From contig BDDD01000317.1 of NCBI GenBank assembly GCA_001972305.1, forward strand, positions 2,508 through 66,507: DNA of 64,000 nucleotides, given 5' to 3'. Within the stretch, counting starts at the first letter, position 1. Each line of letters begins with the position of its first letter. The notes beneath the pieces are model-generated. The model did not search any database, was not told where the DNA came from, and was given only the letters and a program-made list of their open reading frames with translations. This stretch comes from Cephalotus follicularis. Taxonomy: Eukaryota > Streptophyta > Magnoliopsida > Oxalidales > Cephalotaceae. Below are positions 1 through 64,000 of this stretch, in pieces. The position numbers and the translations under genes are program-made.

Positions 1-1292
1 TAATATGGAAGACTTTATCCCTCTTAAAGGAAAAGAGTTAAAGTTAAATGAGTAAGTTAAACTCCTGGTTCAAATTAACCAAAACTTAAACAAATCTATA
101 GCAGAATAACTTGTATAAACATTACCAACCAACTGTGAGTTTTAAACTTTAAAACAAACCAGTACAAAACTCTTTATTATTTCGTTCAATTCAAAAATAC
201 ATGTAAAATTAGAATTAAATCTGGTATATCTAAAGCTTACAACTATTTTTTTTTAAATGAACACTTTATACTGTAAAAACTAAATAATTCAATTTTGGTA
301 AAATATTCAATGTATAAAAATCTTATTTTGTATTGAAGCACTACTTCCTAGCGCTAGCATAAAATCTAGCAAGTTATTTTCTAGTTAATTGTAATAAATT
401 AATTCAATAAGTCAATATTGGTAAAAATTTTATAAACTTAAGTTTGTTAAACAAAATTCAAAACCAATTAAACTTGGTCTCTCAAATTGAATGAGTAAAT
501 TGAAATTGAGAAAAGGAAATTCTCCCTATTTCAGAAGGTATAATTAAACAAAATTCAAAACCAATTAAACTTGGTCTCTCAAATTGAATGAGTAAATTGA
601 AATTGAGAAAAGGAAATTCTCCCCATTTCAGAAGGTATAATTTTATTAGTTGGCTTCCATATCTTCCTTCGTGATATTATAAGTCATTTTAAAAATCCAA
701 ATTTACAAGTGTAATGAAAAATTATAATTTTAAAAACTTAAATGGATAAAGTGAACCTGTCTTATCAGGGAGGTTTCTGATTTTAACTCTTGAAAATTTT
801 AGCCTTATTCAACACAATTTTTTTGGGTGCATTTTTGACAATCATGTCTCAGGCTGATATGCACACAATCTTTGTCTTATCCTATCATGGTGACAACTGA
901 CTCGACAATATTTTCTTAATTTCCATGGCAAAAGAGTTGCTGATATAAAAGTGCTTTTCAAAGAAAATTGAATGGCTCAGCTCAAGTAACAGAGGGTTTG
1001 TTATTAGGTATGAATGGAGCTCATCATCTTTGAGAGATATTATTTATATAATGCAGAGCGTGTTTAGGTGTTAATTTAATAGTGTATGATCACATAAGTA
1101 ATTAAACAATAATATTAATGTTTTAAATAAAATAATAATAAATAACTAATTAATACTTATACGATGTTATTAGAACATTATACAAACCAAGCACATAGAA
1201 AGACTGAAATATATCCAAGAATGAGTCATATCTTAATGGTACATTCTTTTGCCCCAATCATAATTCACAATGCATGGGAAAAGAAATCAAAC
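1..1292. other. AT-rich spacer, no gene seen
   Basis: No convincing coding region, RNA gene or element end was found on either strand. The stretch is strongly AT-rich and holds one tandem duplication (listed separately). It ends at the target duplication CAAAC of the copia element that follows. Confidence 0.6.
447..640. repeat. 97-bp tandem duplication
   Basis: Bases 447-543 are repeated at 544-640 with about one mismatch. The shared text begins TTAAACAAAATTCAAAACC and ends in AGAAGGTATAATT. It is non-coding, and the near identity points to a recent local duplication. Confidence 0.9.
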
Positions 1293-1897
1293 TGTTGAGT
1301 TTTAGTTGAAATTTTTTGTATTATGCAGAATTAAATTGGCTGTCAAGGATAGACAGTCGACTGAAAATGATAGATAATCAGCTGCCAAAGAGTGGTAGTC
1401 GACTATAATGCAGAGTCTGGAGCTGCTTATAAACTGTAGAATCCAGTCGGCTGTTAAGGTTGGACAGTTGACTGGATTATCATGACAATTGACTGGTGTC
1501 TGGTGACAGTCGACTATCGACGCGACTTGAGAAATTCATTTTAACAAAAACAGTCAGTTATTTTAAGTGACAGTCGACTGGCACGCGACTTATATAAATA
1601 GGAAAGTTTCCTTAGGGCAAAAGTAAGAGAGCAACAGGAGAGATAGCAACCGTCAGTCGATTTTACACTAGAGAGTGGGTCTTTCTAGATGTAACGGGAG
1701 CTAAGAATTTGTGAGAAACTCATTGTAATCTCATATTTACATAGTGAAAGAACCATATCATCTTTGCCCGTGGACGTAGATCACATTGATCAAACCACGT
1801 AAATATTGTGCCAATTTATCTTTATTGTCTTGTGTGTGTTTGCTTGATTAAACTTAGTTATTAGGTTGTTAGAGGTTTCGAGGGTAGTTTTACAACA
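1293..1897 (+). repeat. 5' LTR of the copia element
   Basis: It starts TGTTGAG and ends ACAACA, directly before the tRNA primer site. The first 300 bp carry about seven copies of a motif centred on GTCGAC or GTTGAC (for example CAGTCGACTG near 1352, 1505 and 1571). A TATATAAATAGG box near 1592 is the likely core promoter of the element. Confidence 0.92.
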
Positions 1898-4800
1898 AGT
1901 GGTATCAGAGAGAGGTTCTTGCTTAGAAATTCAAGATGTCAGCAACCAAGTTTGATATTGCGAAGTTTGATGAAACATGCGATTTCAGTATGTGGCGTGT
2001 TAAGATGCGGGCACTACTGATACGACAAGAAGTTTGGGAGGCAGTAGATGGTGAAGAAGGTTTACCTAAGGATATGCCTCAGGTGGAAAAGAAGAGGATT
2101 CTAAACAGGGCACACACATCGATTCAGCTATGTCTGGAGGATGACGTTCTCCGTGAATTTGTGGAGAAGAAGATGATCCTAAACAGGGCACACACATCGA
2201 TTCAGCTATGTCTGGAGGATGACGTTCTCCGTGAATTTGTGGATGAGACTACATTTATTGGGTTATGGAATAAACTGGAGAGTCGCTACATGACCAAGTC
2301 ACTCACAAACATGTTGTATCTCAAACAACGTCTATATACTCTTTGAATGAAGGAAGGTATGTCCGTAAAAGAGCATATTGACAATTTTAGGTGATTCATG
2401 ATTTGAAGAATACAAATATTAAAATTGATGATGAAGATCAAGCCTTGATCTTACTGTGTTCGTTGTCGTCCTCATATGATCACTTTGTGGATACTATGTT
2501 ATATGGTAGAGACTCCATTGATGTAAATGATGCTAAGGATGCATTGCAGTCTAGGGAGTTGAAGAAAAAGGTGTCAGAAAATATGGGAGAGAATCAGGCA
2601 GGAGGTCTGGTAGCTAGAGGCAGGAATCGGGAGAGAGGGTCGGGTAAAAGGGATAAGTCACGATCTAAGTCGAGAGCTAAGAATTCTCGATGCTTTATTT
2701 GTAATGAAACATGGCACTGGAAGGTTGATTGTCCAAGATACAAGGGAAATGGAATAGCTAAATGGAATGCAGTCGAAGCTAATGCAGGAGTTGCGCATGA
2801 AAGTTCGGATGAAGCTGATTCAGATTTAGTTATGTCTGTTAGCGTAAATAACGCCAGTAGTTAGATTCTTGATTCGGGATGTTCTTTTCACATGACACCT
2901 AACAGGGATTGGTTCACCACCTATGACGTCAAGGAGGGGAAGGTTTTATTGGGGGACAACAATGCATTGAAGGTTGTCGGATGTGGGAAAATTCAGATCA
3001 AAATGTTTGACGGTGTGATTAGAATTTTGGAAGCTTGGCATGTTTCGGGGATGAAGAAAGACCTGATTTCCTTAGGGGTTCTAGATTCTCATGGTTGCAA
3101 GTTCACCGGTGAGAATGGGATAATAAAAGTTCTTAGGCGTGCTCTGGTAATTATGAAGGGTAAGAAAATCGATGACTTATATCAGCTGTAGAGGAATACT
3201 ATGCTGGGTACTGCAGCAGTTGCTTTTTCATCAGGGGATAAAGATGCAGATACTACTCGGCTGGAGCATATGAGTGAGAGAGGGTTGCAAATTCTATCCA
3301 ACAAGGGTTTGCTAGCTGGGGTGAAGTCAGGAAAACTGGATTTCTGTGAACATTGTGTATATGGAAAACAGTGTAGGGTGAAGTTCAGTACTGCCATTCA
3401 CAAAAACAAGGGTATTTTGGATTATATTCATTCTGATCTTTGGGGTCCCTCGTCACAGGTGTCACTTGGAGGAAGTAGGTATTTGATGACCTTGATTGAT
3501 GACTACTCTAGAAAGGTCTGGACATATTTTTTGAAGAGTAAAGATGAGGCGTTTGTCAAGTTCAAACAGTGGAAAATCATGGTAGAGAAGAAAACAGGAA
3601 GAGTGGTCAAGACTCTACGGACTGACAATGGTTTGGAGTACTGCTCAGGGGTATTCGACAAGTTCTGCAAGGATGAAGGTATGGTGAGACATCATACTGT
3701 ACGGAAAACACCATAACAAAATGGAGTTGCGGAACAGATGAACAGAAAGTTATTAGAAAGAGTACGCTGCATTCTTTATAATGCTGGTCTCTCTAAGAAG
3801 TATTAGGTTGAGGCAGTTCATACAGTAGCTTACTTGGTAAATAGGTCTCCATCAATAGCCATTGAGTTACAGACTCCACAGGAGGTATGGTCAGGTACCG
3901 TGGGTGATTATTCTAAGTTGAAAGGATTTGGTTGTCCTGCATATGCTCACGTGAATGATGGTAAACTTGAGCAGGGGGCAAATAAGTGCATATTTCTAGG
4001 GTACGCGGATGGGGTGAAAGGGTATCGGTTGTGGTGCATTGAAAATCCCAAGTCGCCAAAATTTCTTATTAGCACAGATGTGACATTTGACGAGTCTGCT
4101 ATGGTCAACCAGAAGGAGAAGTCTGTTGAGAATGGTGAGAAAGACCTTGGTGTAGAGAAACAGGTGGAGCTTAGTCTAGAAGCTCCGGGAAGGGAAGATG
4201 AAGCTTCTTCTAGTCAGTCAACTCAAACCGAATTGCAAGATCAGGATGAAGATGGAGCAATTCAGGAGCAACAGTATAGTATTGCTAGAGGCAGAGATAG
4301 GAGGCAGATTAGACCACCACTGAGATACAGTTATACGGACACGGTAGCCTTTGCTTTGTCAGTCACTGAAAGTGTTGAAGGAGAGGAACCGTCCACTTAT
4401 AAGGAATCAGTGAAAAACAAATAATCAGTGGAGTGGGTAACTGCTATGAATGAAGAAATTTAGTCTCTTAATAAAAACAATACTTGGGAGTTAGTAAAAC
4501 TGCCAAAGGGGAAACGGGTTGTAGGTTGTAAGTGGATCTTCAAGAAAAATGAGGGTATACCAGGGGTTGAGGCAAGAAGGTTCAACGCACGGTTAGTAGC
4601 TAAGGGTTTTACTCAGAAGGAGGGAGCGGACTTTCATGAAATATTTTCTCCAGTTGTGAAGTATAGATCGATACGTGTGTTACTCGCTATGGTTGCTTGT
4701 CAAGACTTGGAGCTTGAGCAACTGGATGTCAAGACAGTGTTCTTACATGGTGAGTTAGATGAACAGATTTACATGTCCCAGACAGAGGGTTATCATTTTT

Positions 4801-6033
4801 CAAGGAAAGAAAATCATGTGTGCCTACTGAAGAAATAATTGTATGGATTGAAGCAATCTCCTAGACAGTGGTATAAAAGGTTTGATACTTTTATGATAAA
4901 GAACAGTTATTGTCGATGTGAGTATGATAGCTGTGTGTACTTGAAGGAACTCCCAGATGGTTCTTTTGTGTATCTATTGTTATATATTGATGACATGTTT
5001 ATTACGTCGGAAGGATAAATTCGAAATCAACAGATTGAATGCTCAATTAAGTAGTGAATTTGAAGTGAAGGATTTGGGTGCAGCTAAAAAGATATTGGGT
5101 ATGGAGATCCTAAGGGATCGTCAAGCAAGAAGGTTGTGCGTATCTCAGAAAAAGTACATCGAGAAAGTGATTGAGAGATTTGGAATGGAAAAGTCTAAAC
5201 CGGTAAGTACCCCATTGGATGGAAATTTCAAATTGTCAGATTTATTGTCGCCGAAGACTGAGAGTGAGGTGGAGCACATGTCTCATGTTACATATGCTAG
5301 TACGGTTGGTAGTCTGATGTATGCCATGGTGTGCACTAGGCCAGATATTTCACATGCTGTGAGTGTGGTTAGCAGGTATATGGTTAATCCAGGTGAAGCT
5401 CAATGAGATGTTGTGAAATGGATAATAAGGTACTTGAGAGGTTCTACAGATGTTGGTTTAGTCTATGGTAGCGGTGAAGCTGCTAGTATGGATGTTGTGA
5501 GTTATTCAGATTATGATTATGCAGGTAACATGGATAAGCAGAGATCGCTTACTGGATATGTGTTTACTTTGTCAGGCTGTGCGGTTAGTTGGAAGGCAAC
5601 TTTGCAACCAACAGTGGCCTTGTCCACGACGAAGGCGGAATACATGGCATTAACTGAGGCAATGAAAGAAGCTATCTGGTTACGTGGTTTGGTTGGTAGT
5701 CTTGGTTTGATACAGCAGGTTTCGACGGTGTATTGTGATAGCCAGAGTGTCATTCATTTGAGTAAGAATCAAATGTTTCATGAAAGAACCAAACACATTA
5801 GTGTTAGATATTACTTCATTCGGGATGTTATCGAAGGAGGTAAAATTGAAGTTTAATAAATAGCCACAGCCGAAAATCCTGCTGATATGTTGACTAAACC
5901 AGTTCCTGGAGATAAGTTCAAGCTTTGCTTGAACTTAATTGGATGTTGTAGATAAGCTCTTGGGGATGGCAGAGGTGATGATGAGGAGTAGCGGATGTGA
6001 ATGTTGGAGAAAATTTGATCCAAGGTGGAGATT

Positions 6034-6678
6034 TGTTGAGTTTTGGCTGAAATTTTCTGTATTATGCAGAATCCAGTCGGTTGTCAAGGATGGACAGTCA
6101 ACTGGAAAGGATGGGTAGTCAGCTGCCATGGAGTGGTAGTCGACTGGAATGCAGAGTCTGGAGTTGCTTACAAACTGCAGAATCCAGTCGGCTGTCAAGG
6201 TTCGACAGTCTATTGGATTATCAGGACAGTTGACTGGTGTCTAATGACAGTCAACTGTCGACGCGACTTGAGGAATTCGTTTTAACAAAAACAGTCAGTT
6301 GTTTTAGGTGACAGTCGACTGCTTTGAGGATACAGTCGATTGCTTTGGGGAGACAGTCGGCTGGCACGCGACTTATATAAATAGGAAAGTTTCCTTAAGG
6401 CAAAAGTAATATAGCAACATGAGAGATAACAGCCGTAAACCGATTTTGCACTAGAGAGTGGGTCTTTCTGGGTGTAATAGGGACTAAGGGTTTGTGAGAA
6501 ACTCATTGTAATCTCATATTTACATAGTAAAAGAACCATATCACATCTGCCCGTGGACGCAGACCACATTGATCGAACCACGTAAATTTTGTGCCAATTT
6601 ATCTTTATTGTCTTGTGTGTTTGCTTGATTAAACTTAACTATTAGATTGTTAGAGGTTTCGAGGCTAATTTTACGACA
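6034..6678 (+). repeat. 3' LTR of the copia element
   Basis: It matches the 5' LTR from TGTTGAG to the terminal CA and is about 40 bp longer. The extra length is further copies of the ACAGTCGACTG-type motif near 6311-6362, so the motif array differs in copy number between the two ends. TATATAAATAGG recurs near 6374. Confidence 0.92.
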
Positions 6679-6916
6679 CAAACTTCGTTAGTTTCCTGTT
6701 CTGTGAAGCATCCAATATTTTTAGTCATATTGATTTAGTGCAAAATATTTCTTTTCACATCATAGTCTTTCATTTTAGTTGGGCTTAATGGTATATACTA
6801 TTATTAAGTTAGATATGTATACCTATCCATTCAATACGCTACTTTATTTTATTGGATGACAAATACCTAAACTGAAAAGTATTGTAAGTTTAATCCACTA
6901 AACCAAATCATCAATT

Positions 6917-9900
6917 TTACATTAACCCAGTAGGTCCATCTTGCTTCTCATCAATATTTTGGTAGCTAAACAAATTGGCACAAATGAGAAAGTAACCCAA
7001 ATTGATTACTCCTAACAATGCCAACATCCAATATACATTGTCTAATCTCCCTTTATTTATATCGTTTGGTAACCACCCTGTGAACCGATGCAACAAATCC
7101 GTGATAGCCGTGGTTAAATAAAACCCAACAGCAAGCAGCAATGAGATCATAGCAGTTGATGTACTTCTTAGTGACTTTGGAAATTCTTGATAAAACAATG
7201 CAACCTGTCCAGGGAAGTGAAATGCCTCACCAATGCCTATAATTATTAGGGTTATCACAAGCCATAGACTTGACATAGGAACTGTTACTCCTAGTTGAAA
7301 GGATAGATTCTGAGTTTGAACAACATGAAGTCGCCGTTTCTCGATTAGGGCGGACCCTACCATTGTTAGGACATTGATCACGTGACCCGTTCCAATACGT
7401 TGAAGGAGTGTCAAAGATCGATGGGTCATATTTTGCCATGTGGGAAGCAAGAAGCGGTCAATTAAGATAATTGACGCAGCTGTGGCTAGTAGGTTAAATA
7501 CTAGAAATGATCCAGCTGGGATTTTAAAGTTTGGCCCTAGGTGCCGGTCCATGGTCAGGGCTTGGAGGATGGTTAGGTTATTAAACATACCTATTGTGGT
7601 ACTTACTAAAATGCCAGTTGTCCATAAGGGGCTAATTTTGACTAGGGTTTTGAGGTCTTCTACTTCCTTCACGGTACATAACTTCCATGAGCTGGAATAA
7701 GAGCCATCCAATCCCCTATCATTTTCAGTTTTAAGGGCTGCTCTGTTCAAGAATCTGCATTGGATTTGATACGGTCAAAAGTCCACAAAAAAAGTTAATG
7801 CATAATTATGGTAGCAGGGCGGAACTGCAGTGTCATTGACGACCTCAATCATTATTAATTTGAAAGTGATAGCACATATACCAAGGGAAAGCTTATTCTT
7901 AACGTATGAATTATTATTGATTCTTTGTTTAATAATTTAACGTATAAATTATATTCTTAATAAATAATGTTATTAATTATAAATAAATTAATATCATTAA
8001 TATATCATACATAAAATATTAAAATATTATTAAAAATTATCTTATTAAAAATTAAAATATTATTAATAATATTTAAAATAATATCATTAATATTTGGATA
8101 ATTCATCAGTAATATCACTTCACTTATTATTAATAATATTATTTATTTTTGATATCTAATTCTTAAGTTTAATTTATTATATTCATATATCATATATACT
8201 AATTTTTAAATCAAATGAATATTTATAATCATATTATTATATATTCGATTGTTATATTATTTTTTTATATTTTATTAAAAAATCATCTGTTTAATGTCAT
8301 ACATATAAATATCTAATTTAATTAAAATTAATATGTTTGGTTCAAAAAATAAAATATTAAACTTAATGATCAGATAAAAAATATAATTAATATATTAAAT
8401 ATAAAAAAAATGTCTTTTTCTTAGAGTGATCTGGAGTCTAGCATCCCTTATCTATAGATTTGAGGCAATGATATTTAATTCTTGATTCTGGTGAGGCATT
8501 CTTAATTCCTTATAGACACAGCTGACTATAAGTACATAACTTTTCTATTTTGCTTTAACTTTTATTTTATTTCAAAAACAAACAACAAAAATCAAGTGGC
8601 ATGCTACTTAACTATATATAATGGTTTAGTTTTTTAAATATTTTTAATTCTTAAAAACAATTGTTAAGAAAATGAGAAATAAACACATAAAAAATAACAT
8701 AATTTTTAATACATATCATAAAATGTATTAAAAATCAAATATATATATATATATATATATAGCTTTTTCCTCTTTAATAAGTATCATTTCTTAAAACACT
8801 TGTTAATCAAATACATAAAACAAATAACAAAGGTATATTTATGTGATGATATTGGACTACTAGGACACAAGAGACGCGTTGAACTTAGTAAATTTAGCAA
8901 TTAGTAGAGCCTATAGTTTGCTCTAAATGAGCAGCATGCAGCCGCCGCCGCCGTCGTTATATTAGGAATATTTGGTCTTACACGTTAAATAAATCATACT
9001 CAATCAACTAAACAAAATCTCAACACTATTCTATAGTTTTGTCTCATGTTAAGGTTGCATTCTGGCAGGAACATGTGAAATCTTCGACTTATATTATTAT
9101 ATGCATATTATGTACACATTTCCATTAGTTTTGGTTTTCTTCACTACTCTACCACTCAAATTGTGATGGTGACTCAACTTCTTTTTTTAGTTAATAGAGA
9201 TATAATTAAGCTTGTTCTATGTTTTTGAAAGAATAATATAGAGACTTGATCATGAAACTCAATATATACCTGAAACTTTTACTTGGAGTATTGATTGGCA
9301 TTTTCGACACGCCATTGTTTTCATGGTGATAATCCTGCAGGATGGTAAGAGCTCTCTTCCTTTTGCGTATAGCTGCAACCACAACACGAGCTATGCTCAT
9401 AAAAGGACTTCCTTTTGGCTTGATTTGTCGATAAATGCCCTTTCCACATAGAAATGCAGCTAATCCAATAGCATTAGCCATGGCACAAATTCCAAATCCT
9501 AAGCCCCAACCCACATTGTCTTGAATGTAGACAACACCAATGAAGCTTATAGCACTAGCAATGTACAAGGCCAAAAAGTAGTAATTGAAGAGTTTGCCTT
9601 GATCACTAGCTTTGTCGAATTGATCAGCTCCCATAGTTGCAATAGTGTAGCGTGTGCCTCCAAGTCCTAGTGAACATAGTGTTAGTGCCATATAGAGGAC
9701 CCCTAATTGAAGCTTTGATGGAGATTCACACGTGTAGGCACCAATTCCACATGGCGGAGGCCTTAGGGTATGAATTGTAGCTTCAAAGGTTAACAAGAGT
9801 GTGCCCTGAAATTTAAACAAAGAGTTGGTACAAATATTGATCATTCAATTTGAGTATCGGTGACAGGGATTACTTTTATAAATAACAAAATAAGAAAATC

Positions 9901-10666
9901 TTTTTACCAATGTTTAAATTGATTGTTATTGACATTCAAATTTTCTATACTGTTTACTTAATTCAATACTTTAAAATAAAAGAAGAAGAAGCAAAAAAAC
10001 ATAAGGTGTAGATGAGAGATGGAGGGAGTCATATATGGGAATAAAATTAAAGGTGGTTAAGCAATTTGGATACAGCTAGCAGTTTTTTATGCGTTTATTA
10101 TTTCCCTCCACGATAAAAAATGAAAAAATGGTGCATATATAGGCAATATATAAACAATTGTTGGGCCCAAAATTTTACGAAATTTGACTGATAATAAACG
10201 ATATGGATACAGCCAGTTACTTAGCAGTTATATACCAGAAAGGAAACAAAGGCAGAAATACTAATGACATTGAAAGATCCCAGGAAAGAATCTGCAATGA
10301 TGGCTGCAGCAATGGGAAAGAGATTGTTGCAACCAAGGAGCACATTACTGATCTGGGTAGCACTAATGCTCTTTATGTTAAATTCTTTTATCAAAAACAC
10401 AATCAAATTTGCTCCCACACCACCAGCTGCCAATGAAAGACCAAACATAGTACCTGCATCCTCAAACCACAGCAATTCATTTATGTATCCTAAGTTATAA
10501 ATAGAGAAAATAATTTGATTAACTAATAAAGAAGTGAGTAACCTATGATATAGGGGAAGGTAGACCATCCTCCTTGTTTACGATCTATACAAGCTTGTCC
10601 ATCTTCGGTGGAGATAGTTTGGCCAGAGAATTTCCCTTCAATTTGTTGTAATTCTGGGGGTTCCAT
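6917..10666 (-). CDS. NRT1/PTR family 2 (NPF2) transporter, copy A
   Basis: Four exons on the minus strand, read by eye with GT-AG borders: 10666-10543, 10453-10236, 9805-9270 and 7754-6917. They total 1716 bp and encode 571 residues, the usual NPF length. The ATG at 10664-10666 begins MEPPELQQ. The family (PTR2/POT, 12 membrane helices) moves nitrate, other anions or peptides across membranes. Family marks are NLFPIAAAIIAD in exon 2, GADQFD in exon 3 and FHFPGQVALFYQEFPKSLRS in exon 4. Wording is closest to the NPF2.6/2.7 (NAXT nitrate-efflux) group, and the proton-coupling ExxE[K/R] motif expected in helix 1 is not seen. The gene is a tandem duplicate of the one at 20700-23720. Substrate is not determinable here. 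No break was seen. Confidence 0.9.
8740..8760. repeat. (AT)n microsatellite in intron 3 of NPF2 copy A
   Basis: A run of about ten AT units lies in the 1.5-kb third intron. The rest of that intron (7755-9269) is AT-rich, with no second gene or element recognised. Confidence 0.85.
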
Positions 10667-12330
10667 TCTCTCTCTCCCTCCCTCTCCTAAACAACTACTA
10701 AAATGTGGGATTCTATACACCAGTTTGAATGGGGTAATTCTTATATAGTAAGAGTTTCTTAGTTCTTACACTAAAAGAAGAGTAAACAGATTGGTTTGAG
10801 TTATCTTTTTCAGTTTAGTTCGGGTTAATTTTATAAATTTTTGGATATAATTCTTCTTAATTTTGAGAGAAATAACATTTTAATGTTTTATAAAAATATT
10901 TAGATAATATAGAAATTATATTTTCAGATATATTTTCTTAATTTGTAAACCAAACTTAAAGTCGTGAATCACATTCTCAAAAATATTAAAATAATAATAA
11001 CCAAACTCAAGTATCATAAAATTAAATAATACTCTTAAAAATATTAAAAAATAACCCGAATTAAATGCACTTAAATCATCAAAATTTTATGTCTAATCCT
11101 ATAAAGTGTATGTCACGTCTCAACAAGAACTATACTATAATTATCACGAATAACACGCGCATTTTTTTTATTTGAAGTCCAATTAGTGGTTGCAATTGTG
11201 CATATGAATTGACAGTCATAACAAAGATGTACGAATATACCAAGGGAGTTTACTCTAACATTTCCTATTTCTTTTAGTTTTACGACTAATAAAGTTTATA
11301 ATTGGAATACAATTCATTGAATAAACATTATCATAAATATGTTTTTGTGATTGGACCTGTCTCATTATATCAAAACCAAGTCCAAACTTAGAGTGGGTCC
11401 TGTTGCTATGCATGTGCTCCACCAATCTAAATTCATTTGTCTCATTATATAAATGAAAATTCACTTTTAACCTGCAGCAATAATTAATTAATATTTGTAG
11501 GTGAGAAAAGCCAGCAGCACCCATAAAAAAAGGGATGCATGTGTTCATTGAGCTTTTGCTAAAGAGAGTCTCTAACATTTCTTATTAATTATCTGGTTAC
11601 AGTGAAGTTACAGTGGTTCTATAATTCATTTATTTATTATTTATTTGTATTCATGTCATGTTTTTATTTAATTATTTTATCATTTGGATACGTTGATATT
11701 CTGAGATATTTTCACTTACAATTTTCTCTTGCTTTTCTATGAAGGAGATGTTTGCGCGCAATTTCACATTAATCAGTCGTACGTTTTCCAGTTTTTCAAT
11801 GATCAAGCATCACCCATACATCATGCATACATCATTTCTTTTTGCTGTTAGGAATAAATCCCGAATAAATTTATTCATAAAATTGTTATCTTTATCTCTC
11901 TCCCATATTTTTCTACGTAAATCAATTTACATGTTTTTTGCTCTAAAGACTTTACATTCACAGGGATTATTACGGATCAATTAGCTAGTAGTCTAATGAT
12001 ATTAATCTCACTCAAAAAATAAAAGGTCAAATTACATTATCCTCACTCAAAAAATAATAATAAAAGTTCTAAAGATTGAGTATCCCAAAAATATGTTAAT
12101 TTCGTTTCCATTTTCTTCATCAATATCAAAATATCACTAGGGTTTGTTACGTGCGTAGACACCTTGCTTTATGTGCACTTGAACTTACCATCCTACCATT
12201 TCATTTGGGCTCTTTTAATTTTGGATCGTTGCAAACTCTCAATCATAGAGCCCGAAAGAAGTGGAAATAAATAATAGTTGTAGAGTGCAAGAGAGCTCCA
12301 CATTGGTTCTATGCCCACACCCACTGTCAC
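10667..12330. repeat. NPF upstream segment, copy A
   Basis: Non-coding. Blocks near 11150-11270, 11440-11545 and 12130-12330 match, in the same order and orientation, the region upstream of NPF2 copy B (24290-25290). In part they also match 40608-41812. Shared landmarks include TTTGAAGTCCAAT, GTGGTTGCAATTGTGCATATG, and TTTTAATTTTGGATC followed by TTGCAAACTCTCAATCATA. It is probably promoter and flank copied together with the gene. Confidence 0.75.
10741..10747 (-). promoter_or_regulatory. Probable TATA box of NPF2 copy A
   Basis: On the minus strand this reads TATATAA inside ACTATATAAGAAT, about 75-80 bp upstream of the ATG, which is a normal spacing. Copy B has TATTTAA at the same place, so the core promoters differ at this box. 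Confidence 0.55.
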
Positions 12331-12902
12331 CTAACCCCACCACTTTTCTTGTAAATTAAGGTGTAGGCTTTTTCCTCCTAAATCAAAACATACCTGTAAT
12401 GAAATTTTACAAAGCAGTGGACATCTTAAGGAGATGTTAGGTATTTAATATATTTAAACTATATCTTCTAATATAAACCTGTAGGGATAATGGACTGATG
12501 TAGTGAATTTATTGAGTTAGAATCCAGAATGAACAAAACCCTAGTTAAATCTCTATATGTATTAGCTGAAGGTAACAGTCTTAATATTTCAAACTTGATA
12601 TCTTAAATGTAATAACATGAAGGACATTTTGGAAAGTGAACGTAAACAAAGAATTTTGCTTAATGTGTTTGTATTTCTCTTTCGCCTTTTCTTTAATTCT
12701 TATTGTTTGAATTGTTTCAATGTGTTTATGTTTTTTTAGTTGAATATTCATATTTTTAATAAACTATCATAATGCAGTTATGAGTTGCATAACTTTGTAA
12801 TCTGTGTTCAGAATACAAAGTTTTAGGGCATGTTTACTAAACTGTTCTCAAAACAGTTTTTTGTTTTAAAGTTGTGGTTTTTTATTTTTTGGACCTAAAA
12901 AT
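12331..12902. other. Spacer, nothing recognised
   Basis: AT-rich sequence between the NPF upstream segment and the end of the minus-strand copia LTR. No gene or repeat was recognised. Confidence 0.5.
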
Positions 12903-13441
12903 TGTTAGAATAATTGTGTAAAACAGAAACGAAATTGACTTTGAAGCATGTTGATCACTATCTTAAAGAAGATATTGCTTGGTAATTCTCCTCGATGATA
13001 CAACAAAGCCCTTTGACTCTCTTGATAGGCAAAACAAGAGAAAAAGTTTATTGATCTCACGTATAACAATGGTCTATTTATAATAGATGACTAGTCACCA
13101 TGAAGTGTTGTGACTCTTTGGACAATGATCATCACTATGAAGAGTTATGACTCTTTAAACAGTAATCACCATGAAGGGTTATGACTCTTTGGACAGTAGT
13201 CACCGTGAAAGCTTATGACCTTTAGATAGTAGTCACCATGAAGGGTTGTGTCTCTTTGCACAGTAGTCACCATGAAGGGTTGTGTCCCTTGTATTGGTCA
13301 CCATAAAGGGTTGTATCCCTTGAATTTAAATAGATGACTATTAGTAAATAACTACCAAAAATCATAATATGTAGTTATTTGTCCAAATATTCAAATTTAA
13401 TAATTATATCCAATTATTCTCATATTACAATCTATCTAACA
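12903..13441 (-). repeat. 3' LTR of the minus-strand copia
   Basis: In element orientation it starts TGTTAGATAG and ends TTCTAACA, the usual TG...CA form. The tract CTAGTGGTGGAT lies just before it. About 40 percent of the LTR is a tandem minisatellite (13095-13324). Confidence 0.8.
13095..13324. repeat. Minisatellite of about 34 bp, seven units
   Basis: Units near 13095, 13132, 13165, 13199, 13232, 13266 and 13297 each begin TCACCATGAAGGGTT or a close variant and run into GTGACTCTTTGGACAGTAG. Unit length drifts from 37 to 28 bp. It lies wholly inside the LTR of the minus-strand copia. Confidence 0.88.
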
Positions 13442-15781
13442 ATCCACCACTAGATTGTAATATCACTCTAACAGCCTATTGAAATGATATTATTATGCCT
13501 ATGAGAATGTATATTTCGATTTAGACCTTCAATTAGTGTAAGCATTTTAAAGTCCGACTGAATTTATTGGTGTCCTAAGATTAAACCAATATTCCTTGTG
13601 TTAGACCCGAAAATGTTACACGCATAATACTATCCAATTTCACTAAGAGATCTCAAAACCACTTTAGCCCGTTTATGGCCATGTGTTAATCATGGTTTCA
13701 TGAATATTTACAAGAGTAAACTCGTAGCTCTTGATTGAAGCGTTGAAGTTTTCTTATGTCCCTGTTACTGTAGACATTTAATTATATTCAACTTCATTAA
13801 GAGACTTTTCTCAACCTCATTTTTCGTAACAGTTCGCACTGATTACCTTTGGAACAGGGCTCTAAGGTTATTATAAGAGTCAAACAGACACGTATCAGTA
13901 ATTTGTTATTACCATTAAACTTTGAGATTTGTTTTGCTAAGTCAAAGTTGGGTTAGCATTACTGGTGTCTTTTACATTTCTGAAGCAACTTCTCAATGTA
14001 ATAAGATTGATTCAATATGTAACCTCCATTATGCTTCTTAACTTTAATTCCCAAGATCGTATCTACTTCATTAAGGTCTTTCATTTTAAACTATGAAGTA
14101 AGATATTTCTTAGTTTCATTCACTCCAAGCATGTTTGTACTAAAGATTAACATGTCATAGATATAAAGACACATATAATCACACCATAATCTTTGGTGAA
14201 CTTAGAATATATGCATTTATCTGCATTATTATGTTTGAACCTATTTGATAAAATTGCAGAATAAAACTTATCATACCACTGCTTCGGATTCAAACCATAT
14301 AATGACTTGACCAGTTTGCACACTTTCTTTTCATTTTCATGAAGTACAAAACCTTCAAGCTACTCCATATAAACTTCCTCAATGAGATCATCATTCAAGA
14401 ACGTTGTCTTGACATCCATTTGATATACATGCAAACTATAAATTGATGTCAAAGCAATGAAGACTCGATTTGATGTTATTCTTTCTGCTAGCGCATAAGT
14501 ATCAAAGTAATCTATACCTTTCTTTTGAGTAAATCCTTTGGTAACTAATCTTGCCTTGAATGTTTGTACTGAACCATATGTATTGTATTTTCTCTTAAAT
14601 ACCCATTTACACCTTATTGGCTTTGAACCTGGAAGTAAATCCACTAGAACCAAATATTGTTAGACAATATTGAGTCCATCTCATCATTTATAGCTTCTTT
14701 CCAGAAAGCTAAATCCCTATATGACATTGCTTCACTGAATTTCTTTGGATCATCTTTAATATTCAATACTATAGTATTTGATTTAATACAATACGTAGTT
14801 CTATAGAGTCCATCAACTAGGAAGACTATAGAGTCCATGGAAATAAAATCTGGATCCAAAGATTTTTCTTTCCTTGGTCTTTGACTCCTTCTTGGTTCAG
14901 TAGATCCGTTATCATTCACTTTTCTTTTATCATTTATTGATGAACTAGGTGTCATTGCATTTTGTTTGTCTTTTTCAGGTTCATGCACATTAGAATCCCC
15001 AATGAATTTATTTTCAATAAATTCAACATGTATAGATTCAACTATAATTACTTTTGATTCTAAGTCTAAAGTCTATATGCCTTAGAATTTTTTGCATAAC
15101 CTACGAACACACTTTTGATTCCTCTAGGTCCCAACTTAGTTCAATGCATATCAGGAACCTTATAAAACGCAATGCACTCCCACACTTTAAAATAACTCAA
15201 ATTATGCTTGCGACTATTTCAAAATTTATATGGTGCAATGTGAGTTTTCTTAGGAGGAATTTTGTTGTGAATATATAGGGATTATATAAAGCTTCACCCT
15301 ACAAATTAAAAGATATTTTTGCATTTAGGATATGTAATGGCATTTACCATTTCAATCAAAGTCCTATTTTTTCTTTCTGTCAAACCATTTTGTTGTGGCG
15401 TATAGGGGGTAGATTTCTGGTGTATAATTCCATGTTCTTCACAAAATTGTGCGAACTCGTCAAGAAAGTATTCTCCTCCCCTATCACATCGAAGTATTTT
15501 AATTTTCTTATCTTTTTTGTTTTCCACAACAGATTTATATTCTTTGAACTTGTCAAAAGTTTTATCTTTCGTTTTTAATAGATTCACATATGTATAACGT
15601 GAATAATCATCGATGAAGGTTATAAAATATATTTTTCCTCCTCTTGTTAAAACACCATTTAACTCACATATGTTGAATGTTACAAACTATAATAATTGAG
15701 AATTTCATTCAACTTTAGGAAATGGTTTTCTTGTCATTTTTTCTTGAATGCAGATTTCACACTTGTCATTATAATCATGTT

Positions 15782-16779
15782 TGTTGACGATTTAGTCTCA
15801 ATCTTAGTTTTGATGATAACATATTTGCATTTGACAAGTTTACTTGATGTGCAAGAAATTACAAGTTCAATACCAAAGCAAAAATACCATCTACAGAAGA
15901 AGACATCGACTCTCAAGTAATGACATCGACGTCCGTACAGAAAGACATCGACTCCTTTAAAGAAGACATCGACGCCTTTCATGCCAGAAGTTACAGGACA
16001 ATTTCGAGTGATGACATCGATGCTTATCAGTAAAGACATCGACGTCCGTACGAAAGAAGTCGATCCCTATCTTAAAGACATCGACGCCTTTTTAAAATGG
16101 TTTGACCCGGGAAATCTGAAACGGCTAGTACACGCACTTCCAACGGCTATAATTACAAATGCACAACATTTTACCAGCCGACCGCAAGGAAAATCCAGTC
16201 GACTGGATTTGGTCTGAATGCACAAAAATAGATCCGTTGGAGGATCTCTATAAAAGGAAGAATGTGGTATTTTTACACAAGAGACACAACAAGAGATAAC
16301 AAGCAAATACACATTCCTTCCAAGCAACACTAGAGCTATTCTACATCTTTCAAATCAATATCTAAAGCTTGTAACTAAGCTAGCACTTTCATATCCAACC
16401 TTTGAGAGGTTATTGTAAACACAACACAATTAACTTTTATCATTCTTTGTATTTGAGGGGAGTGAACCCTTGTAAGGTGTTTCATTGATTTGCACCCGGA
16501 ACCCAAAATCAATTGTAAGGTGGTTTGTTTGATTTGCACCCGTAAGTCGAAAATCAAAGGTTGCTAGTGGATTCTAGTGGAAACTCAAGAGGTCTTGAGA
16601 AAGTGGACGTAGGCACGGATTTGCCGAACCACTATAAATTTGTTTGCACTCATTCTATCCCTTATCTCTTTACTTGTCATTGTTTAATTGTTTGTTGTGT
16701 GCTTGTTTAGATTCATTGTCTTAAGTTGTATTTTCCGCATACAAAGTTATTAGTTAAAGGTTGCCATACATTCCATTCA
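15782..16779 (+). repeat. 5' LTR of the gag-only element
   Basis: It starts TGTTGACGATTTAGTCTC and ends CATTCCATTCA, two bases before the primer site. Between 15902 and 16085 it holds about eight copies of GACATCGAC or a close variant. A CCAGTCGACTGG palindrome lies near 16195, followed by a TATAAAAGG box near 16250. Confidence 0.8.
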
Positions 16780-18169
16780 GTTGGTATCAGAGCGGTTATC
16801 TCATTATTCTTAATTGTTAGAGATATAAAGATCCATGGCAAACCAAATGAACCTAAACATGGGATTAGAAGGTTCCTCCATCACTAGACCTCCGTTTTTT
16901 GACGGAAATAACTATAGTTTTTGGAAGACTAGGATGACCATATTTTTACAATCCCTTGACTATCAATTATGGCATATTATTGTAAATGGTCCTAGGATGC
17001 CCACAAGAACAATAGATGGAGTTTTATCTCCTAAACCCGAAAATGAATATAATGATAATGACTTTAGGATGCTCCAATTAAATTCTAAAGCCAAACATGT
17101 TTTATTTTGTGCCGTTTGCCCTAATGAATTTAATCGGATATCTTCTTGTGATTCGGCAAAAATTCAAGAAGTTCCTCAAGAGTCAAAAAGGCAAAAAGGC
17201 CTTCAAAAAGAAAGTCTCTCAAGATGAAGAATCGAGCAAAAGGGAAGAACCGACTTGCTTTGAGTGCAAAAAGCCGGGTCATTTCAAGAACGAGTGCCCG
17301 TATCTCAAAAAGAAAGAAAAATTCAACAAGGAACATTTCAAGAAGAAGAATGAGCAATCCAAGAAGAAGAAAGCAATGGTAGCAACTTGGGATGTTAGCG
17401 ATCCCTCTAGCTCCGAAGAAGAAGAATGTGATGAAGAAGTTGTCAACCTTGCTCTCATGGCTATGGAAGAAGATACTAGTGGAGATGAAAGCGAAAGTGA
17501 GGTAAATTTTACATTCAATGAATTACAAAATGCATATGAAAACTTGTTTAAAGAATATGAATGCATCTGCTTGAAAAATAAGACCCTAAAGAAAAATGCT
17601 ATCTCCACGTCTAAAGAAATTGATAATTTAAAGAATGAGAATAGCAAGCATTTGAATGAAATTGAATATCTAAAGGATAAAAATAGCTTTTATATGAATG
17701 AGATTGATATTTTAAATGTTTCTTCAAAATTGTCAAATGATTTTATGGAAGAAAATAAAAAGCTAAAAATTGAAATTGATGCCTTGAGGAAGACATTTTC
17801 TAAATTTTCTAATAGTAGTGACAAGTTGGATAATTTGTTAGGTTTACAAAGATGTGTGTTTGACAAAGCCGGTCTCGGCTATAAACAAATGAAAAATGTC
17901 AAACACTTTAACAATTTCTTTGTTAAGAAAGTAGAGCCTCAATTTTGTTGCAATTATTGTGATAGAATAGGACATGTATCTTCCTCTTGCATTTTTAGGA
18001 ATAATCTTCGTTTTGGTAAATCTAGAAAGATTTGGGTTCCGAAAGGAACTCTTGTGACTAACTTGCAAGGACCCAAGTTCAAATGGGTACCAAAAACTTG
18101 AACCTTGTTTTGTAGGTGTACTTGAAGTCAAGCTCAATATGTTCAAGTACATAACTTGGGGAGAAAGCC

Positions 18170-18930
18170 TTAGTTGAGGGGGAGGTATTGATACAATGTT
18201 GATTGCTTCGTTTAATTTTTTATTAGTATTGTTTTATCCTACAATTGGTACATCTCAAATTTTTTATGATATTGAAATTGTAACTTTCAATGGATTTTAT
18301 TTCAATTGGCATTCCCTTATTCTTGTTTTAAGTTGGTATCCCTTTACAAAAAGGCTTATTTGGTGTCAATTCTTTGACATTTTCTTTAAAAGGGGGGAAA
18401 ATGCTCCATGCTTAAAAAGAAACTTATAGCTTATGCTAAGGGGGAGCTTGATATGAAAATATGATTAAAGGGGAGTTTATGGTTAAGGGGGAGTTTCTTT
18501 AAACTTTTTGTTGTTTGACAAAAAAGGGGAGATTATTGATATTGCATTGCAAAATTGGTATTACATTTGTTGCATTGGTGATTATTTGGTATTGCATTGG
18601 TAGATATTGGTATTTTCTAAGACTATGCATATATAAAGGGGGAGAATGTTGCTAAATCACTTTAACAAAGGTTTTTAGACTTGATAATTTATGGTTGAGT
18701 TAATTTCAGTAGTGTTAAATGATTAATCATTTCAAAATCATGCAATATTAGGCTTGTTTTGTCAATCATCAAAAAGGGGGAGATTGTTGGCTTTTTGCCA
18801 CCCCTTTAATTGTGTTAAATGAATGTGTTTCTCAATTATTGCCAAAATTATGTTCATTGCCGATATTTGTGATATTTTGTGCATAATGCCTATGTTCACT
18901 CTCTTTACCCTTGCTTATATTAAGGGGGAG
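18170..18930 (+). repeat. Array of polypurine-tract-like AAGGGGGAG motifs
   Basis: About nine G-rich tracts of the form AAGGGGGAG or AAAGGGGAG occur near 18177, 18391, 18438, 18464, 18486, 18522, 18637, 18772 and 18922. Such tracts prime plus-strand synthesis in LTR elements, normally once or twice. The tract at 18772 is followed by TGTTGGC, a typical LTR start. Confidence 0.7.
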
Positions 18931-18958
18931 CTAATGTTTTCTGCCTTTTGTAGACCTT

Positions 18959-19058
18959 TTGTTTAATTGTTTGTTGTGTGCTTGTTTAGATTCATTGTCT
19001 TAAGTTGTATTTTCCGCATACAAAGTTATTAGTTAAAGGTTGCCATACATTCCCTTCA
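18959..19058 (+). repeat. 3' LTR end of the gag-only element
   Basis: These 100 bp match the last 100 bp of the left LTR (from GTTTAATTGTTTGTTGTG) with one or two differences. They are followed at once by the target duplication ATGTT. The rest of a full-length right LTR was not recognised. Confidence 0.85.
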
Positions 19059-19099
19059 ATGTTGATATGATATATACCCATGTTTTGACATATATTTTA

Positions 19100-20258
19100 G
19101 GGTAAATTACACAAAAACACCTGGGTTTTATCTCTGTTGACACTTTAGCACCTGAAGATTCAAAACAGAAACTTTGACACTTACGATGTTGTTTGGTAGC
19201 CAGTTAGACACCTGTCGTTAATCTGCTGTTAGTTGATCCGTTAGTTTTACACTGTCACGTCAACATTATATTAATAACATTGGGTAAATTACACAAAAAC
19301 ACATGAGTTTTATCTCCGTTGACACTTTAGCACCTGAAGATTATAAAATGACAAAGTCACACCTCATTATAAATGTTGTTAACAAAAATTACAAAATACA
19401 ATACTACCCTTATATTAAAAAATCTGCACTTAGTGTATTAAAAAATCTCAATTCCCTCTCCATGCTCTCCCTCCCTTACCAAACCACACCAACAATGGGA
19501 TCCATACAGGATTTGGGTTCAAAACTCTCGGGTTTGGATAGAGGAAGGGCGGTGATGGAGGTGTGTCGTGCGATGGTGCGGTAAGGTGAGTGCGTGACTG
19601 CTTGCGAATGGTGTACGCTTTGGTGATTGGTTGGAGGTTGTTTTTTATGGCAGTGGAATTTTTTTATGTGGGTATGCTTTGTGGGTTTTGGTTTTGCAGG
19701 GTGTTTTGAGGTTGTGGTTCGGTTGTGGGTTTTTGTTTTGGGCAGTGATTTTTGTTTCACAGTGGCCACTTGTTGGTAATTTAGGCACTGGATAAGGCTT
19801 TGGTTATAGGTTTAGGGGTTGTGTTTGGTTGAGCATTTGGTGGAGGTGAAGGGATGTTTTGATGGAGCTAGGTTCATGTGGGGGTGTGAGTGAAGCTGGT
19901 GAAAATGGCTATGCGTATTCGGAGAGCATGGAGAGGGAACTGAGATTTTTTAATACACTAAGTGCAGATTTTTTAATATAAGGGTAGTATTGTATTATAC
20001 AATTTCCGTTAACAACATTAATAATGAGGTGTGACTTTGTCATTTTGTAATCTTCAGGTGCTAAAGTGTCAACGGAGATAAAATTCAGGTGTTTTTGTGT
20101 AATTTACCCTAAAACTAACGGATCAACTAACAGTAGATTAACGGCAGATGTCTAACTGTCTATCAAACAGCATTATAAGTGTCAAAGAATCTGTTTTGAA
20201 TCTTCATGTGCTAAAGTGTCAACGGAGATAAAACTCAAGTTTTTTTGTGTAATTTACC
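19100..20258. mobile_element. Mutator-like fold-back element with doubled inverted repeats
   Basis: The outer inverted repeats (19100-19249 and 20111-20258, about 148 bp) begin GGTAAATTACACAAAAACAC. The inner inverted repeats (19282-19470 and 19921-20109, both 189 bp and nearly identical) begin with the same 65 bp or so, so this terminal text occurs four times. Flanks TATATTTTA and TTTATTTTA agree at eight of nine positions, as a 9-bp Mutator-type target duplication would. No transposase is present. The 450-bp core (19471-19920) is GT-rich and less AT-rich than its surroundings. Confidence 0.72.
19471..19920. other. Core of the fold-back element, possible captured host DNA
   Basis: This segment between the inner repeats has higher GC and a GT-rich strand, with a TTTTGCAG acceptor-like site near 19696. 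It looks unlike the AT-rich flanks. Short open frames exist on both strands, but none has a recognisable product. Captured gene sequence (Pack-MULE style) is possible but unproven. Confidence 0.35.
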
Positions 20259-20699
20259 ATTTATTTTAATGATCTATAATTTAAATGTCATAATCTAGCA
20301 TGCCATAAAAAAGAAAAACATTCAACAACATAAGCAAATATATAGTTTATTTCATTAGCACTTAGTTTGAACATACCATCACATGTGTATCCCTTTCTTA
20401 CGAACACCATTTTTGGATACAATTATTTTGTCAGACTCTGGTACAATCTTAAAGCCCTTTTTATAAAGACACATTTTCCATGCATTTTTTGTTTTCTTTG
20501 AATAAGTAATTTAAACGATGATTATATTTTTCAAATTATACCATAATGTTATTAATTTCTTTTAGAAATATATAATACACATATCATGATATTATCAATC
20601 TCTTTTAAAAATAATATATATAAGTATTTTTCTCCTCTTCTTCGTCCGTCACTCCTGAAAACTATAGTAAGTTTACTCCACTAAACCAAATCATCAATT
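20259..20699. other. Spacer downstream of NPF2 copy B
   Basis: AT-rich. The last 40 bp or so (AGTTTACTCCACTAAACC onward) match the sequence just below copy A (about 6890-6916), which puts one edge of the NPF duplication near here. Nothing else was recognised. Confidence 0.55.
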
Positions 20700-23600
20700 T
20701 TACATTAACCCAATAGGCCCATCTTGCTTCTCATCGACATGTTGGTAGCTAAACAAATTGGCACAAATGAGAAAGTAACCCAAATTAACCACCCCCAGCA
20801 ATGCCAACATCCAATATACATTGTCTAATCTCCCTTTATTTATATCATCTGGTAACCATTTTGTGGACTGACGCACCAAATCTGTCATAGCTGTGGTTAA
20901 ATAATACCCAATGGCAAGCAGCAATGAGATCATAGCAGTTGATGTACTTCTTAGTGACTTTGGAAATTCTTGATAAAACAATGCAACCTGTCCAGGGAAG
21001 TGAAATGCCTCACCAATGCCTATAATTATTAGGGTTATCACAAGCCATTGACTTGACATAGGAACCATTAGTTGACCGGATAGATTATGGGTTTGAACTA
21101 CGCAGAGTCGCCGTTTCTCGATTAGGGCGGACCCAATCATTGCTAAGACATTGACAACGTGACCTGTTCCGATACGTTGGAGGGGTGTCAAGGATCGGTG
21201 GATCATATTTTGCCACGTGGGAAGCAAGAGGCGGTCAATAATGAAAATTGACATGGCTATGGCTAGTAGGTTAAATACTTGAAATGATCCAGCTGGGATT
21301 TGAAAGTATGGCCCTAGATGGCGGTCCATGGTCAGGGCTTGAAGGATGGTTAGGTTATTAAACATACCTAATGTGGTACTTACTAAAATGCCAGTGGTCC
21401 ATAGAGGGATTATTTTGATTAGGGTTTTGAGGTCTTCCACTTCCTCCACGGTACATCGCTTCCATGATCTTGAATTTGAGCCATCCAATCCACTGTCATT
21501 TTGAGTCTTAAGTGCTGCTCTGTTCAAGAATCTGCATTTGATTTGGTAAAAGTCCACAAAAAGAGTAAACTAATCATTATTAATTTGATCTTGATCTTCA
21601 TTTGGTGGTGTTATTGATAATGCCATTTTTTTTCTTTTAATACACCTGACTTTATAAATACATAACTTTTCTATTGTTAATTTTTTTTTTTCAAAAACAA
21701 ACAACCAAAAAAGAAGTGGCATGCAACTTATATAAGGCACACACTAAGCCACGTGAGGCCCTAGCTTTATAAACGAGCAACATGCAGCCACCGTCGTTAG
21801 ATTAGGAATATTTTGTCTCACGCGTTAAATAAATTATACTCATGCAACTGAACAAAATTATTAGCACAATTCTATAATTATCTCTGCTTTCAATTATTTT
21901 GGAATATTATGATGTCTCATGTTAACATTTCATTGTTGCGGGATACGCGAAGTTTTTTACTTAGAGTTTGGTTGTTATGTAAGTTGTAATATGTTAAATA
22001 CTTTAAAATTAGCACTATTTGAGTTATTTTCTAAATTAAATATATTTTTAATTTTTTTATATGAATGCTTTAGATGATATAATATTATAATAAAAATTTA
22101 GATAACCAAATAATTTTATAAAGTAATATATTAAATATATTTATATTTTCGCATACCTTGTTATTTCAAAAACGCTCCATAATATTACAACGCACCAAAC
22201 AACCTCTTATACTGTGTATATTATATACATCTTTCCAATTCGTATTATATTCAAGTTTCCATTTATATAATAAAATAAGAGTGTGTTAAAAATAAATTTT
22301 GAGTCACCATCACAAATTGAGTGATAGAGTACTCAAATTGTGACGGTGACTCATCATGTTCTCTAACACAAACTTATTTTAAGAGAGATATAATTATGTT
22401 TGTTCTATGTTTAGGGAAGAATTAATTAATATAGAGACTTGATAACGAAACTCCATACCTGAAACTTTTACTTGGAGTAGGCATTTTCAATACGACAGCG
22501 TTTTCATGGTGATAATCCTGCAGGCTTTTAAGAGCCCTTGAGCTCTTCCTTTTACGTATAGCTGCAACCACAACACGAGCTATGCTCATAAAAGGACTTC
22601 CTTTTGGCTTGATTTGTCGATAAATGCCCTTTCCAGATATAAATGCAGCTAATCCAATAGCATTAACCAGAGCACAAATTCCAAATCCGAAGCCCCAACC
22701 CACGTTGTCCTGAATGTAGACAATAGCGAGGAAGCTTATAGCATCAGCAAAGTACAAGGCCATAAAGCAGTAATTGAAGAGTTTGCCTTGATCACTAGCT
22801 TTGTCGAATTGATCAGCTCCCATAGTTGCCATTGTGTAGCGTGTGCCTCCAACTCCAAGCGAACATAGTGATAGTGCCATATAGAGGAACCCAAACTGAA
22901 GCTTTGATGGAGATTCACATGTGAAGGCACCACATGGTTTAGGCCTCAGGGTATGAATTGTAGCCTCTAAGGTTAACAAGATCGTACCCTGAAATTTAAA
23001 CAAAGAGACAGCACAAATATTGAATTTAAAAATGAATTTTTTGACATTAATTTGAAGTCTACGCTTATTAATAAGAGGAGTCTCCAAGTATTTAAAACAT
23101 AAGAAAAAACGACGGGAATTATCTTTATCAGTATATATAGGCAATAATTCAACAAATTTTGGGCTGAAAATTTCGCATAATTTGACTGATAGTGAATGAT
23201 ATGGATACAACCAGTTAATTAGCATTTATATACCAGAAAGGAAACAAAGGCAGAAATACTAATGACATTGAAAGATCCCAGGAAAGTATCAGCAATGATG
23301 GCTGCAGCAATGGGAAAGAGATTGTTGCAACCAAGGCGCACATTACTCATTTGAGTAGCACTAATGCTCTTTATGTTAAATTCTTTTATCAAAAACACAA
23401 TCAAATTTGCTCCCACACCACCAGCTGCCAATGAAAGACCAAACATAGTACCTGAAGACCAAACCACAGCAGTTCATGATGTATATGTCCCAAGTTATAA
23501 AAAGAGAATAATTTGATTTACTAAAGGAAACATAATAAACAGTAGTTATACAACCATTCATTACACATAACATACAAACACATAAAAATTAGTAACCTAT

Positions 23601-23720
23601 GATATAGGGAAAGGTCGACCATCCTCCTTGTTTATGATCTATACAAGCTTGTCCATCTTCGACGGCGATAGTTTGGCCGGAGGATGATCCTTCGATTCGT
23701 TGTAATTCTGGGGGTTCCAT
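20700..23720 (-). CDS. NRT1/PTR family 2 (NPF2) transporter, copy B
   Basis: Four minus-strand exons by GT-AG borders: 23720-23597, 23451-23234, 22988-22459 and 21531-20700. They total 1704 bp and encode 567 residues. The ATG at 23718-23720 begins MEPPELQRIEG. The exon plan is identical to copy A; exons 1 and 2 have exactly the same lengths, and exons 3 and 4 are 6 bp shorter each. By eye the proteins are close to 85-90 percent identical. The same family marks are present (NLFPIAAAIIAD, GADQFD, FHFPGQVALFYQEFPKSLRS) and ExxE[K/R] is again not seen in helix 1. This is a tandem duplicate of copy A; the introns have diverged more than the exons. Likely an NPF2.6/2.7-like membrane anion transporter, substrate unknown. 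No break was seen. Confidence 0.9.
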
Positions 23721-25345
23721 TCTCTTTCTCTCTCCCTCTCGCATTCAGCTATTAAATTATTGCTTAAGCTGAGATTCTATGCACAATTTGGATGGTGTCC
23801 ATTCTTAAATAGTAACAGTTCTTATTACTCTTTATTGTACGTAACTATTATGACTCGATCATATCCAATTAAAAAGTATGTTCATGCCCCGATTGAATAT
23901 GGAATCATACATCGCTTGCAATGTAAAATTTATTGTGAGATGAAATGATTATGTCCATCCTAAAAAGTACGTTAATAAAATAACTGAACGTGGAATTATG
24001 TGTCACCTGCAATGTAAAATATATTTTGAGATGACACATTTTAATATCCAACTTTTTATAAGCAATCATAAATTATAACCTTACGGATAATCGTTCGTTG
24101 AGTTATCAATGAAAATGATTTAGACCCGACTCTAAATATTATGTTAAGAATTGATCTTTAACCTCAAAAACATATTTGTAAAAAAGAGTTACTCAAATAT
24201 TTAAAGTGAACAAGTGTTTTACACGTATCGTTGTTGATAATTCCTCGTCTCAACAATAACTATAGACAACAACTATGCTATTATTATCATGAATAACATG
24301 TACAGATTTTTTTTTTTTATTTGAAGTCCAATAAGTGGTTGCAATTGTGCATATGAATTGACAGTCATGACAAATTAAAGATGTACCCACATATAGAAAG
24401 AGTTATAGCGTGACTCACCAACACTTTCTATTATTAGTTCGCAAAATTGAGTTTATGTATATTAGGTCATATACATAAATAGATCGACCTTACCCTATAA
24501 TTTATATGGCCCAATAATTGAGAAAGTGTTGAAGCGTGACGATGTAAGTATTACGGTATTCTACACTAATTATGTTAATAGGATATCTGTTGGACATGAC
24601 TCATAATTCATACTTGGAGTACAAAAAATACTCTAAAAAAAATTATTGTAAGACGTATTCCAATATTAGGATGAACCTGAGTAAATCGTGTCTTACTTTT
24701 TTCTTTGTTTATTTTCTTGTGTAATTGTGTGTGATTAATCAAGTGAAAGTTCTTAGAATATCTGTACTGCTTATATTTAGATAAATGATCATTCATCATG
24801 CTTCAATTATTTTTGCTGTCACTTACCAATCGAGCCTCACACATTCCCAACTGTTGACAATTTGATGCTCACAAGTGGGGTAGCAAGGATGATAGGTCCA
24901 CTTTAAATATATAAACGAAAAGATAATATTTGTGGGTGAGGGAAGCCCAGCATCAACCATATATCTTCAGTATTTTTTCAATTTTTCGACGATACATTTG
25001 CACAAGGATTGTTCTTTACTTAGATACCTCATTTCGTATAGGATTTTAATAAGTAAAAAATATATATCACTTATATCATTTATAGTTGTTTTTTTACCTT
25101 TTTTTTTGTCCCTACCGAATTCAAAAGTTTATAAAATATATACGTTGCTTTATGTGAACTTGAACTTATCATTCTACCATTGTTTTGGGGCAATCTTCTT
25201 CCACTTTTCGTTCTTTTAATTTTGGATCGTTGCAAACTCTCAATCATATATAGAGCCCAAAGTTGTATAAAATACAAAATAAATAAATACAAATTAATGT
25301 TTGTAGATTAATGCAATCGAATTCTGCAAGTTCTGCATTCTCTGC
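23721..25345. repeat. NPF upstream segment, copy B
   Basis: Non-coding region that parallels the upstream region of copy A from about 24245 on. It also shares blocks with 40608-41812: TGTTGACA...CACAAGTG near 24853, AGGATTTTAATAAGTAAAAA near 25041, the TTTTGGATCGTTGCAAACTC block near 25219, and TTCTGCATTCTCTGC near 25330. No coding region is supported in it. Confidence 0.75.
23805..23811 (-). promoter_or_regulatory. Probable TATA box of NPF2 copy B
   Basis: Reads TATTTAA on the minus strand, about 85-90 bp upstream of the ATG, in the context ACTATTTAAGAAT. It aligns with TATATAA of copy A, so it is a one-base variant that may be a weaker box. Confidence 0.5.
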
Positions 25346-25582
25346 GGCAGCACAAGTACAGTTTGAATTTCATGTAAAAGCAGGACAGATCTGTTGTACC
25401 AAAGGCAATATCATTGGACAGAATGCTGCATCTAAAGCAGCAGAAGATCTCAAGTGATGTAAAAGTGTATGCTTTACACTCGTAAAGCAAAACATACTTG
25501 TTATAAGATTTTACAAGAATAACAAAAAAAACTCCATGAGAGGATATTATGGGGAGTGAACAATAGGCAAAGAGTTTAAGAG
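25346..25582. other. Short spacer, nothing recognised
   Basis: A stretch between the NPF upstream segment and the copia LTR end. No gene or repeat was recognised. Confidence 0.4.
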
Positions 25583-25967
25583 TGTTGGGAATTGGTCTTC
25601 CCAATCTTATACAAATTAATCCGAGAAAAACACACAGCAATAATAAAAAAAATCACAAGTAAAAATACACAGATATACATGATAGAAAGATCTTATATTC
25701 TTTATCGGTCAAGAATTAGATCGCAATCACAATTCTCTCAGCTTTCACAGATTTCTGTTTCTAGGTATTGTCTGTTTCAAGAGCCTCCTTAATACCCATC
25801 TCTCTCTCATGCATCAAGTTTTCACTCTCTCACACACACAAACATATATATATATATATAGGGAAACCTGGTCACCCTAATTCTAAACTACTTAGTATTA
25901 CATGTATTGAACCTAGCTAACATGTCCCAACTAAGCCTATTAAATAGAATATAAGACAAAACCCAAT
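25583..25967 (-). repeat. 3' LTR of the copia remnant
   Basis: In element orientation it runs from TATTGGGTTTTG to TTCCCAACA. The two ends are near-inverted (TGTTGGG type). It holds a TA microsatellite (about 25844-25860) next to a short CA tract. Confidence 0.65.
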
Positions 25968-26146
25968 AATCTCCACCTTAACTTGAATTCTTCTGGGCAG
26001 CCATCATGAAACATTATTGGTTATCTTCAATTCTCGTTCACGTCATCATACCAGAACTGTCATGACCACACACCGCCATCTGGGATGTATACACCTTCAC
26101 CTGGAGAATCTCAACTCAATGCCATCATGTGGGATGTGGCTCCACC

Positions 26147-29114
26147 TGGAACATCCCGTGTTATATTTTAATAATGCATTTTTAATGTGTGCATACCATG
26201 TATAATAATTTATGAAACCTTGGTGATTATTTACGGCATGCACTAATTTATTTTGGAACCAAGCTATTAAATTCTTATAATGGATTAAACTATTGGAAGC
26301 TTGTAATGGGCTTGCTAATTTTTTTAAACCTTAAATTTTTATGCTAAGCCCAAACCAATTGTTTCTTAAATAAGAATTTCGGCCCTTATTTTTTTTACAA
26401 AGTCTAGCCACTTCATGAGAAATAATGATATTTCTTCATTAAATTCTTTTTGGCCGAATATGCAAGCCCAATTATTCTTTCTAATTTTAACAAGTTCAAC
26501 TATAGGCATGAAGGTCCAAAAAAAAAAAATTCCTAAAAAGCCGGCCATTTCATGAAGAAGCCTTACAATTCTAGAAATTTCTACATTATTGGATAGACTT
26601 ATAACTTATGTTAGTAGTCTTCGGCACTTTACTCTTATTGCTAGCCGAACTTCAATGCTTTTATTTCCTACTTCCATTCTCTTCATCTCTTTAATTCCCA
26701 ATGACCAACATCCAAATTCTACGACATCAACCATCAAATGGGAAGCCCCTTTCTCCATTTCTTACGGCAAGACCAACAAGTTTTCCCTCTCCCTCTCTAG
26801 TGAAGGCAACACTACATATTCTTCTACTCATGGTTTGATCTAGCAAATTCATGGCAGCAATTTAACACATCCCAACCCTCCTAACATCAAAGACAACTCC
26901 GGTCAGCTCCGTTGGCCATGGCAGCGCCATTTTTCCTTACCACAGCAACATCTCTCTCTAAATCCATCACGACCAGCTTCTTAAATTACCGGTCAAGGAA
27001 GCATCTGCAATCCACGGCAGCCCCTGCACATCACGGCATCAGCACAGTAAGTTCAGCTCCATCAAAACCATGTCATCTCTTCTTTGAGCAGGACAACAGC
27101 TTCAGACAACAAGTTCTCTATTGGACAGTCCTCCACGAGATTTCAAAGGCTTTCATCCCTTTTCAATTTTCTTCTACGTGCAGGCTCAAGTGGATTTCCT
27201 CTTTTCTTCTTATTGTAACGGACGCGGATACTGTTTCTGATCCGGAGCTATCGAGGGGTTAATCAGCAGTTAATACTTTCCATAAATCTGTGAGTGGGAC
27301 ATTCCATTCCTCTTATCTAGAGTATTTCGTTGATATGTGCCCGGTTGTGTTTGTGTTATCTAAATTGATTGGGATTTGAATCCCATATGTCTTATGTGAG
27401 TTTGATTCTTGATTTGTATATGAAGCTTGGATTCTGGGTGAATAAGTCATCTTCATGAGATATATGTCATCGTGATTGTTATATCTTGCTTGTACTTTGA
27501 TACTGGTACTTTGTGATACGTCACATATGATTCTACCGATCCAAGGAGTGGTATATGTTCGACGCTCAATTCTACTTAGCAAGCCCATTGGTCTATGATG
27601 GGGTGTTATGTGGAAACTGCCCCCGGGTTCCATACCTGGATCTGCGGCATACTATTGTCTATGATGGTATGCTGAGTGTGAGTGCAGCAGAGCTGCTCCA
27701 TTACCTTCCTATCGGACGGTGTTTGGTTGCTGATATATATATTGCACGCGGTCCCTCGGATGAGGTTGAGTGTGCGTGCGGGTTTTTCGGACGATGGTTG
27801 GGTCCGTGCACTGATCATGCAGGCCCCTCGTTCGAGGCAGAGGTAGGCACTCTACACCGGTGTATGATGGATGATGATCACATCCTGTAGCCTTACCTAG
27901 TATTATTGCTGCAGCGGTTATATTATGACGCCATGAGATTTGGCGAGGTTATATTATGACGCCATGTGATTTGGCGGGGTTATGAGACTATGACAGATGT
28001 ACCAGTATTTCTCGGATGTTATACTATTTATGGGCACATACCTTGATTTATTATTCATGATTATGTCATAGTTCATGATATTTTTGTGCACTGATTTTAT
28101 TGTGAGCTTATCGTTATTTTGTATAGTATTGACTTGATCATTGATATTGTTTTCATGGATTCTTATTTTAATTGTATTGTTGGGTTCGAGCGTTTCTTTT
28201 ATGGAGCCATGATGGTATTTCCTTTTCTTTATTCATTGATTCCACCCAGTATGGGTTTATAATCTAAATTATGGCATATTTCCTTCAGCGCATCCAATTT
28301 TTGATGGATGCAACAGGGAATATTTTGTTCTCACTCACTTAGTCACTTGGACTAATCCCCTCACAGTGTTTTGTTTTCAGATGAGATAGCAGAGGATGAT
28401 CCACCTGATCCACCATCATTGAAGTAGTTAAAGGTAGACCACGTAAATCAGGCACCTCGTGTTGGCAGTTTTGGCCAACCTCACATGCATACATTTGGGA
28501 CATTTGGGCATATTTTTGGGTTGTATATATTTTGTTATGGTTATATAAGAGATAGATAGTAATTGTTGAGTTATGATTTCCTTCGAGAATTATATGATTG
28601 TATGGTAATTATGATGAAAACAGGCATAATCTGATAAGCCTGTGATGAAAAGATTTAGAATGAACTGTCGATTCCTCCTTCGGGAGTGTGAAAAATATAA
28701 ACTGTGATTTTATACAGGTGAAAATTTTGAGAAATGTCCGTTTTTAGGGGGAACTCTTGCAGTTTTTCTGCAGAAATTCCACCATATTTAATGGACAGAT
28801 AAATAGATAATTGTTATAGATTTTGATTAAAATAGCAATAATATGGCTAAGGAGGTCAGGAATGAAATAAATTGGTGGGTGCTAGGTTATAAAAGGTTTG
28901 TTGGTATGTTATGTTATAAGCATAAAAAGATTCAATAAGTGATTAAAATTGATAAAGATGGTCTAATGGACAAGTTAATATAAAAACTTTAAAGTTAAGC
29001 GTGCTCGGTTGAGAGTAGTTTTATGATGGGTGACCATCTGGGAAGTTAGGTTGTGTTAAGCATGGTTAGCCTTTTATATGGCACGGCTCGTCGGATAAGC
29101 GACGGGTCGTGTCA
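26147..29114 (+). mobile_element. Solo LTR of 2968 bp, probably Ty3/gypsy, fossil
   Basis: It starts TGGAACATCCCGTG and ends GACGGGTCGTGTCA, ends that are short inverted repeats of each other. It is flanked by the perfect 5-bp duplication CCACC (26142-26146 and 29115-29119). No internal coding region lies between the ends, so it is one LTR left after recombination between two. The start matches the common TGTAACA(C/T)CCCG opening of long plant gypsy LTRs. A 5S-rRNA-like block lies close to the 3' end. It interrupts the copia remnant described above and is therefore younger than it. Orientation is inferred from the 5S block and the LTR ends. Confidence 0.82.
28984..29058 (+). other. 5S-rRNA-like block inside the solo LTR
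   Basis: AAAGTTAAGCGTGCTCGG, GAGAGTAGT, GATGGGTGACC and CTGGGAAGT occur in the order and spacing of the second half of plant 5S rRNA (box A to box C region), with several substitutions. It lacks the first half of 5S and the gene context, so it is a derived block, not a functional 5S gene. Such blocks are known in Cassandra TRIMs and in some long plant LTRs. Confidence 0.8.
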
Positions 29115-29716
29115 CCACCTCTCTCATACGTTCAAAGAAATCAACGCCACCATCAAGATTAGAAGCAAATGTCAATCGTTTATTCTTCAATCTATATCCA
29201 ACCTCTGGACGAACTATCTTCATATTCTCATCTCTCAACTGTAAAATTCCTTATCTTTCAAAAATAGAATTCATCTAGGATCTAACAGAACCTCCACATG
29301 TCTAAACAGTCCCTACAAGTCAATATAATTTTTCAGTCATCCTCCCCTGCAGCTTCACCAATGCTCCTTCAGTTACCCTCATGACTCCACCTTCAGTAGT
29401 ACACTTGCACCCTCTCAAATCTAGAGTACCCAGTGAATCAGATTCTTCTTTAGTTTGGTACATGTCAAACATCAGCCAAAGTTTTCACTACTCCATCAAA
29501 CATGCGAGTCCGTACCGATCCAATCCCAACAACTTTGCACTCAACATTATTTTCCATCTTGATCATACCACTATCACAAGCCTGATACGTGATAAACTGC
29601 ACTCTAAATAGAAAGAGTCAATAAAAAGGAATGGAAACCTCTTTGAATGGCTAGAAGATGTCCCCCTATCTTGCCCTTATTTTTGCTGATGATTAAATTT
29701 TTTTTGTCAGACGTAT

Positions 29717-29927
29717 TGACAAAGCTAAATTGAAGAATTCTCATTGCACTATTTATTATTTATTTAGAATATTTATACATGAATAGTTGGATTGATAATC
29801 ACAAGTTGGTTGCATGAGATATAGTCATTGGATAGATAACCGCAATCTTGTTTCTTATCCTTAGTGATTCCTAAATTATAGGCATAAAAACATAATGAAA
29901 CGATTGATCCACATGGAGTGGCTAACA
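29717..29927 (-). repeat. 3' LTR of the copia inside the LINE
   Basis: Matches 31958-32149 closely, with the shared core TTTATTATTTATTTAGAATA and ends TGTTAGCC...TTTAGC in element orientation. No clear target duplication was found, so the lower edge is approximate. Confidence 0.75.
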
Positions 29928-31957
29928 TACCCCCTCAAGATGATGGTTCATGGGAATGAAGTGACAGCTTGTCAAGTAGAAATTCAAAACGATTGGTCGG
30001 AAGGCCCTTGGTCATAATATCAGCGATTTGATCTTTTGTTGATATATATTGAACTTTAAGCTCTTTTCGAGAGACTCTTTCGCGAACAAAATAATAATCG
30101 ATTTCAACATGTTTTGTCCAAGCATGAAAAACTAGATTAACACTTAGATAAGTTGCACCAATATTATCGCACCAAACAATTGGAACAGAAGGAAGAGAAA
30201 TCCACAACTCAGCCAAAAGAGATTGCAACCAAATTAGTACAATCATCAACAAAAATAACAAAATATCGATGATCATTAGAGGAAGGTGTGGGGGAGGGCC
30301 CCCATCTGTATGAATCAATTCTAATGGTTCTTCGCTTATTGACATAGTGGAAACTAAAGATAAACGACTTGATTTTCCTAATTGACATGATGAATATAAA
30401 TCTGTTACAGGAGATGCAGAGCATGGCAAAAAATGCTGAGAAATGATGTTACGGAGAACAGTAGCGTGAGGATGCGCAAGTCAGGAGTGCCAGACAACGG
30501 ATGACGCTTTGCTTGTGAGATGGACTAAATGATTGACACAAGATGGAAGAACATAAAGACCACCTTTGGTCGGCCTACTAAGGATAGTGTTCTTGGTGTC
30601 CTGGTCCTTGACAACAAAGTGAGAACTATGAAACTCAAAGAAAACATTATTGTCATGACAAAATTGTTGAACAGATAATAAAGATTTTGAAATGGCTGAA
30701 ACATGCAAGACATTGGACATATTTAAATTACGGGAGGTGGTAGGAATGGAAGACTTGCCGACATGCTTAATGGGAAGTGAAGTGCCATCTCCAACATGGA
30801 GCTGATCATAACCACCATAGAGCTCGTATTGCGACAAAGACTAAAGGTCGGGGGTGACATGGTTGGTGACTCTGGTATCGGGATGCCAATCTGTAAAAGG
30901 AGAAGGTTGTTGGTTTGGGTAATTTGTGAGGAGGTGCGCCTGAGATTGTGGGTGATAAGGTGTAGGGCCACGGTAGGGAGGCTGATTATAGTAGTGGTCT
31001 TGAGTTGGAGTGTAAAGATGGGAGAGCTAGGAATGTTGGTCTTTGTAATAGCATGTGGCATTTGTATGGTTTGAGCGCTGACAGTAGCTACACCACCGGT
31101 CGCCAAAGCGTCCACCGCGTGACCCCCAACGACCACCGCGTGCGCGTCCTCTGCCACGGGAGCCACGACCACGAGAACCATATGCTTGTTCTCTACTGTG
31201 ATTAGTGGAATTTTGCTCAACAAGATTAGCACAGGAAACAGCATATGCAGATAGTTTTGGGATGGCAGTGTTGATCATGAACTCATGGGAGAGAAGGAGG
31301 CTGTGTAGCTCTGAATAAGTGATCGAGTGTGATCTGACTGTCAATGTAGGAATCATAACTCTGAAGTCTTACCGAAGGCCTTTGAAAATATAAAGATTAA
31401 AATCTTCTGGTGATAGAGGCCGTCCAGCGGCTGCCAGTTCATCATGTATATGTCGTGCACGTTGAAGAAATTGGGTAATGGCTTCATCTGGTTTATGCTC
31501 GATATTTTGAAGAGCAAGATGAAGGCTGAGAATACGGGTATGTGATGGAGAAGCATCAGTGGTGGTAAGTGTGTCCCAAACTTCCTTGCTAGTGGTAGCA
31601 TGATGGACAGTAGGAATGACAGTGTCAGAGAGAGAGCCTACAAGAAGGCTCATGAGGTTATTGTCTTGTTGTTGCCATTTGTCATAGGCAGCTGTATCAG
31701 ATGAGGGAGGGCAAGGTGTGCTGCCATCGACAAAACCATAGAGTTTCTGGCCGCGAAGAAATGATAGCATTTGGGTTTTCCATGAAAGGTAGTTGGTTTC
31801 TGTAAGTTTAATGGACAGGAGATGATGAACCGATTCTGTGTTAGCAGTACCAGTATCAGTGATGGTGTTGGCAGTACCAGCACCAGTGATGGTGTTGCTT
31901 GTTGAGGATTCTGACATTTTGTTTTATTTGTTAGTGGCTGGAGCCAATATGCTCTGA

Positions 31958-32149
31958 CAGCTAAATTGAAATTCTCATTGCATTGTTTATTATTTATTTA
32001 GAATATTTATACATGAATAGTTGGATTGATAATCACAAATTGGTTGCATGAGATATAGCCATTGGATAGATAACCGCAATTTGGTTTCTTATCCTTAGTG
32101 ATTGCATAAAAACAGAATGGAACGATTGATCCACATGGAGTGGCTAACA
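31958..32149 (-). repeat. 5' LTR of the copia inside the LINE
   Basis: It is the partner of 29717-29927 and about 15 bp shorter. In element orientation it is followed by TCAGAGCATATTGG, which resembles the downstream half of the usual TGGTATCAGAGC primer site. Confidence 0.75.
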
Positions 32150-33693
32150 AGGCGAACAGGCAAGGAATCAACCAAGACATGAACATAATTGATCTCTTCT
32201 CTCGGGCATATGGTAAAAAAATATGCACCGATAAATCCAAGATATTTTTCTCAAAGAAAGTCTCTGTCAGCGTTTCGAGAAATTTGGCACATTGATGTGG
32301 TATTCCAATGACAAACATTTTGGGAAAGTATCTCAGCACCCCACTGGTTCACTAGAGGGTAACGAAGTCTCTGTTTGATTCCTTGGTAGAAAGAATCCAA
32401 AAAAGATTGTCAGGATGGAAATATAAAGTGCTAAACATGGCAGGGAGAATGACTTTAGTTCAATCTGTTAACTCTTCTATTCTCGTCTACGCTATGCAAT
32501 TTCAAGCTCATCCTCTTAATAGAATTGATAGACTCAACAAGAATTTTATTTGTGACGATTGGCCCGGGACAAGGAAGGTGCACTTGGTGAATTGAGATAC
32601 TATATGTATCCCTAAGAAACATGGTGGCTTGGGTATTAAGAAAATGAGACTTTCAAATGAAGCTACACTAGCCATTGGGATGGAAGCTGTGAGTCGATAA
32701 GACATATCTTTGGGCACGTGTGATCTCTAAGAAGTATATACGGAATGATCATACGTTAAACATTCCTCCTAGACGTCACCAATCTTTTGTGTGGTCCAAC
32801 ATTATGAGAGGAATAGATTGCTTACGTAAGGGGCTGGTATGGAAAGTAGGGAATGGGCATAGCATCAACATTTGGTTGGACTGACAGTTGGGTTGGTGGG
32901 GTCCTATAGCAGATTATATACTGAAGAGGTCCGAGAAGAGGATATAGAGACCTTATGGTTGCAGATCTTTTGGATGGGAACAGGAATTAGAATTTATTTA
33001 TGGTGGCTTACTCAATTCAAGTGATCTTGTTGCTAAGATTTTGGCTCTTCCTATACCATTAAATGTGACTAAAGCTGATACACTAATTTGGAAAGGGTGG
33101 GCATATGGTAGTTTTTCCATCAAATTAATTTGCTTATAACATCCTTGTAGATTCTTTGACACCACCTGGAGATTCTTGGAGTTGGTTAAGGAGTTTAAAA
33201 TGTCCACATATATAAATTCTAATTCTTTCTTTGGTTAGCAGCTCAAAACTAACTTGTCACAAATGAGTTACGGATGGCGCACAAGCATACAGAGAAAACC
33301 CTCCCTCATTGTTCTCGACGTATGTTTACACATATTTGCAGATTGCCCAGCAACCAGGAATTACAATTCCTACTTCACTTGAGGGATTGTAGATTGGCTG
33401 CGTTTCAATGCTGTGGGAGGTGATACAAAGGATCAATCATGGGAAAGGCTAACTGCGGGGTTCCACAAACTTAATGGCGATGGCTCTTCGAAAAGTAACT
33501 CCTTATTGGCAGTTCATCTGATTAAAAGGTTAGGTTCACGTGTACCATGAGGGTAACCAATGCACACCAAGAATTGTTATTGTTTTTTATGTTTGCGAAT
33601 CCTCCAATTAGTTTGGATCTAGCCCTTAACTCATCCAATGGGAACTATGATTGTAAGCATCAGTTGTTTCTGTTTTCAGAAAAAAAAAAAAAA

Positions 33694-33953
33694 TTAAGGA
33701 GTTTAATTGAAATTTTATAATGAAATGAGATCTTTTAAATATAATAATAATTATAATAAAGTTAAGCACATGACACAAAAACCCCCCAAACACAGAACTC
33801 AACCTCAAAAAATAGAAAATGTGGCCTGCCATGGGCAGCTGCTTGAGGAGGATTTGTTAGGAAAGTTATTTGTAATAATTTCTTAAAACTGAGAGAGACA
33901 AAAGGATTGAGTTAAAAATTAAGAGAGAGAAAGCTTCAACTTCAAGTGAGCAA
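33694..33953 (+). promoter_or_regulatory. Short upstream region of PYRR
   Basis: Only about 260 bp separate the LINE poly(A) tail from the PYRR ATG. It is AT-rich, with a purine-rich leader (GAGAGAGA near 33922). No clear TATA box was seen, which is common for housekeeping plant genes. The promoter must be short or extend into LINE sequence. Confidence 0.4.
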
Positions 33954-36900
33954 ATGGTTTTCTCTATAGGAGCCTACTACCCCTACTCGTTACCTGTTAT
34001 CTGCAAAGCAGCCACCACCAATAACAACAGCCACGCGCACGACGCGATGTACATTCGACGCGCTGCCGATATAGCCGATAAATCCGCTGGATTCACCTCC
34101 CCGCACCCCAACTTTGGCTGCGTTATAACCTCAGTCGGAAACGTCGCCGGCGAGGGCTACTTGTACGCCCAGGGCACGAAGCCAGCTGAAGTGCAGGCGG
34201 TGGAGGCCGCCTGCGAGTGCTCGAGAGGCGCCACCGCGTATGTGAATATGGAGCCTGGGGATTGCCACGGTGACCACACCGCCGTCTCTGCTCTCGTTCA
34301 GGTTTGCTTCTTATTGCCATTTATTTTTGCTAACCCTAACCAAATTCACATTTTGGTTCTCTAATTTTGTGAAGGCAAAAAATGCATACTTTGATCTGTT
34401 TCTGTGGATATTATCACCTTAAATTTGAAATTATTTGTTACTTCAAAAATTAATTTTTTTAAATAAACGTAACAACTTTAAGGAATACTATATTAGTGTC
34501 TTATTATGGTTTACATGATTGTATTGAAAATTGAAATTTTAGCTGTCAGATAATTGACATATTTTGTAGATTAGGCAGGGATTAAAAGAGTTGTTGTTGG
34601 GATTAGACATCCTTTGAAGCATCTGAGGGGAAATGCTGTACGTGCGTTAAGAAGTCAAGGGTTACGAGTTGATGTTCTTGGAGAGGATCTACAAAGTAAA
34701 ATTATAGAGGTATATTTCTTGAGTTCTTTCTCTGTCTGTTGACGTAATTCTCTCATTCCTATATATTTCAATATAGGTCAGGGGAGTTGTCAAATGGCCT
34801 TATTGTTATGCTATTTGAATGGATATTTTTGTTTTGTGTTTATGTTTTGCTTCACTTCATGAATAATTTTTATTTTCAGTCTTGCTTTGATAATTTGAAG
34901 TACGACACAACTTAACAAAGATTTACTCGTAGATGTGGGAATTATTGTAGGTATGTAGCACCTTCACACTGTAATACATGATTACACTTACCCAGCAACA
35001 TGCTACCATGTGTTTACAAGACTAATGGCTACTGCTATTTGTAGGAGTTCTTTCGTAAGTAGGCAAGTCTTCTATCTACTGAGTAGGCAACAGTTGATTA
35101 TATTTGCTAAGTGTAGCAATGGTCCAGCCTTGAACACTCTTTTCCTGTGTCTATCAGTATCGAACTTCAAACCTATTGAAATGAATTAGAAGAAAGAATT
35201 TCTTTATTAATCTTCTTCCTATAATTACTATTGCTTTTAGTATGGTCATTATTTTAACACATTTATGATTATAAATATGCTAGAAGAAACCAACAAATAT
35301 TATTTTTGCATGAACAGACTACAGTGAGCTACTCGATTAACCAGAACAATGAATTAGATTCAAATACTCAGATGAAGTCGGGGGAAAATATTGTAATCAT
35401 GATTTCTACAAAGTTGAAAAGTGAGATAAAGAACGTTTTTTGCTAACTAGGGACTTGCAAAAATATGTACATGCTTGTGAAAGTTATTTAGAGAAGGATT
35501 TGTCTTTTCTTCTTCTTTTTTTCATAGCGAGTGTCATGTGAGAAGAAGACCTAAATAAAACTTGTGTGCTAGAAGGTATTTATGGGGAAAATAAGGCACA
35601 TAATTGTTGTCAATAATTATATTGCATTTTAATTTTCTGAAATAATTTTTGCTTTTGCAATGCTCTTCAAGATGGATATATATTTCATGCTACCTGTTGA
35701 AATTAATAGTTTTTTGCTATGTTCTTTAGTAAGATAAAAGATTTACGTAGCCGACCCAAATCAGTTTTGGATTTAGGCTGAGTAGAGTTGAGTGGTTATA
35801 ATCTCTTAACATATCTGGATTACTATGTCCTATAGGAAGCTCGAAAAACGTGCCTCCTAGTCAATGCCCCTTTGATCCATAGAGCCAGTTCTCGAGTTCC
35901 CTTCTCTGTTCTCAAGTATGCTATGACACTAGATGGTGAGTTATTTAATTGAAACAAACTTAGACTAATTTAGACTATAATTTTATATATTTATTTTTCT
36001 ATGAAGGTTGAATCAGAATATAGTTCTACTACTTGAAAAGGCTTAAAGTTGTAGTGTATTGGAGTCTGCTGATGATCATCCTTGGATGCTAACAGGAAAA
36101 ATTGCTTGCAGTAGTGGACATGCATCATGGATAAGTAGCAAAAAGTCTAGGATTCGAGTTTTTGAACTGCGGGGTAGAAGTGATGCTGTTGTAGTAGGAG
36201 GAAATACCGTACGCAGGGACAGTAAGTATCATCATAACTTGTGTCTTCCTAATTGTTTTGAGGATGTATCATTGTCACATATGCCCGAGATGTTGCTATA
36301 TAATGCTCTAGGCTATTTGTTTATTGGTTTTCTTGTACAGATCCACAGTTAACTGCTAGACATGGAGGGGGGCATATGCCAGTTCGTATTGTGATGACAC
36401 AGACTCTCAATCTTCCTGAGGAAGCAAATCTTTGGGACATATCAAATGTACCTACCATAGTTGTAACACAAAGGGGTGCTAGGAGAAGTTTTCAAAAATT
36501 TCTTGCAGCCAAAGGAGTTGAAGTAGTGGAATTTGACATCTTAAACCCCAGAGACGTTATGGAATATTTTCATGATCGTGGGTATCTTTCTATTTTATGG
36601 GAGTGCGGTGGAACTCTGGCTGCATCTGCTATTTCGTCTGGTGTACTACACAAGGTTTTTAATATGTTTTCGTCTACACGAAGCTATTTCATGGTTATAT
36701 ATAGGTCACTTCTCTGCCAAATGTTACTTTGTAAAATAGGAGATATTGTCATGGGATTCTGTCTGCAACCCCTTCCTAGACATCAGGAGAAGTTAGTGTT
36801 GGATTAAAAAAACACCCTTTCAACTGAAGTTTACAAATGAATCTCTATTGCATGGGAGTTTATTAGACATCTCGTTAGGGATGGATTTCAGTACTGAAAA

Positions 36901-39900
36901 CTTCTTTTTCCTTTGCTAGATTTGAACTATAGCATTAGCTCTGGCACTACTGGGACCTTATATGACAGCTTAATGCATAGCACTGTGTTCATATTTCCGT
37001 TGTGTACCAATGCCAATTATCTATCTATTGTTAGTCTAAATATTTTAACCATGCATCAGCCAAGGAACCAACAATTAGCTGCCAGTGGCTGCCAATAGGA
37101 CAATAACCAAAATTTTGTATTTATACGAATCTGCGGGGGTCTTTCAATCTGTTACCAGTTATTTTTAATTCATTAGGCGGTTTGCTTTACTTTTCTATGT
37201 TCACTTTCACAACCCTCTGTTTATGATGTTTAACCATACTATTTTTGTTTGGATTGACATTTTTGTGGTAGAAAATCTGATTATTTTTAGTTAAATTTGT
37301 GAGAAATTGTGTGCAGCTTTAAATTGTTCTAATCACCACAGAAGAATGTTAATGAAATAAATGTTTCTTACTTTGTTACACTGCTTTTGGCTTTTAAGCT
37401 TTTTCAGTAATTGCAAAATTGCTGATGCAGGTTTATGCCTTTGTTGCACCTAAAATTATTGGCGGAAGGAATGCACCCTCTCCTGTAGGTGAACTTGGGA
37501 TGGTTGAGATGTCACAAGCCCTAAATTTAATAGACATCTGCTATGAGCAGGTTGGTGGTACTCCTTATGTCTAGTTTTAGTTTTCTACTGATAAGTTGTA
37601 TCTCATTACTTGTCCATCATGTTAAAATCACCTTTTATTTTAGCAATTGTATCTTTCCTCTATCATATTTTCTCTCCTGCAGTCTATGTAAGTGATTCCA
37701 GTCTACTAGATTGCGTTCTGTGTCTTGAACACTGTAATTTAACAGTTGGTATGCTTGTTATTCTATCTGTGGTGGTGGGTGTGTATCTTGTTGATGTAGG
37801 GAAGAAGGAGAATAAGAGCGATTAGGGAAGAGAAGACAGAGTTAGGGAGAAAAGCAGTATAAAGGGGAACTATTAAGTTTGGGTTAAATAAATTGACCTA
37901 TGTTCATATCTCAGTAATTAACAGAAGAAGGAATTTCAAAGAGATTGTGTAGTAACTATGCAGCCGTGTTTCTTATACATCATACTAGAAATCAATGTGA
38001 AGAGATTAACAATTTGGACTCCAAACTTTTATTTAACTCACTTCAATCTCTCTCAGGTATTAATTTGGTTTCTCAGCATGTTGCAATTCCAACCTCTGAG
38101 TTGTTAACCATTTAACGTCTAATTTGCTCAACCGAGTGGTGGGTTAGAATTATGATTTAATTAGCACATCTAGGAATGAATTGTGAAGCTGGAGATGCTA
38201 AAGTAAACTGTGTTATTTTTTCAATCCAATGGATGGGTTACCAAAGGACTTCAGCAACTAGAATAATTGGCACCCACAAGTGAACTGTATTTTCAGATTT
38301 CAGATTGTGTTAGATATTGTTTGCTCTCTAAAGAGACTATAGGTGGCACAGTTAAATGATAGGAGATGTATCTATATGAAGACTGATTCTTTTCAGATAC
38401 TTCTGCATACATAGCCTATATTTGAATTTTTTGTTATAGTATTGATTTTTGGAAAGTATGTAACAACCTATAATCATATAAGGATTTGCTCACATCTTTT
38501 GTGTGAGCAAGTCGAGTTACAAATAAAATGTCAAAATATTATTTGTGATTTTAAAAAGATCATCACTGATGTTTTAAAAAAGTCATAAAAGAGATTTTGT
38601 CACTTCGTTTGTGATCCCACTTGCTCACATAAGGGCTGTGCTCACATCCATTAATCTGAATCATATAACTTCCAAGTGTTCAAAATTTTTTAGTATAAAA
38701 AACTAACCTTGTCTTTTTCTTTTTCCTTTCTTTTGATTTATTCTTTCTTTTCTGGAAACTGTAAGCATCTTCTATTGCACGCTTAGGCAGATTTTCCAAC
38801 TACATATCTTCTTTGACTTTCTCCGTCAATTGGGGTTGTATTGTTGCTTCTTACCCTTGAGTTGCAGGTTGGACCTGACATTCTTATTAGTGGATTTCTT
38901 CAGCCCATACCAGACTTGACACCGGTTATCCCATCAGAGGATGAAACTTTTGCAATTGATCCTACTGTCACTCCTTATGATTCAAACGTCATATTCTTCT
39001 ATAAAACATGGGATCGTTATGGTGCTTTTTCAAATTTTTCTCCTCATCCTATCCAGATGCCTGATGGCAATGGTGGTTATGTCACTTGGTCGAGTGTAGA
39101 GCATTTTTACCAGGTAGATGTCTTATCCATCTATATTCTGTTTACTTGAAATAGTGTCAAAATTATGATAAAAGTATCTTCTATTTATTTTAGGCACAGA
39201 AGTTTGTCGGGGTGAATGATCCTATAGCACAAGATTGCGTTGAAAGAATAAAGTCTGCAAAAAGTCCGGAGGAGGCAGCAAGAATAGGTAGATTGATGCA
39301 GAGACAGTGCCCTGATCTGGTATGGTCATCTGCACTTCTGGTAGGATGTCATAGTGGTCTTGTTCTGCTGATCTTGTGTGCATCTAGAGAGAGAAAAAGT
39401 TACCACGATATCAACATATTAAAATGCCTGTATACTCTAGTTTCCAAACCCTTTTTTCCATGGAGATTTTCCTTTCCAATATGGACAAAATGTGAATGGG
39501 CACTTTGAAGGTGCTTATTAAGATATGTAAGGTTACTTTGTAAAACACTTTAAGAATCAGTTAGCTATTATATCAGTAATGAGATTCTTGTCAACAATAT
39601 ATGAGACGCAGTATAATGGCATATAATTTAATTAAACGAAATTGTTTTAAACTACTTGGAGTTGGAGATCTTCTTTTTGTGTTGTAGACTACTCTGTATA
39701 GATTTATGCTAGTACTTTATACAATGCCACTAGCAAAGTGCTAGGCTGTTTTTAGATGAATATTAATTGCAATGTTTTTAGATGGGTATTTATGGCAAGT
39801 GGAAATTACTCTATTTGGCATTATTAATTGCAGAACATTCTGAAGAGAACTGAAGTGCATAGTTATATATGCTTGTTTTATTGGTTTATTGATGTGTGTG

Positions 39901-40389
39901 CTAATCTAATGGCTTGCCTACATCAGAATCTTACGCTACATGCCTGCTACTATATATAAAGAGAACTGGGTGGGAGATGATACGTGTGTTGAGTTAACCT
40001 TTGAAGTAGATACTAAGGATCTGGGTTCTAATCTTCCCCTCACATGGGATTTGGGGTTTAAGGGAAGGCGAGGTTTTCCCTCGATGTTTAACCCTCCAGT
40101 TGAGTAAATATATAATATCCTGTGTGCAATGCAGGTGAAATCTGATTGGGAGCATGTCAAGATTGATGTTATGTATAGGGCATTGAAGAGCAAGTTCTCA
40201 ATTTATCCTCATTTGAATTCTATGTTGCTCTCAACTGCTGGGTCAGTACTTGTTGAAGCTTCACCTCATGATCATTTCTGGGGTGGAGGCCGCGAAGGAG
40301 AAGGCCTAAATTATCTGGGCAGGCTGCTTATGCAGTTGAGATCAGAGTTTCTTGGTGAGTCTTCTATGTTGGGGGAAAGTACTTATTAA
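33954..40389 (+). CDS. Riboflavin biosynthesis protein PYRR (pyrimidine reductase with YbiA-like domain)
   Basis: Nine exons by GT-AG borders: 33954-34301, 34575-34709, 35836-35935, 36096-36221, 36341-36654, 37431-37550, 38868-39113, 39194-39319 and 40135-40389. They total 1770 bp and encode 589 residues, close to the Arabidopsis protein. PYRR reduces the ribosyl side chain of the diaminopyrimidine intermediate of riboflavin synthesis in plastids. Residues 1-25 are a plausible but short transit region. About 25-160 is a RibD-type deaminase fold that has lost its zinc ligands: PAE replaces HAE, and EPGDCHGDHTAV replaces the usual cysteine-bearing EPC...PPC. About 165-390 is the RibD_C reductase (WISS, GGNTVR, ECGGTLAASAI). 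About 410-580 is a COG3236/YbiA domain (SNFSPHPI, SVEHFYQ, SPHDHFWGGG, LGRLLMQLRSE), a known N-glycosidase of reactive riboflavin intermediates. All marks match the family. No break was seen. Confidence 0.96.
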
Positions 40390-40607
40390 GAAGCTATATG
40401 ATTGTGAGCGAATGAAAAAGGTGAACTAGAACAAATTATTATTGATCTTTTATGTGTTGCTTGTTGCAAAATATTATCAGTGCTAAAACAATCCAAGTCC
40501 ACCTTTAACATTTTGATGATTATGATTGTGTAGGCGCGTGCTTATCTTGATTCTCCATGTATCACGGGAGTGTTAAAAATCTTACGTTAACTAAATAAAT
40601 AGGTCAC
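40390..40607. other. Region just downstream of PYRR
   Basis: Likely 3' UTR and short spacer. No other feature was recognised before the copied NPF upstream segment starts. Confidence 0.4.
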
Positions 40608-41812
40608 CTGATGTTGACATTTTTTTTATGCTTACAAGTGCGATTGTAAGGATGATAAAAAGTCCACCCTAAATATAGAAATGAAAATTCATTTTTAACA
40701 AGCTAGCCATAATATATGTAGGTGAGGAAGCCGGCATCACCCATATACATCAGGGATGCATGTGTGTTTTTCTATCGTGGAGATGTTTGCAATTTCACCT
40801 AGTCTATTTCCAACTTTCCCACAATGCATGTCATCAAGGATCTTTAGACCTACAAAGCCAGCATCATCACCCATACATCAGACTGACATACGTGTGTTCT
40901 TTATATTATGGAGATGTTTGCAGTTTCGCGTATATCTTCTCCATTTTTCCTAACTATTCCACAAAACATGAGCGCAAGGATCACTAGGGTTTGTTCTGTA
41001 CTTAAACACCTCATTTTATCTAGGATTTTAACGAGTAAAAATATATATTATTTATATCCCATGTTTAAAAAGTGCGTCTAAGGTGTTAGGCATAAGGCGC
41101 AAGGACAAAATTGTCTCTGTCGTACAACTGCAGCACGTCTAAGGTGTTGGACATGAGGCGCAAAGACGAAAATGACTCTGTAGGCTGGACCGAAGCGATT
41201 TGATGTAGATGCATCTCAGGCATATAAGCCTCGTGTTTTATGACGAAACACGAGGTACGCCTTGTAATGATTTTAATTTTTTTTTTTTTTTTTTTTTTGA
41301 GTATTAGTTATAATATAGTAAAAACATAAATAAGTAAATAAAAGAATTATAATAGAGATGGACTATAAGATAAAAACACCAAACTTACCAAGTAACTTGC
41401 AAAGTTAATAATATGTTTCAATTCTAAATGATTTAAGATGGTTTTACTTATTTTTTCTTTATGTTTCTTATTATATTTAACTTTTTTCATAGTCTTTTAA
41501 ACTTTATTTTGGGTGCACAGCTCTAAGATCCCTTGACACTTTATTGATTATATCATTTCTTGTTGATTTTTTACCTGTTTTTTTATTTTATTTCCTAACG
41601 AATCCAAAAGTTTAATAAGTATCGTTGCTTGAACTTGTCATTCTACAAATCAATTTGGGCCAATCTTCTACTACTTTTCATTCTTTTAATTTTGGATCAT
41701 TGCAAACTTTCACTCATATAGAGCCTGAAAGTTATATTATAAATAAATAGATAATTGTAAACGATTGCCACAGACAGAGCAAGCAAGCTCTGCATTCTCT
41801 GCAGGCAGCCCC
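40608..41812. repeat. NPF upstream segment, copy C, without an NPF gene
   Basis: It shares ordered blocks, in the same orientation, with the regions upstream of NPF2 copies A and B: TGTTGACA...ACAAGTG, AATGAAAATTCATTTTTAAC, GGGATGCATGTGT, AGGATTTTAACGAGTAAAAA, TTTTAATTTTGGATCATTGC and CTCTGCATTCTCTGC. No NPF exon precedes it; the space below it is the 3' end of PYRR. It also holds a partial internal repeat (AGACTGACATACG and GGAGATGTTTGCA near 40780 and 40910) and a T-rich tract (41280-41300). Confidence 0.65.
41060..41262. repeat. Small insert with a direct repeat and a perfect hairpin
   Basis: CGTCTAAGGTGTT...GGCGCAA occurs twice (near 41070 and 41127). Downstream, CCTCGTGTTT and AAACACGAGG (about 41228-41254) form a 10-bp perfect stem with a 7-base loop. 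The block is more GC-rich than its flanks and is missing from upstream copies A and B, so it looks inserted. Confidence 0.5.
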
Positions 41813-42495
41813 TATCACCTGTCCCCATTCCCATCACCCAACAAACGAGAGAAAACCAAAGATTACAAGCCTACAATGAGAAGACTCTGGACATGAAACC
41901 AAATTATCATATAAATACAGGACAAGCTAGATGGATTATGAACAGCCCTATAAGGCTTAAATTTTTGCTATTTTAACCGAGGCTATAACTGCAAATCTAA
42001 CTAGAGCTTTGGAGGAACACTTACTACAGTTACTTGGTCTCAGGACATGAGCAGATACACTGGAAGTGACAGAGTTCAATAGGGAAAAACAAGGTTATAT
42101 AGAGCAGCTTAATATACCAACCCAGGTTGGTATAAAGATCATCAAACATGCCTAACATTCCATGAATTCCGGTATCAAAAACCAAACCAAATAAGTTTAC
42201 ATCAACACAGAAATATAAATCGACTAATTAAACTCATATTTCTATAATCAATTCGATCCCCGATTGGATCGGGAGCAAACGCCTACGAAAAGATCACTTG
42301 GATTTCACAAATCACCAAAAAAACAAGGAGAATATATTACATAACCGCCAAATTACTATGCCCAATGAATAGCTTTATCTACAAATAACAAGCACCAAAA
42401 AGGACCAGTGCATTGAGTTAAGAAGTAGCAAAGTTAGATGGGGAACTTATATACTTATGATAATCATGAGAAATATTTGGTGCCTCTGGACAAGC
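41813..42495. other. Region downstream of RRL
   Basis: Contains the probable 3' UTR of the minus-strand RRL gene. No other gene or repeat was recognised. Confidence 0.4.
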
Positions 42496-45400
42496 TCATA
42501 AAGATTTCTGGATAAGGTCATAGAGAGATATAATGATTTCAGCACCTATCAGTACAATGATCAACCATTCCAAAAAATCTGATTTCCTATTTTGAAGAAT
42601 TTCCTGAAGAAAGCGAATATTGTGCTGCAAAGACGAAATGATGTCTTGAAATGAATACTATCAAACATTGGAATCAAGACTAAAAGAAATCACTTCCTCG
42701 AAAAAGAATTGAACATACCTCTACAAACTTCAACTTGAAATCTAGACTTGCAAATCTTTGAGTTAATTCAAATTCATCTCTGAGATATTCCCATATCTGA
42801 GCATATTTAGCATCCTTCCAGGCAATGTCTGATCTGTAAAAGTCATCATACTTTTCACGAGTTATATTTCATACTCAGGAAGTAAACCATATAACTTTTT
42901 ATGAGAGTTGAGATTCATGTAAATGGATCATTACAAAGCCAAGAAGCTGGGATGTAAACTACTCCTAATTAAACTGACAGATCAATTCTAAGGTATAAAT
43001 CCTTTATATAGATTTAGACCAATGATAGCAAATTAAACAAAGGATTCGATAAGGTAAATTTTTCCACCGCCTTCTAGGAATATAGCAAAAGAGCTTACAC
43101 AATGAGACTAAATTTCTCCAAGGATGGTGATGGGAATGAGAAGCCTAGGTGCCATGCATATCTAAAGAAGGTAGATGATGCCAATTCTAACAACAAAGGT
43201 GGTCAGTGATACTTTGAAAGCCTTGAAGGATGTCAAGCATATTCCTCACATGTCTAAACAGAAGCCTAATATCATGATTTACCTTTTCTTGAAATTAATA
43301 TTTCATTGTCTGTCATTCGTTAAAATTCATGTTAGGTCCATTATTTCGTCAATATAATCTTATTCTGACTAAATTTATTTACGTCCTCTCCCAATTCCTG
43401 TATACTCCGTTTGACTTATGGACAGCAGAAGGCAGAAGCTGCTTAAAGTATCATAACAAGAAACAATTTGACAAAACATATGCCTATTAATATTTCCTTG
43501 CAACCAAAATAAAGTAAACTCAAAATGAAGAATAAATTAAATATATTTATCTGTCACGAGCCACACCAACGTTCACTGAATATCGGCTGTCAGACCTAAC
43601 TCCTAAGTTACCTGGAAAGTGTATCAACATGATACAAGGAACAGAAGTGTAGTAAGCAAAACACCACTGACCCAAAATATGGTACAGGGAGGGTAGGTTT
43701 CTTTGAAAACATATATACAATGACAAATTATAAGTTACAATGCAATCACTTGGTATAAGAAATCTTGATAATGGTAGTAGCATTTTTGCAAAAGTGTGAA
43801 GTTATAATATTAGTTACCATAAGGGGCCTCTCAGAAGGTCAAAGTATAGAGAAATTTTTCTGGCTGCCCAAGCTAATGTTTTTGCCTTTTTTGGACAGAT
43901 TAATCAGAAATCGGAATTTGCTAGGGTAGTGATTGTGTAACTTTGTGTCAGACCAATACCTCTCAAAAAGTCCAAGCTTTAAAATCACATCAGCAAGATT
44001 AGAATTTGCCTTTCCCACCAATTGGAAAAGTTTTTTCCTATCCATGGTGAATGTCCCAGTTTTTTCCATCCCACGGTTTATGTCAGTAAATTCTGCAACC
44101 ATTCCATCGACCTGAGAAAAGGTGGAAAATACATTCTTAGCCTAGTTATCAAGAAAACTAAACAAAGGCACTTTTGGATGATGTATGATTACCTGGCGTA
44201 CATAGTAGTCAAGAGCAATACTTTGACCAAGAACACTGCCAATGGTACGAATTCCATCAATGTTCAAGAACTGCAACATGATATAATCTAATCCACCTTG
44301 CATCCATGTGTTTAGAGTTGGCTTCTCTCTCACCTCATACTCTGCAATTTTATAGACAAATCGAGCCGAAATAAACTAGAAATTTCCTTAAATGTAGCTT
44401 CCTATGCAAAAATATTTCAACCTCATTACGGTTACAAAGTCTAACAACTGTCAAACCAAACAATGGATGATACCAACAGAGGGAGATAAAAAGAAAAAAA
44501 TTGGCATAAAGCTTTTAACTAAAAGCATAAAAAATTACAGCCCTCTGCTGTAGATAAAGATCTACTCGCTGTCAAACAAGTTTAAGGGAAGTTTTTGATT
44601 CCATTGACATATATTCCTATAAAATTGATTACACATTGTTATCGTTAGTATTTACTCACAAGTTGGGCTTAGCTAAGAGGCTCACATCCATGTAATAAGC
44701 CTATATACATGGTTTTTCTCTTTTGCATAATACAATGTAGTTTTACTAATCTATTCAATATGGTATCAGAGCTAGGTTATTGTTAGGGTTTCCTAGGCAA
44801 AAAAAAATCAGCAAAAAAAAAAAGAGAAAGAAACCCTAGCTGCGCCGCCCTCACCTTAGCGCCACCTCTCTTCATCAACTCGACAGCTCGTCTACGTGTC
44901 GACAAGACCTCCCGGTCATCTTCTCCGACGCTCTAGCGCTCTTCCAATCGCCTTCTCCGGCATTTAATCATATTCTCCGACGACCCGCTGTCTCATTTCC
45001 AGCGCCAATCGCGATCAACTGTAAGCGCGATGGTCTTCTCGGCGCAGATCTCGTCCCTCGATTGCTTCTGTTTGGCACCGATATCTGCTCCGATAATGTC
45101 CTTGTTGTCTTGTCTCTGTTTGGCGCAAATATCTTCTGTTCGATGTTCATGTATAACGCCGTGAAACTTTTCAGCACGGCTGTGCTTTGTGGATGGTGTT
45201 CTTGGGTGCTGGTGTACCGGTGGTAATTTGGCCATGATTGTGACAGTGTTGTGCTTCTGGTTTGTGTGGTTGATGAGCGTGATGTATTGTGACTGTATGG
45301 TATGAAGTTGTGTGTTGATGTGGCCTGCTCTAACATGCGTGATGTGTCTCGATTGTATGGTGAGGTAGTTCCCTGTTTAGTGTACTTTATGAAGTGATTT

Positions 45401-48400
45401 GTCATTGTGAGCGACTATGATGCCTTCTGAGAATGTCTCAGTGATTTCAAACTCTGTTAATAACTCACAGAGCGTACTTCATGGCCTAACTAGATTACAT
45501 ACAACATTACCTAAACTTGATGGTACGAATTATTCAACATGGTCCATGGCAGTCTATACCTACATTGAGGCTAGTAATCACTCTCAGTGGCTTGATTCGA
45601 CTCCTCCGACTGATACTACTGCATTACAGGCTTGAAAGGTCACAGATGCTGGATTGAGAACTTTGTTATGGGGTTGTATGACAGATTCTATAAAACATCT
45701 ATTTGTTTCTTGTCCTACCACTCGGGTGTCTACTTCTCCACACAAATATGCCCAAAACCTTTTGGAGATATGCCCTTCTCACTTCTTGTCATCTCATTAA
45801 TCGTCTTCCCTCTTCTGTGTTGAAGGGGGGTGTTCCTTATGCTCATCTTCATCCTGATCGTCCTCTGTGGACTGTTCGTCCTCGCATATTTGGTTGTGTA
45901 TGCTTTGTACATTCGTTGGAACCTGGGTTGGACAAATTGTCCTCTCGAGCCAAAAAATGTGTGTTTGTTGGCTACTCCCGAACTCAAAAGGGTTATGTTT
46001 GTTATAATCCATGTCGACGTCGAGTCTATGTTTCTGCTGATGTGACATTCTCTGAGAATCAAACTTATTACAATAATGCTTCTCAGCCAAAGCCTTCAAC
46101 AGAGGATTCTTTACCAGTACCGATCCCTCAACCCGAACCGTTACCCTTGCAGGTATACTCTCGACACCCACGATCCGTTCCTGTAATTACTGATTCCTCA
46201 GAGCCGTACGTCCCACCACCACTGACGGTTGTCCCTGATCCATCTGCCCCTGTGTCTACTGCGTCACCCATTGCACATCGCACTCGTTCCCATACAGGTT
46301 CCCGATATCCTCTTTCTCACTTTGTCTCTTATACAAATCTCTCTTCCGATATGACTGCCTTTGTATCTTCTCTGGCTTCTGTGTTTGTGCCTCGTAGTGT
46401 GCAGGAAGCACTAACTCATCCTGGGTGGACCCGAGCTATGGAAGCAGAGATGAATGTTTTGCATGATAATCAGACTTGGGATCTTGTTACTTTACCCCCC
46501 GGTAAACAATTGGTTGAGTGTCGTTGGGTGTTTACTGTCAAGCATCGCCCAGATGGTACAATAGAACGATCAAAGGCTCGTCTTGTTGCAAAGGGTTATA
46601 CCCAGACTTATGGTATTGATTATGATGAGACCTTTTCTCCAATGGCCAAGATTCCATCAGTTCGTATTATGGTTTCTTTGGATGCTCATTTTCGATGGTC
46701 ATTGCATAAGTTGGATGTCAAAAATGTCTTCCTTCACGGCGATCTTAAAGAAGAGGTTTATATGGAGCAACCTCCCGGGTTTGTTGCTCAAGGGGCGAAG
46801 GTATGCCGACTTCGGAAGGCTCTATATGGTTTGAAACAATCTCCACGTGCTTGGTTTAGCAAATTTAGTGATACTGTGATTGGTTTTGGTATGCGACAAT
46901 GCAATGTTGATCACTCTGGTTTAGTATGACCTCTTCTGTTGGGTGTGTGATTTTCTTCTTTATGTTGATGATATTATTATTACTGGAAGTGATGCTAGAG
47001 GTATACAACGACTCAAGCAGTTTTTGCAACAAAAATTTAATACTAAAGACTTGGGTTGTCTCCGTTACTTTCTAGGTATTGAAGTTTCATATTCGGAGAT
47101 TGGTATTGCTCTCTGTCAAAGGAAATACACTCTTGATATCTTGAGTGATTGTAAGCCTAGTGACAGTCCTATGGATCCTCTTGTAAAGAAGAATAATGAG
47201 AAAAGTGAGCTTCTTCATGATCCTGAGAAATATCGACACTTAGTGGACAAATTGAACTACCTCACTATTACTCAACCAGATATTTCATTCGTTGTGAGTG
47301 CAGTAAGTCAATTTATGAGTGCTCCTCGTACTACTTATTGGAAGGCGGTCCTTCACATTGTTCGATATTTGAAAGGTGCTCCTGGTCGAGGACTGATATT
47401 TCGTGATAGAGGACATCTTCATATTGCTAGTTATTCTGACCCTGATTGTTTGGAGGTGACAGGCTATTTAGATGCAGATTGGGCTAGATGTCCGGTTGAT
47501 CGTCGGTCTACTTCAGGGTATTGTGTTTTTCTTGATGGAAACCTTGTGTCCTGTAAAAGAAAGAAACAATCTGTTATTACGCGCTCTAGTACAAAGGCTG
47601 AGTATCGCGCCATGGCTAATGTGACTAGAGAATTACAATGGATTCATATGTTGTTGATTGAGATTGGATTTTCTGTGACCAGGCCATCTACGCTTCACTG
47701 TGATAACCAATATGCGATGCATATTGCTAGTAATTAAGTGTTTCATGAACGGACAAAACATATTGAAGTGGATTGTCACTTTGTTCGTGAAAAAGTTAAC
47801 TCCGGGGAACTTCAATTAGTCCATACCCGTTCAGAAGAACAACTAGCAGACATCTTCACAAAGCCTCTCCGTAGTGGTCGAGTGTCTTATATTTGTCATC
47901 AGTTAGGACTATATGATATGTATGCCCCAACTTGAGGGGGAGTGTTATCGTTAGTATTTACTCACAAGTTGGGCTTAGCTAAGAGGCTCACATCCATGTA
48001 ATAAGCCTATATATATATGGCTTTTCTCTTGTATAATACAATGTAGTTTTACTAATCTATTCAACACACATAAAATGAGCTAACTAAGATATATAACGAC
48101 TGTTGCCGTATAGAATGCATCCAAACACATTGCGCATTATCCTTTCCTAGGCCTCTGGCACAGTTAATACAATCAATACGAATGCACCATATAACATGAA
48201 TTTGAGCTTTCAAACTTCATGTAGACTGACTAACTAATTCATTTCCATCCAAGTTCATGCATGCAAGAAGAAAAACGTAGTACTAGTATATTGTTATATC
48301 CTCATATTAGTACATCAAAAGGTGTCTTGTATCAGTAGAAAAACAGTATGGTAGCCTTTAGGGAAATAAACCACATAGTAGCTCTCACCATCCTTTCTCA

Positions 48401-50260
48401 TTTCAGGCAGCAATCCTGAGGCATGTTTTTCAACAATTTTTAAATACACATCGACGTCATCTTCATGAACATTGAATAAAACGATGGAACCATACTGAAA
48501 CACTACCATGTAACAGCAATCAGCATCACTTTCAAAAGCACCCTTACCCTGTAACAAAGGAGCTCACCAATGTCTTCAGTAATACAAGTAGTATGTTATT
48601 TAACAAAACTCTTAGCTCTAAAAAGAGAAGAGTACAATACAATTTACTAACTGGATGCATATATCCAATGAATGTCCCCTGACCCTTCGCAGGAACCTAA
48701 CTTATTCAACTACAATTTTTACCCTGTTCATACACTATTAAGCAAAACTAATAAGCAAACAGCGAATAAAAAATTGTAAGTGACAGTGACCTAAAAACAT
48801 ACAATTTTCCTTATTCAGAAATGCTTAAAAGAATCACAGGCCATTCAATTGTCACATATTTTTATTGAACAAAGTATCTTATCCACTTCCATAGTTTTAT
48901 AGTTTGACATCATTACATATATCCATCTCTATCCTCCTTGTTAAGCCTACTATTTCATCTTCACTTCACCAAATAGATAAAAAAACAACATTATGAATGA
49001 CCAAATCCAATAAGTTTTTTTTAAGGATCCAATGCAATAATATCTCAATTCTAACAAGTACAAAGTCATTCTTTCCCAATTGTCACCTAACAACCAAATG
49101 GACGTATAAGAATTTTTGCTAGAAACAAAAATTAGCATATTGTTTTTCTTCCTGAGGTCTTTTGTGAATTCAAATCCAGTAATAGAAAAAGAACATGACC
49201 ATTTCTAACCAAACAAAAAAATGAACTTACACTGGTATCAGTAACATTTCCAAACCTAAGAACCACATAATTGGTCATACGCGATGCCGGTGGGATAAAA
49301 TTCTGTCTGTTCTGTTCCAATAGGCTTTTCAAATCAACACTACACCAGAAGAAGAAAAGAAAACCTCAAAACTTTTACATAAGTCTAAATGAATATGAAA
49401 AGTACCCAGCTTGAAGCATCATATGTTGCTAATTACCTTTTTATATGAATGTTTGAACCCATTAATAAGTACCATGTTTTTTTATTTTATTTTAAGTACC
49501 ATATCAAAATTCCTAAAACAGCCAAAGTTGGTCATTTTACATTTATCAAAGGTTGATGATTGACTTAAAATAGGTTTTTTAATTTAAGCAATTAATCATG
49601 GGTTTTTAAGGTTTAGGGTCCCAAAACAAACTTGCAAACGAAATTGGAATTTAATTTTTGTGTTATTTATTTTTCAGGAACACACAAAAGGGCAATAATA
49701 AGCAAAACCCTTTTCTCATTACTAAAATTAAATTCATTAACAAGCTAAAAAACTTAACTTTAAGTACACAAAATTAAACAAATAAACACAACAAAAAACG
49801 GATTTGAGAAAAAGAGAGAGAGAGAGAGAGAGAGAGGAACCCCCAACCTAGTGGAGAAAAAATAGGCTCTAACAGGAATAGAGGGCTTGGTATCCTCATC
49901 ATCGGTAATTACATTATTGCCATCACCAACCTCTGAGCACGAAACGAGGTCGTTCCACTCCAGGGTGTGTTTGTGTGCTGGAGAAACAGAGGAGGTGCAT
50001 CTCACAGACACCAGAGCAATGTGATTGGACCCCAAATTTTGGGTGCCATTGAAATATACAAGTGGGTTCATGAATGGCTTGTTGGCATTGATGAGACTAA
50101 AGGTTTTGCTGCTGCTGCTGCTGCTGCTGCTGTTGTGGTAGTGTTTTGAGAAAACAGTGAATTGTTTCGTTGCTTTTGTGGTGGTGATGGTGGTAATCGT
50201 GATTGTACGGACTGGTTGTGAGATGGTCCTCCTCAAGCAGTTGTCAATGGAACGCCACAT
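42496..50260 (-). CDS. DUF155 protein, RETARDED ROOT GROWTH-LIKE (mitochondrial)
   Basis: Seven minus-strand exons by GT-AG borders: 50260-49848, 49339-49231, 48548-48389, 44341-44193, 44111-43960, 42833-42719 and 42624-42496. They total 1227 bp and encode 408 residues. The N-terminus ([19 protein letters not shown], then a serine run) is basic and rich in Ser/Thr, as mitochondrial presequences are. The DUF155 (RMD1/RMND1 family) domain spans about residues 185-360, with [54 protein letters not shown] and [20 protein letters not shown]. One hydrophobic helix lies at about 383-403 near the C-terminus, the usual membrane anchor of the family. Plant members act in mitochondria and affect root growth and abscisic-acid signalling. 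The 4.0-kb third intron contains a whole copia element in antisense. The frame is intact. It could be the RRG paralog, but the wording fits RRL better. Confidence 0.93.
44637..44760 (+). repeat. 5' LTR of the intronic copia
   Basis: TGTTATCGTTAGTATTTAC to CTATTCAATA, 124 bp, abutting the tRNA primer site. LTRs this short are at the low end for copia elements. Confidence 0.88.
47943..48066 (+). repeat. 3' LTR of the intronic copia
   Basis: 124 bp, nearly identical to the 5' LTR, ending CTATTCAACA and followed by CACAT. Confidence 0.88.
49812..49837 (-). repeat. (CT)n microsatellite just inside intron 1 of RRL
   Basis: A run of about 13 CT units on the coding strand begins roughly ten bases after the exon 1 donor site (AG|GTTGGG). 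A long pyrimidine tract this close to a donor is unusual and could affect splicing or length variation. Confidence 0.8.
50108..50133 (-). repeat. AGC/CTG triplet repeat encoding a serine run in RRL
   Basis: About eight AGC codons (GCTGCTGCT on the plus strand) encode a serine homopolymer in the predicted presequence, after the HYHNSSS start. Length changes would stay in frame, so it is probably polymorphic. Confidence 0.85.
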
Positions 50261-50538
50261 CTTCTGTTTTTTGAGGTTGTGGTTGAGAGTCTGGTCGGGG
50301 TTTTTGTAGGGTTTTGTGTCATTTCCTTAACTAACTTCAGGAATTTATTTTTTTTTATTATTTTGTTTTTTTTTAAATATCCGTTGTCTGATTTATATAC
50401 AATAATATAAAATTTCAATTTAATTCCTTAAATTTTGAATTAGTACAATTTAACTCCACATAGATTAAAATAATCCCTTAACACACCTTATTTAAAATGA
50501 ATATATGTGATTCTTTATTCTTTTTATGCTAGTTTATT
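50261..50538 (-). promoter_or_regulatory. Upstream region of RRL
   Basis: AT-rich DNA directly upstream of the RRL ATG and before the A-rich tract. No firm TATA box or other motif could be assigned. Confidence 0.35.
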
Positions 50539-50767
50539 TTTTAAAAAAAAAATAAAAAATAGAAAAAAAAAAATAAAAAAAAAAAAAAAAAAAAAAAAAC
50601 AAAAAAAAAAAAAAAAAAAAAAAATAAAATTTTATTTTTGGATTTTTATAAGAGAAAATATAAGAAAATCTGCAATTATGTTTATTTAAATATGAATAAA
50701 TAGGAAAAAAAAAATAATAAAAAAATATTAATAAAAAAAATAAAATAAAATAGAATAAAGAAAAAAA

Positions 50768-50799
<32 letters not shown>

Positions 50800-50870
50800 A
50801 TAGAAAAAAAAAAAATAAAAAAAAAAAAAAATAAAAAAAAAAAATAAATATATACTATAAATTTTTTCAT
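50539..50870. repeat. A-rich low-complexity tract of about 330 bp
   Basis: Nearly pure A with scattered T and G (AAAAAAATAAAAAATAG style), in two main blocks (50539-50632 and 50700-50850) around a normal AT-rich gap. It encodes nothing. Tracts this long stiffen DNA and exclude nucleosomes, and they are prone to assembly error. Confidence 0.9.
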
Positions 50871-51524
50871 AAAATCAGAATTCTTTTCTCTCTATTTTTT
50901 CTCAATTTTAGAAAGGTAACACACTTTAAAAAATCCTCAAAAAAATTCCTCTTTATTTCTCTCTCAATTTTTGTTCTCTCTTTTCAAAAATATCCAAACA
51001 AAAATTAAAACTTATTCTCTCTCAATTCTTTTTTTATTTTCTTTATTTTCTTCATCCAAACATTATGTAAATTAGCAAAGTTTTTTTAATCAAAATGAAT
51101 GTCTTGGTTTAACATGAAATAAAGGTTGACTGAGCACACCCAATCCAAAAGCCCACAGACATACCAAGCTTGAGGGAGCTTGAATGGGTCCAAAATCTAA
51201 ATACTTGGGTTCAAGAATCACTTGGGCCAGAGTCCATATGTTAATAGAAAATTATTGATATGTTTTGTATCAGTGTTCACCATCTCTTGGGTTTTTGACT
51301 TCATCTGTAGATCCAGTGCCATATCATAGCCCAGTCTGGTCCTTAAAGAACTTTATATAAGCCAGGCCGATTCACCTAAAGCCACCTATAAACAAGCCCA
51401 TAAAGAACACTTAAATGCCCATCGGGGCAATAGAAACAGTAAACTCTCAAGCTAGAATTTCGGGCCCAATCTTGCTAAGGGTAAGATGGAGTTTTGTAGA
51501 CGGACTACCAGGTCTTGCTCACTC
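50871..51524. other. Spacer before the hAT element
   Basis: No gene was recognised. The sequence is TC-rich at first and of mixed composition from about 51120, where it may be older repeat DNA. It ends in the hAT target duplication CTCAGTCC (51525-51532). Confidence 0.45.
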
Positions 51525-51532
51525 CTCAGTCC

Positions 51533-51546
51533 TAGGGTTGCAAGTG
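51533..51546 (+). repeat. Left terminal inverted repeat of the hAT
   Basis: TAGGGTTGCAAGTG, directly after target duplication CTCAGTCC. It is followed by GGCCGG, ACCGG and GGACCGG subterminal repeats to about 51670. Confidence 0.92.
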
Positions 51547-51689
51547 GGCCGGTTAAAACCGTGGACCGGCCCGAACAGGCCCGTCCAGGCCTTGAACCTG
51601 TCCGGACCATGCGTCACGTGACAGGTCCATGGTTAAACAGGTCCTTGAAAGCGGACCGGGCCGATTCAGGATGTTAGGAACCGTTGAAT

Positions 51690-52085
51690 CGGACCGGACC
51701 GTGATATTGGCATCAACGCCTAGGATATTGGCATCAACGCCTAGGATATTGCCACCAACGTTCAGGGTAATGAATTTTAAGATTCAGGATGATCCTCGTC
51801 AACGCGCTGGAAATTGTATTATTGGCGACAACGCCAATATGAAGACGTCAACACCAATATGAAACATCAACGCCAAATGTGCAAAAATCGGACAATAGCT
51901 TTGGACGTTAAAGCATAAAGCAAACGGAGTCAACACAAATGACATTCGCGTCAACGCTATTTATAGGCGTCAACGGGAAAGAAGCAAAAATCAGAAAGCA
52001 GCTAATGGAGTCAACGCGAAGAACCATTGGAGTTAACGCACAAGATTATAGACGTCAACGCTATACGTAAGCATCGACGTCAAAT
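51690..52085 (+). repeat. Left subterminal array of GCGTCAACG-type motifs
   Basis: About fifteen short motifs of the form (G)CGTCAACGC, with variants (CATCAACGCC, GTCAACGCG, GTTAACGC, GACGTCAACGC), spaced about 15-40 bp apart. Most are in the same orientation. Such repeats are the usual binding sites of hAT transposases near the element ends. Confidence 0.8.
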
Positions 52086-52385
52086 CAAACAGTAAAAAAT
52101 AACGGCTAGTTTTTAGTGCATATTTCATTTTTGGAAAATCCAAAACTTTCCTAAAGTGATTCCAACGGCTAGAAGATGATTCCAACGGCTATATTCAACA
52201 TGAAAGGCTATAAATAAAGGTTGAATCACTGAAGAACAACAACAATCAACATCAACCAACATTGAATTCATTTTTTGTCAAAATTATAGAGTTTTATTGT
52301 ACTAGATTGCCTTAGTGTATTCACTTTTATAATTTATTATCTTACTTATTATTTAATTATTAGTTAATTACATATTTTAATTACA

Positions 52386-54509
52386 ATGGATTCAACATCA
52401 AGAACAAGGAAACAAGTAAGGAGGACCGAAAAGGTGGGTTCTACATCCACCACCGCATTCGACTTGGCGGATGTGGAACTTCCTTCTGACGACAACGAAA
52501 TGCCTCACATGATGCAAAAACCTCCTCCACCTGGTGATAGATTTTTCGACTTGAATGAAGATACGCCATCGGATGCTGCGATCGGTGGAACATCCCTACA
52601 ATCCGAGAAGAACGATCCTAACAAATGGGGGAAACAAAAATCCGGTATATGAAAGCATATGGAGCTCAAAGATGTCGAGAATGGAAAGAAACGAGTATTT
52701 TGCAATGTATGTAACACTAAGGATTATGCTTATACAGGTGGGAGTGGCACGGGAACTTACAAGAGGCATTTAGTAAAATGCTTGGAACAACATGGTGTTA
52801 AAGGTTCGGGTCAAACCCAACTCTAATTTAGCCAGGTCAGTGGTGATAATAAATTACTTAATTTTAGATTTACCGATGAAAATTATAGAAGAAAATTAGT
52901 TTATTATATTATAGGTAATAAATTACTATTTTCTCATGTTGACTCAGTTTTTTTCCGTGATCTAGTACATGAAACACTTGATCCTTAGGCTAAATAATAT
53001 TCAAGAACTACCTTTAAAAGTGATTGTCTTATTATTTATGAAGAACACAGGGCCAAATTAATTTCTTCTTTTGTAAATATTTCTACTTTTTCTCTCACGT
53101 CTGATGTTGGGAGTACAAGCACAAGAAAAAGTTTTATTTGTATAACCGCACATTATATTGACGAAAACTGGTTATTACAAAAAAGAATTATTGCATTTAA
53201 AAATTTGGATTATCTTCACACCGGTCATATTATAGCTACCTCTATAATAGAAACTACTCGTGAGTTTGGAATTGAGAAAAAAAAATTCTATTAGTTTAGA
53301 TAATGCTATTAATAATGATTCTACTGTTAGACAATTAAGACTTTTTTTGATCCCATATTAAGTGATAAATTATTTCATGTTAGATGTGTATGTCATATTA
53401 TTAATTTGATTGTTCAAGATGGTTTACTTTTTGTTGCAGAACAAGTACATAAAATTACAAATATTATTAACTTTATAGGACAATCGGGTGTAAGAAAACA
53501 GTCATTTAAACATCTTTGTAATGAATGTGGTTTGAAATATAAAAATTTGGTACATGCTGTGACACATAGGTGAAATTCTACTTATGAAATGTTGTTGCGT
53601 GCTTATGAATTTAGATTACCAATAAATACATTCATAGGTATGCACATGACTGCATATTCTTCTTTTTCTGAAATATCTGATAAAGGTTGGACAACTTGTT
53701 ATGTTATGGCCCAAATTTTTGAAAAATTTAAAGAATTGACTGATATATTTTCTGGTTCTTATTATATTACTACAAATTTAGTCGTTGGTAAATTGTGAAA
53801 AATTTGTGAAATTTTTACTAAATATATGATGGAAAATAATTTTATAGATACTTGTGATATGATGGAAGAAAAATTCCTAAAATATTGGGAAACAATTCCA
53901 CCTTTATTTTGTTTGGCTGCTATAATGGATCCAAGAATAAAATTACAAGGTATGTTATTCATTGCAAATAAATGTCAAATATGCATGAGCAAAGGCAATT
54001 CAATACAATTAGATAGTAATGACATTACTCAATTGTTACATAATGCATTTGATACATATGTTAAAAAATATAGTGTTTGAAATGAATATCAAGAAAATGT
54101 TAGTAGTAGTACTAATGATCCCATATATTTTTTTGATAGAATTGCTTATGGAGTTGGTAGTAGTATGGTTAATACAAATACTGAACTACAACATTACCTT
54201 AATACAAATATTTAGTTCATTAATAAAGAAGATAGAGCGTCCTTAGATCTTTTACAATGGTGGCAAAAATAACAAACTTTTTATCCAATTCTTTCTATAA
54301 TGGCACGTGATCAACTAACAGCTCCTGTGTCCACAGTAGCATCCGAATCTGTTTTTTCTGCAGGTGGTAGGGTATTAGACGAGAGAACAGGTCGGTTGAA
54401 AGTAGAAACAATGGAGATTTATGTTTGCTTGAAAGATTGGATCGTTCAAGATCGGAGGATTCAAAAATTTATAGACGAAGATAGCGGTAGTAGTGACGAA
54501 CAAAACTAG
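52386..54509 (+). pseudogene. hAT transposase (BED finger, RICESLEEPER-like), unit 1
   Basis: From the ATG at 52386 the protein has an acidic N-terminal leader, a BED zinc finger (CNVCNTKDY...GTYKRHLVKC, about 52700-52790), and the RNase-H-like transposase core with DUF4413-type wording (HVRCVCHIINLIVQDGL near 53380, WNSTYEMLLRAYEF-like near 53570, PPLFCLAAIMDPRIK near 53900). It ends in a hATC dimerisation domain (PVSTVASESVFSAGGRVLDE and LKVETMEIYVCLKDWI, about 54318-54440). The extent of about 708 codons suits the family. In-frame stops are present, among them TGA near 52650, TAA near 52823, TAG near 52988, TGA near 53571, TGA near 53795, TGA near 54078 and TAG near 54213. There is also a frame change near 53280. 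Several stops are shared with unit 2. Confidence 0.9.
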
Positions 54510-54530
54510 ATCGCCAAGAATTCGAGGAAG

Positions 54531-54713
54531 ATGACCATAAAGATGGACAATATGCGAAAAGAGTTTCTTGACCTTTTTGACGATCATCACAGAAGACAAA
54601 GGAGACTTGAGAAGAAGTTGATTGCCAAAGGAGTTATTTTTAAGCTATTGACATCTCCTCGTCTAAAGAAGAAGAATCGGAAGAAAAAGAAGGAGAAAAA
54701 CTATGATTTTTAG
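54531..54713 (+). repeat. Copy of the convergent gene's 3' end, joined behind transposase 1
   Basis: The 180 bp after the transposase stop read TIKMDNMRKEFLDLFDDHH, then RRQRRLEKKLIAKG. This is the C-terminal wording of the minus-strand gene (KMDNLRGEFLDLFDNQHRR, RRLEKKMIAKG), here on the plus strand. With about 55735-55905 it forms an inverted repeat, by eye near 80 percent identical, with a 1-kb loop. Confidence 0.85.
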
Positions 54714-54839
54714 CTTTTTGTTGCATATGTTCTTAAAACTTTTGATGTTTTATATGTTTAAACTCTTGATGTTCAAATTTTAAGTTCTTGGATGTTTTTT
54801 TGATATTTTCGGTTATTGGATTACAGATGTAAATCTAAT

Positions 54840-55205
54840 ATCCTATTCTTGCTTTATTCACGTTAATGCGTAAGTATGGCGTTGCCACGGATGTCATTTG
54901 TGTTGGCTCCTTTTACTTTTCGCGTTAACATTCAAGTCACTATCTGAATTGTGCTTTCTTCTGTGTTAACGTCTAAAAATTGCGTTGATGTTTTCCTCAT
55001 AGGTGTTGACACTAAAAATGTTTAACGTTAACGTCCAAAGTTACTGTCCGAAATTGCACATTTTGGCGTTGACGCGGAAAATGCAATTCCCAGCACGTCG
55101 ACGAGAATCATTCAAGGCGTTGACGAAAATCATCTTCCAAAGATACTCAAGCCCTGCACGTTGACGCCTAAAATATAGTCGTTGACGCCAATATGACAGA
55201 ATGCA
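54840..55205. repeat. GCGTTGACG-type motif array in unit 1
   Basis: About fourteen motifs such as CGTTAATGCG, GTGTTAACGTC, GGCGTTGACGCGG, ACGTCGACG, CACGTTGACGCC and CGTTGACGCC. Most are in the CGTTGAC orientation, opposite to the left array, as expected of right-end repeats. The array lies internal to the element, between transposase and convergent gene. Confidence 0.8.
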
Positions 55206-55721
55206 CATATTGCTTGTTTTCACTTGCAATTTTTCCTGTTTGTCACTTTCAAACATAACCTTTCAAACATGACTATCAAACATAACCTTTACATAAATTC
55301 TCTTGACTAAAGCATTAAGTCTTTAAAAACATTTGATGCATATATGATATCAATTTATACCAAAGCATATCAAAATATTAATACTTTAAACATTCATTTA
55401 AAAACAAACTCTCCCCCTTAATAGGATATTCATTCTTTAAAAAAAAATTCATACTTGACATACACAATAAACATCTCAACAAACAATTCATCAAATCAGT
55501 TCTTGACATCGGTTCTTGACAAACAATGCATAGAAAGTTTTAAAACATCTCCCCCTTAATAGGCATATACATTACATAAACATCTTATCATAAACATATA
55601 TAACATCAAGAGTATGTAACAAGATAATATAACATCCAGAGAACTTAAAATTTGATACAAAACAAAAGTTTTAAAACTGATATAATTCAAATGTTTAAAA
55701 ATAGAAAATGCAATGTATGAA

Positions 55722-56023
55722 TCAAGTCTTCACATTATCTCCTCCTTCTTCTTCCGATTCTTCTTCTTCAGAAGAGGAGATGTCAGCAGCTTCAATAAGA
55801 CCTTTGGCAATCATCTTCTTCTCCAGTCTCCTAAATCTTCTATGTTGATTGTCAAAGAGGTCAAGAAATTCTCCTCTCAAATTATCCATCTTGATATTCA
55901 ACTTCCTCATCTCATCCAACAAAACATCCATGGACATTGACGCCTTGCTGCTACTACTTGCTTGAATTTGCTGCATCTGTGGTGCAGGGGTTTGCTTCTT
56001 TCTTTGAGCTTCTCCTTGCTCTT
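55722..56023 (-). pseudogene. Plant transposon protein (Transposase_32-like), C-terminal piece, unit 1
   Basis: About 100 codons of the C-terminal region on the minus strand: a QIQASSSSKASMSMDVLLDE linker, a coiled coil of KLNIKMDNLRGEFLDLFDN type, and an acidic SSSEEEESEEEGGDNVKT tail. It is cut at 56023, where an LTR scrap begins, so it lacks its front and start codon. The full partner is in unit 2. Confidence 0.75.
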
Positions 56024-56140
56024 TGTTGGCTTTTAGTCTCAATCCTAAGTTTTAATGATTACAAATTTGCATTTAACTTTGCTACTTTGTGTGCAAGAAA
56101 CTCTTTGTGCAAGAAAAGATATAAGCAAAACAAAGAAGTA
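56024..56140 (+). mobile_element. LTR 5'-end scrap between the hAT units, fossil
   Basis: It starts TGTTGGCTTTTAGTCTC and continues with wording (GATTACAAATTTGCATTT, GTGTGCAAGAAA) resembling the first 80 bp of the LTR at 15782. About 117 bp remain, with no second end. It stands exactly at the junction of the two tandem units. Confidence 0.65.
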
Positions 56141-56278
56141 AACATCAACCAACATTAAATTCATTTTTTGTCAAAATTATAGAGTTTTATTGTACTAGAT
56201 TGCCTTAGTGTATTCACTTTTATAATTTATTATCTTACTTATCATTTAATTATTAGTTAATTACATATTTTAATTACA

Positions 56279-58382
56279 ATGGATTCAACATCAAGAACAA
56301 GGAAACAAGCAAGGAGGACCGAGAAGGTGGGTTCTACATCCACCACCGCGTTCGACTTGGCGGATGTGGAACTTCCTTCTGACGACAACGAAATGGCCCA
56401 CATGATGCAGCAACCTCCTCCACCTGGTGATAGATTTTTCGACTTGAATGAAGATACACCATCGGATGCTGCGATCGGTGGAACATCCCTACAATCCGAG
56501 AAGAACGATCCTAACAAATGGGGGAAACAAATATCCGGCATATGGAAGCATATGGAGATTAGAGATGTTGAGAATGGAAAGAAACGAGTATTTCGCAAGG
56601 TATGTAACACTAAAGATTATGCTTATACATGGCACGGGAACTTACAAGAGGCATTTAGTAAAATGCTTGGAACAACATGGTGTTAAAGGTCAAACCAAAC
56701 TCTAATTTAGCCAGGTCAGTGGTGATAATAAATTACTTAATTTTAGATTTACCGATGAAAATTATAGAAGAAAATTAGTTTATTATATTATAGGTAATGA
56801 ATTACTATTTTCTCATATTGACTCAGTTTTTTTCCGTGATCTAGTACATGAAGCACTTGATCCTTAGGCTAAATAATATTCAAGAACTACCTTTAAAAGT
56901 GATTGTCTTATTATTTATGAAGAACACAAGGCTAAATTAATTTCTTCTTTTGCAAATATTTCTACTTTTTTCTCTCACGTCTGATGTTTGGAGTACAAGC
57001 ACAAGAAAAAGTTTTATTTGTATATTATATTGACGAAAACTGGTTATTACAAAAAAAAATTATCGCATTTAAAAATTTGGATTATCTTCACACCGGTCAT
57101 ATTATAGCTACCTCTATAATAGAAACTACTCGTGAGTTTGGAATTGAGAAAAAAAAAATTCTATTAGTTTAGATAATGCTACTAATAATGATTCTACTGT
57201 TAGACAATTAAGACTTTTTTTGATCTCATATTAAGTGGTAAATTATTTCATGTTAGATGTGTATGTCGTATTATTAATTTGATTGTTCAAGATGGTTTAC
57301 TTTTTGTTGCAGAACAAGTACATAAAATTACAAATATTATTAACTTTATAGGACAATCGGGTGTAAGAAAACAGTCATTTAAACATCTTTGTAATGAATG
57401 TGGTTTGAAATATAAAAATTTGGTACATGCTATGACACATAGGTGGAATTCTACTTATGAAATGTTGTTGCGTGCTTATGAATTTAGATTACCAATAAAT
57501 ACATTCATAGGTATGCACATGACTGCATATTCTTCTTTTCCTGAAATATCTGATAAAGATTGGACAACTTGTTATGTTATGGCCCAATTTGTTGAAAAAT
57601 TTAAAGAATTGACTGATCTATTTTCTGATTCTTATTATATTACTACAAATTTAGTCGTTGGTAAATTGTGAAAAATTTGTGAAGTTTTTGCTAAATATAT
57701 GGTGGAAAATAATTTTATAGATACTTGTGATATGATGGAAGACAAATTCCTAAAACATTGGGAAACAATTCCACCTTTATTTTGGTTGGCTGCTATAATG
57801 GATCCAAGAATAAAATTACAAGGTATGTTATTCATTGCAAATAAATGTCAAATATGCATGAGTAAAGGCAATTCAATACAATTAGATAGTAATGACATTA
57901 CTCAATTGTTACATAATGCATTTGATACATATGTTAAAAAATATAGTGTTTGAAATGAATATCAAGAAAATGTTAATAGTAGTACTAATGATCCCATATA
58001 TTTTTTTGATAGAATTGCTTATGGAGTTGGTAGTAGTATGGTTAATACAAATACTGAACTACAACATTACCTTAATACAAATATTTAGTTTATTAATAAA
58101 GAAGATAGAGCGTCCTTAGATCTTTTACAATGGTGGCAAAAACAACAAACTTTTTATCCAATTCTTTCTATAATAGAACGTGATCAACTAACAGCTCATG
58201 TGTCCACAGTAGCATCCGAATCTGTTTTTTCTGCAGGTGGTAGGGTATTAGACGAGAGAATATGTCGGTTGAAAGCAGAAACGGTGGAGATTTATGTTTG
58301 CTTGAAAGATTGGATCGTTCAAGATCGGAGGATTCAAAAAATTATAGACGAAGATAGCGGTAGTAGTGACGAACAAAACTAA
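56279..58382 (+). pseudogene. hAT transposase (BED finger, RICESLEEPER-like), unit 2
   Basis: Same domains as unit 1: BED region at about 56570-56690, transposase core at about 57270-57950 with HRWNSTYEMLLRAYEF and PPLFWLAAIMDPRIK, and a hATC domain at about 58200-58330. It is slightly better kept: two positions that are stops in unit 1 read as Trp here (near 56542 and 57445). The stops in CTCTAATTT (near 56699), CCTTAGGCT (near 56865), AAATTGTGA (near 57668), GTGTTTGAA (near 57950) and ATTTAGTTT (near 58085) are shared with unit 1. A short loss in the BED region removes part of the finger. It therefore cannot encode an active enzyme as it stands. Confidence 0.9.
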
Positions 58383-58403
58383 ATCGCCAAGAATTCGAGG
58401 AAG

Positions 58404-58586
58404 ATGACCATAAAGATGGACAATATGCGAAAAGAGTTTCTTGACTTTTTTGACGATCAGCACAGAAGACAAAGGAGACTTGAGAATAAATTGATTGCCA
58501 AAGGAGTTGTTTTTAAGCTGTTGACATCTCCTCATCTAAAGAAGAAGAATCGGAAGAAGAAGGAGGAGAAAAGCCGTGATTTTTAG
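58404..58586 (+). repeat. Copy of the convergent gene's 3' end, joined behind transposase 2
   Basis: Equivalent of 54531-54713: TIKMDNMRKEFLDFFDDQH then RRQRRLENKLIAKG on the plus strand. It forms an inverted repeat with about 59545-59720. Confidence 0.85.
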
Positions 58587-58734
58587 CTTTTTGTTGCATA
58601 TGTTCTTAAAACTTTTGATGGTTTATATGTTTAAACTCTTGATGTTCAAATTTTAAGTTCTTGGATGTTTTTTTGATATTTTCGGTTATTGGATTACATA
58701 TGTAAATCTAATATCTTATTCTTGCTTTATTCAC

Positions 58735-59075
58735 GTTGATGCGTAAGTATGGCGTTGGCACGGATGTCATTTGTGTTGGCTCCTTTTACTTCCCGCCTTA
58801 ACATTCAAGTCACTATCTGAATTGTGCTTTCTTCTGTGTTAACGTCTAAAAATTGCGTTCACGTTTTTCTCATAGGTGTTGACACTAAAAATGCTTAACG
58901 TTAACGTCCAAAGCTACTGTCCGAAATTGCACCTTTTGGCGTTGATGCAGAAAATACAATTCCCAGCACGTCGACGAGAATCATTCAAGGCGTTGATGAA
59001 AATCATCTTCCAAAGATACTCAAGCCCTGCACGTTGACGCCTAAAATATAGTCGTTGACGCCAATATGACAGAAT
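58735..59075. repeat. GCGTTGACG-type motif array in unit 2
   Basis: Same array as 54840-55205 with minor differences, again mostly in the CGTTGAC orientation. Some CG steps have become TG or CA, as methylated cytosines do over time. Confidence 0.8.
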
Positions 59076-59533
59076 GCACATATTGTTTGTTTTCACTTGT
59101 AATTTTTCCTGTTTGTCACTTTCAAACATAACCTTTCAAACATAACTATCAAACATAACCTTTACATAAATTCTCTTGATCAAAATATTAATACTTTAAG
59201 CATTCATTTAAAAACAAACTCTCCCCCTTAATAGGATATTCATTCTTTAAAAAAAAAAATTCATACTTGACATACACAATAAACATCTCAACAAACAATT
59301 CATCAAATCAGTTCTTGACATCGGTTCTTGACAAATAATGCATAGAAAGTTTTAAAACATCTATCCCTTAATAGGCATATACATTACATAAACATCTTAT
59401 CATAAGCATATATAACATCAAGAGTATGTAACAAGATAATATAACATCCAGAGAACTTAAAATTTGATACAAAACAAAAGTTTTAAAACTGATATAATTC
59501 AAATGTTTAAAAACAGAAAATGCAATGTATGAA

Positions 59534-60712
59534 TCAAGTCTTCACATTATCTCCTTCTTCTTCTTCCGATTCTTCTTCTTCAGAAGAGGAGATGTCAGCA
59601 GCTTCAATAAGACCTTTGGCAATCATCTTCTTCTCCAGTCTCCTAAGTCTTCTATGTTGATTGTCAAAGAGGTCAAGAAATTCTCCTCTCAAATTATCCA
59701 TCTTGATATTCAACTTTCTCATCTCATCCAACAAAACATCCATGGACATTGACGCCTTGCTGCTACTACTTGCTTGAATTTGCTGCATCTGTGGTGCAGG
59801 GGTTTGCTTCTTTCTTTGAGCTTCTCCTTGCTCTTCAACATCCTCACCTTCACCTTCAACTCTTTTTCTTCTTCTTCCACCTTCCTTGGGCAGCCATTCA
59901 ACACCTTTATCAGAATCAAACACTCTCTTCCATCACATTCTCTTCAAGGAAGAGGCATTGTAGATGTCTCCAACATCTATCCTCTATGCAACTTCATTCC
60001 CAAACACTATCCCAAAGTGAGAAAGAATCTTGGTGATTACCATACCGTATGGCAATGCACCTTCAACTTTAGAAGTTGCTCTTAACATGTTCTTCATGAT
60101 TAAATGAGGGGGCTTCAATGGTTTACCAGTCACAACATGCCACATACTATATAAGTCTTGGTAACTCATCTTTTCATGCCCACCGGAGGTAGGTAGAATA
60201 TGAGTGGCAGTTATGTGGTGGAGCAGCCTATGCTCAGCACCAAGGAGATTGGTAGGCTTGGCCATGCCTCCAAAAACATTCTCATTAGGGTAGAACACCC
60301 TAAGACAATCCTCCAAAACTAATTCTGGATCCTCCGGCCATTTCTTAATTTCAAAAAACTTTGATCCAGCAGCAGGTACGTTCAAAATCTGACCTAGAAT
60401 CTTATCATCAAACTTGATAATTATTCTATTAACCTTAGTCTTCAATTCCAAAACATCATTACAATCATCTCCAACATTACTCAAATTGCTATAAAAGTCT
60501 TTAATAGGTTATATATAATATGGAGCATTAATCGTAAAGTAATATTTCCAACCTAAAACATCAAATCATTGTTCTAGATTAAATTTATCACCTGTAGTGA
60601 AGGAGAAATCAACAGTCCTTTCACAAAGCACTTTTTGGGAAACATAAGAACTCTTGTATATCTGACCAGTGGGTGTCTTGCCTCCATGTGATGAGTGCTT
60701 TGTCTTCGGCAT
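59534..60712 (-). pseudogene. Plant transposon protein (Transposase_32-like) gene, broken
   Basis: The ATG at 60710-60712 begins MPKTKHSSHGGKTPTG. The middle (about 60484-59990) has the wording of the putative plant transposon protein family (PF20167-like): VNRIIIKFDDKILGQILNVP, EHRLLHHITATHILP, MWHVVTGKPLKPPHLI and LPYGMVITKILSHFGI. The C-terminal part is basic, then a coiled coil (LLDEMRKLNIKMDNLRGEF), then acidic, ending NVKT. It is about 390 codons long and converges on transposase 2. In-frame stops lie near 60570, 60510 and 59927. The role of this family in transposition is not established. It could be an accessory factor or captured DNA from another element. Confidence 0.72.
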
Positions 60713-60834
60713 AATGCAGGATAAGGTTTTGATAAAAAAAGATTCAAGATTTTTAGGTCTGAAGATCGGATTTTAGAAAAAGGAAAGAGAGGGAAACTAG
60801 GGATTTCAACGCTAAAACAAGTAAAAGTCGACGA

Positions 60835-61095
60835 AAACGCACAGAGCTTTATATACTCGACCCGTAGGCGTCAATGTCTAATGTTTGCGTTGACACTTAT
60901 CGTGTACCATTTGATACAGTCGATATAGGCGTTAACGTCATCATTGACGCAAAAACATGTCGTTAACGCTAATAGATAGCATTGACGCACAAGATCAAAA
61001 GCATTCCCTCATAGATAGCGTTGACTTATATCAGTCATATTGGCGTCAATGACTAGACACTCGGCATCAACGTCATGCATACACGTCAACGTGAA
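60835..61095. repeat. Right subterminal array of GCGTTGACG-type motifs
   Basis: About ten motifs (GGCGTCAATG, GCGTTGACAC, GGCGTTAACGTC, CATTGACGC, CGTTAACGC, GCGTTGAC, GGCGTCAATG, GCATCAACGTC, CACGTCAACG) in mixed orientation. The CCGG-rich end follows. Confidence 0.78.
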
Positions 61096-61283
61096 TATGA
61101 ACCGAACCAGCTCGGACCGGCCTGTCTCGCTTATGGTTAAGGTTCACGTGCCGGTTCGGTTTTCACTTTTTAGCTCCATGAACCGGACTGGCCCGAACCG
61201 TGAGAAAGGCGGTCTGGTTCAAGAACCGGACCTCTTTTCGCCGGTCCCGACCGGTCCAGACCATTGTCCGAACCCGCTCGGAC

Positions 61284-61297
61284 CGCTTGCAACCCTA
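61284..61297 (-). repeat. Right terminal inverted repeat of the hAT
   Basis: CGCTTGCAACCCTA, the complement of the left end with one mismatch, then CTCAGTCC. It is preceded from about 61105 by GGACCGG, CCGGTCC and similar motifs. Confidence 0.92.
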
Positions 61298-61361
61298 CTC
61301 AGTCCGTATCTTATTTTTAATTTGGATTTGTTGCATAAGAATAGCATGTGAAAACTCCTTC

Positions 61362-61735
61362 CAAAATTTGATCGCGTGATTTTATTTTGCGAATTTAATG
61401 TTGCATTTGATATTCTATATTTATATTCATGTAGCTAATGAATATTAATTTTTAATTCAATCAGATATCTGTAGATATGACATTCCACTCTTTTAGTATA
61501 AATAAACAAATCATATAACAATCGTAAATTTTATCCTTATATTCCCAAAATTTGATTTTATGATTTTATTTTACGAATTCAAACGTTAAATTTGATATTC
61601 GAAATTTGTATCTATGTAATTAATGCATACAAATTTTCAATTCAATCAAATATCTAGATTTTACATCGAATAAACTACTATTTTCGTATAAATAAGAAAA
61701 TCGTATAACAGTTCAAAATTTTATTATTTAAATGA
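61362..61735. repeat. Diverged direct duplication of about 185 bp
   Basis: 61362-61541 and 61548-61735 share CCAAAATTTGAT, GATTTTATTTT(G/A)CGAATT, TTTGATATTC, TTCAATCA(G/A)ATATCT, TAGTATAAATAA and TCGTATAACA in order, by eye 75-80 percent identical. Part of the block recurs inverted near 61740-61840. Non-coding. Confidence 0.75.
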
Positions 61736-62149
61736 AATAATTACAGATATCTGATTGATTTGAAAATTTATATGTATACTTTATATAATTAAACATCAAA
61801 TTCAGTTGGATACATAAAATAAAATCATAAGAATGAATTTAGGAAAAGCTCCAATATCCATTTTTTCCATTTAATTTAAATTTTTATTACAAATTTAAAT
61901 AGGTGAACTTTTCACCATAAATCCTTTAAAATGTTTTTCACCGAAAAGAGATACTTTATTAATTGTTTTTAAAAACAATTTTTGAAGTAGAAAATAGTGT
62001 TGATATGTTTGATAATGAGAATACATAAATCATCATATTAACCCTAATCCAATGTTTATTTTGTCATCTATACTTCAAAAAAATACATGTCGATATTCAA
62101 ATTCCGATCTCAACACAAAATCTTATATGATAGTTACTAATCTACAAAT

Positions 62150-62700
62150 AATATTGTCATATAGTGACAAACTTTTTAGTTTGTCATATCATCTTACACT
62201 TCAATGAGTTGCATTAATTTTAAGGAAACACTTAATGCAATTCATTAAATGATATAGAATGGTGTAAGATTGGGAAGCAAACTAAAAAATTTACTACAAT
62301 ATGGCAATTTATCCTGACTCAAAAGAGGTAGGATATATTGTTACCCCATCTTATACCATTTAATGAAATGCATTAGTTTTAATGCCTCACTTGAGTGGTA
62401 TAAGATTTTGTGGTAAACAAAAAAAATTGCCATCATATGACAATTTATCATGACTCATTTTCTTTACGGGAGTGATTTTTTTAACTAACTATTTGAGTTT
62501 ATGATATTTTAAATTGAGTCAGGATAAATTATCACCTAATAGTAAATTTTTTAGTTTGCCATATAATCTTTTGTCACATAAATATCATTTAATAAAATAC
62601 ATTAAATGAGACATTAAAATTAATATACTTTATTAAATAATATAAGATAAATTGATCAAGGTGATAATATATCCTACATTGAAAACAATATATAAGGATT
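62150..62700. repeat. Cluster of fold-back repeats, possible MITEs
   Basis: 62270-62322 is the inverse of 62513-62565 (AAACTAAAAAATTTACTA and its complement). 62328-62392 is the inverse of 62610-62680 (GTAGGATATATTGTTACC and its complement). Within 62160-62300, TAGTTTG...TCTTACAC pairs with GTGTAAGAT...CAAACTA. No coding region was seen and target duplications were not determined. Confidence 0.7.
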
Positions 62701-64000
62701 AGTGGAAATAGTAATTGAACAAGGGACCTCCAGCTTATATCTAAAAAATCTCCACACTAATTTAATCCACCTAAGAGTGCCTATACTTTCACTGTCTTAA
62801 ATGCTAAACAGTGTGGCCTATGTATATAGGCGTACATTGGTGTGAATGTCAAATTCGATGGGGGTCCAAACTTTGGCTTCATGGGTCATGGCTAATTGAT
62901 TGATAATCCCTTTTGGTTGCCCACCTTTCTAGGTGGGGAGCTCATGCTATTGCCAAAAATTGGCCAAGCTAAGCTACTCATGATATCAACATAATATCTA
63001 AATTTTTGGGGGTTGTGCTATGTTGTCCATGCCTTGGCCGCCGTCCTTTCTAGGTGGGAGCTGATGCTAAACCTTGCAAAAAGGCTGCTATGAAAATGAA
63101 ATGAACAAGTATCAAAATTGCAAGCTGTGCTACATAATGCTACTCTTGGTCTCCAACTAAAATAAGTTCTCTAAATATATTATGATGATAACTGAAATTT
63201 AATTTTTGAAACTTCGTATATTTTGGTGAATACACTGAAACTAATAAAAATTGAATGTTGAAATTCGACTCCAACATAGTTCCTAACAGATTGAGTAAAT
63301 ATTAGAAGAGATAAAAATGTGTAATTTGCGAATCCTTTCGTTAGTTATTTAAAATACTAGATTTGGTGATACATAACAACTTGATCCTTTTATTTTCAAC
63401 CATTAGCTGACTTGATATCGTAGTTATTTTTGCTAATTAGATCCTATGATCTCACTTGGACCAAACCCCCTTATAAAATGACTTTTGGGGTGGCTATGTA
63501 TCTGGTAAGAAAGTAACGGTTGGGGGTCCTTGCCTCCTTGGGGATCATACAACAGAATAGATAGCTCTGGCCCAATTTGAACTGATTAGTAACAGTGCTG
63601 GTTTCAATTTGGACAAACGCATTGCTTCAAACCAATTACCATAACATATCAATTTTGAATAATTAACGTTATTAACCGCAACTGTAATGATGTGTTCAAA
63701 TAATATTAGTGATATTTTAACGCATGACATCTTAACTACTATGATATAATATTATTCATTTAAAATATAGAGGAAATCTTATTTTGACCCCAACACATAT
63801 ACATCACATCTAATTTTGACTTCTTATATTTCAATTATCTCAATTTAGTTTTACACATTTAAAATTTTCCCAATTTGGCTCCTTTGCTAAAACCGTTAGC
63901 GATATAATATAAAGTTATTCTAAAAAGTTACATGAATCTAACACACGTATGATGCATGTTTTTTGGATTAATCTCATTATGATTTATTTCATTGGTGAAA
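62701..64000. other. Spacer, no gene seen
   Basis: AT-rich. CCTTTCTAGGTGGG followed by AGCT(C/G)ATGCTA occurs twice (about 62921 and 63040). No coding region, RNA gene or element end was recognised up to the window edge. Confidence 0.5.

Follow-up and report, generated by a model that had tools for sequence, protein, structure and literature searches.

A hAT element with a doubled interior in Cephalotus follicularis, most likely duplicated in place

The 64,000-nucleotide stretch of Cephalotus follicularis DNA analysed here (the window) contains a hAT element whose interior is present twice within one pair of element ends. We consider it very probable that a single-unit element landed at this site and that the interior of the copy, by then dead, was duplicated within that same copy, a reading supported by its one target duplication, its unique internal junctions, the sister relationship of its two units and its single-unit relatives. 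The preliminary description had allowed either for this or for an element that moved as a tandem composite, and the same four lines of evidence favour duplication after landing. The locus looks like a one-off scar rather than a mobile element of a novel type, and its main lesson lies in the junction left by an otherwise ordinary process of decay.

Ends, arms and the two units

The element is 9,765 bp long (51533-61297) and, as first described, lies between the two copies of a single 8-bp target duplication and within a single pair of terminal inverted repeats. Direct reading gives CTCAGTCC at 51525-51532 and again, with all eight positions matching, at 61298-61305; the short inverted repeats, with TAGGGTTGCAAG at 51533 and CTTGCAACCCTA at 61297, agree at 17 of 19 end bases. 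Both features are those of the hAT superfamily, as are the transposase domains described below. The interior is flanked by single-copy arms, of which the left (715 bp, 51533-52247, plus strand) carries, besides the terminal repeat TAGGGTTGCAAG, repeats of the CGTCAACG type in a subterminal position, and the right (1,462 bp, 59836-61297, plus strand) terminates in CTTGCAACCCTA. Matches to the left end at 80-89% occur at 39 other places among the matches listed (the best 40 of 838 candidates).

Between the arms are two direct copies of a transposase-bearing unit, previously put at about 3.7 kb, which self-comparison and alignment place at 52248-56023 (unit 1, 3,776 bp, plus strand) and 56141-59835 (unit 2, 3,695 bp, plus strand). 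Compared with itself, the element yields one long direct repeat, 94.4% identical over 3,778 aligned columns, gaps included. The units differ at 104 of 3,691 ungapped columns (2.8%) and by seven gaps, the alignment edge not counted, with unit 2 lacking 8, 6, 8 and 63 bp that unit 1 has.

The preliminary description gave each unit its own hAT transposase. This holds for the hAT dimerisation domain (PF05699), detected in one piece per unit with E values of 4.1e-23 in unit 1, where the query piece has an X at a stop, and 2.1e-20 in unit 2; the remaining three transposase pieces put to the domain search gave no hAT match, and PF14372 is also present in one relative (L048). It does not hold for function: neither unit has the intact transposase frame of an autonomous hAT, the remnant in unit 1 (52386-54509, plus strand) having nine in-frame stops and a frameshift region, and that in unit 2 (56279-58382, plus strand) six stops and a frameshift region. 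All six of unit 2's stops fall in columns where unit 1 also has one, and four of these six are absent from every one of the 19-20 other copies with which they were compared. Because the stops are common to both units, four of them privately so, the transposase was already dead when the unit doubled. Among the 20 copies fetched, no stop-to-stop frame over the transposase exceeds 447 aa, the length reached in L043. A second, convergent gene remnant with a Transposase_32 domain (PF20167, E 4.9e-17 within 59987-60508) extends, as judged from the sequence, over 59537-60712 on the minus strand, with its 3' part inside the duplicated unit and its body in the right arm only.

A tandem of sister units in a single-unit family

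The family to which the element belongs has 434 matches to one transposase word in the assembly searched (1.58 Gb, 9,746 contigs, one genome), and the 20 copies fetched from it show that its usual members are some 5.9 kb long and contain one unit. Nine of the 20 have both ends, 5,081-6,520 bp apart, and one unit each; their target duplications are perfect 8-bp repeats in five cases, and match at 7/8 positions in two, 6/8 in one and 2/8 in one. The point at which unit 1 breaks off is spanned by the alignments of 15 of the 20, and the starting point of unit 2 by those of 16; none of the 20 has the two-unit structure. Likewise, a 621-bp transposase probe matches twice on one contig within 10 kb only at this locus, at a distance of 3,873 bp (best 40 of 549 candidates). 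The transposase word itself is a weak test for other tandems, with 100 exact matches of the 434 shown and unit 2 missing among them owing to a mismatch.

Dead elements can be mobilised by the transposase of other copies, as is established for Ac/Ds, and the ends and target duplication of this element are intact. On these grounds the 9.8-kb tandem might be a mobile composite, its double unit made elsewhere and transposed here whole from a donor that has since been lost or left by excision. A composite of this kind should recur, with both its units, at a minimum of two sites whose target duplications differ, and the preliminary description looked to the same internal junction recurring elsewhere in the genome. 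Against this, each of the two internal junctions, sought as 39- and 37-base patterns with up to three mismatches, matches once in the assembly, at this locus, and all nine fetched two-ended copies hold one unit. The combination of a unique junction and otherwise single-unit copies, which had been named beforehand as speaking against a moving tandem, is thus what we find for the 20 copies fetched. With junctions found at this locus only, we reject a mobile composite as improbable.

The relationship between the units bears on a further possibility, in which two different hAT copies were united by nested or adjacent insertion and subsequent deletion. The divergence noted above, seven gaps included, exceeds the 0.9% that separates L032 from L033 (which may be alleles or a recent duplicate) and would suit such a union. 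However, units 1 and 2 are sisters in a tree of 22 rows with support of 100/100 (stem 0.019, tips 0.014 and 0.016), private bases adjoining the breakpoint are common to both, and the four private stops and the 8/8 agreement of the outer target duplications likewise tell against separate origins. At 35 of 3,402 columns the units have in common a base missing from the other copies. The tree and the common stops lead us to reject a joining of two different copies, which we regard as no more probable than the mobile composite. Some observations tell against a simple doubling of one copy: for 35 of the 94 differences between the units that could be classified both states are present in other copies, and in one of 14 blocks L031 and unit 2 are equally near unit 1 (11/300 each). 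In the short final block, L031 differs from unit 2 at 0/122 positions and unit 1 from unit 2 at 1/145. Some of these patterns may therefore reflect changes that occurred repeatedly, or conversion by other family copies.

It is also very unlikely that the tandem is an assembly error in which two alleles or copies were falsely joined. The assembly is divided into 9,746 contigs and includes at least one possible allele pair or recent duplicate (L032/L033), but the join shares at most 1-2 bp, leaving overlap assembly little to act on; moreover, unit 2 carries deletions of its own and the left flank matches once in the assembly. The right flank has, apart from itself, partial repeat-like matches only, and flank searches of this one assembly found neither an empty insertion site nor a second or intermediate allele at the locus.

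The spacer and a proposed origin of the doubling

The two units are separated by a spacer (56024-56139, plus strand) that sequence matches at other loci identify as the opening 116 bp of a repeat of LTR type (TGTTGG...CCAACA). Neither this identity of the spacer nor the early death of the transposase figured in the preliminary description. It starts exactly at the terminal TG of the repeat, as do the copies at all seven other loci read, and is identical over 116/116 positions at six of them (L002, L003, L004, L005, L007 and L008), with one mismatch at L006. The following base, an A at 56140 (plus strand), is unlike either side and may be untemplated or a changed C, and the spacer/unit 2 join has only 0-2 bp of common sequence. 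Elsewhere the repeat has the TG...CA ends and 5-bp target duplications of an LTR, with matching 5-bp flanks at five of the seven loci (L002, L004, L005, L006 and L007) and none at L003 and L008 within the stretch examined; the spacer in the window represents its 5' 116 bp only. Downstream of the repeat, TGGTATCAGAGC, a candidate tRNA primer site of the kind that follows a 5' LTR, is present at two of the seven loci, shortly past a repeat-end-like stretch at L008 and 195 bases past the repeat's end at L006. The repeat occurs in abundance: a junction query drew 1,737 first-look candidates, of which 40 were scored. A search of the window for the rest of the LTR found only related pieces (81-89%, 15791-19054) that are not the source of the spacer, and unit 2 is uninterrupted at 59835, with no LTR trace or insertion.

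We hypothesize that an element some 5.9 kb long, with one unit, inserted at CTCAGTCC, and that, once its transposase had gathered several stops, the interior 52248-56023 was copied once, in direct orientation, within the same element copy. Doubling in place is most likely; for its mechanism we infer a non-homologous end joining, in which 56023 of one chromatid would have been joined to 52248 of its sister or homologue, with the terminal 116 bp of the LTR-type repeat ending up in the join. Homologous unequal crossing-over between repeats is not favoured, the join having 0-2 bp in common, nor is reversed-ends hAT transposition, the internal junction having neither a hAT end nor an 8-bp duplication.

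The LTR end could have entered by more than one route. We tentatively favour a single event, the capture of a free or half-integrated retrotransposon DNA end at the break during joining to the sister; it is slightly preferred because it takes fewer steps. Alternatively, and almost as probably within the same overall reading of doubling in place, an LTR retrotransposon may have integrated at GCTCTT in unit 1, and a later, separate rearrangement through it (deletion within a tandem that already existed, or an exchange with a homologue free of the LTR) may have left only its first 116 bp. The abundance of the repeat and a spacer that starts at the repeat's first base, as in normal integration, are consistent with this two-step route, but it requires two or three events, and unit 2 is unbroken at the same position, its source having no sign of an LTR. 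Templated filler synthesis takes up what remains of the probability. Since an unchanged spacer has a probability of about 0.2 even at the age of the units, its identity does not tell which of the two steps, LTR entry or duplication, came first.

Known systems and significance

The 8-bp target duplication, short terminal inverted repeats and subterminal repeats are common to this element and Ac/Ds-like plant hATs (Ac terminal repeats start C/TAGGGATGAAA), but this family has in addition the second, convergent Transposase_32 gene, and in this copy the interior is doubled. The double Ds of maize, a multiple-end arrangement, similarly combines two or more transposon units in a single structure; here, by contrast, there is a single outer pair of ends, and the doubling is confined to the interior. 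Multiple transposon ends characterise the Ds elements that break chromosomes, and small rearrangements, decaying copies and filler DNA are also present among maize Ac/Ds (PMC3260210). Direct duplications have been linked to a hAT element before, with junctions that are marked by 8-bp target duplications and originate at transposon ends (PMC3744419), whereas the junction here is an LTR-type start without a hAT end. Plant non-homologous end joining likewise unites unlinked sequences with a short insert between them, and PMC2686159 cites fillers of 1-131 bp at maize wx, with an origin in sequence close to the break; unlike such filler, the insert here has as its first base the terminal base of a dispersed LTR-type repeat. 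Among the matches listed, titles and abstract openings contained no direct precedent for internal tandem duplication in hATs, for two tandem transposase genes or Transposase_32 with a hAT, or for tandem duplication accompanying LTR integration of the half-site or one-ended kind.

A plant transposon can thus mimic a two-transposase composite while most likely being one dead copy doubled in place, and junction uniqueness together with a tree of the units provides a simple way of telling the two apart. As a marker the spacer is clean, and its exact LTR-type start points to retrotransposon DNA participating in end joining. If the one-event capture is correct, a failed LTR integration would have directly produced a tandem duplication inside another transposon; should junctions of this kind prove recurrent, one could measure how much aberrant integration of retrotransposons contributes to the short tandem duplications of plant genomes.

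Two units between one pair of hAT ends

The hAT element in the window occupies 51533-61297 (9,765 bp, ends TAGGGTTGCAAG...CTTGCAACCCTA) and has the target duplication CTCAGTCC at either side, which confirms the preliminary description of a 9.8-kb element with one target duplication and one pair of ends around two 3.7-kb units. Unit 1 (52248-56023) and unit 2 (56141-59835) are direct copies of that unit, and the left (715 bp) and right (1,462 bp) arms each occur once. Over 3,691 ungapped columns the units show 104 differences (2.8%), and seven gaps besides the alignment edge separate them. Unit 2 is missing three short stretches found in unit 1 (8, 6 and 8 bp); among other copies of the family, the first 8-bp gap is also present in L033, with L036 missing one base of it, and the 6-bp and second 8-bp stretches are kept in all rows covering the place (L042 does not cover it). 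A further 63 bp, complete in unit 1 and in four other rows, is missing from unit 2, a gap that says little because the stretch was omitted from many rows when these were made. In the AT-rich right flank, 61361-61846 contains repeats in direct and inverted orientation that have diverged to about 70-80% and partly match many places in the genome.

The single-unit family form

For comparison, 20 hAT copies were fetched from the same assembly, all from the 40 scored places of a transposase probe (this locus aside, the 18 with the best matches plus two lower ones), a non-random sample of the family. Both ends lie within the fetched stretch in nine of these, 5,081 to 6,520 bp apart, and all nine have a single unit; their 8-bp target duplications are perfect in five (L043, L044, L047, L048, L050), match at 7 of 8 positions in L035 and L041 and at 6 of 8 in L049, and are absent from L045 (2 of 8). 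None of the other 11, in which an end or both are missing from the stretch, shows two units. The family form therefore has one unit and measures about 5.9 kb. In 15 of the 20 copies the alignment passes through the breakpoint of unit 1, with GCTCTT followed by CAACATCC or something close to it; in 16 of 20 it passes through the starting point of unit 2.

Some copies have histories of their own. By eye, L041 (G000:C1509:55000-64500) has its right arm and the 3' part of its unit inverted inside a 6.3-kb element that keeps both ends and the 7-of-8 target duplication. L032 (contig C9662) and L033 (contig C2120) are 0.9% different, have a left flank in common at 99% for the nearest 385 bp and not beyond, and each run to a contig end; they could be two alleles or the result of a recent duplication.

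The family also has a second gene, convergent and bearing a Transposase_32 domain (PF20167), which in the window lies at 59537-60712 on the minus strand and in the copy L046 has 447 open codons (2337-3677, plus strand). Among the 20 copies the longest transposase frame, 447 codons from stop to stop in L043, has no Pfam family match. The presence of two genes in a single hAT family may merit attention. Past the transposase stop, the sequence repeats the convergent gene's 3' end in inverted orientation (about 76%), pairing 54524-54796 with 55631-55908 in unit 1 and 58397-58669 with 59443-59720 in unit 2, and repeats resembling the element's subterminal ones lie between the inverted copies (54845-55200). 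It may be that the single-unit form is itself an old fusion.

Doubling in place or a mobile composite

The preliminary description offered two histories, movement as a composite or doubling after landing. The first found no support in a search for the same internal junction at other loci, the check suggested there: in the 1,577,397,061-base assembly, a 37-base pattern for the left junction and a 39-base pattern for the right, each with up to three mismatches, match this locus only. Among the 40 places scored out of 1,737 candidates, a 201-bp junction query matches itself over its full length, and the 39 other places stop at or before base 148, none reaching well into unit 2. A 621-bp transposase probe (40 places scored out of 549 candidates) has two places less than 10 kb apart on one contig only here, at 3,873 bp. 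A conserved 32-base transposase word has 434 matches with up to two mismatches (backward control, 0); among the 100 inspected, all exact, the closest same-contig pair by eye lies on opposite strands with about 24 kb in between. This listing is a weak test for other tandem copies, since it covers 100 of the 434 places and unit 2 itself is missing from it, owing to a mismatch.

A maximum-likelihood tree built from both units and the 20 other copies places the units as sisters (support 100/100; stem 0.019, tips 0.014 and 0.016 changes per column). They are mutual nearest rows in 12 of 14 alignment blocks; in one block L031 ties with unit 2 as nearest to unit 1 (11 of 300 each), and in the short final block unit 2 is closer to L031 (0 of 122) than to unit 1 (1 of 145). 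At 35 of 3,402 compared columns both units have a base absent from all other copies. The 94 differing columns comprise 24 in which the state of unit 1 is private, 33 in which that of unit 2 is, 35 whose two states both occur in other copies and 2 for which neither does. Six in-frame transposase stops are common to both units, four of them (52824, 52995, 54078, 54213) found in none of 19 or 20 other copies, one (52986) in 2 of 19 and one (53796) in 13 of 20; the single-unit ancestor therefore already had a broken transposase. Three extra stops in unit 1 are sense codons in unit 2, and each also occurs in some other copies.

With a single outer target duplication and junctions that occur nowhere else in the assembly, the two-unit structure is best read as a doubling in place. 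Flank searches of the plant's own assembly found no empty site or second allele; the left flank has one match, and the right flank, besides itself, only partial, repeat-like ones. At its core the locus is ordinary, a degenerate hAT copy whose interior most likely doubled in place.

An LTR-type repeat end between the units

The junction interval at 56024-56140, placed between the units in the preliminary description, turned out not to be hAT sequence: 56024-56139 is the first 116 bp of a repeat that is abundant and dispersed in the genome. At all seven other loci read (L002-L008) this repeat begins at the same TGTTGGC, and the spacer is identical to six of them over the 116 bases, with one mismatch to L006. 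This identity gives no date, because at the unit rate 1.6 changes are expected and none has a probability of 0.2. A 5-bp flank recurs past a CCAACA end at five of the seven loci (L002, L004, L005, L006, L007; repeat lengths 268 to 1,050 bp) and was not found at L003 or L008 within the stretch read. With such ends and flanks the repeat looks like solo LTRs. TGGTATCAGAGC, a candidate tRNA-primer site of a usual kind, sits downstream at L008 and L006, two of the seven loci. Elsewhere in the window, 15791-19054 contains pieces 81-89% identical to this LTR-type repeat, belonging to a diverged relative of it.

Past base 116 of the spacer comes one A matching neither side, then unit 2 from the position equivalent to 52248, with 0-2 bp of sequence common to both sides at the join. 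Unit 2 reads GCTCTTCAACATCC, as do single-unit copies, and its source therefore shows no sign of the spacer's LTR.

One outer target duplication, a one-unit family form, sister units, a transposase dead before the doubling and an LTR-type start to the spacer form the established base for a mechanism. We propose that end joining would have connected 56023 on one chromatid to 52248 on the sister or homologue. Chance is unlikely to make a filler start precisely on base 1 of a several-hundred-base repeat, and the retrotransposon sequence therefore probably took part as a ready end. It may have been captured or half-integrated while the ends were joined, a one-step route that would account for the LTR-free unit 2 in a single event; capture has a precedent in yeast, where retrotransposon cDNA is captured at breaks. 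Alternatively, it may have integrated at GCTCTT before the joining, a two-step route that would require either a homologue free of the LTR or a tandem that already existed. The two routes are about equally likely. The LTR-end spacer is the single point worth following here, and its interest would rise only through a genome-wide count of such junctions.
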